Shown here in pieces: positions 1-52,418 of a stretch of DNA of 52,418 nt. The stretch covers positions 1 to 52,418 of the forward strand of contig JAUXSN010000006.1 in NCBI GenBank assembly GCA_030679895.1. Reading direction: 5' to 3'. A program made the translations under genes and the position numbers. The notes beneath the pieces were generated by a model that made no database searches, was not told the DNA's origin, and was given only the letters and a program-made list of their open reading frames with translations. Each line of letters starts with the position of its first letter. Positions within the stretch are counted from its first letter, which is position 1. The stretch is from Candidatus Moraniibacteriota bacterium. Its GTDB lineage: Bacteria > Patescibacteriota > Minisyncoccia > Moranbacterales > UBA11712.

Positions 1-692
1 GCATCTCGAACAGTGCGAATTATAATGAGAAACGACTGGAAAACAAAATTCCGCACAGTTTTTACCACTTTAGATCTGCGATCCTCAAAATAGGTGACTT
101 CGACCGGAATCCATTTGACGATAAGGTTTTTGGAAATAGCGTCGATAATCGTTTCCTGGGTGTAGGTGAAGCGATAGGAAAGATTCAACCGAAGCATTGT
201 TTCCCGGTTGAGCGCCCGAAAGCCGCAGGTAAGATCGTCGATTTTATAGTTTAGGAATTTACCAATTATGTTTGCCGCCAGGCGATTGAGATAATTTTTT
301 ATCCAGGGCATATTTTTGGCCGATTTTATTCCAAAACGGGAGGCCACCACCATGTCGGCCTTATTCTCAAGAATGAGCTGGGTAAATTTTGGGATATCGC
401 TGGTTGGAAATTGACCGTCGGCATCGATATTAACCATTACATCCGCCCCATTTTCAAGGGCTGATTCAATGGCAGTCTTAAACGCAACGCCGACTCCGTG
501 ATTTCTCCGGTGGCTTACGACAATATCCGCTCCGGCATTTTTAGCCGCTTCAACGGTCTTGTCGGCCGATCCATCGTTTATCACTTGAACTTTTACCTCG
601 CTGAAGCCTTCGATCCGACGAGGGATTTTCTTTATCACTTCCGCAATTGTTTCTTCTTCGTTGTAGGCGGGAATGTTGACAATTAATCGCAT
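1..692 (-). CDS. Glycosyltransferase family 2 (DPM1-like), 3' end truncated by window edge
   Basis: Minus-strand frame from ATG at 692 reads MRLIVNIPAYNEEETIAEVIKKIPRR...VQVINDGSADKTVEAAKNAGADIVVSHRRNHGVGVAFKTAIESALENGADVMVNIDADGQFP; open to the window edge, which is why it is absent from the ORF track. Confidence 0.9.
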   Translation of the reverse strand, partial: MRLIVNIPAYNEEETIAEVIKKIPRRIEGFSEVKVQVINDGSADKTVEAAKNAGADIVVSHRRNHGVGVAFKTAIESALENGADVMVNIDADGQFPTSDIPKFTQLILENKADMVVASRFGIKSAKNMPWIKNYLNRLAANIIGKFLNYKIDDLTCGFRALNRETMLRLNLSYRFTYTQETIIDAISKNLIVKWIPVEVTYFEDRRSKVVKTVRNFVFQSFLIIIRTVRD

Positions 693-746
693 AAATAAAG
701 GATAAAATGAATTAATAAAACTCTAGGCTAACTATAGCAAAAAAAT

Positions 747-775
747 TTGTTTTTATCAAATATTTGTTGTAGAAT
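747..775 (+). promoter_or_regulatory. Putative sigma-70 promoter (TTGTTT-17 nt-TAGAAT) for the 866..1990 gene
   Basis: -35 TTGTTT 747-752, 17-nt spacer, -10 TAGAAT 770-775; predicted TSS about 782, just before an inverted-repeat leader. Confidence 0.45.
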
Positions 776-865
776 TAAAATATTCATCCCGTTAGAGATA
801 TCTGCTTAATAGATAGGTCTGCGGGATAATAATTTGGATACTATTGATATAACATTTCTAATGGG

Positions 866-1990
866 ATGAAAATCGGCATAAACGCGTCTTTCCTAAGGAA
901 GCCAGACACTGGGATCGGTCAAGTCACCCGCGGGTTGGTCAGCGAGCTTTTAAAATCTCATTCCGAAAAGAATGAATATTTTTTATATTTGGAAAAAGAT
1001 ATTGTTCTGGAACTGCCAAAAAATTTCAGGAAACGGGTTTTTCTGCCCAAATTATGGAAGCGGGACGACTTGATCCGCAAAATCTGGTGGGAGAAATTTC
1101 TTCTTCCGAGAAAAGCAAGGAAGGACAAATGTGATCTTTTTATTTCTCCTTACCAGTCGCCGACATTTCTCAACGGCACAAAACACACTATGCTTGTCCA
1201 TGACATGATCCCAAAAATTTTCCCGGAGTACCTCGACAATTGGCGCAAGAAATTTTATTATTATCTTTCCTGCCAGGCGATAAAAAAAGCGGATAAAGTT
1301 ATCACTATTTCCAAGTGGTCGAAAAAAGATATTCACAAATATCTCAAAGTTCCGGCTGATATGATAGAAGTTGCTTATCCCGGCATTGGAAAGGAATTTT
1401 TCGCAGAAATTAACTGGGATGAGGATAATAAAATTCTGGAAAAATACGATATTTTCGGGCGCTATATTTTCTATATCGGAGGATTTGATTTTCGAAAAAA
1501 CATTTCCGGATTGCTCGAAGCTTACAAATTAATGATTCTTGAGGACAATGCCGAGGATATCAATTTGGTCCTGGGAGGAGAAGATAAATCCAAATACAGC
1601 CTTCTATTCACGGATATTAAAGAAGAAATCGAAGAGCTGAAATTGGAAAATAGAGTGAAAATAACGGGATTTATCGGCCAAAAGGATCTTCCGGCCATTT
1701 ATCGCCACGCGGAACTTTTTGTCCTGCCCTCGCTCTACGAAGGATTCGGGCTTATGGTTCTTGAAGCAATGGCGTGCGGAACTCCAACCGCGGTTTCGAA
1801 ATCCTCTTCGCTGCCGGAAGTGGGCGGCGACGCGGTATTGTACTTCAATCCCCATGATACGGAAGAAATGGCCCGGGTGATGGGAAAAGTTCTTCGAAAT
1901 GACAAGCTGAAAAAAAGATTATCGGAAAAAGGGAAAGAAAGAGCGAAGAAATTTGAATGGAAGGATTTTGTGAAAGCGTTTATAAAATAG
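866..1990 (+). CDS. Glycosyltransferase family 4 (GT-B)
   Basis: GINASFLRKPDTGIGQVTRGL N-term; C-term LPSLYEGFGLMVLEAMACGTPTAVSKSSSLPEVGGDAVLYFNP typical of GT4. Confidence 0.93.
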   Translation: MKIGINASFLRKPDTGIGQVTRGLVSELLKSHSEKNEYFLYLEKDIVLELPKNFRKRVFLPKLWKRDDLIRKIWWEKFLLPRKARKDKCDLFISPYQSPTFLNGTKHTMLVHDMIPKIFPEYLDNWRKKFYYYLSCQAIKKADKVITISKWSKKDIHKYLKVPADMIEVAYPGIGKEFFAEINWDEDNKILEKYDIFGRYIFYIGGFDFRKNISGLLEAYKLMILEDNAEDINLVLGGEDKSKYSLLFTDIKEEIEELKLENRVKITGFIGQKDLPAIYRHAELFVLPSLYEGFGLMVLEAMACGTPTAVSKSSSLPEVGGDAVLYFNPHDTEEMARVMGKVLRNDKLKKRLSEKGKERAKKFEWKDFVKAFIK

Positions 1991-1996
1991 TTTAAT

Positions 1997-3613
1997 TTGA
2001 AAGAGACGATGGTTAATTTTGAAAATTTATTCAAAAATATCAAAAACATTCTAAAGCGGGAGCTCGTCATTCTCTGGATTTTCAGCGTTCTTTTGGGCTT
2101 GGCTCTTATTGTTCTTGGAAATAAAAGCAAACTGCCTCTTCAAGAAGGGGATTTTGTTTTTCTTTCGCTTCTCACTCTTCTTATCGCTCTTTACCGCCCG
2201 CGGTGGGTATTTTTTGTTTTTGTGGGCCTGGTACCGCTCGAAAATATAATCCTGGTTTCCGGTTTTATTCCGCTTCAACTGCGGCCATACCAGTTTGTCG
2301 GGGCAATTCTGGCCGCCGCCCTCATCATCCTTTGGTTTTTCAAGAAACTGAAATTCGAACTGTTGCGGCCAAATTGGATCGATTGGCTGATTTTTTCGCT
2401 CGCGCCATTGAGTTTTCTGGCGCTTGTCAACGCTCCGGATAAAAATGTTTCGCTCAAACAAAATACAGTCCTCCTGTCATTCATCATTCTATATTATCTC
2501 ACCCGAAATTTTGTCCGGAACAAAAAGGATCTCCTGAAAATCGCTTTTTTCTTTGCCGGATCATGGCTTGTCGTCATGACTTATGGCTTTTATCAGGTTT
2601 TTGCCGATAAATTCGGGAAAAATTCGTTTGAAGTGATGTTCGGCCGACCCAATTCCACTTTTGCCGAACCGGACTGGCTGGGAATATTTTTGTGCTTCGC
2701 GCTGGCTGCTTTATTGTCAGTCAATCTATTCGAGGTCTCACCTCGAATAAAAATAATCTATATTTTTTTATTTTTTAACATTACCCTTCTCATCCTCACT
2801 CTTTCCCGTTCGGCTTGGATCGGGGGGGCGATAATTTTATTGTTTTTTTCTTTCTTCAGTTTATTCAAAAAAAAGGAAAAAGTTGTCCTAAATAATGGAA
2901 AAATTTGGACTGTTATTATTATCTTCACTATAGTTTTTCTTTCTTTGATAGCAGTTCGTGCCGGGAAGCTTTCCAAATTCGACCTAAGCGACCGGGCGCG
3001 CTCCACCGCCACGAACGAACAAAAAATCACCATCGCCTGCGAAAAGAATATCGATCTTCCCAAAATTGTCGCAAATATTGATGAACTCACAAAATTCAAT
3101 TGCCGCCATATCAATCTCGAAGAAATATATTTTTACAAATCGCAAGGAAAATTTGTTTTCGAAATTTATCGAAAAGACCCGAATGTGATGACTCGCAGTA
3201 CGATTTACCGAAAAAGCTGGGAAATTATCCGCGAGCATCCTATTCTAGGAGTCGGCTTCGGCACAATTACCCAAAATTTGGGGATCGACGAACGGGGAGC
3301 AGGGCTCAACGAAAGCAATATTTTCTTGCAGGTCTGGACGGGAAGCGGAATTTTGGGGCTGGTTGCGTTTATTATCCTAATCGGCTACTTGTTCATATAC
3401 GCTTTTCGGCGCGCTTCGCCGGTATGCCCGCTGAATAAAATCATTGGCTGTCCGATAGTGAAAAGTGATTTCGAAAAAACACTGAACGTCTTTGTGGTTC
3501 TGGTAATTTTAGCGCTTATTGTTCCAAATTTATTTAACGCCGGGTTATTGATGGGATTGCTTTGGTTAGGTTTGGCGGTAGTGGTTTCGACTCAAAAAAT
3601 ATATTCGCATTAA
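1997..3613 (+). CDS. O-antigen ligase/polymerase-like (Wzy_C/WaaL family) membrane protein
   Basis: Multi-TM; LTLSRSAWIGG and HPILGVGFGTITQNLG...NESNIFLQVWTGSGILGLVAFI Wzy_C-like motifs. Confidence 0.85.
   Translation: MKETMVNFENLFKNIKNILKRELVILWIFSVLLGLALIVLGNKSKLPLQEGDFVFLSLLTLLIALYRPRWVFFVFVGLVPLENIILVSGFIPLQLRPYQFVGAILAAALIILWFFKKLKFELLRPNWIDWLIFSLAPLSFLALVNAPDKNVSLKQNTVLLSFIILYYLTRNFVRNKKDLLKIAFFFAGSWLVVMTYGFYQVFADKFGKNSFEVMFGRPNSTFAEPDWLGIFLCFALAALLSVNLFEVSPRIKIIYIFLFFNITLLILTLSRSAWIGGAIILLFFSFFSLFKKKEKVVLNNGKIWTVIIIFTIVFLSLIAVRAGKLSKFDLSDRARSTATNEQKITIACEKNIDLPKIVANIDELTKFNCRHINLEEIYFYKSQGKFVFEIYRKDPNVMTRSTIYRKSWEIIREHPILGVGFGTITQNLGIDERGAGLNESNIFLQVWTGSGILGLVAFIILIGYLFIYAFRRASPVCPLNKIIGCPIVKSDFEKTLNVFVVLVILALIVPNLFNAGLLMGLLWLGLAVVVSTQKIYSH
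2727..2749. repeat. Perfect palindrome TATTCGAGGT-CTC-ACCTCGAATA, in frame inside the Wzy-like gene
   Basis: 10-bp perfect arms, 3-nt loop; encodes FEVSPRI. Confidence 0.85.
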
Positions 3614-3644
3614 TTCGTTTACGCATTCGCGATAATTCGCATGG
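3603..3644. repeat. Degenerate ATTCGC(A/G)-type direct repeats filling the intergenic gap
   Basis: ATTCGCATTA|ATTCGTTTACGC|ATTCGCGATA|ATTCGCATGG between the stop at 3611-3613 and the ATG at 3641. Confidence 0.6.
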
Positions 3645-4774
3645 CAAAGATCGGCATCGACATTCGAGCAATCGGCAAAAACCGCACCGGAGATGAGGTC
3701 TATTTTTTCAATTTGGTAAAAAATTTGGCGAAAATAGACAAGGGAAGCGAATATTCTCTCTATACCGACCGCGATCCGAAAAAGGATTCTGCTTTGGCCA
3801 AAGAGATAAAAAAGTTGAATCTTGGCCAAAATTTCAAGGTTATCTTCATCAAAAAAATCAATCGTTTTTGCTGGAATTTTTGGTATCTGCCGATGTGTCT
3901 TCGAAAAAACCAGATTAATATTTATCACACCCAATATATCGCGCCGTTTTGGCTTCCGAAAAAAATAAAGTTAGTTCTCACGATCCATGACATTTCTTTC
4001 AATTTTTTTCCCGAATACATCAAAAAAACCGATTTGTTTTTTTTGAAGGCGCTCCTTCCGCGAAGTATCCGTCAAGCGGATAAAATAATCACCGTTTCCG
4101 CAAGCGAACAGAAGCAAATTATTGATTTTTATAAAATATCGCCCGAAAAAGTTGATTTCACGCACAATGGAGTTGATTTTGAAGGGTTCGGTCGAAATTT
4201 TAGCGACGAGCAAAAAAATGCTGTTAAAGCGAAATATAAGCTACCCGAAAAATTTCTGCTGTATATCGGCACGCTTCAGCCTAGAAAAAATATTCCGGTT
4301 ATTATCGAGGCAATGAAATCTCTGGATACTAATTTGGTTCTCGCCGGAAATAGAGAAGCGCGCAATTTCGACAAAAAAATCGACAATGCTATCGAGAAAA
4401 ATAATCTTGGCAATAAAGTAATTTTCCCCGGATGGATTGATGAAGAAGATAAGCCGGTTCTGCTCCAATTGGCGGATTGTTTTGTTTTTCCGTCACTCTA
4501 TGAAGGATTTGGGATTCCGATCATCGAAGCGATGGCCGCCGGAACGCCGATTGTTTGTTCTGACATTCCGGTATTTCGGGAAATAGCCGAAAGCTCGGCG
4601 CTGTTTTGCGATCCAAAAAACAGCCGGCAGTTCGCGGAAAATATCCTAAAAATTTTGAATGATCAGCCACTGAAAGAAAAATTAGTCCAGTCAGGCATTG
4701 AAACCGCAAAAAAATTCGCTTGGCAAAAAACCGCCGAAAAGACTCTTGGGATTTACAGGCAAACCGTGAAATAA
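3641..4774 (+). CDS. Glycosyltransferase family 4
   Basis: LLYIGTLQPRKNIPVIIEAM, FPSLYEGFGIPIIEAMAAGTPIVCSDIPVFREI motifs. Confidence 0.95.
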   Translation: MAKIGIDIRAIGKNRTGDEVYFFNLVKNLAKIDKGSEYSLYTDRDPKKDSALAKEIKKLNLGQNFKVIFIKKINRFCWNFWYLPMCLRKNQINIYHTQYIAPFWLPKKIKLVLTIHDISFNFFPEYIKKTDLFFLKALLPRSIRQADKIITVSASEQKQIIDFYKISPEKVDFTHNGVDFEGFGRNFSDEQKNAVKAKYKLPEKFLLYIGTLQPRKNIPVIIEAMKSLDTNLVLAGNREARNFDKKIDNAIEKNNLGNKVIFPGWIDEEDKPVLLQLADCFVFPSLYEGFGIPIIEAMAAGTPIVCSDIPVFREIAESSALFCDPKNSRQFAENILKILNDQPLKEKLVQSGIETAKKFAWQKTAEKTLGIYRQTVK

Positions 4775-4830
4775 GGCGCCAACAAAACAGCAACGCTGTT
4801 AAAAAAAAATAATTTCTTTAAAAACCGAAA

Positions 4831-4846
4831 AAAGGAGGTGGTGATC
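4831..4846 (+). promoter_or_regulatory. Strong Shine-Dalgarno AAAGGAGGTGGTGATC
   Basis: Near-complement of the conserved 16S 3' end (GATCACCTCCTTT) immediately before ATG 4850. Confidence 0.7.
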
Positions 4847-4849
4847 ACG

Positions 4850-5944
4850 ATGTTCGGAAAAGAAAATCTCACCGCGGAAGAAAGAAGCGATCTCGTCCGA
4901 ATTTTCCTGGATGAAACTAAACAATATCCGCTTCTGACCCCGGAGAAAGAAAAAACGCTGGGAAAAACAATTGGCGACACCCAGATCGAAATACTGGTTA
5001 CTTTCCGGAAAACCCGGTTGCCGGCGCTAAAAGATCTTCGGGAAACAGTCAGTCGATACCTTGCCAAGCAGAAAAACGGAAAAGATTTTCCTCTTTCACG
5101 AGAACAGCTGTGCAAAGAAATAAGAAACTGTCTGGCAAAACTGGCGGCCAACCATCGCGGCTTGATGAAAACCCGCCAGGCGGACGCCGTTTTCAATCTT
5201 TACCAAAAAGTTGAACAAACCTACGCCAGCCAGGAATTCCAAAAAGCCAGGGAGACGCTTATCAACTCAAACCTGCGTTTGGTTTTCCGGATTGCCAACG
5301 GGCAGCAAAAAGAGGGGAGGCAGCTTCTTGATTTGATTCAGGATGGCACAATCGGCCTGATGAAAGCGGCGGAAAAATTTGAATACGAAAAAGGATTCAA
5401 GTTTTCCACCTATGCCAGCCGCTGGATTGTTCAGGCTATGGCGTCAGGAATTGCCAAAAAAAACCGCCAAATTCATTTGCCGCTTCATGTAATGGAGGAC
5501 ATCGCCAAAGTGATGTCTGCCATCGAAATTCTTGAAAAGGAATTGAGGCATTCCCCAAACCATAAACAAATTGCCGAAAAAACTGGCCTGTCGCTTTTTG
5601 ATATCGAAAGGGCCTTCGAATGCCTGAAATTCTCTTTCTTGAGTATTGATGTTCCTCCTAATAAGTATATCGGCGAAGAATTGTCGGAGCTAATTCCGGA
5701 TAACAAGCCATCGCCATATGACTATCTGGTCAAATCTCAGCGAGCCGAAAAAATCCAAAAATCTCTTTCGAGCTTGCCCAATCAAAGAGATGCGGAGATT
5801 TTGCAATTGCGTTTTGAGGAATTCACCCTCGAAGAGATTGGAGAGACTTTTGAGAGAACCCGGGAGCGGATCCGCCAGATTGAAAAAAGAACTTTAAACA
5901 AGCTAAAGAGCCCCAGGTTTCGCAAACTGCTTGAGGATCTCTAG
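4850..5944 (+). CDS. RNA polymerase sigma factor, sigma-70 family
   Basis: Regions 2 and 4: LIQDGTIGLMKAAEKFEYEKGFKFSTYASRWIVQAM; LEEIGETFERTRERIRQIEKRTLNKLK. The track start (4838 GTG) lies within the SD AAAGGAGGTGGTGATC (4831-4846); ATG at 4850 is more likely. Confidence 0.93.
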   Translation: MFGKENLTAEERSDLVRIFLDETKQYPLLTPEKEKTLGKTIGDTQIEILVTFRKTRLPALKDLRETVSRYLAKQKNGKDFPLSREQLCKEIRNCLAKLAANHRGLMKTRQADAVFNLYQKVEQTYASQEFQKARETLINSNLRLVFRIANGQQKEGRQLLDLIQDGTIGLMKAAEKFEYEKGFKFSTYASRWIVQAMASGIAKKNRQIHLPLHVMEDIAKVMSAIEILEKELRHSPNHKQIAEKTGLSLFDIERAFECLKFSFLSIDVPPNKYIGEELSELIPDNKPSPYDYLVKSQRAEKIQKSLSSLPNQRDAEILQLRFEEFTLEEIGETFERTRERIRQIEKRTLNKLKSPRFRKLLEDL

Positions 5945-5945
5945 C

Positions 5946-5976
5946 AAAGGCGGTGCACAGCTGATGCTCCGCCTTT
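5946..5976 (+). terminator. GC-rich hairpin after the sigma factor gene, possible terminator
   Basis: AAAGGCGG (5946-5953) / CCGCCTTT (5969-5976), 8-bp perfect arms; only a weak T-tract follows. Confidence 0.5.
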
Positions 5977-6070
5977 AAAATAGGCTTTTAAGAATCAGGC
6001 ATGCCGTTGCGTTGCCATCTTTCAAATGGTATAGTATACTCATTGAGGAATTCAAAAACCGATTATTTTT

Positions 6071-7150
6071 TTGTTTAAAAAATTACGAAAATTTATGGGG
6101 ATATTTTCACGAAGTAAAGAAGCGTTTGACAGGCCGAAGAAAAAAAGATTTTATAAAAAAAGATGGTTTAAGGTTCTGGCCGTTATTTTCATTTTGTTGA
6201 TCGCCATCGGGGGATTCGCGGCGTATAAAACCGGGACAACTCTAAGCAAAATTTCAACTAAAGACGGCTTCCTGGAATCCCTTTGGAAAACAATTCCTGG
6301 CGTCGGATCAGACGAACTTCAAGGGCAGGAAGAAGGGCAAATCAATATCCTTCTTTTGGGAATGCGAGGAAACAACATGGCCGGAGGAGGGCTTTTAGCC
6401 GACACGATAATGGTGGCGGCCATCAAGCCCCAGGAAAATAAAGTGGCTCTGATTTCTATTCCCCGCGATCTTTATGTTCAGGATCCGGGAACATCGAATC
6501 ACAGCAAAATCAACGCCGTCCACGCCTTATACGAAGAAAAGGGAGAAGGAAAAGGAATGGAAACAATGAAACAGGTTGTCACCGAAGTCACCGGACTTCC
6601 GATCCACTATGTCGTCAGGCTTGATTTCAAGGGCTTCACGGAGCTGGTCGACACGGTTGGCGGAGTGGATGTTTATCTCGATAAGCCTTTTTCCGAACCT
6701 TCCCAATTCGAAGGAGAAGACGCCCTGAATTTTTCTCTTCCCGCCGGAAAAAACCATCTCAACGGCCAGAAAGCGCTCTTTTTCGTCCGGGCAAGATACG
6801 CTTCTTCCGACTTCGAAAGAGCCAGGCGCCAGCAACAAGTTTTGATCGCCCTGAAGGATAAGCTGTTGAGTTTAGGGACCCTCGGAGATTTCGGCAAAGC
6901 TAATAATATTATGAATATATTGGGTAATGACGTCAGGGCTGATATGGATATTTCCGAAATGAAAAAAGCTTTCGACCTGTCAGGCCAAATGCGCGATCCC
7001 CAGATAAAGCAGAAAGTCTTTGACACCTCTCCGGAAGGATTATTATACTCTTCAAAAGCCGACACCCCGGAAGGAAAAACTTATATTCTGCTGCCGGCTG
7101 GCGGAAATTACGATAAAATTTATGAAGCCTGCCGGAATATATTTCAGTGA
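6071..7150 (+). CDS. LytR-CpsA-Psr (LCP) family protein, putative cell-wall glycopolymer ligase
   Basis: N-terminal TM; INILLLGMRGNNMAGGGLLADTIMVAAIKPQENKVALISIPRDLYVQ...KINAVHALY; FVRARYASSDFERARRQQQVL. Start may be ATG 6095. Confidence 0.93.
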   Translation: MFKKLRKFMGIFSRSKEAFDRPKKKRFYKKRWFKVLAVIFILLIAIGGFAAYKTGTTLSKISTKDGFLESLWKTIPGVGSDELQGQEEGQINILLLGMRGNNMAGGGLLADTIMVAAIKPQENKVALISIPRDLYVQDPGTSNHSKINAVHALYEEKGEGKGMETMKQVVTEVTGLPIHYVVRLDFKGFTELVDTVGGVDVYLDKPFSEPSQFEGEDALNFSLPAGKNHLNGQKALFFVRARYASSDFERARRQQQVLIALKDKLLSLGTLGDFGKANNIMNILGNDVRADMDISEMKKAFDLSGQMRDPQIKQKVFDTSPEGLLYSSKADTPEGKTYILLPAGGNYDKIYEACRNIFQ

Positions 7151-7221
7151 CCAAAAAAAGCCAAAGAGAACCCCGAAGCATGACGTTTCGCGCCAGTTGC
7201 GGGGAAAATAATAAGTGATTC

Positions 7222-8046
7222 GTGATGAGTAAAGATTTATCCATAATCGTCACCAGCTACAAAAACCCGTCGGTTCTTAGGCTATGCCTGGAATCGCTCA
7301 AAAAGAACATTTTCAACCTTGATTACGAAATTCTGGTGCTGGACAGCGCTTCTGAAGAAGATACTGAAATGATGCTGCGCGAAGAGTTTCCCGAAATTCG
7401 GTTTTTCCCATTCCGGGAAAATTCAGGCTTCTCAAAACTGGTTAATCGGGGAATAAACGAGGCCGAGGGAAAATATTATTTAGTCCTTAACGCCGATATT
7501 ATTGTTGAAAAAAAATCCGTAAATTTGCTCATTGAATATTTGAAAAAAAATCCGAACGTGGGACTGGTCGGACCCAAACTGCTCAATTTTGACGGCCATC
7601 TCCAATTTTCCTGTTTCCGTTTCTACACTCCGCTGATCATCCTCTATCGAAGGACTTTCCTGGGAAAATTTGGATTTTCGAAGAAAAAAATTGACCATTT
7701 TCTGTTTAAAGACAAGGATCACGAAAAGCCTATCGAAGCTGATTGGATTATGGGATCCGCCATGATGGCCTCAAAAGAAGCAGTGGAAAAAATAGGCCTC
7801 TTGGATGAAAATTTTTTTATGTATTTTGAAGACGTTGAATGGTGCCGGCGCTTCTGGGAAAACGGATTCAAGGTTGTTTATTACCCTTATTCCAGAATGT
7901 TTCACTACCACGGCAAAGGAAGCGTCAGTCAAAACGCTTTCCAGGCGGTATTTTTCAATAAACTGACCCGAGAACACATAAAAAGCGCGATGAAATATTT
8001 CTGGAAATACTTTCGAGCGCCAAATCCGCGTAAAAAGAATTTATAA
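7222..8046 (+). CDS. Glycosyltransferase family 2 (rhamnosyltransferase-like)
   Basis: SIIVTSYKNPSVLRLCLESL, YYLVLNADIIVEKKSV, IMGSAMMASKEAVEKIGLLDENFFMYFEDVEWCRRF. ATG at 7225 may be the true start. Confidence 0.92.
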   Translation: MMSKDLSIIVTSYKNPSVLRLCLESLKKNIFNLDYEILVLDSASEEDTEMMLREEFPEIRFFPFRENSGFSKLVNRGINEAEGKYYLVLNADIIVEKKSVNLLIEYLKKNPNVGLVGPKLLNFDGHLQFSCFRFYTPLIILYRRTFLGKFGFSKKKIDHFLFKDKDHEKPIEADWIMGSAMMASKEAVEKIGLLDENFFMYFEDVEWCRRFWENGFKVVYYPYSRMFHYHGKGSVSQNAFQAVFFNKLTREHIKSAMKYFWKYFRAPNPRKKNL

Positions 8047-8058
8047 TCATACTTATTT

Positions 8059-9327
8059 ATGGAACAGCCTACCGATCCGCAAAATATTAAATCCTTGAAG
8101 TTTCGCCAGCATTTCAAAGTGTTTGTTGTTGTTATTTTGGTTTGTGTCAGTTTTTTTAGCGGCGTTTTTTATGCTAAATACAAATCTACAAAAACAGCCA
8201 GAACACCTGCTTTGGACAATCTTATTCTCAAAAGTCATGACAAGTCGCAACCCGAAAATGTGGATTTCAGCCTTTTCTGGGAAGCCTGGAACCTTCTAAA
8301 TGAGAAATACGTTGATAAAAGCAAACTCGACCAGACTAAAATGATTTATGGCGCGATTTCGGGAATGATAAAGGCGCTCGGCGATCCCTTCTCAAGCTTT
8401 ATGGATCCTGCAGAAAGCCAGCAATTTTCGGATGATTTGCAGGGAACTTTTGACGGGATAGGCGTCGAGATCGGAATGAAAAACGATGTTTTGACCGTCA
8501 TCGCTCCGCTTGAGGGAACGCCGGCTGATAAGGCAGGTTTGCGGGCCGGCGACAAAATTATTAAGATTGGCGACACGATTACCTCCGATATGTCAATTGA
8601 CGAGGCGGTAGGCAAAATACGCGGTCCCAAAGACACGGAAATTTCTTTGACCATACTGCGAGAAAAGGATAACAACCCCAAAGAAATCAAGATTATGCGA
8701 GGCACAATAAATGTCAAGAGCGTAAGGGTGGAATTCAAAGACCAAGGCATCGCCATTATTAAAATATCTAAATTCGGAGACGATACAACTTCGGAAATGA
8801 ACAAAGCCGCCAATCAGATACTCGGGAATAAAAGCCGGGGAATCATTCTGGATTTGAGAAATAATCCCGGCGGTTATCTCGAATCGGCCGTTGATGTCTC
8901 TTCAAAATTTATCCCGGAAGGAAACGTGGTTGTTTCTGAAGAGGATCGCAACAGCGAAAAAATTGATTATAAAGCTCGAGGCGGAGATATTTTGGAGGGA
9001 ATTCCGGTTGTAGTCCTGGTAAACAGCGGGAGCGCCAGCGCGTCGGAAATTACCGCCGGAGCGCTGCATGATAACCTTGGTTCGCTGCTGATTGGCAAAA
9101 AAACCTTTGGTAAAGGCTCCGTCCAGCAACTTGAAAAACTTTCCGGAGGCTCGAACCTGCGCGTGACTGTGGCCCGCTGGCTAACTCCGAACGGAGAGTA
9201 TATAATGGAGAAAGGAATCAGCCCGGAAATCGAAGTGGATTTCACTGAAGATGATTATAACAACAACCGCGACCCGCAATTGGATAAGGCCATTGAGACG
9301 CTGAAGAGTGAAATTGAAAAAAAATAG
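8059..9327 (+). CDS. S41 family C-terminal processing peptidase with PDZ domain
   Basis: DPFSSFMDPAESQQFSDDLQGTFDGIGVEIG; PDZ region; NSGSASASEITAGAL...IGKKTFGKGSVQ catalytic motif. Confidence 0.95.
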   Translation: MEQPTDPQNIKSLKFRQHFKVFVVVILVCVSFFSGVFYAKYKSTKTARTPALDNLILKSHDKSQPENVDFSLFWEAWNLLNEKYVDKSKLDQTKMIYGAISGMIKALGDPFSSFMDPAESQQFSDDLQGTFDGIGVEIGMKNDVLTVIAPLEGTPADKAGLRAGDKIIKIGDTITSDMSIDEAVGKIRGPKDTEISLTILREKDNNPKEIKIMRGTINVKSVRVEFKDQGIAIIKISKFGDDTTSEMNKAANQILGNKSRGIILDLRNNPGGYLESAVDVSSKFIPEGNVVVSEEDRNSEKIDYKARGGDILEGIPVVVLVNSGSASASEITAGALHDNLGSLLIGKKTFGKGSVQQLEKLSGGSNLRVTVARWLTPNGEYIMEKGISPEIEVDFTEDDYNNNRDPQLDKAIETLKSEIEKK

Positions 9328-9411
9328 AACACTGGCAATCAATCTTTCTTTACGTAAAATAATTTACCAGATATAATAATCTAAGCTATAATAATCAGAA
9401 AGATACAAGCC

Positions 9412-9858
9412 ATGAAAGTAGTATTATTGCAAAACGTTGAAAATATAGGAAAGGAGGGAGAGATAAAGGAGGTAGCTAACGGTTATGCCCGCAATTTTTT
9501 GCTGCCTAAAAAATTAGCCGAACTCGCGACCGAAGAGTCGATAAAAAAGGCGGAGGCTAAAAAAATAAAGGGTGCCGAAAAAGCCAAGACGGAGCTGGAA
9601 GAAGCGCAAAAATTAGCCGAACAGCTGGAAGGGAGAGAGCTTTTTATCAAGGTCAAAGAAAAAGACGGAAAGCTCTTTGGCTCCGTAAATGAAAAGACAA
9701 TTGCCAAGACTTTTGGAGAAGAGGGGCTGAATATCGATCCTTCGAATATCAAACTTGCCGAGCCGATCAAAGAAGTGGGGGAATACGACGCGGCAATAAA
9801 CCTGGATCACGGACTTGAGGCAAGTATCCGAATAATTCTGGTCAGCGAAGAAATCTAA
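9412..9858 (+). CDS. rplI: 50S ribosomal protein L9
   Basis: MKVVLLQNVENIGKEGEIKEVANGYARNFLLPKKLAELAT. Confidence 0.97.
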   Translation: MKVVLLQNVENIGKEGEIKEVANGYARNFLLPKKLAELATEESIKKAEAKKIKGAEKAKTELEEAQKLAEQLEGRELFIKVKEKDGKLFGSVNEKTIAKTFGEEGLNIDPSNIKLAEPIKEVGEYDAAINLDHGLEASIRIILVSEEI

Positions 9859-9890
9859 TTATATTCAGCGATCTTAATAATTTTCGACGG

Positions 9891-9913
9891 GGGGTTCTTT
9901 CGAGCCCTTTTTT
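9891..9913 (+). terminator. Intrinsic terminator between rplI and pyrG
   Basis: GGGTTC-TTTC-GAGCCC followed by TTTTTT. Confidence 0.7.
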
Positions 9914-9962
9914 CACTGGTATTCAAATTAAGAAAATAATTAAACACTAAATTTTTAACGGG

Positions 9963-11594
9963 ATGAAACCAAAATACATTTTCGTTGTGGGGGGAGTAAT
10001 GAGCGGAGTAGGAAAGGGAATCGCAACGGCTTCGATGGGTAATATTTTGCAATCAAAGGGTTTTCGGGTGACGGTTATGAAAATAGATCCGTATCTCAAT
10101 GTCGATGCCGGAACAATGAACCCCACGGAACACGGCGAAGTTTTTGTCTTAGACAGCGGGATGGAAACTGATCAGGATATGGGAAATTATGAGCGATTTA
10201 TGAATCTTACGTTGCCGAAAGAAAATTATATGACGAACGGTATGGTTTATAAGACTATCATCGAACGCGAACGGGCGATGGGATATGGAGGCCGTTGCGT
10301 AGATGTCGTCCCTGATGTGCCGAAGGAGATAATCCGACGTATTCGCAAAGCGCAAAAAAACGCCAAAGCGGATATTACTCTTATTGAAATTGGCGGAACA
10401 CTTGGAGAATATCAGGGCCTCCTGTTTCTGGAGGCTGGCAGAATGATGCGGCTCGAAAATCGAGGCGATGTTCTTTTCGTCCTCGTCAGTTATTTGCCAA
10501 TTCCTTCGAAAATCGGCGAGATGAAGACGAAGCCGACGCAATATGCCGTAAGATCGCTCAACGCTGCCGGCATTCAGCCGGACATTATCATAGCGCGATC
10601 AGAGCGGCCGCTCGATAAAAAACGCAAGGAAAAATTGGCTGATCATTGCAATTTGCGCGAAGTTGACGTTGTCAGCGCGCCCGATGTCGAGTCCGTCTAT
10701 GAAGTGCCGGTTAACTTTGAAAATGATAATTTTAGCGGGAATATTTTAAAGAAACTCGAATTAAAACCAAAAAAGAAAGATCTGGTAAAATGGCGCGCCA
10801 TGGTAAAAAATATCAAATCATCCAATAAACCTCTTAAAATCGGAATCGTGGGCAAATATTTCGGCACCGGAGACTTTGTCCTTTCGGACGCCTATATTTC
10901 CGTCATTGAAGCAGTGAAGCACGCTTGCTTTGCAAATCACCGAAATCCAGACATTCACTGGCTCAATAGCGAGGAATACGAAAAAAATCCCAAAAAAGTT
11001 CAGGAGCTCAAAAAATTCGCGGGCATCATCGTTCCCGGCGGTTTCGGAGAGAGAGGGATTGAGGGGAAAATAAAAGCGATTGAATTCTGCCGGAAAAATA
11101 AAGTTCCATATTTCGGACTTTGCTATGGAATGCAGCTCGCGGTTATTGAATTTGCGAGGCATGTTTTGAGCCTCAAGGACGCCCACACGACCGAAATCAA
11201 CCGCGATACAAAAAATCCGGTCATTGATATCATGCCGGAGCAAAAGAAAAATCTGGCCGACAAAAATTACGGAGCCACTATGCGGCTCGGCGCCTATCCG
11301 GCCATTCTCAAAAAAGGAACTACCGCTTACCAAGCTTATAAAAACCAGGTCATTTCCGAACGCCACCGCCACCGCTGGGAAGTCAATCCGGAATACATTG
11401 AAAGATTGGAATCCAAAGGATTGATCTTTAGTGGAAAATCTCCGGACGAGCGTCTCATGGAGATTGCCGAACTGCCCAAAAAATCGCATCCTTTCTTTCT
11501 GGGAACCCAATTTCATCCTGAATTCAAATCTTCGCCCCTGAAACCGCATCCATTGTTTCGGGAGTTTGTGAAAGCAGCGATCAATAAAAAATAG
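9963..11594 (+). CDS. pyrG: CTP synthase
   Basis: KYIFVVGGVMSGVGKGIATASMGNILQSKGFRVTVMKIDPYLNVDAGTMNPTEHGEVFVLDSGMETDQDMGNYERF; GATase domain PYFGLCYGMQLAVIEFAR. Confidence 0.98.
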   Translation: MKPKYIFVVGGVMSGVGKGIATASMGNILQSKGFRVTVMKIDPYLNVDAGTMNPTEHGEVFVLDSGMETDQDMGNYERFMNLTLPKENYMTNGMVYKTIIERERAMGYGGRCVDVVPDVPKEIIRRIRKAQKNAKADITLIEIGGTLGEYQGLLFLEAGRMMRLENRGDVLFVLVSYLPIPSKIGEMKTKPTQYAVRSLNAAGIQPDIIIARSERPLDKKRKEKLADHCNLREVDVVSAPDVESVYEVPVNFENDNFSGNILKKLELKPKKKDLVKWRAMVKNIKSSNKPLKIGIVGKYFGTGDFVLSDAYISVIEAVKHACFANHRNPDIHWLNSEEYEKNPKKVQELKKFAGIIVPGGFGERGIEGKIKAIEFCRKNKVPYFGLCYGMQLAVIEFARHVLSLKDAHTTEINRDTKNPVIDIMPEQKKNLADKNYGATMRLGAYPAILKKGTTAYQAYKNQVISERHRHRWEVNPEYIERLESKGLIFSGKSPDERLMEIAELPKKSHPFFLGTQFHPEFKSSPLKPHPLFREFVKAAINKK

Positions 11595-11639
11595 AAGCCT
11601 TCAGACGCTCCTATCTTTATTACGAGTTGACAGAATAAT

Positions 11640-11912
11640 CTACTCCACGCTAACAAATTTAGCGCGGGCTAATTTTCCTGTAAATTTGCGAATTTTTTTA
11701 GCGGAAAACTTTACTGCGCCGCTGGCCAAAGCAAAAAGAGTGTCATCGCTGCCGCGCGCGACATTTTTTCCCGGTCGAAATTTTGTTCCGCGTTGGCGAA
11801 TGATGATGTTTCCGGCTTCCACTTTTTGCCCGCCGAATTTTTTTACGCCGAGCCGCTTAGATTGGGAATCCCGGCCAAGTTGGGTGGATCCGCCTGCTTT
11901 ACGATGTGCCAT
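11640..11912 (-). CDS. rpmA: 50S ribosomal protein L27
   Basis: [51 protein letters not shown]. Confidence 0.97.
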
Positions 11913-11915
11913 AAA

Positions 11916-11952
11916 AAAAGCTAAAAACTTAAAACTAAAAGCTAAAAACTTT
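11916..11952. repeat. Heptameric degenerate tandem repeat (AAGCTAA|AAACTTA|AAACTAA|AAGCTAA|AAACTTT)
   Basis: Exact 7-nt phase; 15-mer AAAAGCTAAAAACTT repeated at 11916 and 11937 (period 21 = 3x7). Confidence 0.7.
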
Positions 11953-11991
11953 GGTAATTAACAATAAGAATAATAGTTTATTTATGCATTT

Positions 11992-12453
11992 ATGTCAACA
12001 TTTGGTTTGGATAATAGTCAAAATATAGAAAAAAACCAGTCTCGTTTTCATAAAACAAGGAATATTTGGCTTAAGTATGAAGAAAAAATCATTTTGGCCA
12101 TCGGTATCATATTGATCGCCGGCATTTCTTTTGAAGCTGGATTTCTGCAAGGCGAAAAGAATAAAAAAGAGCCGGTTGTTATCAATAAAACCGCCGATTC
12201 AACTGAATGCGCAGCGAATGAAACGGCCAATACTGCCAGCGCCAATCAACCAACCGAGCAGTCACCGGCGCAAAATACTACTGTTACCGAAACAAAAAAT
12301 TGCCCGTATGTCGCCAGCAAGAACTCCAATAAATATCATCTTGCCTCCTGCCAATTCGCCACAAAGATAAAACCGGAAAATAAAGTTTGTTTTTCTTCCG
12401 CCGAAGAAGCCCAAAAAAGAGGATTTCAGGGAGCAAAATGCTGTATAAAGTAA
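11992..12453 (+). CDS. Membrane-anchored protein with Ada-like metal-binding C-terminal domain
   Basis: N-terminal TM helix (IILAIGIILIAGISFEAGF), low-complexity linker, then YVASKNSNKYHLASCQFATKIKPENKVCFSSAEEAQKRGFQGAKCCIK. Confidence 0.7.
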   Translation: MSTFGLDNSQNIEKNQSRFHKTRNIWLKYEEKIILAIGIILIAGISFEAGFLQGEKNKKEPVVINKTADSTECAANETANTASANQPTEQSPAQNTTVTETKNCPYVASKNSNKYHLASCQFATKIKPENKVCFSSAEEAQKRGFQGAKCCIK

Positions 12454-12460
12454 TTTCTCG

Positions 12461-12492
12461 CAGCTTCCAATACACTGGTATATTGGAAGCTG
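12461..12492. repeat. Perfect inverted repeat CAGCTTCCAATA-8 nt-TATTGGAAGCTG between convergent genes
   Basis: 12-bp perfect arms between the stop at 12453 (+) and the stop at 12494 (-); no clear T-tract. Confidence 0.8.
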
Positions 12493-12493
12493 G

Positions 12494-12976
12494 TTAAGGC
12501 TGCTTTTTCGCAAGCAGATGTGAATCTTTCTGAAGATGTTTTCTTTTTATAAGAAGATAGAGGAGCGAAAAGTAAACAAGCAGGGCAATTGCTCCGGCAA
12601 AAACAGCGTATCCGACCAAGAGAGGAACAGCGGTTTCGCGAAGAATATTCCAACTGAACAAATATTTCCAGCCAAGTGTTGCTGTTTCATGAAAATCATT
12701 CGAAAGTAATTTTGGATCAACTCGAAATATCAGTCCGCCGACAGCTGCCGCAATGGGAAGTACAAACACAAGCGTCCACATGTTCACCGCAAGCACTCCA
12801 GCCAACGCCGCGAGGCGATTGAGCCGGAAAATATACGCGAAAAGAAGCGTGGCAAGAACGCCCTCACCAGGCATGATCCCCAAAAAAATTCCCAGAGCCG
12901 CGCCGCCGGCCACTTTGTGGGGAGTATCGTCGATCAAAAAAAATTGTTTTATATATTCTCTTATCCTTTTTTTCAT
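12494..12976 (-). CDS. DUF2062 domain membrane protein
   Basis: DTPHKVAGGAALGIFLGIMPGEGVLATLLFAYIFRLNRLAALAGVLAVNMWT characteristic of DUF2062. Confidence 0.8.
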   Translation of the reverse strand: MKKRIREYIKQFFLIDDTPHKVAGGAALGIFLGIMPGEGVLATLLFAYIFRLNRLAALAGVLAVNMWTLVFVLPIAAAVGGLIFRVDPKLLSNDFHETATLGWKYLFSWNILRETAVPLLVGYAVFAGAIALLVYFSLLYLLIKRKHLQKDSHLLAKKQP

Positions 12977-14184
12977 CCTTTTTTCACAATATAACTTTTC
13001 GACTCTTTATCTATTGTTTTGGCTTTGTCAATCTCCCTTCGGGCTTCGATCGGCAGAACTCCTGATACTTTCCGGAGGGTAATTCCGTCAACTTTGAGTA
13101 TTTCTTCCCATTTGCCCAGCGGCTCCAAAATTTCCCGTAGTTTTTCCGCGTCGTACCGATAAGTTTTTCTAAGAGTCCTCAAAATACTCCCGGCATCCGC
13201 GAAAACCTGCTCGACATTTTTTTGATCCATATATTTTCCAATGATTTCCTGGAGCTCTCCCAAGCGGTCGGACTTGGACTTCACTTCGCTTCTCGTTGAA
13301 ACAAATTCTTCAATTATCTTTTCTATATCTATTTCTTCGCTGTCTTTTTCTCGGAATTTATGCTTCCACATCGGACAGATCTTTTGATAACCGCACCAGT
13401 CGCAAAGTCCGGAAATTTTTGGCTCGAACTTTGACTGTTTGATTTGACCAATAAGATCGACGATCAATTCCTCGCTTTTTTTGACCTGCTCAAGCGATCT
13501 TTCCGAAGACAATTTCACGCCGTGCTTGAGATAATAGAGGCTCACTTTTATTTTATCCAGATGCTCCGCCTCTTTGGGATAGCGCCGAAGAAAGCTGGAA
13601 AGGTATATCGAAAGCTGCAGGTCGCTGTCCACTTTTTCTTGAGAAGGAAGCTTCTTGGCGGTTTTATAGTCAATGATCTCATACCCGTCTTCGGTTTTGT
13701 CGATACGGTCAATGATACCGGATACAATATGATTTTCCTCTCCCTCTTCGACCTCGATCTGAAAATAGGACTCGAGATCCACGATATTTATCTTTGAAAT
13801 GTCGTTTTTTTTGTAATAATCCTGGATCATTGACACTCCTTGCGAAAAAGCCGACCGCTCTTCGATCTCGTCGGTGAAAACCTCCGCGTTCCAATTTTTG
13901 GAAAAAAAATCGAGAGCCTGCTCCAGAGTAGGGGAGATGATGCCCGGCGTATGGATCAATTTCATCGTGCCGTGGATCAGCGTGCCAAAAACCTGCTCCT
14001 TGCTCTTGGGAGTTTTGATCCGGTCAATCTGGGAAAATTTATATTTCAGCGGACAAGTGAGAAACGTGTCGAGAGCCGAATAGGATGTTTTCATGGTGCT
14101 AATAAGGTTTGACCTTGAGGAATTTCCCGACGAATCGTCGGGAAAGGAAAAGATTGAACCTTGATATTTAATTACGCCAGCCAT
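12973..14184 (-). CDS. PD-(D/E)XK nuclease superfamily protein (RecB/Cas4-like with putative Fe-S Cys set)
   Basis: SYSALDTFLTCPLKYKFSQIDRIKTPKSKEQVFGTLIHGTMK; DGYEIIDYKTAKKLPSQEKVDSDLQLSIYL; CDWCGYQKICPMW. Start may be ATG 14094 rather than 14184. Confidence 0.9.
   Translation of the reverse strand: MAGVIKYQGSIFSFPDDSSGNSSRSNLISTMKTSYSALDTFLTCPLKYKFSQIDRIKTPKSKEQVFGTLIHGTMKLIHTPGIISPTLEQALDFFSKNWNAEVFTDEIEERSAFSQGVSMIQDYYKKNDISKINIVDLESYFQIEVEEGEENHIVSGIIDRIDKTEDGYEIIDYKTAKKLPSQEKVDSDLQLSIYLSSFLRRYPKEAEHLDKIKVSLYYLKHGVKLSSERSLEQVKKSEELIVDLIGQIKQSKFEPKISGLCDWCGYQKICPMWKHKFREKDSEEIDIEKIIEEFVSTRSEVKSKSDRLGELQEIIGKYMDQKNVEQVFADAGSILRTLRKTYRYDAEKLREILEPLGKWEEILKVDGITLRKVSGVLPIEARREIDKAKTIDKESKSYIVKKG
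14104..14162. repeat. 59-nt palindromic element, copy 1
   Basis: AAGGTTTGACCTTGAGGAATTTCCCGACGAATCGTCGGGAAAGGAAAAGATTGAACCTT; inner stem CCCGACG/CGTCGGG; same length as copy 2 at 28282 with 7 mismatches. Confidence 0.9.
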
Positions 14185-14335
14185 TTTATCTTACTTTTCT
14201 TTGGTATTTTTCGCAAGCCGACACAAGTCCGAATTATTTGAAAAATAAGAGGATTTTTGGTAGGATGAAGATAGAAAAAATATTATGTCAAAAATAAAAG
14301 CTAAGAAAAAAATAGCCCACCCCAACATAACCCGT

Positions 14336-14354
14336 CCCAACATTGAATGTTGGG
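14336..14354. repeat. Palindrome CCCAACATT-G-AATGTTGGG ahead of the 14365 CDS
   Basis: 9-bp perfect arms, 1-nt spacer; preceded by a partial copy CCCCAACAT at 14320. Confidence 0.8.
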
Positions 14355-14364
14355 GTAAAAAAAC

Positions 14365-14742
14365 ATGCAAGTCTCAAAAGCACAATTTAAAAAATGGGTG
14401 ACTGAAGCTATCGATAACGTACCGGAAAAATTTCAAAAGAGAATCAATAATCTGGTTTTTTTTGTCGAAGATTATCCAAACAATGAGCATCTAAGAAAAG
14501 CCAAAACGCAAAGAAAAAAAGATGTTCTGCTTCTTGGGCTTTATGAAGGCTATCATCAGTCGAAACGCCTCGACACCGGACTTGTTTTTCCGGACCGGAT
14601 CACCATATTCAAAAAACCCATAGAAAGCCTCTGCGAGACAAATGAGAAATTAAAGAATCAAATATCGAAAACTGTCCGGCACGAAATCGCCCATCATTTC
14701 GGCTCTGATGAAAAAGGGGCGCAAAAAGCCGGCAGGGGATAA
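14365..14742 (+). CDS. Zincin-like metallopeptidase family protein (HExxH)
   Basis: TVRHEIAHHFGSDE motif; small (125 aa) with LLGLYEGYHQSKR...FPDRITIFKKPIE. Confidence 0.85.
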   Translation: MQVSKAQFKKWVTEAIDNVPEKFQKRINNLVFFVEDYPNNEHLRKAKTQRKKDVLLLGLYEGYHQSKRLDTGLVFPDRITIFKKPIESLCETNEKLKNQISKTVRHEIAHHFGSDEKGAQKAGRG

Positions 14743-14837
14743 CATAATATTTCATTATTAATTATTGATTAAATACTGGAGAAATTTAGACCGAAATTTC
14801 TTGCAATAAATTTTCGGGAGATATAGTATTAGATTGT

Positions 14838-16028
14838 ATGAAAAAGAAAAGAATTTATCTCGATTACGCCGCGACTACGCCTGTTGATCCGCAGGTTTTT
14901 TCGGATATGCGTCCTTATTTCACGGAAAAATTCGGAAATCCGATGTCTATCCATTCTTTTGGCAGGGAAGCGAGCGATGCCCTGGAAAAAGCCCGCCAGT
15001 CGGCTGCTCTTTTTTTTGGCTGTGATCCTGGTGAAATTGTTTTCACTTCGGGAGCGACAGAAAGCAATAATTTGGCCATTAAAGGCACGATTATTGCCCA
15101 AGCAAACCATAAAAGCGATTGTAAGCCGCATATTATTACCACGCAATTCGAACATTCCTGCATTCTCAATTCTTGTAAAAAAATGGAGGAGCAGGGGATG
15201 GCTGAAGTAACTTATCTTCCGGTTGGAAAGGAAGGGATAGTCAAAATTAAGGATATTGAAGATGCGATAAAGCCCAATACAATATTAGTGAGCGTGATGT
15301 ACGTAAACAACGAAATCGGCACTGTCCAGCCCGTCAAAGAGATCGGAAAATTGATTGAAAAAACCAACAAGAACCGCGAGCAGAAGATCCTTTTTCACAC
15401 GGACGCGACCCAAGCTATCAATTATTTTGATTGCAAAGTTGATAATCTGGGCGTGGATCTTCTTTCAATGTCGGCCCATAAAATATACGGACCAAAGGGA
15501 GCGGGTTGCCTCTTTATCCGGAAAAATACTCCCATCAAAAGAATTCAGGATGGCGGGGGACAGGAATTTGGTCTGCGAAGCAGTACGCATAATGTTCCGG
15601 GTATCGTCGGCCTTGGGCTGGCTCTTAATATTGCCGAGAAGGAAAGACAAAAAGCTTCCAAGATAGTGGAAAAATTGAGAGACCACTTGATATCGCGAAT
15701 AATGAAAGAAATAAAAGGAGTCAAGCTAAACGGATCGAGACTGAAGCGCTCACCGAACAACGCCAATTTTATTTTTCAGAATGTTGAGGGAGAAGGATTG
15801 CTTTTGGGATTGGATATTGAAGGAGTGGCCGTTTCCACCGGCAGCGCCTGCTCGTCCGGCGATTTGCGTCCGTCCCATGTTCTTATGGCCATTGGTATTC
15901 CCGAAGAAGAAAGCCACGGAAGCCTCCGCATCACACTTGGAAAATACACTACCAAATACGAAATTGATTATGCGATCAACGCCCTGAAAGAAGTTGTCGC
16001 GAGACTTAGAAAAATCGCGGGGAAATAA
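14838..16028 (+). CDS. Cysteine desulfurase (NifS/IscS family)
   Basis: IYLDYAATTPVDPQVF, FTSGATESNNLAIKG, SAHKIYGPKGAGCLFIRK, STGSACSSGDLRPSHVL. Confidence 0.97.
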   Translation: MKKKRIYLDYAATTPVDPQVFSDMRPYFTEKFGNPMSIHSFGREASDALEKARQSAALFFGCDPGEIVFTSGATESNNLAIKGTIIAQANHKSDCKPHIITTQFEHSCILNSCKKMEEQGMAEVTYLPVGKEGIVKIKDIEDAIKPNTILVSVMYVNNEIGTVQPVKEIGKLIEKTNKNREQKILFHTDATQAINYFDCKVDNLGVDLLSMSAHKIYGPKGAGCLFIRKNTPIKRIQDGGGQEFGLRSSTHNVPGIVGLGLALNIAEKERQKASKIVEKLRDHLISRIMKEIKGVKLNGSRLKRSPNNANFIFQNVEGEGLLLGLDIEGVAVSTGSACSSGDLRPSHVLMAIGIPEEESHGSLRITLGKYTTKYEIDYAINALKEVVARLRKIAGK

Positions 16029-16047
16029 TTTTAAAGTTATCGCTTAT

Positions 16048-16470
16048 ATGCAATATTCAAAATCAGTCATGAAGCATTTCATGCGTCCCAAAAACCAGGG
16101 AAAGATAAAAAATCCCGATGGTATCGGAACAGTTGGCAACCCAACTTGCGGCGATATTATGACGGTTTATATTAAAGTTAAAAATACTAAAGGCCAAAAT
16201 ATCATCTCAGACGTCAAATTCGAAACTCTAGGCTGCGCCGCGGCGATTGCCACTTCATCCATGGTCACTCAAATGGCCAAAGGCAAGAATTTGGACGAAG
16301 CCGCGAGAATCACTCGAAACGACGTCGCCGAAGGGCTTGAGGGCCTTCCACCGGCCAAAATGCACTGTTCAAACCTGGCTACGGACGCTTTGGGGAGAGC
16401 TATCGAGGATTATAGATCCAAAGCCGAAAAGAAGTCTCCGGAGCCGGCAAAAAGAAAAAAGAAAAAATAA
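16048..16470 (+). CDS. Iron-sulfur cluster scaffold protein (NifU/IscU N-terminal domain)
   Basis: MQYSKSVMKHFMRPKNQGKIKNPDGIGTVGNPTCGDIMTVYIKV...FETLGCAAAIATSSM...PPAKMHCSNLA; track start 15994 overlaps the desulfurase, ATG 16048 preferred. Confidence 0.93.
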   Translation: MQYSKSVMKHFMRPKNQGKIKNPDGIGTVGNPTCGDIMTVYIKVKNTKGQNIISDVKFETLGCAAAIATSSMVTQMAKGKNLDEAARITRNDVAEGLEGLPPAKMHCSNLATDALGRAIEDYRSKAEKKSPEPAKRKKKK

Positions 16471-16500
16471 TTTCTTTATATACAGTATACGTTCCTATAA

Positions 16501-16543
16501 AAAAACCTCCGCTGCCTTAGTAGGGCGGGGGTTTTCTTTTTTT
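16501..16543 (+). terminator. Intrinsic terminator downstream of iscU-like gene
   Basis: AAAACCTCCGC (16502-16512)/GCGGGGGTTTT (16525-16535) followed by CTTTTTTT. Confidence 0.85.
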
Positions 16544-16705
16544 AAAAAGATTTTTTTATTTTTTGGATATATCTATTTTACCCAATAAAAACGGCGGGGA
16601 AGGAGAGGCTGGGGTTGATATAGGCTGTCGCACAATGTCAGTTGGACGACACTGTATAGCGTTTACCAGGCTAACACCTCAGATTAAAAATTTACCAGAT
16701 ATTTC

Positions 16706-18085
16706 TTAATGATAAATTATCATTTGGTCAATCGTCGTTCCTCCGCCATAAAGCGCGCTGACATACGCCCGGGTCGAGCTCAAGAATATATTGCCTCCCC
16801 AATAAGGGTCATGCACCACGTATTCTCCGTTTTTATCTTTACTATGAATGACAACATAGTGACCCGCTCCCCTGTTTGTGGCTCTTATGAAAACTATCAC
16901 CGGATTTTTATTTTTAAGCTCTTGGTCAACAACAGTCCAATCAATATTTCCGTGAACATGGGATGACGCTAATTTGATTCCTTTCCATTGCTTCGGCCAA
17001 ACAATAAGATCATGATAAAAAATCGGCTGCTGGGCCAAAGTGCCCGGGTCGATATCGGAGCCGTGATAGCGCAAAACCATCGCTACCGCCGTCACCGCGC
17101 AGCCATAATTTTTCATCGCCGTATTTGAAAATCCGATGTGCTGATCGCCCCAGCGCGGATCGCGCTGGGAGAAGTACCAGCTCGTCGAAGCCAAACCAGA
17201 TTTCGGTTTTTTGATTGTGGCTTCAACCGCCGCCAAAGCAGAACTTTTCTCCGCGCTAAGAGCGGAAATATCGCCCAGGAGCTCCTGTTTTTGCTGTTCC
17301 ACTTGAGACAGCATATCCTGATATTTTTTTTCTTCTCCGTTGGTCTGGAGCAATAGCTCGCCCTTCGATTGCTGCTCCCCATCCAGATAGCGCCGTTTAT
17401 CGAGAATTTTTCCCTGCTTTTCCTTTTGATCGTTGTTTTTTATCTCGAGCTTTTTTTCAGCGTTCTCCAGATCTTCTTTAGCTGAAATAACGGAAGTGAG
17501 AACATCATCAACTTTCATGCCTGCTTGAGAGATGTAGTCCGTCTGGCTAAGAAAATCGGATAGAGTTGTCCCTCGAAGCATAAAATCCGTCAAAGAATCC
17601 TGGCTGTTTTCATAATATGTCTGCACCAACCCCGACAATATTTTCCTTTTTTGATCAATATCTTTTTCTTTATATTCAATTTTCGCGGATAAGTCGTCAA
17701 TCTCCGTCGATGTCTGGTTAATGTCTTTCTGAAGATTGCCAATATCGCCTTCTAATGATGATATTTCACCTTCCATAAGCTTAATTTGATTTTCAAGGGT
17801 TTGGGCCTTATCCTGTTTCATCCCGATCATCTGGCGATAGCTTTCGGCTTTTTTTTGCAAATCGTCAATTTGCTGCTGCTTATTCTGAATTTGCTGCTGA
17901 TCATTTGCGCTGGTATTAGAACTATTATTTGTATTACTAGTATTTCCAACGCTCTGAGCATTGGAAAATTTTAGCCACAAACTAAAAAATAAAAACGAAA
18001 AGATAAAAGCGACAAGTAAAAATTTAAAGCTGCTCGCATCTATGCTGCAATTGCGGTTTTTAAATTTTAATTGTCGTTTTTCCAT
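16706..18085 (-). CDS. Coiled-coil (EnvC/PcsB-like) protein with C39-like peptidase domain
   Basis: Signal/TM N-term, long Q/K/E coiled coil, then STSWYFSQRDPRWGDQHIGFSNTAMKNYGCAVTAVAMVLRYHG...GHYVVIHSKDKNGEYVVHDPYWG. Confidence 0.85.
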   Translation of the reverse strand: MEKRQLKFKNRNCSIDASSFKFLLVAFIFSFLFFSLWLKFSNAQSVGNTSNTNNSSNTSANDQQQIQNKQQQIDDLQKKAESYRQMIGMKQDKAQTLENQIKLMEGEISSLEGDIGNLQKDINQTSTEIDDLSAKIEYKEKDIDQKRKILSGLVQTYYENSQDSLTDFMLRGTTLSDFLSQTDYISQAGMKVDDVLTSVISAKEDLENAEKKLEIKNNDQKEKQGKILDKRRYLDGEQQSKGELLLQTNGEEKKYQDMLSQVEQQKQELLGDISALSAEKSSALAAVEATIKKPKSGLASTSWYFSQRDPRWGDQHIGFSNTAMKNYGCAVTAVAMVLRYHGSDIDPGTLAQQPIFYHDLIVWPKQWKGIKLASSHVHGNIDWTVVDQELKNKNPVIVFIRATNRGAGHYVVIHSKDKNGEYVVHDPYWGGNIFLSSTRAYVSALYGGGTTIDQMIIYH

Positions 18086-18112
18086 TTTAGATTTTAGTTT
18101 TTACTTTTCCAT
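18085..18112. repeat. Heptameric degenerate repeat at the gltX/C39-peptidase junction
   Basis: TTTTAGA|TTTTAGT|TTTTACT|TTTCCAT in exact 7-nt phase, spanning the gltX stop (18101-18103) and reaching the next ATG (18085). Confidence 0.6.
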
Positions 18113-19579
18113 TGCTCCACCAATTCGCTTTATACTTTCTTCTTTTCCTATCACCCATGCCACTTCCCACGGCGACGGGCTTTTTTCTTTCCCCGTGAGC
18201 GCCACGCGAAGCGGCCAAAGCAACTCTCCCCTATTTTTGGGATCGGCGGCCTCTAATAATTTTTCTTTAATATTATTAATTTCCCACTTATCCTCTTCAA
18301 CTCCGTTTAATATTTCTTTTGATTTTCCCAATGATTTTTTTATTCCCGCATCATCCATATTTTTCCAGACAAGTATTTTTCTGTTATATTCAGGCAAGCT
18401 AAAATAAAATTCGATATTTTCTAAAATATCGGATAATTTTTTCATCCGTTCCCTTTCGACAGTTAATACTTTCTTGAGATAACCGTCCGTCAGCGCTTTT
18501 TCGTATTTCACGAGATATGGACGGCATAAGCCGGCAAGCTCTTCAACACTTTTTTTGCGGATATACATTCCATTCATCCAATCCAATTTTTCCGTGTCAA
18601 AGATCGCCCCCGCCCTGTTCAGCTTCGCTATATCAAATTCATCAATCAACTCTTCCAGGCTAAACATCTCTTTTTCCGTTTTTGGATTCCAGCCGAGAAG
18701 CGCGATGAAATTGATCACCGCTTCGGGCAGATAGCCTTTTTTCATAAAATCCTCGACGCTCACGTCTCCGTCACGCTTGGAGAGCTTCTTTTTTGTTTCC
18801 TTATTCAATATTACGCACAAATGACCGTACTCCGGCGCCTCCCACCCGAATGCCCGGAACATCAGAATATGTTTAGGAGTGCTCGGCAACCATTCTTCCC
18901 CGCGCAATACCAAACTCGTCTTCATCAAATGATCATCCACAACGTGCGCCAGATGATAGGTCGGGTATCCGTCCGATTTTAAAATTACGAAATCATCCAG
19001 ATTTTTGTTCACGAATTTCACATTCCCTCGCACCGCGTCATCAAACTCCGTCTCCCCTGTCTCAGGAACATCAAAACGAATGACATATTTTTCTCCGTTA
19101 GCGATTCTTTTCTTCGCGTCTTCCGGCGCTAACGTTTTTAAGCATAATTTATCATAAGCCGGAGCGAGCTTGGCTTTTTCCTGAACGGCGCGCAAGCTGT
19201 CAAGCCGTTCGGGCGTGCAAAAGCAATAATAAGCCTTCTCCTTTTCCACAAGAACACGCGCGTATTTTTGATAAATTTCAAGCCTTTTCGACTGGATGTA
19301 TGGCCCGTATTCTCCTTTTTCAACGATTTCGCCTTTTTCATCGGCAAAAACTCCCTCGTCGTGAAAAATATTCGCCCACTTGAGAGATTCGATCAACTTG
19401 GAAATGGCATCCGGAACGGTTCTTTTCTGGTCCGTATCCTCGATCCGCAAAAAATAATCGCCTTTGTTTTTTTTAGCATAGAGAAAATTATAAAGCGCCG
19501 TTCGAAGACCTCCGATATGCAAATATCCGGTCGGACTGGGAGCGAAACGCACTCTCACTTTTTCGTTTGTTTTTTTCAT
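18101..19579 (-). CDS. gltX: Glutamyl-tRNA synthetase
   Basis: VRVRFAPSPTGYLHIGGLRTALYNFLYAKKNKGDYFLRIEDTDQKR; KKLSKRDGDVSV. ATG 19579 overlaps the upstream stop by 4 nt, favouring it over track start 19639. Confidence 0.97.
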   Translation of the reverse strand: MKKTNEKVRVRFAPSPTGYLHIGGLRTALYNFLYAKKNKGDYFLRIEDTDQKRTVPDAISKLIESLKWANIFHDEGVFADEKGEIVEKGEYGPYIQSKRLEIYQKYARVLVEKEKAYYCFCTPERLDSLRAVQEKAKLAPAYDKLCLKTLAPEDAKKRIANGEKYVIRFDVPETGETEFDDAVRGNVKFVNKNLDDFVILKSDGYPTYHLAHVVDDHLMKTSLVLRGEEWLPSTPKHILMFRAFGWEAPEYGHLCVILNKETKKKLSKRDGDVSVEDFMKKGYLPEAVINFIALLGWNPKTEKEMFSLEELIDEFDIAKLNRAGAIFDTEKLDWMNGMYIRKKSVEELAGLCRPYLVKYEKALTDGYLKKVLTVERERMKKLSDILENIEFYFSLPEYNRKILVWKNMDDAGIKKSLGKSKEILNGVEEDKWEINNIKEKLLEAADPKNRGELLWPLRVALTGKEKSPSPWEVAWVIGKEESIKRIGGAMEK

Positions 19580-20079
19580 AGCAGGTAAATTCTTATTTGA
19601 ATAAGAGTAAAAATCACCAAAGCCGGAAGAAAAAGGCATCTTAAAACAAAATAAGCGGTGATATTGTTGAAAATTCTCCAGCGGGAGAGAAAACCAAAAC
19701 GGGCGATGCTGCTCAAAGTAAAAAAGGCTGTCCCGAAAAGAAATAGGAATAGGATGAAAAGCATCAAGGCCAAAAAGTCGGAAAGGAAAAATTGAGCGGT
19801 AATGAGTTGGCCAAAAACAAATCCTCTTATCGGAATATAAAGAAGACTGACAAAAAACAGGTACGAAAGAAGAAAAGCGCCCGCGATCCGCTCGATCTTG
19901 GAAAGCGCGTCCTCCTCATACTGCTGATTAGAAATAAGAAGAGCCAAAAAGAAAACTGCGAGAATCACGAAAGCCGAAGTCTTGATAATCGGATCCCATC
20001 CGACGTTGAAAAGCGCTGCCAAAGTGGCTAGCCCGAAAATTAAAGATAGAGCTGACATAAAAATGCGATTTTGGGACAT
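19576..20079 (-). CDS. Hypothetical multi-TM membrane protein
   Basis: 167 aa, about 4 hydrophobic segments, overlaps gltX start by 4 nt. Confidence 0.7.
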   Translation of the reverse strand: MSQNRIFMSALSLIFGLATLAALFNVGWDPIIKTSAFVILAVFFLALLISNQQYEEDALSKIERIAGAFLLSYLFFVSLLYIPIRGFVFGQLITAQFFLSDFLALMLFILFLFLFGTAFFTLSSIARFGFLSRWRIFNNITAYFVLRCLFLPALVIFTLIQIRIYLL

Positions 20080-20082
20080 TGA

Positions 20083-20802
20083 TTATTTCCTCGTCAAAGA
20101 TAAAAAAGGGAAAGCTATTACCGCGTTATATATTCTTTTTATTCTTTTCGGTTCCTGGAGAAGCCGCCATAACCATTCCAAGCCCATATTCCGAAATATT
20201 TTAGGAGCTCTTTTGAATTTCCCGGTCAAAAAATCAAATGCGCCCCCCACTCCCGCTAAAATCCTGGCTTCAGGAAATTTATGCCTATATTCGTTTATAA
20301 ATTTTTCCTGCTCCGGCGCTCCGAAATTAACCAGGATTATTTGGGCTTCTCTCGCTTCCTCGCAGTCAAAGAAATGGGGATCGGTAAAATATTTTGCCTT
20401 GGCTTTGAAGCTAAATTTCTTCATTATCCCCCGCTCTATCTCGGGCGGGGCGCTCAAACTATTTTTTGAAACAACAACCAATACTTTTAGGTCATTTCTT
20501 TTGGCTCTTTCCAGCAAGAAGTCCGTTAGCTCCACACCGGTAAACCTGTCTTTTATTTTCTTTCCTTTGAGAAACGAGATGAATTTCATCCCAAATCCGT
20601 CAACCAGATTGAGATCAGCGCTATTCAAGATATTCCGGTAATTTTCATCCCGGTAAGCCTTGAGGATTATTTCCGGATTGAGAGTCACTATAAATTTTCT
20701 CCCGCTTTTTTTTTGAAGGGCAGCGCAAATTTCATCTTCAATTTCATCTCTTGGCATATTGTCCACCCTCACTCCTAATATTTTCAACGCTTTATCCGGC
20801 AT
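20083..20802 (-). CDS. WecG/TagA/CpsF family glycosyltransferase
   Basis: ILGVRVDNMPRDEIEDEI, ADLNLVDGFGMKFISF, VNFGAPEQEKFINEYR, AGVGGAFDFLTGKFKRAPKIFRNMGLEWLWRLLQEPKRIKR. Confidence 0.96.
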   Translation of the reverse strand: MPDKALKILGVRVDNMPRDEIEDEICAALQKKSGRKFIVTLNPEIILKAYRDENYRNILNSADLNLVDGFGMKFISFLKGKKIKDRFTGVELTDFLLERAKRNDLKVLVVVSKNSLSAPPEIERGIMKKFSFKAKAKYFTDPHFFDCEEAREAQIILVNFGAPEQEKFINEYRHKFPEARILAGVGGAFDFLTGKFKRAPKIFRNMGLEWLWRLLQEPKRIKRIYNAVIAFPFLSLTRK

Positions 20803-20896
20803 TTTGATTATATGTGCCTATTATAGCGAAAAAAACGCCCCATGTCTATTTTTTCCTAGGGTATTCTAAATCGTATTTTTGCTTGCGCTAAGGAAT

Positions 20897-23119
20897 TTAT
20901 TCCACTTCTACCGCGTATATTATCGCCGAATCAGACTTTTTTTCCGATTTTATCTCGCTGCCGTCAGCGGCATAAACGCCAAAAATGATTTCGTTTTGGC
21001 CCGGTTTGATGTTTTTTATGTCCGATGATACAGCCTGCTTCTTATCAAGCGAAGTGTGATATTTGTTATAGATTTCCTCTCCGTTAAGAAAGACCTTGAG
21101 GCGCATCGGCTTGGCTATTTTTAAGTTGAAATTCAGCTTGCTATTTTGCGTTTCCGGCGACATATTGACCAATTTTAATCCGGCTCCGTTTTCCGCCCAG
21201 CGTTGCAGGCCGTTTTTTGATTTGCTCTTGCCGACCCAGTGCTTGTTGGAATAATCCATAGCCAGAAACATATGTTCGGGCAAATCTTCGATATCTATTT
21301 TGCACGCATATAGAAAATTATCCTCGTATTCATCGGCGCATTCAATAACGCTCTTGATATAAGCCTTGGCCGGATAAAGCATATTTAAATCTCCTTTTGC
21401 CGGATCGCCCTTGAGTCCTTCTTTGTCCAAGATGACGTAGCGGATATTATAATAGTTCAGAATTTCGCTTGAGATGGAATAATACGAATTTTTCATTATG
21501 TCGCGGTCATTGCTGTTATCGCCTTCCGGCAAGTCATAGAGCAGCGTTCGGACGATCGGCGTCCCTCTCTGAAAAACATAACTGTCTTTATTTACGCGGG
21601 CAAAATCATAACCGTTTATCGTGTTTTTTCGATGGATGCTTTTCCACACCAAATCGCGGGAAGCAAAGTCATAATCTGTATTTCCGGGAATTTCAAGTAC
21701 GCTGTATTTTTCCTTGTCCTGGCCGAGTTTTTCGTAAAAGGAAGAATGCTCAAGATTATCAATTTTTAGCGGTATGGCCGTGAATTCTATGATTATCAGG
21801 AGTCCGATAATAGAATATACTATTTTCGAACGCAAAATAGAGTCAAATAATTGGACTTTTTTCTCACCGGACTCTTCTCCCATGCTTTCTGCCTGGTTAT
21901 TTTTTTTCTTTTTTTGAAAATTGTCCGCATAAGTATTTATAAAAGCTACTCCCCAGGCGGATAAAAGCGAAAAAGCCAGCATCGAATAGACAAAAAGCCG
22001 GCCTACTGTCCTGATATTGTTGAAAAAGGGCAAATAATTATAGACAAGGATATACGGCATTTTGACCGGCGGATCGAGCAATCCTTTATAGTTAAGGTAC
22101 GGTCCGAGCGAGAGAATATAAAATCCAAGAGCGACAGCCGCCCAAAATACCAGACCCTTTGTATTTTTTCTGTCTTTAAAAGAAAATATGATGCCTAAAA
22201 ACGACAAAATTAATACTAAAAAACCTGCGTATACCGAAAAGGTGCTGTCCAAACGGCGCTCGAATTGATTGCGAAGATGGGGAAAAGCATCGGGCCAGAA
22301 AGAATGGAAATTCGGCGGCACGAAGATGCTCAAGGCATCGTTCGAATATTTGACGGCTGATTTGAGGCCCGCGTTAAGATAATTATTTTCAGATCCCGCA
22401 ATACTGAACAGCGAACGAAACATTATGAAAAATATAAGTGCGAACACCACCGAACTCCCGGCAATATAAAGCCATAATTTTCCCTTCAAAAATACTTTTG
22501 GCTGAGTGAAGAGCTTGTAAGCCAGAAAAAAAAGAATGAAAATTGCCGTGAAAGCAAGCATTTGATGCTCGGTAAACCCGATCAGGAAAAAGAAAAATCC
22601 CGCTAAAAGAAAATTTTTCAACTTGAGATTATCGAAAAACCTGAAAAGATAGAGCGCGAAAAAAGGCAGCCATTCCTGATGCATAGTGCCGACATTGGTG
22701 CTGATGGCATTGTGGATATGAAAGGGCGAAAAGGCGAAAATTATTCCCGCCAAAAGAGCCGCCGGCTTGTTCTTGACGAAATAATTTGCCAGAAGATAAG
22801 CGCCCAGTCCCGAAAGGATGAAAGACAGGAAAAAAAGAATGTTATATCCGGCCACTCGCCCGATCAGGAGCTGGAAATAAGCATAGACAGCGACAATATT
22901 GAACTCCGCTCTCTTGATTAATTCGAGAGTTCCATCAAATACGCCTTTTTCGGAAATCAGATTAGCCCGATCCCCCGCCACCCCGATAACCTGCATAGTA
23001 TCCGGTCCGGAACTGGCAACGGATGAAAAAAAATGGCCGGCCACGGGCCAGGTGAGAACCGTTGTCAGCACAGTGAAAAATAGAATGACATACAATTTTT
23101 CGTATTTGGAATTGAACAT
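20897..23119 (-). CDS. Large multi-TM GT-C-like membrane protein
   Basis: 740 aa, N-terminal TM block (VLTTVLTWPVAGHFFSS...FVKNKPAALLAGIIFAFSPFHIHN) and large C-terminal extracytoplasmic region. Confidence 0.75.
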   Translation of the reverse strand: MFNSKYEKLYVILFFTVLTTVLTWPVAGHFFSSVASSGPDTMQVIGVAGDRANLISEKGVFDGTLELIKRAEFNIVAVYAYFQLLIGRVAGYNILFFLSFILSGLGAYLLANYFVKNKPAALLAGIIFAFSPFHIHNAISTNVGTMHQEWLPFFALYLFRFFDNLKLKNFLLAGFFFFLIGFTEHQMLAFTAIFILFFLAYKLFTQPKVFLKGKLWLYIAGSSVVFALIFFIMFRSLFSIAGSENNYLNAGLKSAVKYSNDALSIFVPPNFHSFWPDAFPHLRNQFERRLDSTFSVYAGFLVLILSFLGIIFSFKDRKNTKGLVFWAAVALGFYILSLGPYLNYKGLLDPPVKMPYILVYNYLPFFNNIRTVGRLFVYSMLAFSLLSAWGVAFINTYADNFQKKKKNNQAESMGEESGEKKVQLFDSILRSKIVYSIIGLLIIIEFTAIPLKIDNLEHSSFYEKLGQDKEKYSVLEIPGNTDYDFASRDLVWKSIHRKNTINGYDFARVNKDSYVFQRGTPIVRTLLYDLPEGDNSNDRDIMKNSYYSISSEILNYYNIRYVILDKEGLKGDPAKGDLNMLYPAKAYIKSVIECADEYEDNFLYACKIDIEDLPEHMFLAMDYSNKHWVGKSKSKNGLQRWAENGAGLKLVNMSPETQNSKLNFNLKIAKPMRLKVFLNGEEIYNKYHTSLDKKQAVSSDIKNIKPGQNEIIFGVYAADGSEIKSEKKSDSAIIYAVEVE

Positions 23120-23126
23120 GCTCTAT

Positions 23127-23196
23127 CAGTAATTAATGATTAGTGAACAACGATCAATATTATTGTTCACTGTTCCTTGTTTGCTGTTTACTGTTA
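23127..23196. repeat. Ten-unit heptameric degenerate repeat, orientation flips midway
   Basis: CAGTAAT|TAATGAT|TAGTGAA|CAACGAT|CAATATT|ATTGTTC|ACTGTTC|CTTGTTT|GCTGTTT|ACTGTTA; contains hairpin AGTGAACAA (23142-23150)/TTGTTCACT (23163-23171). Confidence 0.75.
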
Positions 23197-23933
23197 TACT
23201 TTCCCTTCCAGTCATTTAACTTGATCTTAAACAAGTCAAGTGTCATATTGAGCGGATCCCGCAAGATTCTCACGTGGCTGTCAGGCGGATTTTGAAGAGA
23301 AATCGGAAGCTCCTTAATTTTGAGCCGGCGCTTGCGAGCGACAAAAATGACTTCCGCGTCAAAGGCAAAGCGCTTCACTGTGAGAGCTGGAAAAATTTTC
23401 ATAGCCGCTTCGCGCCGGAAAACTTTGAATCCGCATTGGGTGTCCTTCACGCGCCAATCGTTGATAATCATCACTCGTAGCAGCCGAAATCCTTTTTCCA
23501 TAATCTTCCTGTGCCATCGCACCGGTCTTTTAATCTTGAGCCCCGGCACAAAACGCGAAGCAATCGCTATGTCATAGCCGTTTTTTATCTCACTCATGAA
23601 TTTTTCCAGCTCTTCAATTGGAATTCCCAGATCCGCGTCCAAAAACATCACAATGTCAAATTGGCTGGAGAGAATTCCATCCCGTACCACTTTCCCTTTC
23701 CCTTCGTTTTGAGCGTTATGGACAATTTTGAGAGGCACTTCTTTTTCAAGCCGGTGAAGCTCTTTGAGGGTATTGTCCCGGCTCCCGTCGTTTACGGCGA
23801 TAATCTCAAATTCTTGAAATCTGGGAGCGAGATAATCAGCGATTCTTTTGATGTTTTGATAAATGGTTCTTTCCTCGTTGAAGCAAGGAATTACCACTGA
23901 AATTTGACTATTCATCTCAAAAAAAATATTCAA
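23160..23933 (-). CDS. Glycosyltransferase family 2 (dolichyl-phosphate beta-glucosyltransferase-like)
   Basis: SVVIPCFNEERTIYQNIKRI, EIIAVNDGSRDNTLKEL, DIVMFLDADLGIPIEELEKF; tail NSKQQTRNSEQ is encoded by heptameric repeats. Probable start ATG 23915. Confidence 0.94.
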   Translation of the reverse strand: MNIFFEMNSQISVVIPCFNEERTIYQNIKRIADYLAPRFQEFEIIAVNDGSRDNTLKELHRLEKEVPLKIVHNAQNEGKGKVVRDGILSSQFDIVMFLDADLGIPIEELEKFMSEIKNGYDIAIASRFVPGLKIKRPVRWHRKIMEKGFRLLRVMIINDWRVKDTQCGFKVFRREAAMKIFPALTVKRFAFDAEVIFVARKRRLKIKELPISLQNPPDSHVRILRDPLNMTLDLFKIKLNDWKGKYNSKQQTRNSEQ

Positions 23934-23979
23934 TATATGTATATTAGCTTATCCGCAATTATATTCCTAGGGCAAAAAA

Positions 23980-25617
23980 CTAAAAATGAACGTCTTTCCA
24001 AAAAATCCTGCTTGATTTCCCTTCTTTCTCTCCCTTTGAAAAAGGGCTCTCGCCTTCTTTTGGATTCAGCTTGTACACAGTGAGCGCTCCGAATTTGCTT
24101 TGCGACAAAATGTCGAATTTTTCCTTGTTTTTCAGGCTGAAATTTTTGCTGCGGGTCAATCCAAAGGCGTAGAAACAGCCATCCTTCCCGACATCAAAAT
24201 TTTCAATGGAAACCGCATTCATATTTGCGAGCGAAAGCACATATTTCACGGGCGACTTGTATTCCGAGCTGGCGCTTGTATAGACGAGCGGCTTGTCGCA
24301 ATCGCGCTTGATATACTCAGCCGCTTTTTCAAAATGCCACAAAACAATTCCGTCCCGCGCCTTGAGTATGATCGTTCTTTGAGGATAGACCCCTTTCTTT
24401 TGGGCGGATTTGATCTCTTTGAACCAGAGGTATGTTCCATACAGATTTCCAACAAGTATGATCGCCAAAACCGCGACCACCGGTATCTTCCAGATATTTC
24501 TGTTCTTCTCCCAGAAATATTTCGCGATGAATCCGATGAACAAAAATGGCAAAGCCAGAAGCGGCAAAAAGAAGCGCGGCCTGATTTGATAAGAAATGGG
24601 GATATAAATGAGAAAATACGCGAGAAACCAAAGGATCGCCAGAAGCAAGAACTTTTTCTTGAAGCTGTTTTTTTCCGCGCGATAAAATTTTGCCGCCAGC
24701 AGCAATCCCGGAATGATCATCCCGAACCAGGCGATGATCGCCGGCTTGAGGCTCGCTTTTTTACTGATCCAACTCGTGATGACCAAAAACCAATTTTGTC
24801 CCCAATAGCGGAAATCGCGCAAAATATTTTGCCAAAGGCTGTGATGAGAAGGCTTGCTTTTGATCGCCGCAAAAAATGCATCCGTGTTTTTTCCGTAAGT
24901 GATAATCTCATTCACCGCAACCGGCAGATACACAAGGATGATCATCCCCAAAAAAAGCAGAATTTTTTTCCAACCCAGATTTTTCTTGATCTCTTTTCGG
25001 CTGAAGAGAAAAAAAACGACTGTGATCACCGGCAATGTCGCGAATGACAGAAAATGAAGCTGGGTTGAAACGGCAAATGATAAACCGGCAATAATAATCC
25101 AGCGAAGCTTGTATTTTATGCTTTCGTCGAAAATATTAAGAAAGGCGTAAAAATAGAGCAAATTGAAAAATACCAGCGAATTCGGATTCCAGGCAAAGCG
25201 CGAATATTCAATCCCCAGAAAACAAAGGGCATACAGTCCGGCAAGAACCATCGACCAGTCGCGGGAAAAATATTTTTGCAGATATAAAAAAAATAGCGGG
25301 ATTGATAGAATTGAAAACAGCAGATCGGGATACGCGAGCACCGCCGGATGCGCGCTTTGAAACAAAAAGGCGGCAATATATTGGAAATAATAGAAGGCCG
25401 GCCCCAAGTTGAGATGCGTTCCGCCGGCTTTGGGACCCAAGAGCGGCAACCAGCCCAGCCCGTTTTCAAGCGTTTGTTTGATCAAAAGCGCGTCTCTCGC
25501 TTGATCCATCTTGAGAAACAGCCAATCATGGAAATGCCAGGCACGCAAAAAAATTGCCAGCAGGACAACTGCCGCAAATATGAGCATTTTCCAATTTTTT
25601 TTGAAAAATTCGGTCAC
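23980..25617 (-). CDS. GT-C family glycosyltransferase (PMT/ArnT-like)
   Basis: Multi-TM; AWHFHDWLFLKMDQARDALLIKQTLENG...GGTHLNLGPAFYYFQYIAAFLF. Confidence 0.85.
   Translation of the reverse strand: MTEFFKKNWKMLIFAAVVLLAIFLRAWHFHDWLFLKMDQARDALLIKQTLENGLGWLPLLGPKAGGTHLNLGPAFYYFQYIAAFLFQSAHPAVLAYPDLLFSILSIPLFFLYLQKYFSRDWSMVLAGLYALCFLGIEYSRFAWNPNSLVFFNLLYFYAFLNIFDESIKYKLRWIIIAGLSFAVSTQLHFLSFATLPVITVVFFLFSRKEIKKNLGWKKILLFLGMIILVYLPVAVNEIITYGKNTDAFFAAIKSKPSHHSLWQNILRDFRYWGQNWFLVITSWISKKASLKPAIIAWFGMIIPGLLLAAKFYRAEKNSFKKKFLLLAILWFLAYFLIYIPISYQIRPRFFLPLLALPFLFIGFIAKYFWEKNRNIWKIPVVAVLAIILVGNLYGTYLWFKEIKSAQKKGVYPQRTIILKARDGIVLWHFEKAAEYIKRDCDKPLVYTSASSEYKSPVKYVLSLANMNAVSIENFDVGKDGCFYAFGLTRSKNFSLKNKEKFDILSQSKFGALTVYKLNPKEGESPFSKGEKEGKSSRIFWKDVHF
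24029..24043. repeat. Small palindrome CCCTTT-GAA-AAAGGG in the GT-C 3' end
   Basis: 6-bp perfect arms within a sequence encoding ESPFSKGEKEGKSS. Confidence 0.6.
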
Positions 25618-25639
25618 GGTTCGAATGATAGCCTATGAT

Positions 25640-26677
25640 TTAATTTTTATTAAATTTTTTCAGCCATTTTTTTATGTCCGCGTTGCTGGCTTTCCTGTTT
25701 TTTTGGATAATTCTTCTTTTTTTCAGCAGTTTCGGAAAATTTTTGAGCACGTCCCGCCAAGCCCGGAGGATAATTTTAGCAACTTGGACTTTTCCTTCAC
25801 CTCCGATATACTCCCTCTCCCGTTTTTTTCCGCTTATCGCATTATACACTAGTCTCATATATTCAAAAAACCGAAAAAACAATGTTTTTAAAAGCAAACG
25901 CAGGGGATAATTTTTGAGAACCGCGAAAAAATAATTCCGGTGGAGATAAAAGGCCTTGAAGCTTGAAAACTTTCCGGATGTTCCGCTATGCATATGGAAT
26001 ACTTTAGCGCTCGGGCAATAATATGATCTATATCCCAAAAGCTTCATTCGCCAGGCCAGATCGACGTCTTCGTAATAAGCAAAAAAATCCCTGTCAAAAA
26101 AATTCTCGACGGGTTGTTTTGTTTTTTCCAGCGCTTCCCTATCGTATAGCGCCGCTGTGGCATTGGCTCCGAAAATTTCTTTTTCTTCTTCGAATTGTCC
26201 TTTGTCTTTTTCCCCAAAACCGCGGTTATGCGCTGTGCCCTCTTTTGCGATTGTGATTCCGGCGCAGTCAATCTTTTCGGGATCATAAAAATTCAATATT
26301 TTCGGCTGGATCGATCCGGCATCGGGATGGCGCTTGGCGCAATTCACCATTTCCTGAAAATAATCTTCATCAACTTTTGTGTCGTTATTGAGAGCAACGA
26401 GCCATTTGATATTTTCATCTTTGAGGGCCAGCCGGAAACCGAGGTTGTATCCCGCCGCGAAACCGGTATTCTTTCCTATTTCTTTCAAAATCACATCCGG
26501 ATAATTCGTCCTCACAAAATCGACAGAATCATCCTCCGATCCGTTATCAATAAAAATAATCCTGAAATTCTTATAGCTCTGGGCTCGCAGTGAATCCAGG
26601 CAGCCTTTCAGATATTTTTTTCCGTTCCAGTTGGCGATAATGACCGCGGTTTCAATCATAATAAATTTTTCCTTCAC
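25640..26677 (-). CDS. Glycosyltransferase family 2
   Basis: AVIIANWNGKKYLKGCLDSLRAQSYKNFRIIFIDNGSEDDSVDFVR; FFAYYEDVDLAWRMKLLGY. ATG 26659 also possible. Confidence 0.95.
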   Translation of the reverse strand: MKEKFIMIETAVIIANWNGKKYLKGCLDSLRAQSYKNFRIIFIDNGSEDDSVDFVRTNYPDVILKEIGKNTGFAAGYNLGFRLALKDENIKWLVALNNDTKVDEDYFQEMVNCAKRHPDAGSIQPKILNFYDPEKIDCAGITIAKEGTAHNRGFGEKDKGQFEEEKEIFGANATAALYDREALEKTKQPVENFFDRDFFAYYEDVDLAWRMKLLGYRSYYCPSAKVFHMHSGTSGKFSSFKAFYLHRNYFFAVLKNYPLRLLLKTLFFRFFEYMRLVYNAISGKKREREYIGGEGKVQVAKIILRAWRDVLKNFPKLLKKRRIIQKNRKASNADIKKWLKKFNKN

Positions 26678-26680
26678 GCC

Positions 26681-27859
26681 TTACAATTTCGATCGCAAAT
26701 AATTATAGTATTCGCTGTTGTGGCTGTTTTTCGTCGTGTATTCGCGCAAAGTTTTTTCCCGGGCTTCTTTCCTCAAGTGCCGGCGCAGATTCTCGTCCAA
26801 TATCAGTTTTTCCAATTTTTCAAACCACTCATCTTCGTTTCCAGCCAAAAATCCGTCCACACCGTCCTCAATCGCTTCCCGATAGGTTTCATTGCTCACC
26901 GCCACGCTTGGAACACTGGAGATTCCAGCTTCGAAAAATTTTAGTTCAGACTTTGATTCGCAAAACGGATTGTCTTCGAGAGGAATTATGTTTATGTCCA
27001 CGTTGGAAATATTTTCCAAATGTTTTTTCCATGGCGCGAAAGGCAGTCTTTCTATTTGATTTTCATATTTTTCAAATTTATCGCCGATATTGAGCGGTCC
27101 GGCCAGCACCAATTTTACTTTAGGATATTTTTCAAGAATTCGAACCAACGCATTTTCAACTGTCGCGAAATTTTTGTCATGCCCTTTCGTTCCGCTGAAA
27201 TAGCCTATTCGCACCGACTTGGAGACTAAGTCCCCAATTGGGGACTTAGTCTCCAAAATTCTTTCGACAGTTTTCAAATCTTTGAGCGACAGCTTATTCG
27301 TCGAAACAAAAACTTTTTTGCCATAGCTTTCCAGAATTTTCGCGAGGTACGCCGTTGTCGTCACGCAAGTTTTCACGTACGGGTCTTTCAAAATTTCCTC
27401 ACCCACTCCTTTTTCATATTGTTTTTGCTCAAGAATATTCATTTTTTCGTAATGACTCGTCGCTTGGATATATTTCGGATCGAAAACGAGGTCGTCTGTT
27501 TCAAAAATAATTTCTTTCCCCATTTTTTTCGCGCCCTCAACAAGTTTTGCCACCTTGGACGTATAGAGCGTCCGATGGAAAATGAAGATTTTGAATTTGT
27601 CCGCATAGCATGGCAGAAACGGGTTGTCTTGAATCGTCACGCTACATTTGAAGCCGTGAAGGCGCAGCTCTTCGGCCTGATTATGCGCCCGATATCGCGC
27701 ACTGTCCCCGACCCCGACTGTCACGAATAAAATATCGCCCGGCCGCACCCGGCCGAACTGCGCGAAAAAAGATTTTGCCACCCTTTTCCCGCCCCGAATC
27801 AGCCCTTCTTGCTTCAAAGCGTTAAGCGCTTTTCCGGTTTTTATGAGAAGTGTTTTCAT
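26681..27859 (-). CDS. Glycosyltransferase family 4/1-like
   Basis: VRIGYFSGTKGHDKNFATVENALVRILEKYPKVKLVLAGPLNIG; SELKFFEAGISSVPSVAVSNETYREAIEDGVDGFLA. Confidence 0.88.
   Translation of the reverse strand: MKTLLIKTGKALNALKQEGLIRGGKRVAKSFFAQFGRVRPGDILFVTVGVGDSARYRAHNQAEELRLHGFKCSVTIQDNPFLPCYADKFKIFIFHRTLYTSKVAKLVEGAKKMGKEIIFETDDLVFDPKYIQATSHYEKMNILEQKQYEKGVGEEILKDPYVKTCVTTTAYLAKILESYGKKVFVSTNKLSLKDLKTVERILETKSPIGDLVSKSVRIGYFSGTKGHDKNFATVENALVRILEKYPKVKLVLAGPLNIGDKFEKYENQIERLPFAPWKKHLENISNVDINIIPLEDNPFCESKSELKFFEAGISSVPSVAVSNETYREAIEDGVDGFLAGNEDEWFEKLEKLILDENLRRHLRKEAREKTLREYTTKNSHNSEYYNYLRSKL
27219..27256. repeat. 38-bp perfect palindrome, in frame inside glycosyltransferase
   Basis: TTGGAGACTAAGTCCCCAATTGGGGACTTAGTCTCCAA, no loop, all 19 pairs match; encodes LETKSPIGDLVSK. 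Confidence 0.95.
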
Positions 27860-29051
27860 TTTTCTTTAATAATTGTCTGAAAATTGCCAATAATTTTTGC
27901 GTTTCTTCTTCTTCACTAAAGTTTTCCAGATCATAATCAATCTTCGAGAGTGGTTCGATATTCTCCAGAATACTTTTTAGATCGCCAAAATTATCCATAT
28001 ACAAGCCCTTTTCTTTCAGCCTCGCTCGATTAAATTCATTTTCAAAACAAATTATCGGCAGACCGGACGCCATCAGATTCATCAATTTTCCGCTTGATTC
28101 CGTACTGCCGCTTTTAGGATCAATCGCCGCATCGGCCAATGCCAAAAAATGCGGCAGAGAGAAATATTTCACTTTTCCGGCGAAACAGACAGAATCTTCG
28201 AGATTGTTTTCAGCAATATATTTTTTGTATTTATCCTCGTCTTCCCCGAACCCGCCGAGCAATAACTTCCAACTCTTTTTCAAGGTTTGACCTTGAGGAA
28301 TTTCCCGGCGAACAGCCGGGAAAGGGAAAGGTCGAACCTTAGAAAAAGATTCCAATAACTCTCCCACTCCCTTATTATCGCTCAATCCGCCGATATAGAC
28401 CAGCAACCGACTGTCCCCCGCCCATTCTTTTATTTTTTCGATTTTTTCCGCTTCGTCTTTAGATAATTTCGGCGAATTATGAAATAAATCCACATCAATT
28501 CCGTCTTTTATAATTTGGACATCGGATGTCCAAATTATAACATTTTCACTGCTAATCACTATTTTGTCAGCCCAATTGATGACTACGCGCGAAAACCAGA
28601 CAAAAAATTTCTGCGCCAGACTGTTTTTCTTGTTATAACTTCGGAATTCTTCTTCAAGATCCCCTTGCAAATCAAAAACGATCGGAATTTTTGAAAAAGA
28701 TAATTTTTTGGCCAGATACCCGATTGCCAATCCTTCATAAAGATGCGCGTGAATCGCGTCCGGATGAAAATTTATAATCTCCCGCCGGACCAAAAAAAGA
28801 AGTTTGAGATCTAGCCAGATTTTTCCCCACGAAAATCCGGGAGATGTTTTTTTGTAGCTTTTCGCACCTTTGATCCTTACGATATCCAAACCTTCAGTAT
28901 TTTCGCCAATATGATACGTACAAAGGCGCACCTCTGCGCCCAGTTTTTGCAAGTATTTCGCTTCATTGTATATCCGCATATGCCCGCCCCGGTCGGAAAA
29001 AAAAGGCGTGGCCGCTATTGTGAGGATTTTCAATGCTTTTTTACCTAACAT
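27822..29051 (-). CDS. Glycosyltransferase family 4, carrying palindromic insertions
   Basis: LKILTIAATPFFSDRGGHMRIYNEAKYL; LVYIGGLSDNKGVGELLESF; AAIDPKSGSTESSGKLMNLMASGLPIICFENEFNRARL. Confidence 0.9.
   Translation of the reverse strand: MLGKKALKILTIAATPFFSDRGGHMRIYNEAKYLQKLGAEVRLCTYHIGENTEGLDIVRIKGAKSYKKTSPGFSWGKIWLDLKLLFLVRREIINFHPDAIHAHLYEGLAIGYLAKKLSFSKIPIVFDLQGDLEEEFRSYNKKNSLAQKFFVWFSRVVINWADKIVISSENVIIWTSDVQIIKDGIDVDLFHNSPKLSKDEAEKIEKIKEWAGDSRLLVYIGGLSDNKGVGELLESFSKVRPFPFPAVRREIPQGQTLKKSWKLLLGGFGEDEDKYKKYIAENNLEDSVCFAGKVKYFSLPHFLALADAAIDPKSGSTESSGKLMNLMASGLPIICFENEFNRARLKEKGLYMDNFGDLKSILENIEPLSKIDYDLENFSEEEETQKLLAIFRQLLKKNENTSHKNRKSA
28282..28340. repeat. 59-nt palindromic element, copy 2, in frame inside glycosyltransferase
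   Basis: AAGGTTTGACCTTGAGGAATTTCCCGGCGAACAGCCGGGAAAGGGAAAGGTCGAACCTT; encodes KVRPFPFPAVRREIPQGQTL. Confidence 0.92.
28508..28540. repeat. 33-bp perfect palindrome, in frame inside the same glycosyltransferase
   Basis: TTATAATTTGGACATC-G-GATGTCCAAATTATAA, 16-bp perfect arms; encodes VIIWTSDVQII. Confidence 0.95.
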
Positions 29052-29087
29052 CCGATGTTAGGACGCTCCTAACATCGGATGTTAGGT
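29043..29087. repeat. Nested palindrome over the glycosyltransferase start codon
   Basis: ACCTAACATCCGATGTTAGGA-CGC-TCCTAACATCGGATGTTAGGT: 21-bp perfect arms, 3-nt loop; each arm is itself near-palindromic. Confidence 0.95.
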
Positions 29088-30034
29088 TAATTTTCTATAA
29101 TCTCTTTTATCTTATAATTCATCTTCCCTTGCGTTTTGTAGTAGTTTTTGACGGCGATATCAGCCAAGAGACCGAAAATGAAGAGCTGAATTCCCATAAG
29201 AACCATAAAAACGGCAATAAGCGGCCATATCTTGTTTGACATCGGAACAGCATAATATATCCGCGCGATGATCAAGGCCAAACCGACAAGCATTCCAAAA
29301 GAAAAAATAATGAGCCCCCCCGCGCCAAAAAGATGCAAAGGCCGGTTGGCGTATTTTTTCCAAAACCAGACACTGATCATATCAACAAAACCTTTCACCG
29401 CGCGTTTCCAGCTGTATTTTGTCACGCCGAATCTGCGCGGATGATGGCTGACCGGAATTTCCGCGATCCTGAATCCCTGCACTTTGAGAAGCGCCGGTAT
29501 GAAACGGTGCATTTCACCGTATAAGTCCAGATCATCGAAGCATACACGCTTGAAAACCTTGAGACTGCATCCGCTGTCGTGAATCCCATCATCGATGAGA
29601 ATCTTCCGCAAAACATTCGCGCCGCGGGAAAAAAACTTTTTCATGAGACTATCCCGGCGTTTCACCCGCCATCCGGATACGACATCAAAGCCTTCGTCCA
29701 TTTTTTCAAGAAGCAGTCTGATATCCGCCGGATCATTCTGAAGATCACCGTCCATCGTGATGATGACTTCACCGCTTGAATTCTTGATCCCCGCGTCAAA
29801 AGCCGCTGTCTGGCCGAAATTCTTGCGGAAAGTAATCAGTTTCAGCGGATTCAGCTTTCGGCAAATCTCGTTTGTCTTATCAATACTCCCATCATCAATA
29901 AAAATAATTTCAAAAGATTTGCCAAGCGCCCTCAAAGCCTCGACAATTTTTTTGTGCAATTCCTCAACATTTCCTTCTTCATTTAAAAGCGGAACAATGA
30001 CGGAAAGATATGATTTTGGACTGGATTTATTCAT
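29087..30034 (-). CDS. Glycosyltransferase family 2 with C-terminal TM helices (GtrB/ArnC-like)
   Basis: LSVIVPLLNEEGNVEELHKKIVEAL, FIDDGSIDKTNEIC, GEVIITMDGDLQNDPADI, two C-terminal TM segments. Confidence 0.95.
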   Translation of the reverse strand: MNKSSPKSYLSVIVPLLNEEGNVEELHKKIVEALRALGKSFEIIFIDDGSIDKTNEICRKLNPLKLITFRKNFGQTAAFDAGIKNSSGEVIITMDGDLQNDPADIRLLLEKMDEGFDVVSGWRVKRRDSLMKKFFSRGANVLRKILIDDGIHDSGCSLKVFKRVCFDDLDLYGEMHRFIPALLKVQGFRIAEIPVSHHPRRFGVTKYSWKRAVKGFVDMISVWFWKKYANRPLHLFGAGGLIIFSFGMLVGLALIIARIYYAVPMSNKIWPLIAVFMVLMGIQLFIFGLLADIAVKNYYKTQGKMNYKIKEIIEN

Positions 30035-30079
30035 AGATTTATGGTACCGTAAAGTTGGGATTTTAGCAAAAAATATCTT

Positions 30080-30120
30080 TGAAAAAATTGAGGGGCGAAA
30101 GCGTCTGTGACGTCTCGCCC
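30080..30120 (-). terminator. Intrinsic terminator of the 30128..30562 gene
   Basis: Minus strand GGGCGA...TCGCCC hairpin (30093-30120) followed by CTCAATTTTTTC. Confidence 0.7.
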
Positions 30121-30127
30121 ATGGTTG

Positions 30128-30562
30128 CTACTCCTTGCTCAGCCTCTCATCCGCAGCCTGACGAAGATGGATGGTTTCAAGAGTCGCGCCCATGATTAGT
30201 GCATCATGAGTCAACTCGATAGCTAGACACTTGCCATTGACCGGAAAATGGAAGCGCCTCTGTCTGGTCTTGTCTTTTATTTCGGGACTTGCAGCGGTCA
30301 CAAGGTTGAGTTCGGTGTCCCTCTTAAAGAAGACGCAAGCCTCCACCTCGCTAGTACTATGGTGAAGATAGACATTCACCATAACAAGCGGATAAACATC
30401 CAGGTGCCCCCGCAACCCTTTTCCGGAAGAATCTTCATACCGCTCTACCATGAAACCTTTCCCAGAGAGAGCGTCGTAGATTTCCCCGAGAAATTTTTCC
30501 CGGTAGCTTGAGGGGGTGCCAGGAGGCCGATTTAATGGGTCGATACCATATTTCACCTTCAT
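30128..30562 (-). CDS. Hypothetical protein, 144 aa, no family recognised
   Basis: ORF with SD-like GGGAGGA upstream of ATG, a consensus promoter and its own terminator. Confidence 0.75.
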   Translation of the reverse strand: MKVKYGIDPLNRPPGTPSSYREKFLGEIYDALSGKGFMVERYEDSSGKGLRGHLDVYPLVMVNVYLHHSTSEVEACVFFKRDTELNLVTAASPEIKDKTRQRRFHFPVNGKCLAIELTHDALIMGATLETIHLRQAADERLSKE

Positions 30563-30612
30563 GCCGAATGTCCTCCCTTCTCCAAGCTTAATATTTTTAT
30601 TTTTGAAGTTTT

Positions 30613-30641
30613 ATTTTATAATATTAATCTTTGTTTGTCAA
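30613..30641 (-). promoter_or_regulatory. Consensus sigma-70 promoter TTGACA-17 nt-TAAAAT (minus strand)
   Basis: Minus-strand -35 TTGACA (30641-30636), 17-nt spacer, -10 TAAAAT (30618-30613). Confidence 0.65.
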
Positions 30642-32403
30642 CAAGGGAATGAGCGAATCGCTTTCTCACAATAATAATGCTAATAATGCCTTATACAAAG
30701 GTTTTTGGAGGCTTGTTATATTTCTTATCAGCTTCGGCTGGCTAGTTCTTGTTTTTTCGGCCATTGGGCTGTTTAACTTCACTTCCATAATCGTTTCCCT
30801 GATAGCTTCACTAATTTTTGCCGTGCTTATATATAATAGATTAGACATAAAAATTAAAGATAAAAAGGCATTTATTCTTGTTATTCTCATTTCTCTTCTC
30901 GCCAGTTTCGCCACCTGCTATTTCGCCACGCCGACCGTCTTTGGCGGACGCGACCAGGGAGCGATTGCCACCGCTGCGATTTATCTCGCGAAAAACCACC
31001 AGCTCAAATTTTCCACTCCCGTTTCGGAAAATCTTTTTCAGAAATATGGCCCCGGAAAGGCTTTGAATTATCCGGGCTTTGACTATACCAAGGATGGAAA
31101 ACTCGTTTCCCGTTTTCCGGTCGCTTATACCTCATATCTCGCCGCGGCTTATAATCTTTTTGGACTCAAAGGAATCCAGTACGCGAATTTGCCTTTTTTA
31201 CTTCTTTTCCTTGTCATTTTTTGGCTAATTTTGCGGGAGTTTTTTTCCGCTGGGGTTTCTTTTCCGGGCTTCTTGCTGGCCGCCTCTTTTTTCCCTTTTC
31301 TCTGGTTTGCGAAATATGCCCTAACGGAAACATATATGCTTTTTCTGGTCTGGACGGGAATTTTGTTGTTGATTTATTATTTAAAAGAAAAGAAAGATTT
31401 ATTTTTATACTTGGCGCTTGCCAGTTTCGGCCTTTCAGCTCTTGCCAGGATCGAAGGAATAATTTTTCTACTTCTCGCAGTCGGCTATGTTCACTTTCTC
31501 GCGAACAAAAAAATAATTTTGAAGCCCAAATATCATAAATATCTCTTTATTTTCATCGTTTTTTTCATATTTCTTTATACTTTTCTCAATTTTCCGGCGC
31601 TTTTCGACAGCCTGAAGAATATTGCCAAGGAATTTATACCAGGCTCTGGAAAAGCATCCGGATCTTCTGCTAATACTTACTCGCGTCTTCTTACAATCTT
31701 CCTGAATTATAATATTCTGGTTTATGTTGCCGGCGGCCTTTTGGCCATAATCTATTTCATCTATAATTTCCGAAAAAATTTTCTCAAAAAAGAATTTATC
31801 CCTCTTATCATACTTTTTCCGGCTCTCGTTTATCTCTTTCTCCCCCTTATTTCCCTTGATGATCCCTGGATGTTGCGCCGCTACGTCTTCGCCGTTTTTC
31901 CCCTTTTGATTTTTTACAGCCTTTACGCGCTGGAGAAATTCTTTTATCACAAAACTTTTCTTTATCTCGCTCTCACCATTCTTGTTGTCGCGAACGGTTT
32001 CATCAGCGGCATTTTTATCAAAACATCGGAGAATAAAGACCTTTTGCCCCAGATCAAGGAAATTTCCCAGAATTTCGGACCCAATGACCTGATTTTGGTT
32101 GATCGCCTGGCGACCGGAAGCGGGTGGTCCCTCATGAGCGAACCGTTGAGTTCGATATATGGCAAACAGGCTGTTTATTTTTTTAACGCGGATGATTTGA
32201 AAGCAATCAATCAGCCGCGATACGATAATATTTATCTCATCACTCCTTTCACGGAGGAAAAAGAGTGGTATTCCGACACAAGCAAAACTATGAACAAAGT
32301 AGTCCTTGTGAATAATAATTACCTGGAATCCCAGCCGGGGATTTTCAAGGTAGCTGCTGATATTCAACAAATAACATATACTGTGATTTGGAAAATTAAA
32401 TAA
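30631..32403 (+). CDS. GT-C-like multi-TM glycosyltransferase
   Basis: ATCYFATPTVFGGRDQGAIATAAIYLAKNHQLKFSTP, many TM segments; ATG 30649 probable start (30631 is TTG). Confidence 0.8.
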   Translation: MFVNKGMSESLSHNNNANNALYKGFWRLVIFLISFGWLVLVFSAIGLFNFTSIIVSLIASLIFAVLIYNRLDIKIKDKKAFILVILISLLASFATCYFATPTVFGGRDQGAIATAAIYLAKNHQLKFSTPVSENLFQKYGPGKALNYPGFDYTKDGKLVSRFPVAYTSYLAAAYNLFGLKGIQYANLPFLLLFLVIFWLILREFFSAGVSFPGFLLAASFFPFLWFAKYALTETYMLFLVWTGILLLIYYLKEKKDLFLYLALASFGLSALARIEGIIFLLLAVGYVHFLANKKIILKPKYHKYLFIFIVFFIFLYTFLNFPALFDSLKNIAKEFIPGSGKASGSSANTYSRLLTIFLNYNILVYVAGGLLAIIYFIYNFRKNFLKKEFIPLIILFPALVYLFLPLISLDDPWMLRRYVFAVFPLLIFYSLYALEKFFYHKTFLYLALTILVVANGFISGIFIKTSENKDLLPQIKEISQNFGPNDLILVDRLATGSGWSLMSEPLSSIYGKQAVYFFNADDLKAINQPRYDNIYLITPFTEEKEWYSDTSKTMNKVVLVNNNYLESQPGIFKVAADIQQITYTVIWKIK

Positions 32404-32410
32404 AAATATT

Positions 32411-32482
32411 ATGAAAATACTTGTCACCGGAGGAGCCGGATTCACCCCTCACCACCCGATAATTAAACTCGCGCAACTATGA
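32411..32482 (+). pseudogene. Truncated epimerase 5' fragment (MKILVTGGAGFTPHHPIIKLAQL*)
   Basis: ATGAAAATACTTGTCACCGGAGGAGCCGGATTC encodes the Rossmann start of an SDR epimerase, then diverges; TGA overlaps the next ATG (ATGA). Confidence 0.7.
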
Positions 32483-33423
32483 AAAAAATATCTCAAAAAA
32501 TACTCGTGACGGGTGGTGCGGGGTTCATCGGCTCCCATCTCGTCGATGCCCTGATCAAAAAGAATCACAAAGTTTTTGTGATCGATAATTTGAGCACCGG
32601 TTTTCGAAAAAACATCAATCCGAAGGCGAAATTCCACAAAATCGACCTGACCAATCACAAAAAAATCGAAAATATTCTGAAAATCGAAAAACCGGAAGTT
32701 ATTTTCCACTTGGCCGCCCAAATCGACGTTCGAAAATCCGTCGCCGATCCGGTCTTCGACGCGAACAGCAATATTTTGGCCAGCATCAACCTGATCAAGC
32801 TGGCTCATCAGTATAAAGTCAAAAAAATTATCTTCTCCTCAACCGGCGGAGCCATTTACGGCGACACGAAAAATCGGCCAACCGGCGAAAAAGAATCCGA
32901 ATGGCCTCTTTCTCCTTACGGAATAGCGAAACTGACCATAGACAAATTCCTGAACTATTACCGCGAAGTCCACGGATTGAATTTCATCTCTCTTCGCTAC
33001 GGCAACGTTTACGGCCCGCGTCAAAATCCCCATGGAGAAGCGGGAGTGGTGGCAATATTTTTCAATAAAATGCTAAAAGGCGCGCAGCCGGTTATAAATG
33101 GCAACGGCAAACAAACCCGGGATTATGTTTATGCCGGCGATGTGGTGAACGCCAATCTTCTCGCTCTCAAACATTTCAAAAAAACGGGAATTTATAACGT
33201 CGGCGCCGGAAAAGAAACGGATGTCAATCAATTATTTCGGGAGATCAATCGGCATTTCGGCGATAAATTCAAAGAAGCCCACGGCCCGGCCAAAATCGGC
33301 GAACAAAAAACCAGCTGTTTGAGTTTTGCGAAAATAAAAAGAGAACTGGACTGGACACCGGAGACGAACTTTCAAGACGGAATCAAACAGACTTTTGAGT
33401 GGTTTAGGGAAAACAGTAAATAA
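32479..33423 (+). CDS. NAD-dependent epimerase/dehydratase (UDP-glucose 4-epimerase-like)
   Basis: KILVTGGAGFIGSHLVDALIKKNHKVFVIDNLSTG; SPYGIAKLTIDKFL; FISLRYGNVYGPRQNPHGEAGVVAIF. Confidence 0.95.
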   Translation: MKKISQKILVTGGAGFIGSHLVDALIKKNHKVFVIDNLSTGFRKNINPKAKFHKIDLTNHKKIENILKIEKPEVIFHLAAQIDVRKSVADPVFDANSNILASINLIKLAHQYKVKKIIFSSTGGAIYGDTKNRPTGEKESEWPLSPYGIAKLTIDKFLNYYREVHGLNFISLRYGNVYGPRQNPHGEAGVVAIFFNKMLKGAQPVINGNGKQTRDYVYAGDVVNANLLALKHFKKTGIYNVGAGKETDVNQLFREINRHFGDKFKEAHGPAKIGEQKTSCLSFAKIKRELDWTPETNFQDGIKQTFEWFRENSK

Positions 33424-33435
33424 TTTAACCACGGA

Positions 33436-34155
33436 ATGGGTAAATTTTCCAAAATTAGTATTGTTATTCCAGTTTTTGACGAGGAAAAAACTTTGGAAAA
33501 AATCATCGCCGCGGTGGAAAAAGCAGATGTTTTTGATCTCGAAAAGGAAATTGTTCTCGTGGACGACCGGAGCCGGGACAATTCCCGGGAAATTCTGAAA
33601 CATTATGAGGAAAAGCACAAAGTTCTGTATCATGAAAAAAACCAGGGCAAAGGAGCGGCGCTCCGAACCGGCTTCAAAAGCGCGACCGGAGATATAATTC
33701 TGATTCAGGACGCCGATCTCGAATACGATCCGCAAGAATATTGTGAAATCTTGAAACCCATTTTGGACGGCAAAGCTGATGTTGTTTTCAGTTCCCGTTT
33801 TTTGGGCCATCGCCCTCATCGGGTGCTTTACTACTGGCATTTTCTGGGAAACAAATTTTTGACCGGCCTTTCGAATGCGCTGACGAACTTCAATCTCACG
33901 GATATGGAATCGGGCTACAAGGTTTTCACGAAAGAAGTTTTGGACCGGATCGCGCCTAAACTGAAATCAAAAAGATTCGGCATCGAACCGGAACTCGTCG
34001 CAAGAACGGCCAAGCTCGCCCGCCGGAACAAATGCCGGGTTTATGAAGTCGGCGTTTCCTATTCGGGGCGGACATATAAAGAAGGCAAAAAAATAACTTG
34101 GAAAGACGGCGCCGAAGCCATTTGGTGCATAATTTGGTATAATCTTTTCCGATAA
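33436..34155 (+). CDS. Glycosyltransferase family 2 (DPM1/DPG-synthase-like)
   Basis: ISIVIPVFDEEKTLEKIIAAVEKA; EIVLVDDRSRDNSREIL; GDIILIQDADLEYDPQEY. Confidence 0.95.
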   Translation: MGKFSKISIVIPVFDEEKTLEKIIAAVEKADVFDLEKEIVLVDDRSRDNSREILKHYEEKHKVLYHEKNQGKGAALRTGFKSATGDIILIQDADLEYDPQEYCEILKPILDGKADVVFSSRFLGHRPHRVLYYWHFLGNKFLTGLSNALTNFNLTDMESGYKVFTKEVLDRIAPKLKSKRFGIEPELVARTAKLARRNKCRVYEVGVSYSGRTYKEGKKITWKDGAEAIWCIIWYNLFR

Positions 34156-34157
34156 AA

Positions 34158-35078
34158 TCAACCTCCCGATCTTCGGTAATAACTCGTGTCAAATATTCTT
34201 TTTTTGAAGATTGAATTTATTTTCCGCTTAATGCGGATCGGAATGCATCGGCCAAGAGCCTTGAGTGGATGTTTTTTCCAAAGTTCGGCATTGGAGAGAC
34301 CGGCTCCCTTAAGTTTCGCGCCAAGATTCCGAAACACTCCCCCGCTTCCTTTAGGATTCCAGGCTCTTTTTATTTTCGCGAGAGATGCCCTCGCGTAAAT
34401 ATCTTTGTGTTTCGTACGAATATACTTAATGATTTCGTAGTGCTTCAGTTCTGTTCCGCTGAGCATAGATTCCCCATGCCTTCGGTAATTGAATAAGGAC
34501 TCCTTAACCACTTTCCCAAACCAGCCCAATTTTCCGAGCCTGATCCAAAATTCCCAGTCTTCATAGCCGTCCTTCATATTCTCGTCATAACCACCGGCCT
34601 CTTCCCAGGCTTTTTTTCTGACCAAAGCGCAAACAGTCGGATGATTGGCCCACAGTAAATCATAGAAATTATATTCCTGATTTTTCCAAATAGAATTTTC
34701 CGTACCGAAAAAATGCGTATAGGTATAAATAAAACCCAGCTTGGGATCACTTGAAATCATCTCATAGCACTTTTCAAGCATGGTCGGCTCGATAATGTCA
34801 TCCGCATCCAGAGGTAAAAAAAATTCTCCCCGCGAGGCTTTGATGCCATTATTTCTGGCATTAGACAAGTGTCCGTTGAACTGATAAACAATCTTGATCT
34901 CGGGATGTTCTTTCCCGATTTTATCAAGAATATCCAAAGTATATTGGTCAGTAGACCCGTCATCAACTATTATGATCTCATAGTCCCTGAAAGTCTGCGC
35001 CAAAACACTCTCGACGGTCTCTTCGATATATTCTCCGTAATTATAGCAAGGGATAACGACGCTGATTTTGGGAATCAT
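34158..35078 (-). CDS. Glycosyltransferase family 2
   Basis: ISVVIPCYNYGEYIEETVESVLAQTFRDYEIIIVDDGSTDQYT; GEFFLPLDADDIIEPTML. Confidence 0.96.
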   Translation of the reverse strand: MIPKISVVIPCYNYGEYIEETVESVLAQTFRDYEIIIVDDGSTDQYTLDILDKIGKEHPEIKIVYQFNGHLSNARNNGIKASRGEFFLPLDADDIIEPTMLEKCYEMISSDPKLGFIYTYTHFFGTENSIWKNQEYNFYDLLWANHPTVCALVRKKAWEEAGGYDENMKDGYEDWEFWIRLGKLGWFGKVVKESLFNYRRHGESMLSGTELKHYEIIKYIRTKHKDIYARASLAKIKRAWNPKGSGGVFRNLGAKLKGAGLSNAELWKKHPLKALGRCIPIRIKRKINSIFKKRIFDTSYYRRSGG

Positions 35079-36040
35079 TTATTATTCCTTTTAAATAGCT
35101 GCTTGACGTTGGTTATGGCATCTTTCAGCTTGCGACTAAATCGGCTCCCCGCGAAATAAGAATTGATCATTTTTTCGAGTTTTTTTCTATTGGGGTTTTC
35201 TTTATCTTTTGCAATTTCAGCCGCTTCTTTGTCAGATAAGGATGCGTAAAAAGACAAAATATTTTTAATGATAGGCTCATGAAAAAAGCTCAATGGAAAC
35301 TTTTTTCTCATTTCGGTATTTCGCCTGAACAAACCATCCATTGCATAACATGATTCCAGAAACGATTCAACTCTACCACGCGACAGAGTATTTTTTGAAT
35401 GGATGCGGTAACTGGCCAGATATTCCGGAATAAATTTAATTCTTAAGTCTTTTTCGAATATTCTAATTAAATAATCGAAGTCGTGGCTTATACGAAGCTT
35501 TTCGTGAAAATAACCAACTTTTTCAAGAACTTTTCTGTTAAAAGAAAGGTTTGAAGTTGTAATTATATAGTTAATATTCAAGAGTAGCTTTTTTAGCGTT
35601 GGTTCCTCTTTGAAATTATTGAGATGTTTGTCTATCCACATAACCCGTTCATCTTTCCCGCTAATTTTTTGATTTTTATCATTAATGACTTTGAGTTTCC
35701 CAAAAACAAATTCGTAACCCTTAGACAGATATTTTTTGCATTCCTCTAGTTTTATTGGATCGAACAAATCGTCTGAATTTAAAATGGCGATATACTTCCC
35801 TCTTGCTTCTTTCATTCCCCGGTTTATTGTATAAGGCGCGTCGTGGTTGGTTTGAGTAAAAAGTTTTATGCGTGGATCCTCGTAGCGCCTGATGACTTCG
35901 ACTGAATTATCCGTAGATCCATCATCAATGATAATAAGTTCCCAGTCTTTGAAAGTTTGGTTTATGACCGACTCTATGGCATCCCCAATATATTCCTCGT
36001 GATTATAGGAAGGGATGATAACGCTGAATTCGGGATTCAT
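35075..36040 (-). CDS. Glycosyltransferase family 2
   Basis: FSVIIPSYNHEEYIGDAIESVINQTFKDWELIIIDDGSTDNSVEVI; ILNSDDLFDPIKLE. Confidence 0.96.
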   Translation of the reverse strand: MNPEFSVIIPSYNHEEYIGDAIESVINQTFKDWELIIIDDGSTDNSVEVIRRYEDPRIKLFTQTNHDAPYTINRGMKEARGKYIAILNSDDLFDPIKLEECKKYLSKGYEFVFGKLKVINDKNQKISGKDERVMWIDKHLNNFKEEPTLKKLLLNINYIITTSNLSFNRKVLEKVGYFHEKLRISHDFDYLIRIFEKDLRIKFIPEYLASYRIHSKNTLSRGRVESFLESCYAMDGLFRRNTEMRKKFPLSFFHEPIIKNILSFYASLSDKEAAEIAKDKENPNRKKLEKMINSYFAGSRFSRKLKDAITNVKQLFKRNNK

Positions 36041-36057
36041 AAGGATTTAAGCATAAT

Positions 36058-37470
36058 TTATTTGCGAAGCAGAGAAGGAAACAGTTTTTTCAGATAAGAA
36101 CGCGTCTTGCTGAAATTTTTATCCGCGGAAATTAATTCTTTCAGATCTTTCATGACATGCCCTATATCCGAAGAACAGCTTTCAAAATTCTTCAAGCGAA
36201 AAACATTGTCTATATCTGTCTTGATTAAATTTTTCTTTTCTTTTTCCGTAAATAATTCTTCTATAATCTTCTCCCCTTTCTTCAGCCCAATAATCCTTAT
36301 TTCCACATCTTTTTGAGGTAGTAAATTCTTGCTCCGGACGAGACAGAGCGCGACCTCGTAAATGTTTATCAGCTCTCCCATATCCAAAATAAATATTTCT
36401 CCCCGGTTGTCCCGGGCGGCGGAGTTTATAACTAGTTGAGCCGCCTCCCGAATTGACATAAAGAATCTCCGCACTTTTTTGTGAGTAACGGTAACATATT
36501 TATGATCTCTAATCTGACGCTCAAACAGCGGCAGCACTGATCCATGAGAATTGATAACATTCCCGAATCGCACAACGTTGAATTTTGTATGGCTCCTTCC
36601 AAGACCCTTAATATAATATTCGGCTATTTTTTTTGTCGCTCCCATCACGCTGGTCGGATTGACCACTTTATCAGTCGAAATAAATATGAAATTCCTGACG
36701 CGGTTTTTTATGGCCGTGTCAACGACATTCTTTGTGCCAACGATATTATTCATCACCGCCTCATCAATATTCTCTTCCATCAGATAAACGTGCTTATAGG
36801 CCGCCGCGTGAAATATAATGTCCGGTTTTTCCTTTTTTATAAGATTATCCAGCTTCTTAAGGTTCAGGATCGAACCAATTACTAGCCTGTATTTTTTTGC
36901 CGAAATGCCTCTTTCTTTGAGATCCTGATCCAGATTAAATGTGAGGTATTCCGAATTATCAAAAACAATCACTTTCTTCACGTCAAGGTCTATCAATTGT
37001 CTGACAATTTCCGAACCAATAGAACCGGCTCCGCCAGTTATCAGCACGGTTTTATTTTTATAAAATTTCTTTAGCGTTTCCACATTTTTCTTAAGGAAGG
37101 GACGACCCAAAAAGTCTTCCGCGTCTAAATCTTTCACTTCGCTATATTTTACGTCGTCCTGGCGGATGATCCTCTGGCTGCGCGGAACAATTCTCACGGG
37201 TATAGTATTATCAATATTCTTCAGTAAAATTTTGCGAATTTGTTCTCCGCTTGCCGAAGGAATCGCAATGACAATTTCATCCACTTGAAAAAGATCATTG
37301 ATTTTCGGCAAATCGTCGATACCGCCCAAAACTGATTCGGACTTGTTTTTTTCGCGATCGTCTATGAAACCTATGATTTCATGTTCGGGGTAGTTCTTTT
37401 CGATGTCATTCTTCAATAATTTGCCGGCGATTCCGGCTCCGACAATGATAATTTTTTTAGCTTCTTTCAT
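36058..37470 (-). CDS. CapD/FlaA1-like polysaccharide biosynthesis protein (nucleotide-sugar 4,6-dehydratase family)
   Basis: NKTVLITGGAGSIGSEIVRQLIDLDVKKVIVFDNSEY; FHAAAYKHVYLMEENIDEAVMNNIVGTKN; FISTDKVVNPTSVMGATKKIAE. Confidence 0.95.
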   Translation of the reverse strand: MKEAKKIIIVGAGIAGKLLKNDIEKNYPEHEIIGFIDDREKNKSESVLGGIDDLPKINDLFQVDEIVIAIPSASGEQIRKILLKNIDNTIPVRIVPRSQRIIRQDDVKYSEVKDLDAEDFLGRPFLKKNVETLKKFYKNKTVLITGGAGSIGSEIVRQLIDLDVKKVIVFDNSEYLTFNLDQDLKERGISAKKYRLVIGSILNLKKLDNLIKKEKPDIIFHAAAYKHVYLMEENIDEAVMNNIVGTKNVVDTAIKNRVRNFIFISTDKVVNPTSVMGATKKIAEYYIKGLGRSHTKFNVVRFGNVINSHGSVLPLFERQIRDHKYVTVTHKKVRRFFMSIREAAQLVINSAARDNRGEIFILDMGELINIYEVALCLVRSKNLLPQKDVEIRIIGLKKGEKIIEELFTEKEKKNLIKTDIDNVFRLKNFESCSSDIGHVMKDLKELISADKNFSKTRSYLKKLFPSLLRK

Positions 37471-38309
37471 AAGGATAAATATTTGTTTATAAGAGATAAG
37501 TTATTTTTATAAAATTGGTATGTTTCAGCTAAGCCAACTTCGAGCGATGTCAAAGGCACATTTTTCAGCAACTTATTATTTGCGGCAGAAATATTCAGGT
37601 ATTCTTTTCGGTTCTCGCTGCTTATCTTTAGTTTTTCCTTAATTATTTTATTTTCAATAATATCGATCAAATCCTTTATAGTAGTCAATCCGCCGCTTCC
37701 TATGTCGGTTGCAAGATATGAATTATTCTCAATCGCGTATTTGACGAATTTTCCCGCATCGCTAGCATATAGAAAATCCCGGCAGACTTTGGGATCATTT
37801 ATCTCCGTCGCCTTTCCGTTTAAATGATTGATAAAAATATTAGCCACCAGACCTCCCTGCCGATATGGCAATTGGTATAACCCGTACACATTAAACAGTC
37901 TGAAAATGGTCAAATTTATTCCATTGGACCGGCAATGATCCAAATAGAATTCCTCGAATGATATTTTTCTTTTAGCGTAATCCGAATCCGGATTAGCATA
38001 AATGGCAGCCGAGGAAAAAATAATCAAATGAGCACCCCTTTTTATTCCAACATTTTCAACTAATTTCATTTCCCCGGTCGCAAAATCAGCAACATTGACT
38101 TGATTATCAATTAGATGGATAAAGACTTCATAACTTCCCCTGATCTTTTTCTGGTAGGGATTTGCCTCGAGAAATATATCTTTTCTTTCAGGAAAAATGG
38201 ATCGCTTAATACCCATCGAGAAGCATTCGTATTGCCCGGCGAGTGTTTGATTGATGTTTCTTCCAATAAATCCTTCTCCTCCCAAAACTAATATTTTTCG
38301 TTTATCCAT
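37467..38309 (-). CDS. NAD-dependent epimerase/dehydratase
   Basis: KILVLGGEGFIGRNINQTLAGQYE; IIFSSAAIYANPDSDYAKRKISFEEFYL; TIFRLFNVYGLYQLPYRQGGL. Confidence 0.9.
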   Translation of the reverse strand: MDKRKILVLGGEGFIGRNINQTLAGQYECFSMGIKRSIFPERKDIFLEANPYQKKIRGSYEVFIHLIDNQVNVADFATGEMKLVENVGIKRGAHLIIFSSAAIYANPDSDYAKRKISFEEFYLDHCRSNGINLTIFRLFNVYGLYQLPYRQGGLVANIFINHLNGKATEINDPKVCRDFLYASDAGKFVKYAIENNSYLATDIGSGGLTTIKDLIDIIENKIIKEKLKISSENRKEYLNISAANNKLLKNVPLTSLEVGLAETYQFYKNNLSLINKYLSL

Positions 38310-38400
38310 AATAACCGGCTTGTCTATGCTATATAAGATTCAAGAATTCAGAACTTGATAAAAATGCGGTTTTACCGCTATATTTAAGAAAGTACCACAT

Positions 38401-38429
38401 TTGATTTATTTTTTCAATTAAATTAAAAT
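38401..38429 (+). promoter_or_regulatory. Putative sigma-70 promoter TTGATT-17 nt-TAAAAT for the 38465-45707 gene run
   Basis: -35 TTGATT 38401-38406, -10 TAAAAT 38424-38429, in a divergent intergenic region. Confidence 0.5.
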
Positions 38430-38464
38430 ACCTTTAGTCAAGCTAGCCAATAAAATTCAAAAAA

Positions 38465-39418
38465 ATGGATAGAAAACAGCTAATTTCCGTTGTTCTTCCT
38501 GTTTATAATGAAGAAAAAAATGTTTCCCTTGTGGCAGAACAGCTTCTAGGAATAGCCAAACAAATCAGCAATCGCTACGACATGGAGATTATTTTCGTGG
38601 ATGACGGCAGCCGTGACAATTCATTCGAAGAATTAATCAGGCTGTGCGAACAAAATTCTATGCTAAAAGCCTTGAGTTTCTCCAGAAACTTCGGGCATCA
38701 GATCGCGCTAACTGCCGGTTTTGATTATGCCAAAGGAGACGCGATTATTTGCATGGATTCCGATCTTCAGCATCCGCCTGAACTTATCCCAATAATGCTA
38801 AAAAAATGGGAGGAAGGAAATAATATTGTATACACAATCCGCAAAGATAATTCGAATATTTCTTTTGTGAAACGCTATTGTGATATATTTTTCTATTGGC
38901 TTATCAATAAAGTCTCTAATACGCCCATAAATCGCAACGCGGCCGATTATCGGTTAATCAGTCGGATCGCCCTAGATGAATTCAATAAATTAAGAGAAAG
39001 GGATCGATTCCTGCGAGGCATGATAAATTGGGTCGGCTTCAAAAATACAGCCATTGAATATGAAGTCGGCAAGAGAATTCACGGAAAAAGCAGCTATTCT
39101 ATGTGGAAGCTCGTGAAATTTGCCGCCAATGCCGTCACTTCTTTTTCTGGAGCGCCTTTGCGCACTTCTTTTGTCGCCGGAAGCGCCATTGCCGGCTTTG
39201 CCTTTATTTATGGAGTATATCTAGTTATTCAGAATTTATTTTTCGGAGCTAAATTTATTCCCGGCTGGCCATCGCTTATTATTAGCGTCTTGTTTTTGGG
39301 AGGAGTGCAGCTAATTTCCGTGGGTATCCTGGGAGAATATATTTATAGGATTTTTAATGAAGTAAAAAAGCGACCGCTCTATATCATTGATAAAACAATT
39401 AACGTGAACAAACAGTGA
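38465..39418 (+). CDS. Glycosyltransferase family 2, GtrB/ArnC-like polyprenyl-phosphate glycosyltransferase
   Basis: ISVVLPVYNEEKNVSLVAEQLLGI, MEIIFVDDGSRDNSFEEL, DAIICMDSDLQHPPELIP, C-terminal two TM helices. Confidence 0.95.
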   Translation: MDRKQLISVVLPVYNEEKNVSLVAEQLLGIAKQISNRYDMEIIFVDDGSRDNSFEELIRLCEQNSMLKALSFSRNFGHQIALTAGFDYAKGDAIICMDSDLQHPPELIPIMLKKWEEGNNIVYTIRKDNSNISFVKRYCDIFFYWLINKVSNTPINRNAADYRLISRIALDEFNKLRERDRFLRGMINWVGFKNTAIEYEVGKRIHGKSSYSMWKLVKFAANAVTSFSGAPLRTSFVAGSAIAGFAFIYGVYLVIQNLFFGAKFIPGWPSLIISVLFLGGVQLISVGILGEYIYRIFNEVKKRPLYIIDKTINVNKQ

Positions 39419-40236
39419 AATGCATTATTTGCGGAAATTCCGACCACCAGAAGCTATTCGAAGGCATAGTAAAATGTTCCGGTTGCGGATTGGTATTTTT
39501 TGATCAGGATTTAAGCGAGGATGAGATAAAAAAACTGTACAAAGAAGGATATTTCAAGGGAGAAGAATACTGCGATTACGAGGAAGATAAAAATATTTTG
39601 CAGAAAAACTTTACATCCCGCCTGAAAGATATTCTTCGATATAAAAAACAAGGCAATCTTTTTGAAATTGGCAGCGCTTATGGATATTTTCTCGAAAAGG
39701 CAAAAAAATATTTTGATGTTGAAGGTATCGACATAACCGAAAAACCCACCGCCTTCGCCAGAAATAAACTTGGCTTGAATGTCCATACTGGAAACTACCT
39801 GGATTTTGAAATTTCAGAAAAAAAAGACCTCTTTTGCATGTGGGATACCATTGAACATCTTCGGGAACCTCAAAAATTCATTGAAAAAATATCAAGAGAC
39901 ATAAAAACAGGCGGTTATTTATTCCTGACTACCGGCGACATCGGGAGCCTTGTGCCTAAAATGCAAGGTCGAAAATGGCGCTTAATCCATCCGCCCACCC
40001 ATCTTTATTATTTTTCTCGAGACACGATTAAGAAGCTTCTAGAGCAAAAAGGATTTGAAGTGCTGGAGATAAAGCATCCAGGCTTTCACCGGAGCTTGAG
40101 CCAGATAATTTACGCCCTCCTCTATCTCAAGCGCCGAAAAAATTCGGAAAAAGCGAAAAAAATACTGAAATTAATCGACTTCCCCTTATATCTCAATACT
40201 TTTGATATCATGCATGTAATCGCGCGAAAAAAATGA
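39415..40236 (+). CDS. Class I SAM methyltransferase with N-terminal zinc-ribbon
   Basis: MKCIICGNSDHQKLFEGIVKCSGCGLVFF; GNLFEIGSAYGYFLEKAKK; MWDTIEHLREPQKFIEKI. Confidence 0.92.
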   Translation: MKCIICGNSDHQKLFEGIVKCSGCGLVFFDQDLSEDEIKKLYKEGYFKGEEYCDYEEDKNILQKNFTSRLKDILRYKKQGNLFEIGSAYGYFLEKAKKYFDVEGIDITEKPTAFARNKLGLNVHTGNYLDFEISEKKDLFCMWDTIEHLREPQKFIEKISRDIKTGGYLFLTTGDIGSLVPKMQGRKWRLIHPPTHLYYFSRDTIKKLLEQKGFEVLEIKHPGFHRSLSQIIYALLYLKRRKNSEKAKKILKLIDFPLYLNTFDIMHVIARKK

Positions 40237-40586
40237 TTATTTTTATTGCCATCGCCATTTATTTAGCCTGCAGTACCACCGGACTTTTACTCCTTAAGAG
40301 CAGTCTCGCCCATCAGTCAGTGAAATCACTTTCAGATTTTTTGCAGATGTGGCTGAATGTAAAATTTGTGGCTGGATTTTTTTTGTACGCGGCCAGCTTT
40401 CTCACTTGGCTTTTTCTTCTTAATAAAAAAGACTTAAGCGTTATTTTTCCGATCGTAATCGGCCTAAGCTATATAACGGTCTTCGCCGCCGCGCTGGTTG
40501 TGCTTCATGAGGAGGCAAGCACTGCGAAGATAATCGGGGCGGTTCTTATCGGAGTCGGAATTCTATTTATAACGATTCAGAAATAA
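40233..40586 (+). CDS. EamA/SMR-like 4-TM transporter (ArnE-like candidate flippase)
   Basis: 117 aa, 4 hydrophobic segments; YITVFAAALVVLHEEASTAKIIGAVLIGVGILFI typical of the DMT superfamily. Confidence 0.82.
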   Translation: MIIFIAIAIYLACSTTGLLLLKSSLAHQSVKSLSDFLQMWLNVKFVAGFFLYAASFLTWLFLLNKKDLSVIFPIVIGLSYITVFAAALVVLHEEASTAKIIGAVLIGVGILFITIQK

Positions 40587-40588
40587 AT

Positions 40589-42613
40589 ATGCCGGATAAA
40601 TACATATCCTTTTTTACAAAAAGAAAAACACTTTTAACGCTAGCCGCCAATGCTGTTTTGTTCTTGACCCTGATATTTATAATTTACGGAAAAGCCATTC
40701 TGAATATCAACCATTACTACATCGGAACCGAAGGCGACAGTTCCTATTACATCTGGATTGCCAAATGGTTTTCACAATTCCTGTCTCATCCCAATACTCT
40801 CCACGTTACGAATGTGTATTATCCCATTGGGATTGATATCTCCGCCGGTTGGGAGGGATCGATCCTATTTTATGTCGGCGGATTTTTTAATTCATTTTTT
40901 TCCGAAGCGGCTTCTTATAACTTAGTCATTCTTTTCCCCCTGCTTCTGGATTGGGCAGCCTCATATTTTGTTTTTAACAAGTTTTCCAAACGACTTTTCA
41001 TTTCGGGACTCTTCGCAACCTTATTTTGCACCAGCACTTTTTTCATAGCCCGCAGCCTAGGGCATCCCACCTATCTTTATTTTTTTCATATTCCCCTGCT
41101 CTTTTATTTCTTGCAGCACGATTGGCTGAAAGGAATTAATTTAAAAAAGGCATTACTCCTTATTGTGGTTTACGTTTTGATATCGATAACGTCTTGGTAC
41201 TATTTTATTTTTGCGATAATCATTACCGCAATCTATCTGATAAGTTTCGCCATCAAAAATGGTAAATCGGATTTTAAAATTTACAAAAAAATAGCCCTAA
41301 CTTATGCGGGAGTTTTGATCGCCGTGATAGTTTTTAATTTCCCGATGTTTAAAGCGTTCTTTTGGGGAAGTTCCTATTTCTTCCCGTATCCTTTCAGAAT
41401 GAACAACGCCGGAATAAACCAGCAACTTTCCATGCACGCGATCGATTATCTCAAGCCTTTCTTCCTCAACACAATATATTATAAGTTAAGCAGCTGGGTA
41501 AACGGCTACGCGGAAAATAATCTTTTCCCGGGAATATCTTATTTCTTTTTGCTGCCGATTTCTCTTTTTTACATTTTGAAGCACGGGAAATATAAAAACT
41601 ATTTTATTTTTGGAATTTTAGCTGTTTTATTTTTCATTCTTTCTTTGGGATATAATTCTCCTTTACCTCTGTACCGATGGTTGAATTCGCTCCCCATCGC
41701 CTCCACCTTGCACGCCCCGCCCAGATTTGGCATAATCGTTATTTTTGTCGGTTGGCTGATAATTGCCAGTGCTATTAAACACGCCAAGGGAAAAGCTATT
41801 ACCGCTGTTTTATTGATTCTAATTTTCATTCAATTTTTCGAGTCTGCCAACTTTAGACCGGTCTTCGAGAATTTTGATAATCTTAGTATTCTAAAGAGCA
41901 TTGAACCAAACAAACAGTCCCCCGTCCTCGAATTACCTATGCGCTCGCAGGCCAGTGAAGCCCTCCTCACACCCGCGCTTTCGGGCCGGGCAGTTTTTTC
42001 CGGCTATCCCCAACACACGACTTATTCCCCCCAATTGGATTATTATGATTTGAATAATGTTTTGGATAGTTTAGACAAACAAGAAAAAACCGGTCCAGAT
42101 GTGGCTGCTGAACTAACTGCGGCGGAATCAGCAGCTTATCTTAAGTGGAAATTTGGAGTTGAGGATGTTGTTTGCAACAAGCAATTGACTCTGTCGCCAA
42201 AGGCTTCTGAAATATTGAAATATTTCTCGCTTATAAAAGAAAATGACAACTATGCTATTTATAGATTCGAGCAAATTCCAAATCTCGAGAATGATCCGGA
42301 TGTAAAAATCGTCACCGGAAAGGGGATAGGCCAATTGATCAATGGCGTGCGAACCATCGCGGAAAAAGCCGAGCTGGATATCCTGAATTTTAGCGATCAG
42401 CCGCAGAAATTGAAATTTCATTTTGTTGCCGCGGGAATCACCCCCAAAACGAATTATGCAATTGACGGCAACACACTGAAAAAAGACGTGGTGATTTCAG
42501 CTGAACCCGGACTTGGGACGATTACTATCACATCAGACAAAAAGTGCATCATTTCCGGCGCAGATTGCATAACCGGAACAATATCTGAAATTAATGTCCA
42601 GGGTATTAAATAA
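40589..42613 (+). CDS. GT-C-like multi-TM membrane protein
   Basis: 674 aa, multi-TM N-terminal block with YYIGTEGDSSYYIWIAKWF, C-terminal soluble domain. Confidence 0.75.
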   Translation: MPDKYISFFTKRKTLLTLAANAVLFLTLIFIIYGKAILNINHYYIGTEGDSSYYIWIAKWFSQFLSHPNTLHVTNVYYPIGIDISAGWEGSILFYVGGFFNSFFSEAASYNLVILFPLLLDWAASYFVFNKFSKRLFISGLFATLFCTSTFFIARSLGHPTYLYFFHIPLLFYFLQHDWLKGINLKKALLLIVVYVLISITSWYYFIFAIIITAIYLISFAIKNGKSDFKIYKKIALTYAGVLIAVIVFNFPMFKAFFWGSSYFFPYPFRMNNAGINQQLSMHAIDYLKPFFLNTIYYKLSSWVNGYAENNLFPGISYFFLLPISLFYILKHGKYKNYFIFGILAVLFFILSLGYNSPLPLYRWLNSLPIASTLHAPPRFGIIVIFVGWLIIASAIKHAKGKAITAVLLILIFIQFFESANFRPVFENFDNLSILKSIEPNKQSPVLELPMRSQASEALLTPALSGRAVFSGYPQHTTYSPQLDYYDLNNVLDSLDKQEKTGPDVAAELTAAESAAYLKWKFGVEDVVCNKQLTLSPKASEILKYFSLIKENDNYAIYRFEQIPNLENDPDVKIVTGKGIGQLINGVRTIAEKAELDILNFSDQPQKLKFHFVAAGITPKTNYAIDGNTLKKDVVISAEPGLGTITITSDKKCIISGADCITGTISEINVQGIK

Positions 42614-42683
42614 CAAATTATTTCTTATAAAATAATTATTGCCTTAATATTATGAGGTCGTATTTATTTTGCCATAACGATCT

Positions 42684-44159
42684 ATGCAAAAAAATAAGTT
42701 TATTATTTTATTCGGGCTTATCACGATATTAGCAATAATTGCAACAAACCTATGGGTAACTGATTCAAAAAATTATTTTTTGGCGGATGATTATAACTAT
42801 TTGCAAATATCACAGACTTCTTCTTTTTCACAAATTTTTCACTTATTGCCCGATAGTAGATACAATGATCGGCCTGTCGGATCTGTTCTTATAAAAATAA
42901 TGTACCAATTGTTTGGATTGCATTATCGACTATATCACATTGTATTATTAATAATCCATCTATTAAATTCATTTCTTGTCTATCTCTTAGTGAGACAAAT
43001 ACTCATGGATATTAATTTACAAGAAAGCAAATATTTTCCAATTTTAGCAGCTGCGATATTTGGAATATGGCCCAAGAGTTTACATACAGTTTCTTGGATC
43101 GCGGCAATTTTCGACATTTTTGGAGCAACACTTTTTTTAATAGTTTTAAATTTATTCATTTATAGAAAAAAAATAAAATGGAAGTATTTTGTTCAGGGAT
43201 TAATGATTATATTTTTTTTCCTAGCTCTGCGCACAAAAGAAATGACCATTATTGCCCCAACACTGATTCTATTGTATGAACTTTTTCTGCACCTCTATAG
43301 AAACCCACTCTCTTTAAGAAACCTAGGGAATTTCAGGCCAAGCGGAATCAGCATTATTTTATTTCTAATCTCAATTGGTTATTTTCTCTATCTAAATTTC
43401 ATGACAAATCAGGCTTTCACACTCAATCCAAATGAACAATATTATTTTACATATAATCCAATAGTTATAGTAAAAAACTTTATCTTGTATTGGTACTTAT
43501 ATTTCGACTTTAGCAAGGTCGAAGGAGCACAGGACGTATTCGTCGGTTTCAATGTAATTTCTGCGACAATCTCATTTCTAACACTCGCATCTCTGATGAT
43601 ATGGTCGCTATTTAAGGCGATTAGGAAAAATTATATCCTGCTCTTTATATTTGCATCGTTATTTGTCTCTCTTCTACCAATTTTACCGATGAAAAACTTC
43701 CAGCACATATTATACTTATACATGCCTTCCATATTTTTCTCATTATTGCTCGCTACCGTTATCATTCAACGAATGAATAGGTATGCGAAAAGACAAATCT
43801 CGCAATTTATTATTTTGCTTTTTGTTTTGGGGGGCTTGTATTCGCTGACGCTTACTGATTCTGTCCAGTTTCGAAGAAATTTTAGATTAATGATGGGAGA
43901 AAACAATCTGACAACAGCCAATGATTTATCCAAGCTGCCAAAACCAAGTAAGAATTCAACTATATATGTTAATAATATTTCCGACGGCCTTTCTTCTATA
44001 AATATAGGTCCGGGGAAAATAAATAACATTATTTTCAATGATCAGAGCTTAAGGACAATCCTCAACCCAAACTCAATCGATAAAAGTAAGCCGTATATGA
44101 TCCTGGAATATACCGGAAAATCGGGAGAGATCAAGCTCCTGGAAAAGTCTTCTATATAA
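42684..44159 (+). CDS. Multi-TM membrane protein, GT-C-like
   Basis: 491 aa, FLADDYNYLQISQTSSFSQIF, DRPVGSVLIKIMYQLFGLHYRLYHIVLLIIHLLNS. Confidence 0.75.
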   Translation: MQKNKFIILFGLITILAIIATNLWVTDSKNYFLADDYNYLQISQTSSFSQIFHLLPDSRYNDRPVGSVLIKIMYQLFGLHYRLYHIVLLIIHLLNSFLVYLLVRQILMDINLQESKYFPILAAAIFGIWPKSLHTVSWIAAIFDIFGATLFLIVLNLFIYRKKIKWKYFVQGLMIIFFFLALRTKEMTIIAPTLILLYELFLHLYRNPLSLRNLGNFRPSGISIILFLISIGYFLYLNFMTNQAFTLNPNEQYYFTYNPIVIVKNFILYWYLYFDFSKVEGAQDVFVGFNVISATISFLTLASLMIWSLFKAIRKNYILLFIFASLFVSLLPILPMKNFQHILYLYMPSIFFSLLLATVIIQRMNRYAKRQISQFIILLFVLGGLYSLTLTDSVQFRRNFRLMMGENNLTTANDLSKLPKPSKNSTIYVNNISDGLSSINIGPGKINNIIFNDQSLRTILNPNSIDKSKPYMILEYTGKSGEIKLLEKSSI

Positions 44160-44174
44160 TTTTTTCAAAACGCT

Positions 44175-45707
44175 ATGTCTGAAAATAGAAAAACAACGAC
44201 ACTAAAAAAAATTGATTTTGCTGTTGCCATCATTCTCTCTGCAATGTTCATTGGCTTTCTCATCCTGTCATCCACCCGCGCTCCTCTCAACTTCGATGCT
44301 TCATACAATATGCTTCCCTACCAAAGCCTGTCTAAAGGAACAGGATTCCAATATATATACGACAGCAAAAGCGTCCCTTTTAATCCGGCAGTGACCACTG
44401 GTCCGGAATTATATTTGCCGACTCTTATGATTTGGAAATTGATCGGCCATACTGATTATTTTGTCGCGACTTACGTCTTGATCGCTTATTACGCAATGTT
44501 TTTCGCTTTTCTTTTATTTTATGTATTAAAGGAAAAACCTTATAAAACTCTTTCGCTTCTCTTTTTTCTCATCCTCATCTTCAGCAATAAACAACTGTTC
44601 GACAATCGTTCACTAATTGATCCTTTGGGTGAGATAGTTTCGTCTTTTATGGTCTTCGCCGGAGCCTATCTTCTTTATAAGAAAAAAACAATCCCGTCCT
44701 TCATTCTCTTTGGTCTGGCACTGGACACTAAAGCCAATATCATTATTGCCTTGTTGCCAGCTCTCGCGATCTATATTTTTCTTGAGTATCTGTGGCCGAT
44801 TATAAAAGAAAAGGAATATCAAACCGCAGCCAAGACATCTCTCCGATGGATTTTTCTGTCGCTGATAATATTTACCCCTTCCCTTTTCACTACCCGCGTT
44901 TTGCCCGAACTTACTTTAAACACCAAAGAAAAAATAATATTTCACGAAGCCCAACAGGATTGGAACAACCACCGAAACGATCGCGGATTAGGACAACTCA
45001 CCACCTTCCTAAAGCATCCTAATCGGCATACGTTAAAAACTTTTTGGAACCAGACCGCAGCCAAGATTCCAACTTTAAAATCTTATTTTAACGGCAGTCT
45101 GTTTTTGATTATATTATTTTATACCTCCCTTCTGTTTTTAATTTCATATACTTTTCGAAAAAAACATTTTTCTTTTTTGCTTTTTGTTTTTTCTTTCTTC
45201 TTTTCGCTTTGGTGGCTTTTTGTGACCACCGATGCTTGGTGGAGATACTTTCTGCTTGTGGAATGGATGTATATATTGGGAATTGTCGCCATAGCGCCAA
45301 TGCTATTTCGAAAACAAAATCTGCGAAATCCATCATCGCTATTTATTTTCTTGAGCTTTCTAATCGTATTTTTACCGCAATTTTCCACTGCGTCAATAAA
45401 TCGAAGTCTGGATCCGTCCGAAAAAAATTATTTCACGCAAATGCAGAAATTGATCGAACCGATCGACCAAAATAATCTTTTTACTTATGGATGGTTCCAG
45501 TGCCCCCAACTTATGTTGCAGACAGGAAAACGCTTTCAAGACTATACTGATCAAGGAAGTGTCAAGGAAGCATCGCAGGAAGGAGAACCTATTTATCTTT
45601 TGACCGCGATTGAGAATACAATTGTCCAGCCAGAAATGGATGAAGTCTTAAAAAGCTTTGATCTGGTCAAAGCTTTTGGATATAACGGCCTTTATAAACT
45701 TAGATAG
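44175..45707 (+). CDS. Multi-TM membrane protein, GT-C-like
   Basis: 510 aa, NFDASYNMLPYQSLSKGTGFQYIYDSK...VTTGPELYLPTLMIWKLIG, many TM helices. Confidence 0.75.
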   Translation: MSENRKTTTLKKIDFAVAIILSAMFIGFLILSSTRAPLNFDASYNMLPYQSLSKGTGFQYIYDSKSVPFNPAVTTGPELYLPTLMIWKLIGHTDYFVATYVLIAYYAMFFAFLLFYVLKEKPYKTLSLLFFLILIFSNKQLFDNRSLIDPLGEIVSSFMVFAGAYLLYKKKTIPSFILFGLALDTKANIIIALLPALAIYIFLEYLWPIIKEKEYQTAAKTSLRWIFLSLIIFTPSLFTTRVLPELTLNTKEKIIFHEAQQDWNNHRNDRGLGQLTTFLKHPNRHTLKTFWNQTAAKIPTLKSYFNGSLFLIILFYTSLLFLISYTFRKKHFSFLLFVFSFFFSLWWLFVTTDAWWRYFLLVEWMYILGIVAIAPMLFRKQNLRNPSSLFIFLSFLIVFLPQFSTASINRSLDPSEKNYFTQMQKLIEPIDQNNLFTYGWFQCPQLMLQTGKRFQDYTDQGSVKEASQEGEPIYLLTAIENTIVQPEMDEVLKSFDLVKAFGYNGLYKLR

Positions 45708-45708
45708 T

Positions 45709-45732
45709 TTTGACCGCGCAGCATGTCAAAAT
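45709..45732. repeat. Inverted repeat TTTTGAC-10 nt-GTCAAAA between convergent genes
   Basis: 7-bp perfect arms between stops at 45707 (+) and 45746 (-). Confidence 0.5.
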
Positions 45733-45745
45733 TAGGGGGTAATCT

Positions 45746-46660
45746 TTATTTTTTTGCAAAAAGTATCAGCCCTTCTCCCAAATAAGCATGTTTCGGAGAA
45801 TTATAAGCATATATCCCTGACTCTTGGAAGCCGGTTTTTTTTAGTTCTTTAAACAAATCCCAGCCGAAATAATAGAAGCAGAGACAGCCACCATCGGCAT
45901 TGACTGGATCGCCATGATATTCCGCAGGCAAAATATGCTCCGTCTTACCATCCACTATCTTCGCTCTTGTTATTGTCTTCTTGCTCGATGAAATAAACGG
46001 AACAGAAAAAATAAAATAGCCGTCTTTTTTCAGAACGCGATATATTTCTTCCAGCGCTTTTTTGTAATCGGGTATATGTTCAAGCACTTCGCAGGATATT
46101 ACTAAATCAAATTCGCCATTATTAAAAGAAAGTTTAGTAATATCCTCATTATTCACCTCCCTATTCAAGCCTTCGATCAATATTTTTTTTCTGGCATCGC
46201 CCGCAAAATATTCACTTCCAATAATATTTTTATTTTTTTCTTTCAGCTTAGTAAAAAAAGGAGTCGCCTCCTCAGTGACATATATTTTTCTTTCCTCAAA
46301 ATCTGGAAATAGCTCGCGCATCAAATGATAAGTCGCCCTCAATCTATTATTTAAACCACACTTAGGACAAGTCATTCTTTCCCTGAAATTAGGAATTTTT
46401 TTACCATCAGTCTGCTTGCTGGCATATAAAAAATCAATTTTCATCGGCAATTTATCGCCGCAAAAAAAACAATGGGCGGATAAGTCCGATTCTTTTTGTT
46501 CCTCTATTATAAATTCTTCTAACAATCCGACCGAAGCGTGCTTTTTCTTTTCATTCCACTTATATCTCAACCTTGAACGGGACTTGATAAATACAGGTTC
46601 TCCGATAAGATATTGCTCTAAGTGTTTTTTGACTTCAGCAATGTCCAATTTTTCCGACAA
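45746..46660 (-). CDS. Class I SAM methyltransferase with Zn-ribbon-like Cys pairs
   Basis: CFFCGDKL...MTCPKCGLNNRLRATYHLM; DLVISCEVLEHIPDYKKALEEIYRVLKKDGYFIFSVPF. Track ATG 46804 would overlap the upstream gene by 170 nt; TTG 46660 or 46648 are alternatives. Confidence 0.85.
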   Translation of the reverse strand: MSEKLDIAEVKKHLEQYLIGEPVFIKSRSRLRYKWNEKKKHASVGLLEEFIIEEQKESDLSAHCFFCGDKLPMKIDFLYASKQTDGKKIPNFRERMTCPKCGLNNRLRATYHLMRELFPDFEERKIYVTEEATPFFTKLKEKNKNIIGSEYFAGDARKKILIEGLNREVNNEDITKLSFNNGEFDLVISCEVLEHIPDYKKALEEIYRVLKKDGYFIFSVPFISSSKKTITRAKIVDGKTEHILPAEYHGDPVNADGGCLCFYYFGWDLFKELKKTGFQESGIYAYNSPKHAYLGEGLILFAKK

Positions 46661-49049
46661 TCTCCGTAAACTTTTTTTGAGCCGCTTCCGCCGAATAGTT
46701 TTCGGCAACATGCCGAATAGAGTTGTCCGCAATTTTTTTCCAATCATTTTCGCTATTATAAAGATTGATAATTTTTTTCGCCAAATCTTCCGCGCTATCT
46801 GCAATCATCGCTGTCTCACCATCTTCAAGACCCATTCCTTCCGCGCCAATTGAAGTCGTCACTACGGGCAATCCATAACTCATCGCCATGGCGATTTTCC
46901 CCTTGAATCCCGCACCATAGCGCAACGGCGCGACAAAAACCTTGTGCCTTCCAAAGAAAGAAGGCAAATCTTCATCAGGAACAAAACCCTTGATTTCGAA
47001 ATCATCTGAGTTCAGCTTCATGATTTCTTGAGGCGGATTGCTGCCCGCGATCGCCACTTCGATTCCGGGAAGATCTTTTTTTATCAAAGGAAATATTTTA
47101 TCGTGAAACCAAATAACCGCGTCAGTATTGGGCGCGTGGCTGAATCCTCCTAAAAACAAAATTCCCCGGCGTTCATATTCTTTTTGTCCATCCGAGAAAT
47201 TCACTTTTTGTATCCAAGGGATTGTTTCTACGCTAATCTCTGGAAATTCTTTATTAATAATTTTTTCTTCTTCGCTGCTGAATAGAAGAGAAACATCGCT
47301 TTTTTCCATAAGCTCAATCTCAAGCTCCTTAGTTTTCTTCCAATCGGGCAATTCAAGCACCCCATTTGCTTTTCCTACCTCATATTCCCGTTTCTCGCGC
47401 AAGTGATGCAAATCAATAGTAGAATATATGATTTTAGCTTTGGTATTTTCGTAAATTAGGTCAATAAAGTCGCTTGCCACGTGCGGACGCGCCAAGAGCG
47501 CCAAGTCGATAAATTTTCCGTTTTTCCTGATGAACTGCTCGAAAGATATACTACCAAAAACAGTCTCAATCCCCATTTGCTGCAGCGTTTCCACGTATGG
47601 CTCCAATTTTTGCATATTATGGGGCCAAAAAACTATCTTATAGCCAAGATTTAAAAATATTTTCAGATATTCAAAAGTTACGAAAGAACCCGCGTCCTGA
47701 TCATGGGTCGGCACATTATTGTCCATATACAGCATAACCTTTTTATTTTTCGATCGATCCCTCGCCAAAAATACTTTATTTTCAAAATCGTTGAAATTTT
47801 CCTTAGCGAGAACGTCTTTCCAGCGCTCAAAAAATTTTTCTTTGTTGATTTCCTGATACTTTTTGAAACTTTTTTTGTCTTGGGTATCTTTTCCGGCCGT
47901 CACACCTTCAAAATGGATCAGTTCCGACTTCGGCTGATACACCGCCCTAAATCCTTTTCCTCTGACTCTGAAAGCTAAGTCCACATCTTCGAAGTAGGCC
48001 GGCCGATATATTGCGTCAAATCCGCCTAGTTTTCTGAAAACATCTCTCCTGACAATAATTGATGCCGCCGAACAATAGTCAACGTCTTTTAGATAATTGA
48101 ATTCGTAGCTATCGGGATCATGGAATTTGCCATAGTTCGCGCATTTTTTATTTTTCCAGACGATGCCTCCCGACTCCTGAAGCTGGCCGTCGGGATATAT
48201 CAATTTTGAGCCGACCAATCCGATCTTTTCATCGCTTTTCACGGTGGCAAGCAGGGACTCCAGCCAGCCAGGAAAAACATAGGTGTCGTTGTTAAGACAA
48301 ACGATATATTTTCCTCTGGACTTTTCAATGCCCTGGTTATTTCCTATGACAAAATTCAAATTTTCAATGTTGCGAACATAATTGACGTTTTTTATTTTCT
48401 CGAAAAGTTGCGGTGTCTCGTCCGCTGAAGCATTGTCAATGACGATAATTTCAAAGGAGATATCTTTCCCTATGTTTTCTTTAAGAGATACAAGGCAATT
48501 GTAAGTATGCTGCCATTTATTGAAAACAGGTATAATTATGGAAACTTCTGGTTTGTCGCATCTCTCAAAAACTAGATCGTTTATTTTTTTTATGTCCAGT
48601 TCGTCAATTTTCAAATTCTCCGCGATAATTCGATATTTGTTATTTAAAGAAATTTTCAGTTCTTCTCTTTTTGTTTCTTTTTTCTTTAATACTCCTTTTC
48701 CGTATCGAATATAATTGAAAGAACGCTTGGCTGTGTTTGTAAATCCTTCTTTTTGATAAGTTGTATAAGCAGCATCGAATAAATACTTTATTTTTTTTGG
48801 ATATTTTTGAAAAAAGCCTTTGATTCTTCCTTTGATGTATGTGGATTTCTTTCTGTAGGGATATTTTTTCAAAATAATGGCTGATTTTCGAAAAAAAACG
48901 ATCCATCCATATTTTTTAATAACTAGATATATGGAATAAGGGATATTAGAAAAACGGATATCCACCGTTCTAATGGAACAATCCTTTTTCTTGTCGTCCC
49001 TTTTTTTGAAGAGATTCTTTATTTTCCGGAAAATATCACTGAACCTCAT
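46635..49049 (-). CDS. Bifunctional glycosyltransferase, GT2 + GT4 domains
   Basis: GT2: EVSIIIPVFNKWQHTYNCLVSLKENIG...YFEDVDLAFRVRGKG; GT4: ILFLGGFSHAPNTDAVIWFHDKIFPLI...VFVAPLRYGAGFKGKIAMAMSYGLPVVTTSIGAEGM. Confidence 0.95.
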   Translation of the reverse strand: MRFSDIFRKIKNLFKKRDDKKKDCSIRTVDIRFSNIPYSIYLVIKKYGWIVFFRKSAIILKKYPYRKKSTYIKGRIKGFFQKYPKKIKYLFDAAYTTYQKEGFTNTAKRSFNYIRYGKGVLKKKETKREELKISLNNKYRIIAENLKIDELDIKKINDLVFERCDKPEVSIIIPVFNKWQHTYNCLVSLKENIGKDISFEIIVIDNASADETPQLFEKIKNVNYVRNIENLNFVIGNNQGIEKSRGKYIVCLNNDTYVFPGWLESLLATVKSDEKIGLVGSKLIYPDGQLQESGGIVWKNKKCANYGKFHDPDSYEFNYLKDVDYCSAASIIVRRDVFRKLGGFDAIYRPAYFEDVDLAFRVRGKGFRAVYQPKSELIHFEGVTAGKDTQDKKSFKKYQEINKEKFFERWKDVLAKENFNDFENKVFLARDRSKNKKVMLYMDNNVPTHDQDAGSFVTFEYLKIFLNLGYKIVFWPHNMQKLEPYVETLQQMGIETVFGSISFEQFIRKNGKFIDLALLARPHVASDFIDLIYENTKAKIIYSTIDLHHLREKREYEVGKANGVLELPDWKKTKELEIELMEKSDVSLLFSSEEEKIINKEFPEISVETIPWIQKVNFSDGQKEYERRGILFLGGFSHAPNTDAVIWFHDKIFPLIKKDLPGIEVAIAGSNPPQEIMKLNSDDFEIKGFVPDEDLPSFFGRHKVFVAPLRYGAGFKGKIAMAMSYGLPVVTTSIGAEGMGLEDGETAMIADSAEDLAKKIINLYNSENDWKKIADNSIRHVAENYSAEAAQKKFTEIVGKIGHC

Positions 49050-49972
49050 TTTATTCCCAATTTATTTTTCAGGCTGATGTATTTCCCCCTCATTTTCCAG
49101 AATTTTGATGCTTCCATCACAGCGATTTCTGTTTCTCGCTGCTGAACTTCGATATCCTTTCGCTGAAGAGCCTCACTCTTTTGTTGGATAGCTTGATTGA
49201 GCGTAGCCATCTCCTGATCCTTTCGCTGAATCATTTGCCGAAATTTCTCTTTTTCCTGCAGAAGAAGCCAATGAGCTGAATCTAATTGTACGAACGGTTG
49301 GTCAAATATATTTAATGGCGTGTTAAAAGCGGCGTCTAATTCTTTGTGTTCATCAGCCACAAAAAACTTATTTAATCCATCAAAATAAACTTGGTGATAA
49401 TTTCTCGATTCCAAATAATTCACGCAATCATCGGAAATATCTTCATGCTCCCCTGTCGTGGATACCGCTTCGAAAAGAACAATCCATGGTCGCACCGTAT
49501 CGAAAGAAAAACCGCGTAGAACATTTATTTCAAACCCTTCAACATCTATTTTTAGAAAATGCGCTTGCGTTACATTTTGCTCTTTACAGATATTATTTAA
49601 TGTTATGGATTTCTTTTTACTGTTTTTGTATTTGTAACCGTATTCCTCTTGGCAAGCCTTAGCACTTTTCACATTGCCTGTTGATCGTTCCGTAATTTCA
49701 CTTTCATAAAAATCCACATCTCCTACAGTGTCTGATACAAAAAAATTCAAATTAATATCTTTTGGACGCTGCAGCAAAAACAAATCATAGTATTTTTCTA
49801 AGGGTTCAACATTTATTCCTCTCCAGTCGTTATCATAAAACCACTTTGTGACCGATTCAATCTGCGGGTCAAATGCGCCCACATCTATATAAAAGCCTTT
49901 TGACACATGCTTGAGAGCGCGCCATAAAATTATATCTTCGAAATTTTGAGCATATGAAATCATATTTTTCAT
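49046..49972 (-). CDS. FkbM family methyltransferase with C-terminal coiled coil
   Basis: SYAQNFEDIILWRALKHVSKGFYIDVGAFDPQIESVTKWFYDNDWRGINVEPL; HFLKIDVEGFEINVLRGFSF; C-terminal coil. Confidence 0.95.
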   Translation of the reverse strand: MKNMISYAQNFEDIILWRALKHVSKGFYIDVGAFDPQIESVTKWFYDNDWRGINVEPLEKYYDLFLLQRPKDINLNFFVSDTVGDVDFYESEITERSTGNVKSAKACQEEYGYKYKNSKKKSITLNNICKEQNVTQAHFLKIDVEGFEINVLRGFSFDTVRPWIVLFEAVSTTGEHEDISDDCVNYLESRNYHQVYFDGLNKFFVADEHKELDAAFNTPLNIFDQPFVQLDSAHWLLLQEKEKFRQMIQRKDQEMATLNQAIQQKSEALQRKDIEVQQRETEIAVMEASKFWKMRGKYISLKNKLGIK

Positions 49973-49981
49973 ATTAGTTGT

Positions 49982-51355
49982 TTAGCTCCATATATAATTG
50001 ATATCAAACATTCCATGATTATTATCTTTGGAAAATACTTTAAATACTTTTGCATTAGTGACAAAGTCGTAAAAATTTTCATCGCTTCTGCCGACAATTG
50101 CAGCATTAATATAATAGCTATTTGTTTTTAAGGGAATTTTCAAGTAGTCTGCTTGAAAATATCCGCATCTTCTATATTTTTCTGCATTTATCTTGTCGAT
50201 AACGGTGCTTATTCCCAAAATGCAAATATTTTCTTGGCTATAAATCGCTATGCCGAAATTTAAAACATCGACTTCCTTGTTTTGTTTAAAATAGACCCTT
50301 ACCGACATACTATCTCCCGTCTGAAAAACATTTTTTTCTTTTCCGTCCTTATCCAAAAATTCAACTTTTGTTATTTCTGCGACTTTATTTCTCCTCTCTT
50401 CCTTCTGCTTTTTCTTTTCTTCTTCAATTCTCTTTTTTTCTTCCTCGAGCTCTTTGCCTTTCATTTTTTCCAAACCCTTTTCCGCTTTTATTCTATTCTG
50501 CTCCTCTTCATCAAAAATGCGCTTTTCTTCATCCGACATATTTTGATAGACATATTTATTCCCAACTTTTTCCGGGTCTCCAATCATTTCTATTCTTCCT
50601 TCGCGAAGAAGCATCGCGCGATCGCAATAACGCTGGACAGTCCCGATGTCATGAGTAACTAAAATAACAGTTTTGCCCATATCCTTATAGCGATTAAATT
50701 CCTGCATGCATTTACCCTGAAAATTAGCGTCCCCCACCGCCAGCACTTCATCCATTAGGAGTATATCTCTGTTGGCATGGACGGCCACTGAAAAAGCCAG
50801 CCGCACCTGCATCCCAGAAGAATAATTTTTCACTTTCTGGTCGATGAAACGGCGAAGTTCGGAAAAATTAACAATGTCATCGAATTTTTCTTCGATTTGT
50901 TTGTGAGTGAGCCCCAAAACCGCCGCATTGAGAAACACATTATCCCTTCCTGAAAGTTCCGGATTGAAGCCGATTCCCAGTTCTAGAAAGGGAGAAATGA
51001 GACCCTTCGCTTTAATATTTCCCTTATCCGGCTGGTATATCCCTGCCATAATCTTGAGGAGCGTTGATTTTCCGCTGCCGTTGCGGCCGATGATGCCGAA
51101 AAATTCCCCTTTTTTCACTTCAAAACTGACGTTGTCCAGCGCTTTGAATTCCTCGTATCCGTTTGAGTGAAACAGATTCACAAAAGCCCCCCGCAAGCTC
51201 GAGATCTTCTCGTGAGGAATGCGGAAGGTTTTGGAAACTCCGCTGACTTTGATCGCATATTCAGTCGGGCGGACGTTTTCGGCTTTAATAACTGCCTCTT
51301 GTTCCATACTTGGCATTATATTCCATAATAAATTATTTTTCAACTTAACACTCAT
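49982..51355 (-). CDS. Wzt-like polysaccharide ABC transporter ATP-binding protein with C-terminal carbohydrate-binding-type domain
   Basis: Walker A GIIGRNGSGKSTLLKIMAG; signature NYSSGMQVRLAFSVAV; ILLMDEVLAVGD; charged helix linker; Wzt_C-like tail. Confidence 0.95.
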   Translation of the reverse strand: MSVKLKNNLLWNIMPSMEQEAVIKAENVRPTEYAIKVSGVSKTFRIPHEKISSLRGAFVNLFHSNGYEEFKALDNVSFEVKKGEFFGIIGRNGSGKSTLLKIMAGIYQPDKGNIKAKGLISPFLELGIGFNPELSGRDNVFLNAAVLGLTHKQIEEKFDDIVNFSELRRFIDQKVKNYSSGMQVRLAFSVAVHANRDILLMDEVLAVGDANFQGKCMQEFNRYKDMGKTVILVTHDIGTVQRYCDRAMLLREGRIEMIGDPEKVGNKYVYQNMSDEEKRIFDEEEQNRIKAEKGLEKMKGKELEEEKKRIEEEKKKQKEERRNKVAEITKVEFLDKDGKEKNVFQTGDSMSVRVYFKQNKEVDVLNFGIAIYSQENICILGISTVIDKINAEKYRRCGYFQADYLKIPLKTNSYYINAAIVGRSDENFYDFVTNAKVFKVFSKDNNHGMFDINYIWS

Positions 51356-51433
51356 TTGACTTAACCCTCAAAAAATTATTTAATATAGACAGGCATAGCG
51401 TAAATATTTACATAATTTTTCACATTTATCAGC

Positions 51434-52405
51434 ATGAAAAAAACCGCTTTAATTACAGGTATTTTGGGTCAAGACGGAGCATACCTTGCCAAGCTGTTGC
51501 TTGAGAAAGACTACCAAGTTTATGGACTCATAAGGAGATATACGAATCCAAATTACAGCAACTTGGATTATTTGGGTGTTACCGACGACATCGAATATGT
51601 TTCCGGGGATATGAACGACGAAGCATCTCTTATGAACATTATCAAGCTGACCACCCCGAACGAGGTATACAATTTGGCCGCTCAGTCATTCGTTGGCTCT
51701 TCCTGGGATCAGGCAAAACTAACAACCGAAGTGAATTCCTTGGGGGTGCTCTATCTCCTCAATGCTATTCGATTCTTTTCCCCGCGCAGTAAGTTTTATC
51801 AGGCCTCAACAAGCGAAATGTTTGGAAATAGCAGCAGCAAAGGCATTCAGACAGAGGAAACGCCTTTTCACCCCCGTAGCCCTTACGCAATCTCAAAGCT
51901 TTATGCCCATTGGATGACGGTGAATTTCAAGGAAAGCTATGGCCTCTTTTGCACCAGCGGAATACTTTTCAATCATGAATCGCCGATCAGGGGCATAGAA
52001 TTTGTTACGCGCAAGATTACAGATGGAATTGCTAGAATCAAACTTGGCCTCGCGAAAGAAATCCGCTTGGGAAATATAGAGAGCAAGCGTGATTGGGGTT
52101 TTGCTGGAGATTACGTAGAAGCCATGTGGCTGATGCTCCAGCAAAAAGAACCGGATAACTTTCTTATTTCCACCGGCATAAACCATTCTATTAAAGATTT
52201 TCTGGAAATCGCTTTCGGACGTGTCGGTATCAAAGATTGGAAAAAATACATAAAAATTGATCCGCGTTATAAAAGGCCAGCGGAACTTTTTGTTTTGCAA
52301 GGAAAATCCGATAAAGCTCATAGAAAATTGGGCTGGAAACCCAAGGTTAAATTCGAAGAATTAGTCAAAATGATGGTTGACGCGGATATAAAGAGGTTGG
52401 GTTAG
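51434..52405 (+). CDS. gmd: GDP-mannose 4,6-dehydratase
   Basis: KKTALITGILGQDGAYLAKLLLEKDYQVYGLIRRYTNPNYSNL; VYNLAAQSFVGSSWDQ; YQASTSEMFG; FNHESPIRGIEFVTRKIT. Confidence 0.94.
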   Translation: MKKTALITGILGQDGAYLAKLLLEKDYQVYGLIRRYTNPNYSNLDYLGVTDDIEYVSGDMNDEASLMNIIKLTTPNEVYNLAAQSFVGSSWDQAKLTTEVNSLGVLYLLNAIRFFSPRSKFYQASTSEMFGNSSSKGIQTEETPFHPRSPYAISKLYAHWMTVNFKESYGLFCTSGILFNHESPIRGIEFVTRKITDGIARIKLGLAKEIRLGNIESKRDWGFAGDYVEAMWLMLQQKEPDNFLISTGINHSIKDFLEIAFGRVGIKDWKKYIKIDPRYKRPAELFVLQGKSDKAHRKLGWKPKVKFEELVKMMVDADIKRLG

Positions 52406-52418
52406 GAATTGAAAGCAA

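Follow-up and report, generated by a model that had tools for sequence, protein, structure and literature searches.

Classical REPs are extragenic; in SBW25, 14 of 1067 16-mers overlap genes (Bertels and Rainey 2011, PMC3116915). In the REPIN/RAYT system (PMC3116915), two short palindromes in inverted orientation form one larger hairpin that is dispersed as a unit within one genome, and palindromes of this kind also border Y1/HUH transposase genes, different genes having different palindromes. RPEs, as summarised from Ogata 2000 and 2002 in PMC2229807 and PMC10969869, are Rickettsia-specific units of 105-150 bp; according to these summaries they are palindromic DNA that lies in frame in conserved protein genes, where the extra peptide is tolerated, and also between genes. 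Correia/NEMIS and ERIC MITEs are small non-autonomous elements with terminal inverted repeats, sometimes fused into ORFs, which have TA termini and target duplications (PMC2229807).

Here we describe an element from a 52,418-nt stretch of Candidatus Moraniibacteriota DNA, in the following called the window, that shares with REPINs the inverted palindromes and the dispersal as a unit, with RPEs the in-frame and intergenic occurrence, and with the MITEs the small size and inverted termini. Its arm pattern also recurs beside Y1/HUH transposase genes of other Patescibacteria. The element differs from REPINs in lying mostly within open reading frames, in having no GTAG-like tetranucleotide conserved outside the arms and in the shortness of the units in Patescibacteria (34-65 nt overall), and the candidate transposases diverge from the NCBIfam RAYT model. 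In the case of RPEs, as far as these summaries describe them, the differences are the length (about 60 nt or shorter here), the patescibacterial host, the reading in five frames and the presence of a candidate transposase. Compared with Correia/NEMIS and ERIC, neither TA termini nor target duplications were seen, and the arm pattern matches that of hairpins beside Y1 transposase genes. Because two REPIN hallmarks and the RPE length fail, the element is neither a plain REPIN nor a plain RPE. We consider it likely that the element is a REPIN-like, non-autonomous companion of a RAYT transposase, living inside genes as RPEs do.

Two window copies and their dispersal

A first-pass annotation of the window had claimed two copies of one palindrome, equal in length at 59 nt, with seven differences. 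Direct sequence comparison confirmed this (Table 1), with mismatches at positions 27, 32, 33, 35, 45, 50 and 52 and a BLAST E value of 7.6e-16 between the copies. The compensatory stem change that had been pointed out at pair 27/35, where copy 1 has A-T and copy 2 has G-C, is real, and proved to be one among many. Folding is much more stable than in shuffles for both copies, with -36.6 kcal/mol (z -7.5) for copy 2 and -25.4 kcal/mol (z -4.4) for copy 1.

Table 1. Coordinates of the two element copies, their host genes and related palindromes in the window
Feature	Position	Strand	Remarks
PD-(D/E)XK nuclease gene (PDDEXK_1)	12973..14184	-	downstream of copy 1
Element copy 1	14104..14162	+	59 nt; 60 with G at 14163
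Copy 1 inner stem-loop	14123..14145	+	
GT4-type glycosyltransferase gene (Glyco_transf_4 + Glycos_transf_1)	27822..29051	-	host of copy 2
Element copy 2	28282..28340	+	59 nt; 60 with C at 28281; in frame within GT4 gene
Copy 2 left arm AAGGTTTGACCTT	28282..28294	+	forms small hairpin by itself
Copy 2 inner stem-loop	28301..28323	+	9 bp stem, 5 nt loop
Copy 2 right arm AAGGTCGAACCTT	28328..28340	+	inverted repeat of left arm
Perfect palindrome within GT4 gene (amino acids VIIWTSDVQIIK)	28508..28540	.	segment variable among orthologs
Related 45-nt palindromic doublet (CCTAACATCSGATGTTAGG twice), GT4 gene 5' end	29043..29087	-	

Searching the own genome (57 contigs, 1,027,761 bases) with the 59-mer as BLAST query yielded more copies on other contigs, so that the proposed objection, that no further copies exist, falls away. 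A chance pair of palindromes is ruled out by these further copies together with the zero matches of a reversed control pattern in 287 genomes. About 16 copies of the 59-nt type, counting relatives with altered arms, lie between unrelated flanks in the own genome. Seven are in frame within genes (tsaD, tgt, ligA, cca, murB, an M24 peptidase gene and the GT4 gene), six are in 5' leaders or N-terminal extensions, copy 1 of the window and another copy at tsaD being among these six, and the remaining three are intergenic. Two copies 714 nt apart on contig C33 were considered as flanks of a transposase gene and rejected, their positions being within and before tsaD.

Copy 1 had been placed upstream of a PD-(D/E)XK gene or within its N-terminus, in an open frame, and it does lie in an open frame upstream of the domain. 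Since residue 31 is the likely start Met and the PDDEXK_1 domain begins with residue 33, copy 1 can be read as a leader or an N-terminal extension; it ends 9 nt ahead of the likely ATG at 14094. A distance of about 9-12 nt between the end of the copy and a following start codon was seen here (14094-14104) and at loci L097, L098, L099 and L119.

In Moranbacteria relatives, copies were found in lepA, miaB, tsaE, xseA, copA and others, with gatA and pheT as further host genes. Just past the xseA stop (L095:1774-1831) lies a relative of 58 nt that shares the arms and encloses a terminator-like CTCCGAA/TTCGGAG stem. Altogether, the proteins hosting the element in frame include TsaD, Tgt, IleS, LigA, LepA, MiaB, ArgS, TsaE, GatA, LeuS, PheT, ValS, MurB, TopA, XseA and CopA; NCBIfam recognises the host proteins (IleS, LeuS, ValS, PheT, GatA, TsaD, LepA, LigA, TopA, PurL, MurB, CopA and others), many at full length. 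Five of the six possible frames are used, in both orientations, which indicates that it is the DNA that spreads and not the peptide.

When GTDB genomes were scanned for pairs of arms separated by 10-40 nt, at least 111 stretches matched. Among the matches listed, 80 titled stretches came mostly from Patescibacteria (Kaiser-, Lloyd-, Nomura-, Taylor-, Zambryski-, Moranbacteria and others), four were from Verrucomicrobia or Bacteroidales, and some titles carried no lineage. As the arm code was present in only 9 of 287 sampled genomes of the phylum, its distribution is patchy. Of 141 doublets, 61.7% were located in open ORFs that reach 150 aa or more and have open flanks, compared with 34% for random placement of the same elements and a coding-density proxy of 78%; REPINs, in contrast, are predominantly extragenic.

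Anatomy, covariation and unit length

The order of parts in the element is AAGGTTYGACCTT, GRGGAAT, an inner stem-loop, AGGRA and AAGGTCGAACCTT. Each 13-nt arm is a small hairpin of its own (AAGGT-YNR-ACCTT) and the two arms are inverted copies, so two REP-like palindromes in inverted orientation combine into one hairpin. The arms vary jointly: AAGGTTCGACCTT, AAAGCTTGGCTTT, AAAGTTTGGCTTT and AAAGCTAAGCTTT each occur with a matching partner arm 46 nt away.

Covariation was assessed on 25 distinct 59-nt copies. Standard pairs filled 96.7% of the pair cells, both sides had changed in 14 of the 22 pairs, and 74 double-change cells were observed against 21.7 in shuffles; shifting the register by one column lowered the double-change cells to 7-9. 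Together with the further copies, this strong covariation supports the earlier proposal of a hairpin that is maintained, or propagated as a structured unit. Pair 7 is frequently a T-G wobble, which lies on the same element strand every time, regardless of the strand of the host gene. This suggests folding of a single strand of DNA and not of mRNA; a shared founder would be another possible source of the pattern.

Outside the arms no conserved outer 4-mer (e.g. GTAG) was found, only a G directly after the right arm in 28 of 36 copies, or a C before the left arm in 7 of the remaining 8. Because the right-flank G and the left-flank C represent one unit in two reading directions, the element unit is about 60 nt, equal to 20 codons. 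A consistent target duplication was not found in the flanks of the 36 copies. At least four of the six frames are free of stops in 31 of the 36 copies, compared with 16-22% of random hairpins or shuffles. The in-gene lengths of the 59-nt type are 53, 56, 59 and 65 nt, all 2 mod 3, except for one 55-mer in ligA that adjoins a 19-nt partial arm (total 74). For shorter doublets of 36-42 nt a fixed unit length fails in some cases, since they occur in frame with every length mod 3 represented. An Rfam search of the window gave no match.

Insertion sites in host proteins

In the GT4 gene, translation of the minus strand through copy 2 gives KVRPFPFPAVRREIPQGQTL, the peptide that the first-pass annotation had reported within this ORF. 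Ortholog alignment showed that the peptide is missing from the GT4 of five genomes (G001, G004, G006, G007 and G022), which answers the objection that it might be ancestral. The related claim, that removing about 60 nt leaves a natural GT4 junction, stands only approximately, because the empty orthologs have about 5 extra residues at this place. In three genomes from three other genera (G002, G003 and G005) this site is occupied by a similar type of element, in opposite orientation and with AAAGCT-type arms; the site is thus a recurrently or anciently occupied loop. In the AlphaFold model of GT4 (mean pLDDT 73.5), residues 242-258, which make up most of the inserted peptide, are predicted as a loop with pLDDT < 50 between a helix and a strand. 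The related doublet at the 5' end of the gene separates it from a GT2 gene. The final 9 nt of the doublet form the codons MLG, including the GT4 start ATG, and the GT4 orthologs begin at MKILTI, a few codons further in.

In the case of LepA, two loci (L106 and L193) have the element in one loop and two others (L156 and L199) in another. As the element occupies different loops, each pair serves as the insert-free comparison for the other pair. Comparison with Aquifex LepA from the PDB showed aligned stretches that stop at residue 72 and restart at 99; the element peptide occupies residues 76-95, inside this gap. The AlphaFold model of LepA with four rows (mean pLDDT 47.6) was not used for conclusions. 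Similarly, the Tgt stretch KGSTLGNSLVNSQGRKRSNL is located where PDB homologs are shorter. The net insert lengths derived from alignments range from about 13 to 23 codons, those for GT4 and XseA being about 13-19 codons and not 20, indicating that the flanks have drifted since insertion. Nucleotide-exact empty sites were not obtained from GT4, XseA or MiaB orthologs, the loops of XseA and MiaB being too variable. In MiaB (L307-L314), one loop has palindromic sequence of several families in most of eight Moranbacteria genomes; judging by these sequences, it is a recurrently colonised loop.

RAYT-like transposase genes and the proposed origin of the element

The own genome contains five Y1_Tnp (RAYT-like) genes. 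All five have palindromes at their ends or close to them, with a different sequence for each gene, and the same holds for most RAYT-like genes of the family. Their proteins show the motifs YH..NRG, PNHxH and T.YFN....R.G.LFQG. Y1_Tnp, the IS200-like HUH domain with PNHxH, is their sole Pfam match, in some cases slightly below the cut-off; their top NCBIfam match is REP_Tyr_transpos (NF047646), at 25-50 bits and below the curated cut-off of 80. Among the at least 111 loci, AAGGTYNRACCTT doublets at most 120 nt from, or overlapping, the end of a RAYT-like ORF numbered 8, compared with 0.58 expected; these eight belong to other Patescibacteria. Matching palindromes lie on both sides of the RAYT gene at L153, L202, L203 and L134. 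In the window's genome and its 7 family members no RAYT with an exact AAGGTTCGACCTT arm was found, the nearest arms at RAYTs being AAAGCCGAGCTTT in G007 and AAGGCCGAACCTT in G003. The member with the exact AAGGTTCGACCTT arm may be a relic, or may be served in trans or by an overlooked transposase.

RAYT-like coding sequences often contain one palindrome of their own about 200-250 nt from one end (L026:1473-1497, L025:1537-1559, L022:1732-1768 and L062:1733-1755), possibly for self-regulation. Besides the palindrome within the GT4 gene, the window has perfect palindromes at 2727-2749, 14336-14354 and 27219-27256, and those at 2727 and 14336 match palindromes flanking the RAYT-like genes L073 and L023. 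Stems of at least 9 bp number ten in the window versus 2.5 expected, several of them within ORFs.

These observations lead to a mechanism in which the element, whose conserved middle part has a stem of its own and is enclosed by two short palindromes that form hairpins (AAGGTTYGACCTT and its inverse), would be maintained as a nucleic-acid structure and not as a peptide. A RAYT-like Y1/HUH transposase would most likely recognise the hairpin arms on single-stranded DNA and copy or move the whole unit. The open frame would often survive the insertion owing to a unit that is a multiple of three and free of stops in most frames. Selection would then retain insertions in tolerant surface loops, where the insert may be neutral, and conserved proteins would thereby gain about 18 to 22 residues, presumably translated.

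A different mover was also considered, namely an RPE-like mobile palindrome carried by another enzyme, or spread by replication or recombination at hairpins, with the RAYT palindromes merely similar. Template switching could copy hairpins, the reviews PMC2229807 and PMC10969869 do not name an enzyme for RPE movement, and the exact-arm RAYT is missing from the window's family; nevertheless, the excess of doublets of the same arm pattern beside RAYT genes, with arms matched on both sides in several cases, makes this explanation unlikely. Considerably less probable is a structured RNA, with selection acting in the mRNA on a terminator or a regulatory hairpin. It would fit the strong covariation, the copies shortly ahead of start codons and the terminator-like relative after xseA, but many copies lie within coding genes in both orientations, the window has no Rfam match, and the strand-fixed wobble at pair 7 fits DNA folding, or else a shared founder.

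The remaining two explanations concern the peptide. A stable hairpin within conserved genes might be bypassed in translation or excised from the RNA, and so never be translated. A skipped insert, however, would need neither the open frame that the intragenic copies keep nor the in-gene lengths of 2 mod 3, where even the ligA 55-mer and its partial arm add up to 74; we regard this as highly improbable. Least probable of all, to the point of being negligible, is a conserved functional peptide domain common to unrelated proteins. One reverse frame does give KVRPFPFP..REIPQGQTL in GT4, TsaD, Cca and LigA, yet reading of one DNA in five frames results in unrelated peptides, orthologs exist without the peptide, and the GT4 loop is predicted to be disordered. 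The REPIN-like element of a RAYT transposase is therefore our preferred reading.

In the open-access literature searched, we found no prior paper on such in-gene elements of Patescibacteria. With regard to annotation, the element peptides do not represent domains, and start sites and alignments in this phylum can be distorted by their presence. What emerges is a REPIN-like element with an in-gene life-style and with a transposase candidate beside its sister elements, and because of this adjacency, the idea of a transposase writing new loops into essential proteins is directly testable. More broadly, RAYT-like transposases of Patescibacteria might maintain several in-gene REPIN families, each with its own arm code, that recurrently supply surface loops to essential proteins of translation, tRNA modification and DNA repair, with loops such as those of MiaB, TsaD, LepA and GT4 being recolonised by different families; we see the chances of this wider picture as evenly balanced. 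If true, it would also suggest by what mechanism the palindromes within Rickettsia genes, so far unexplained, could have arisen.
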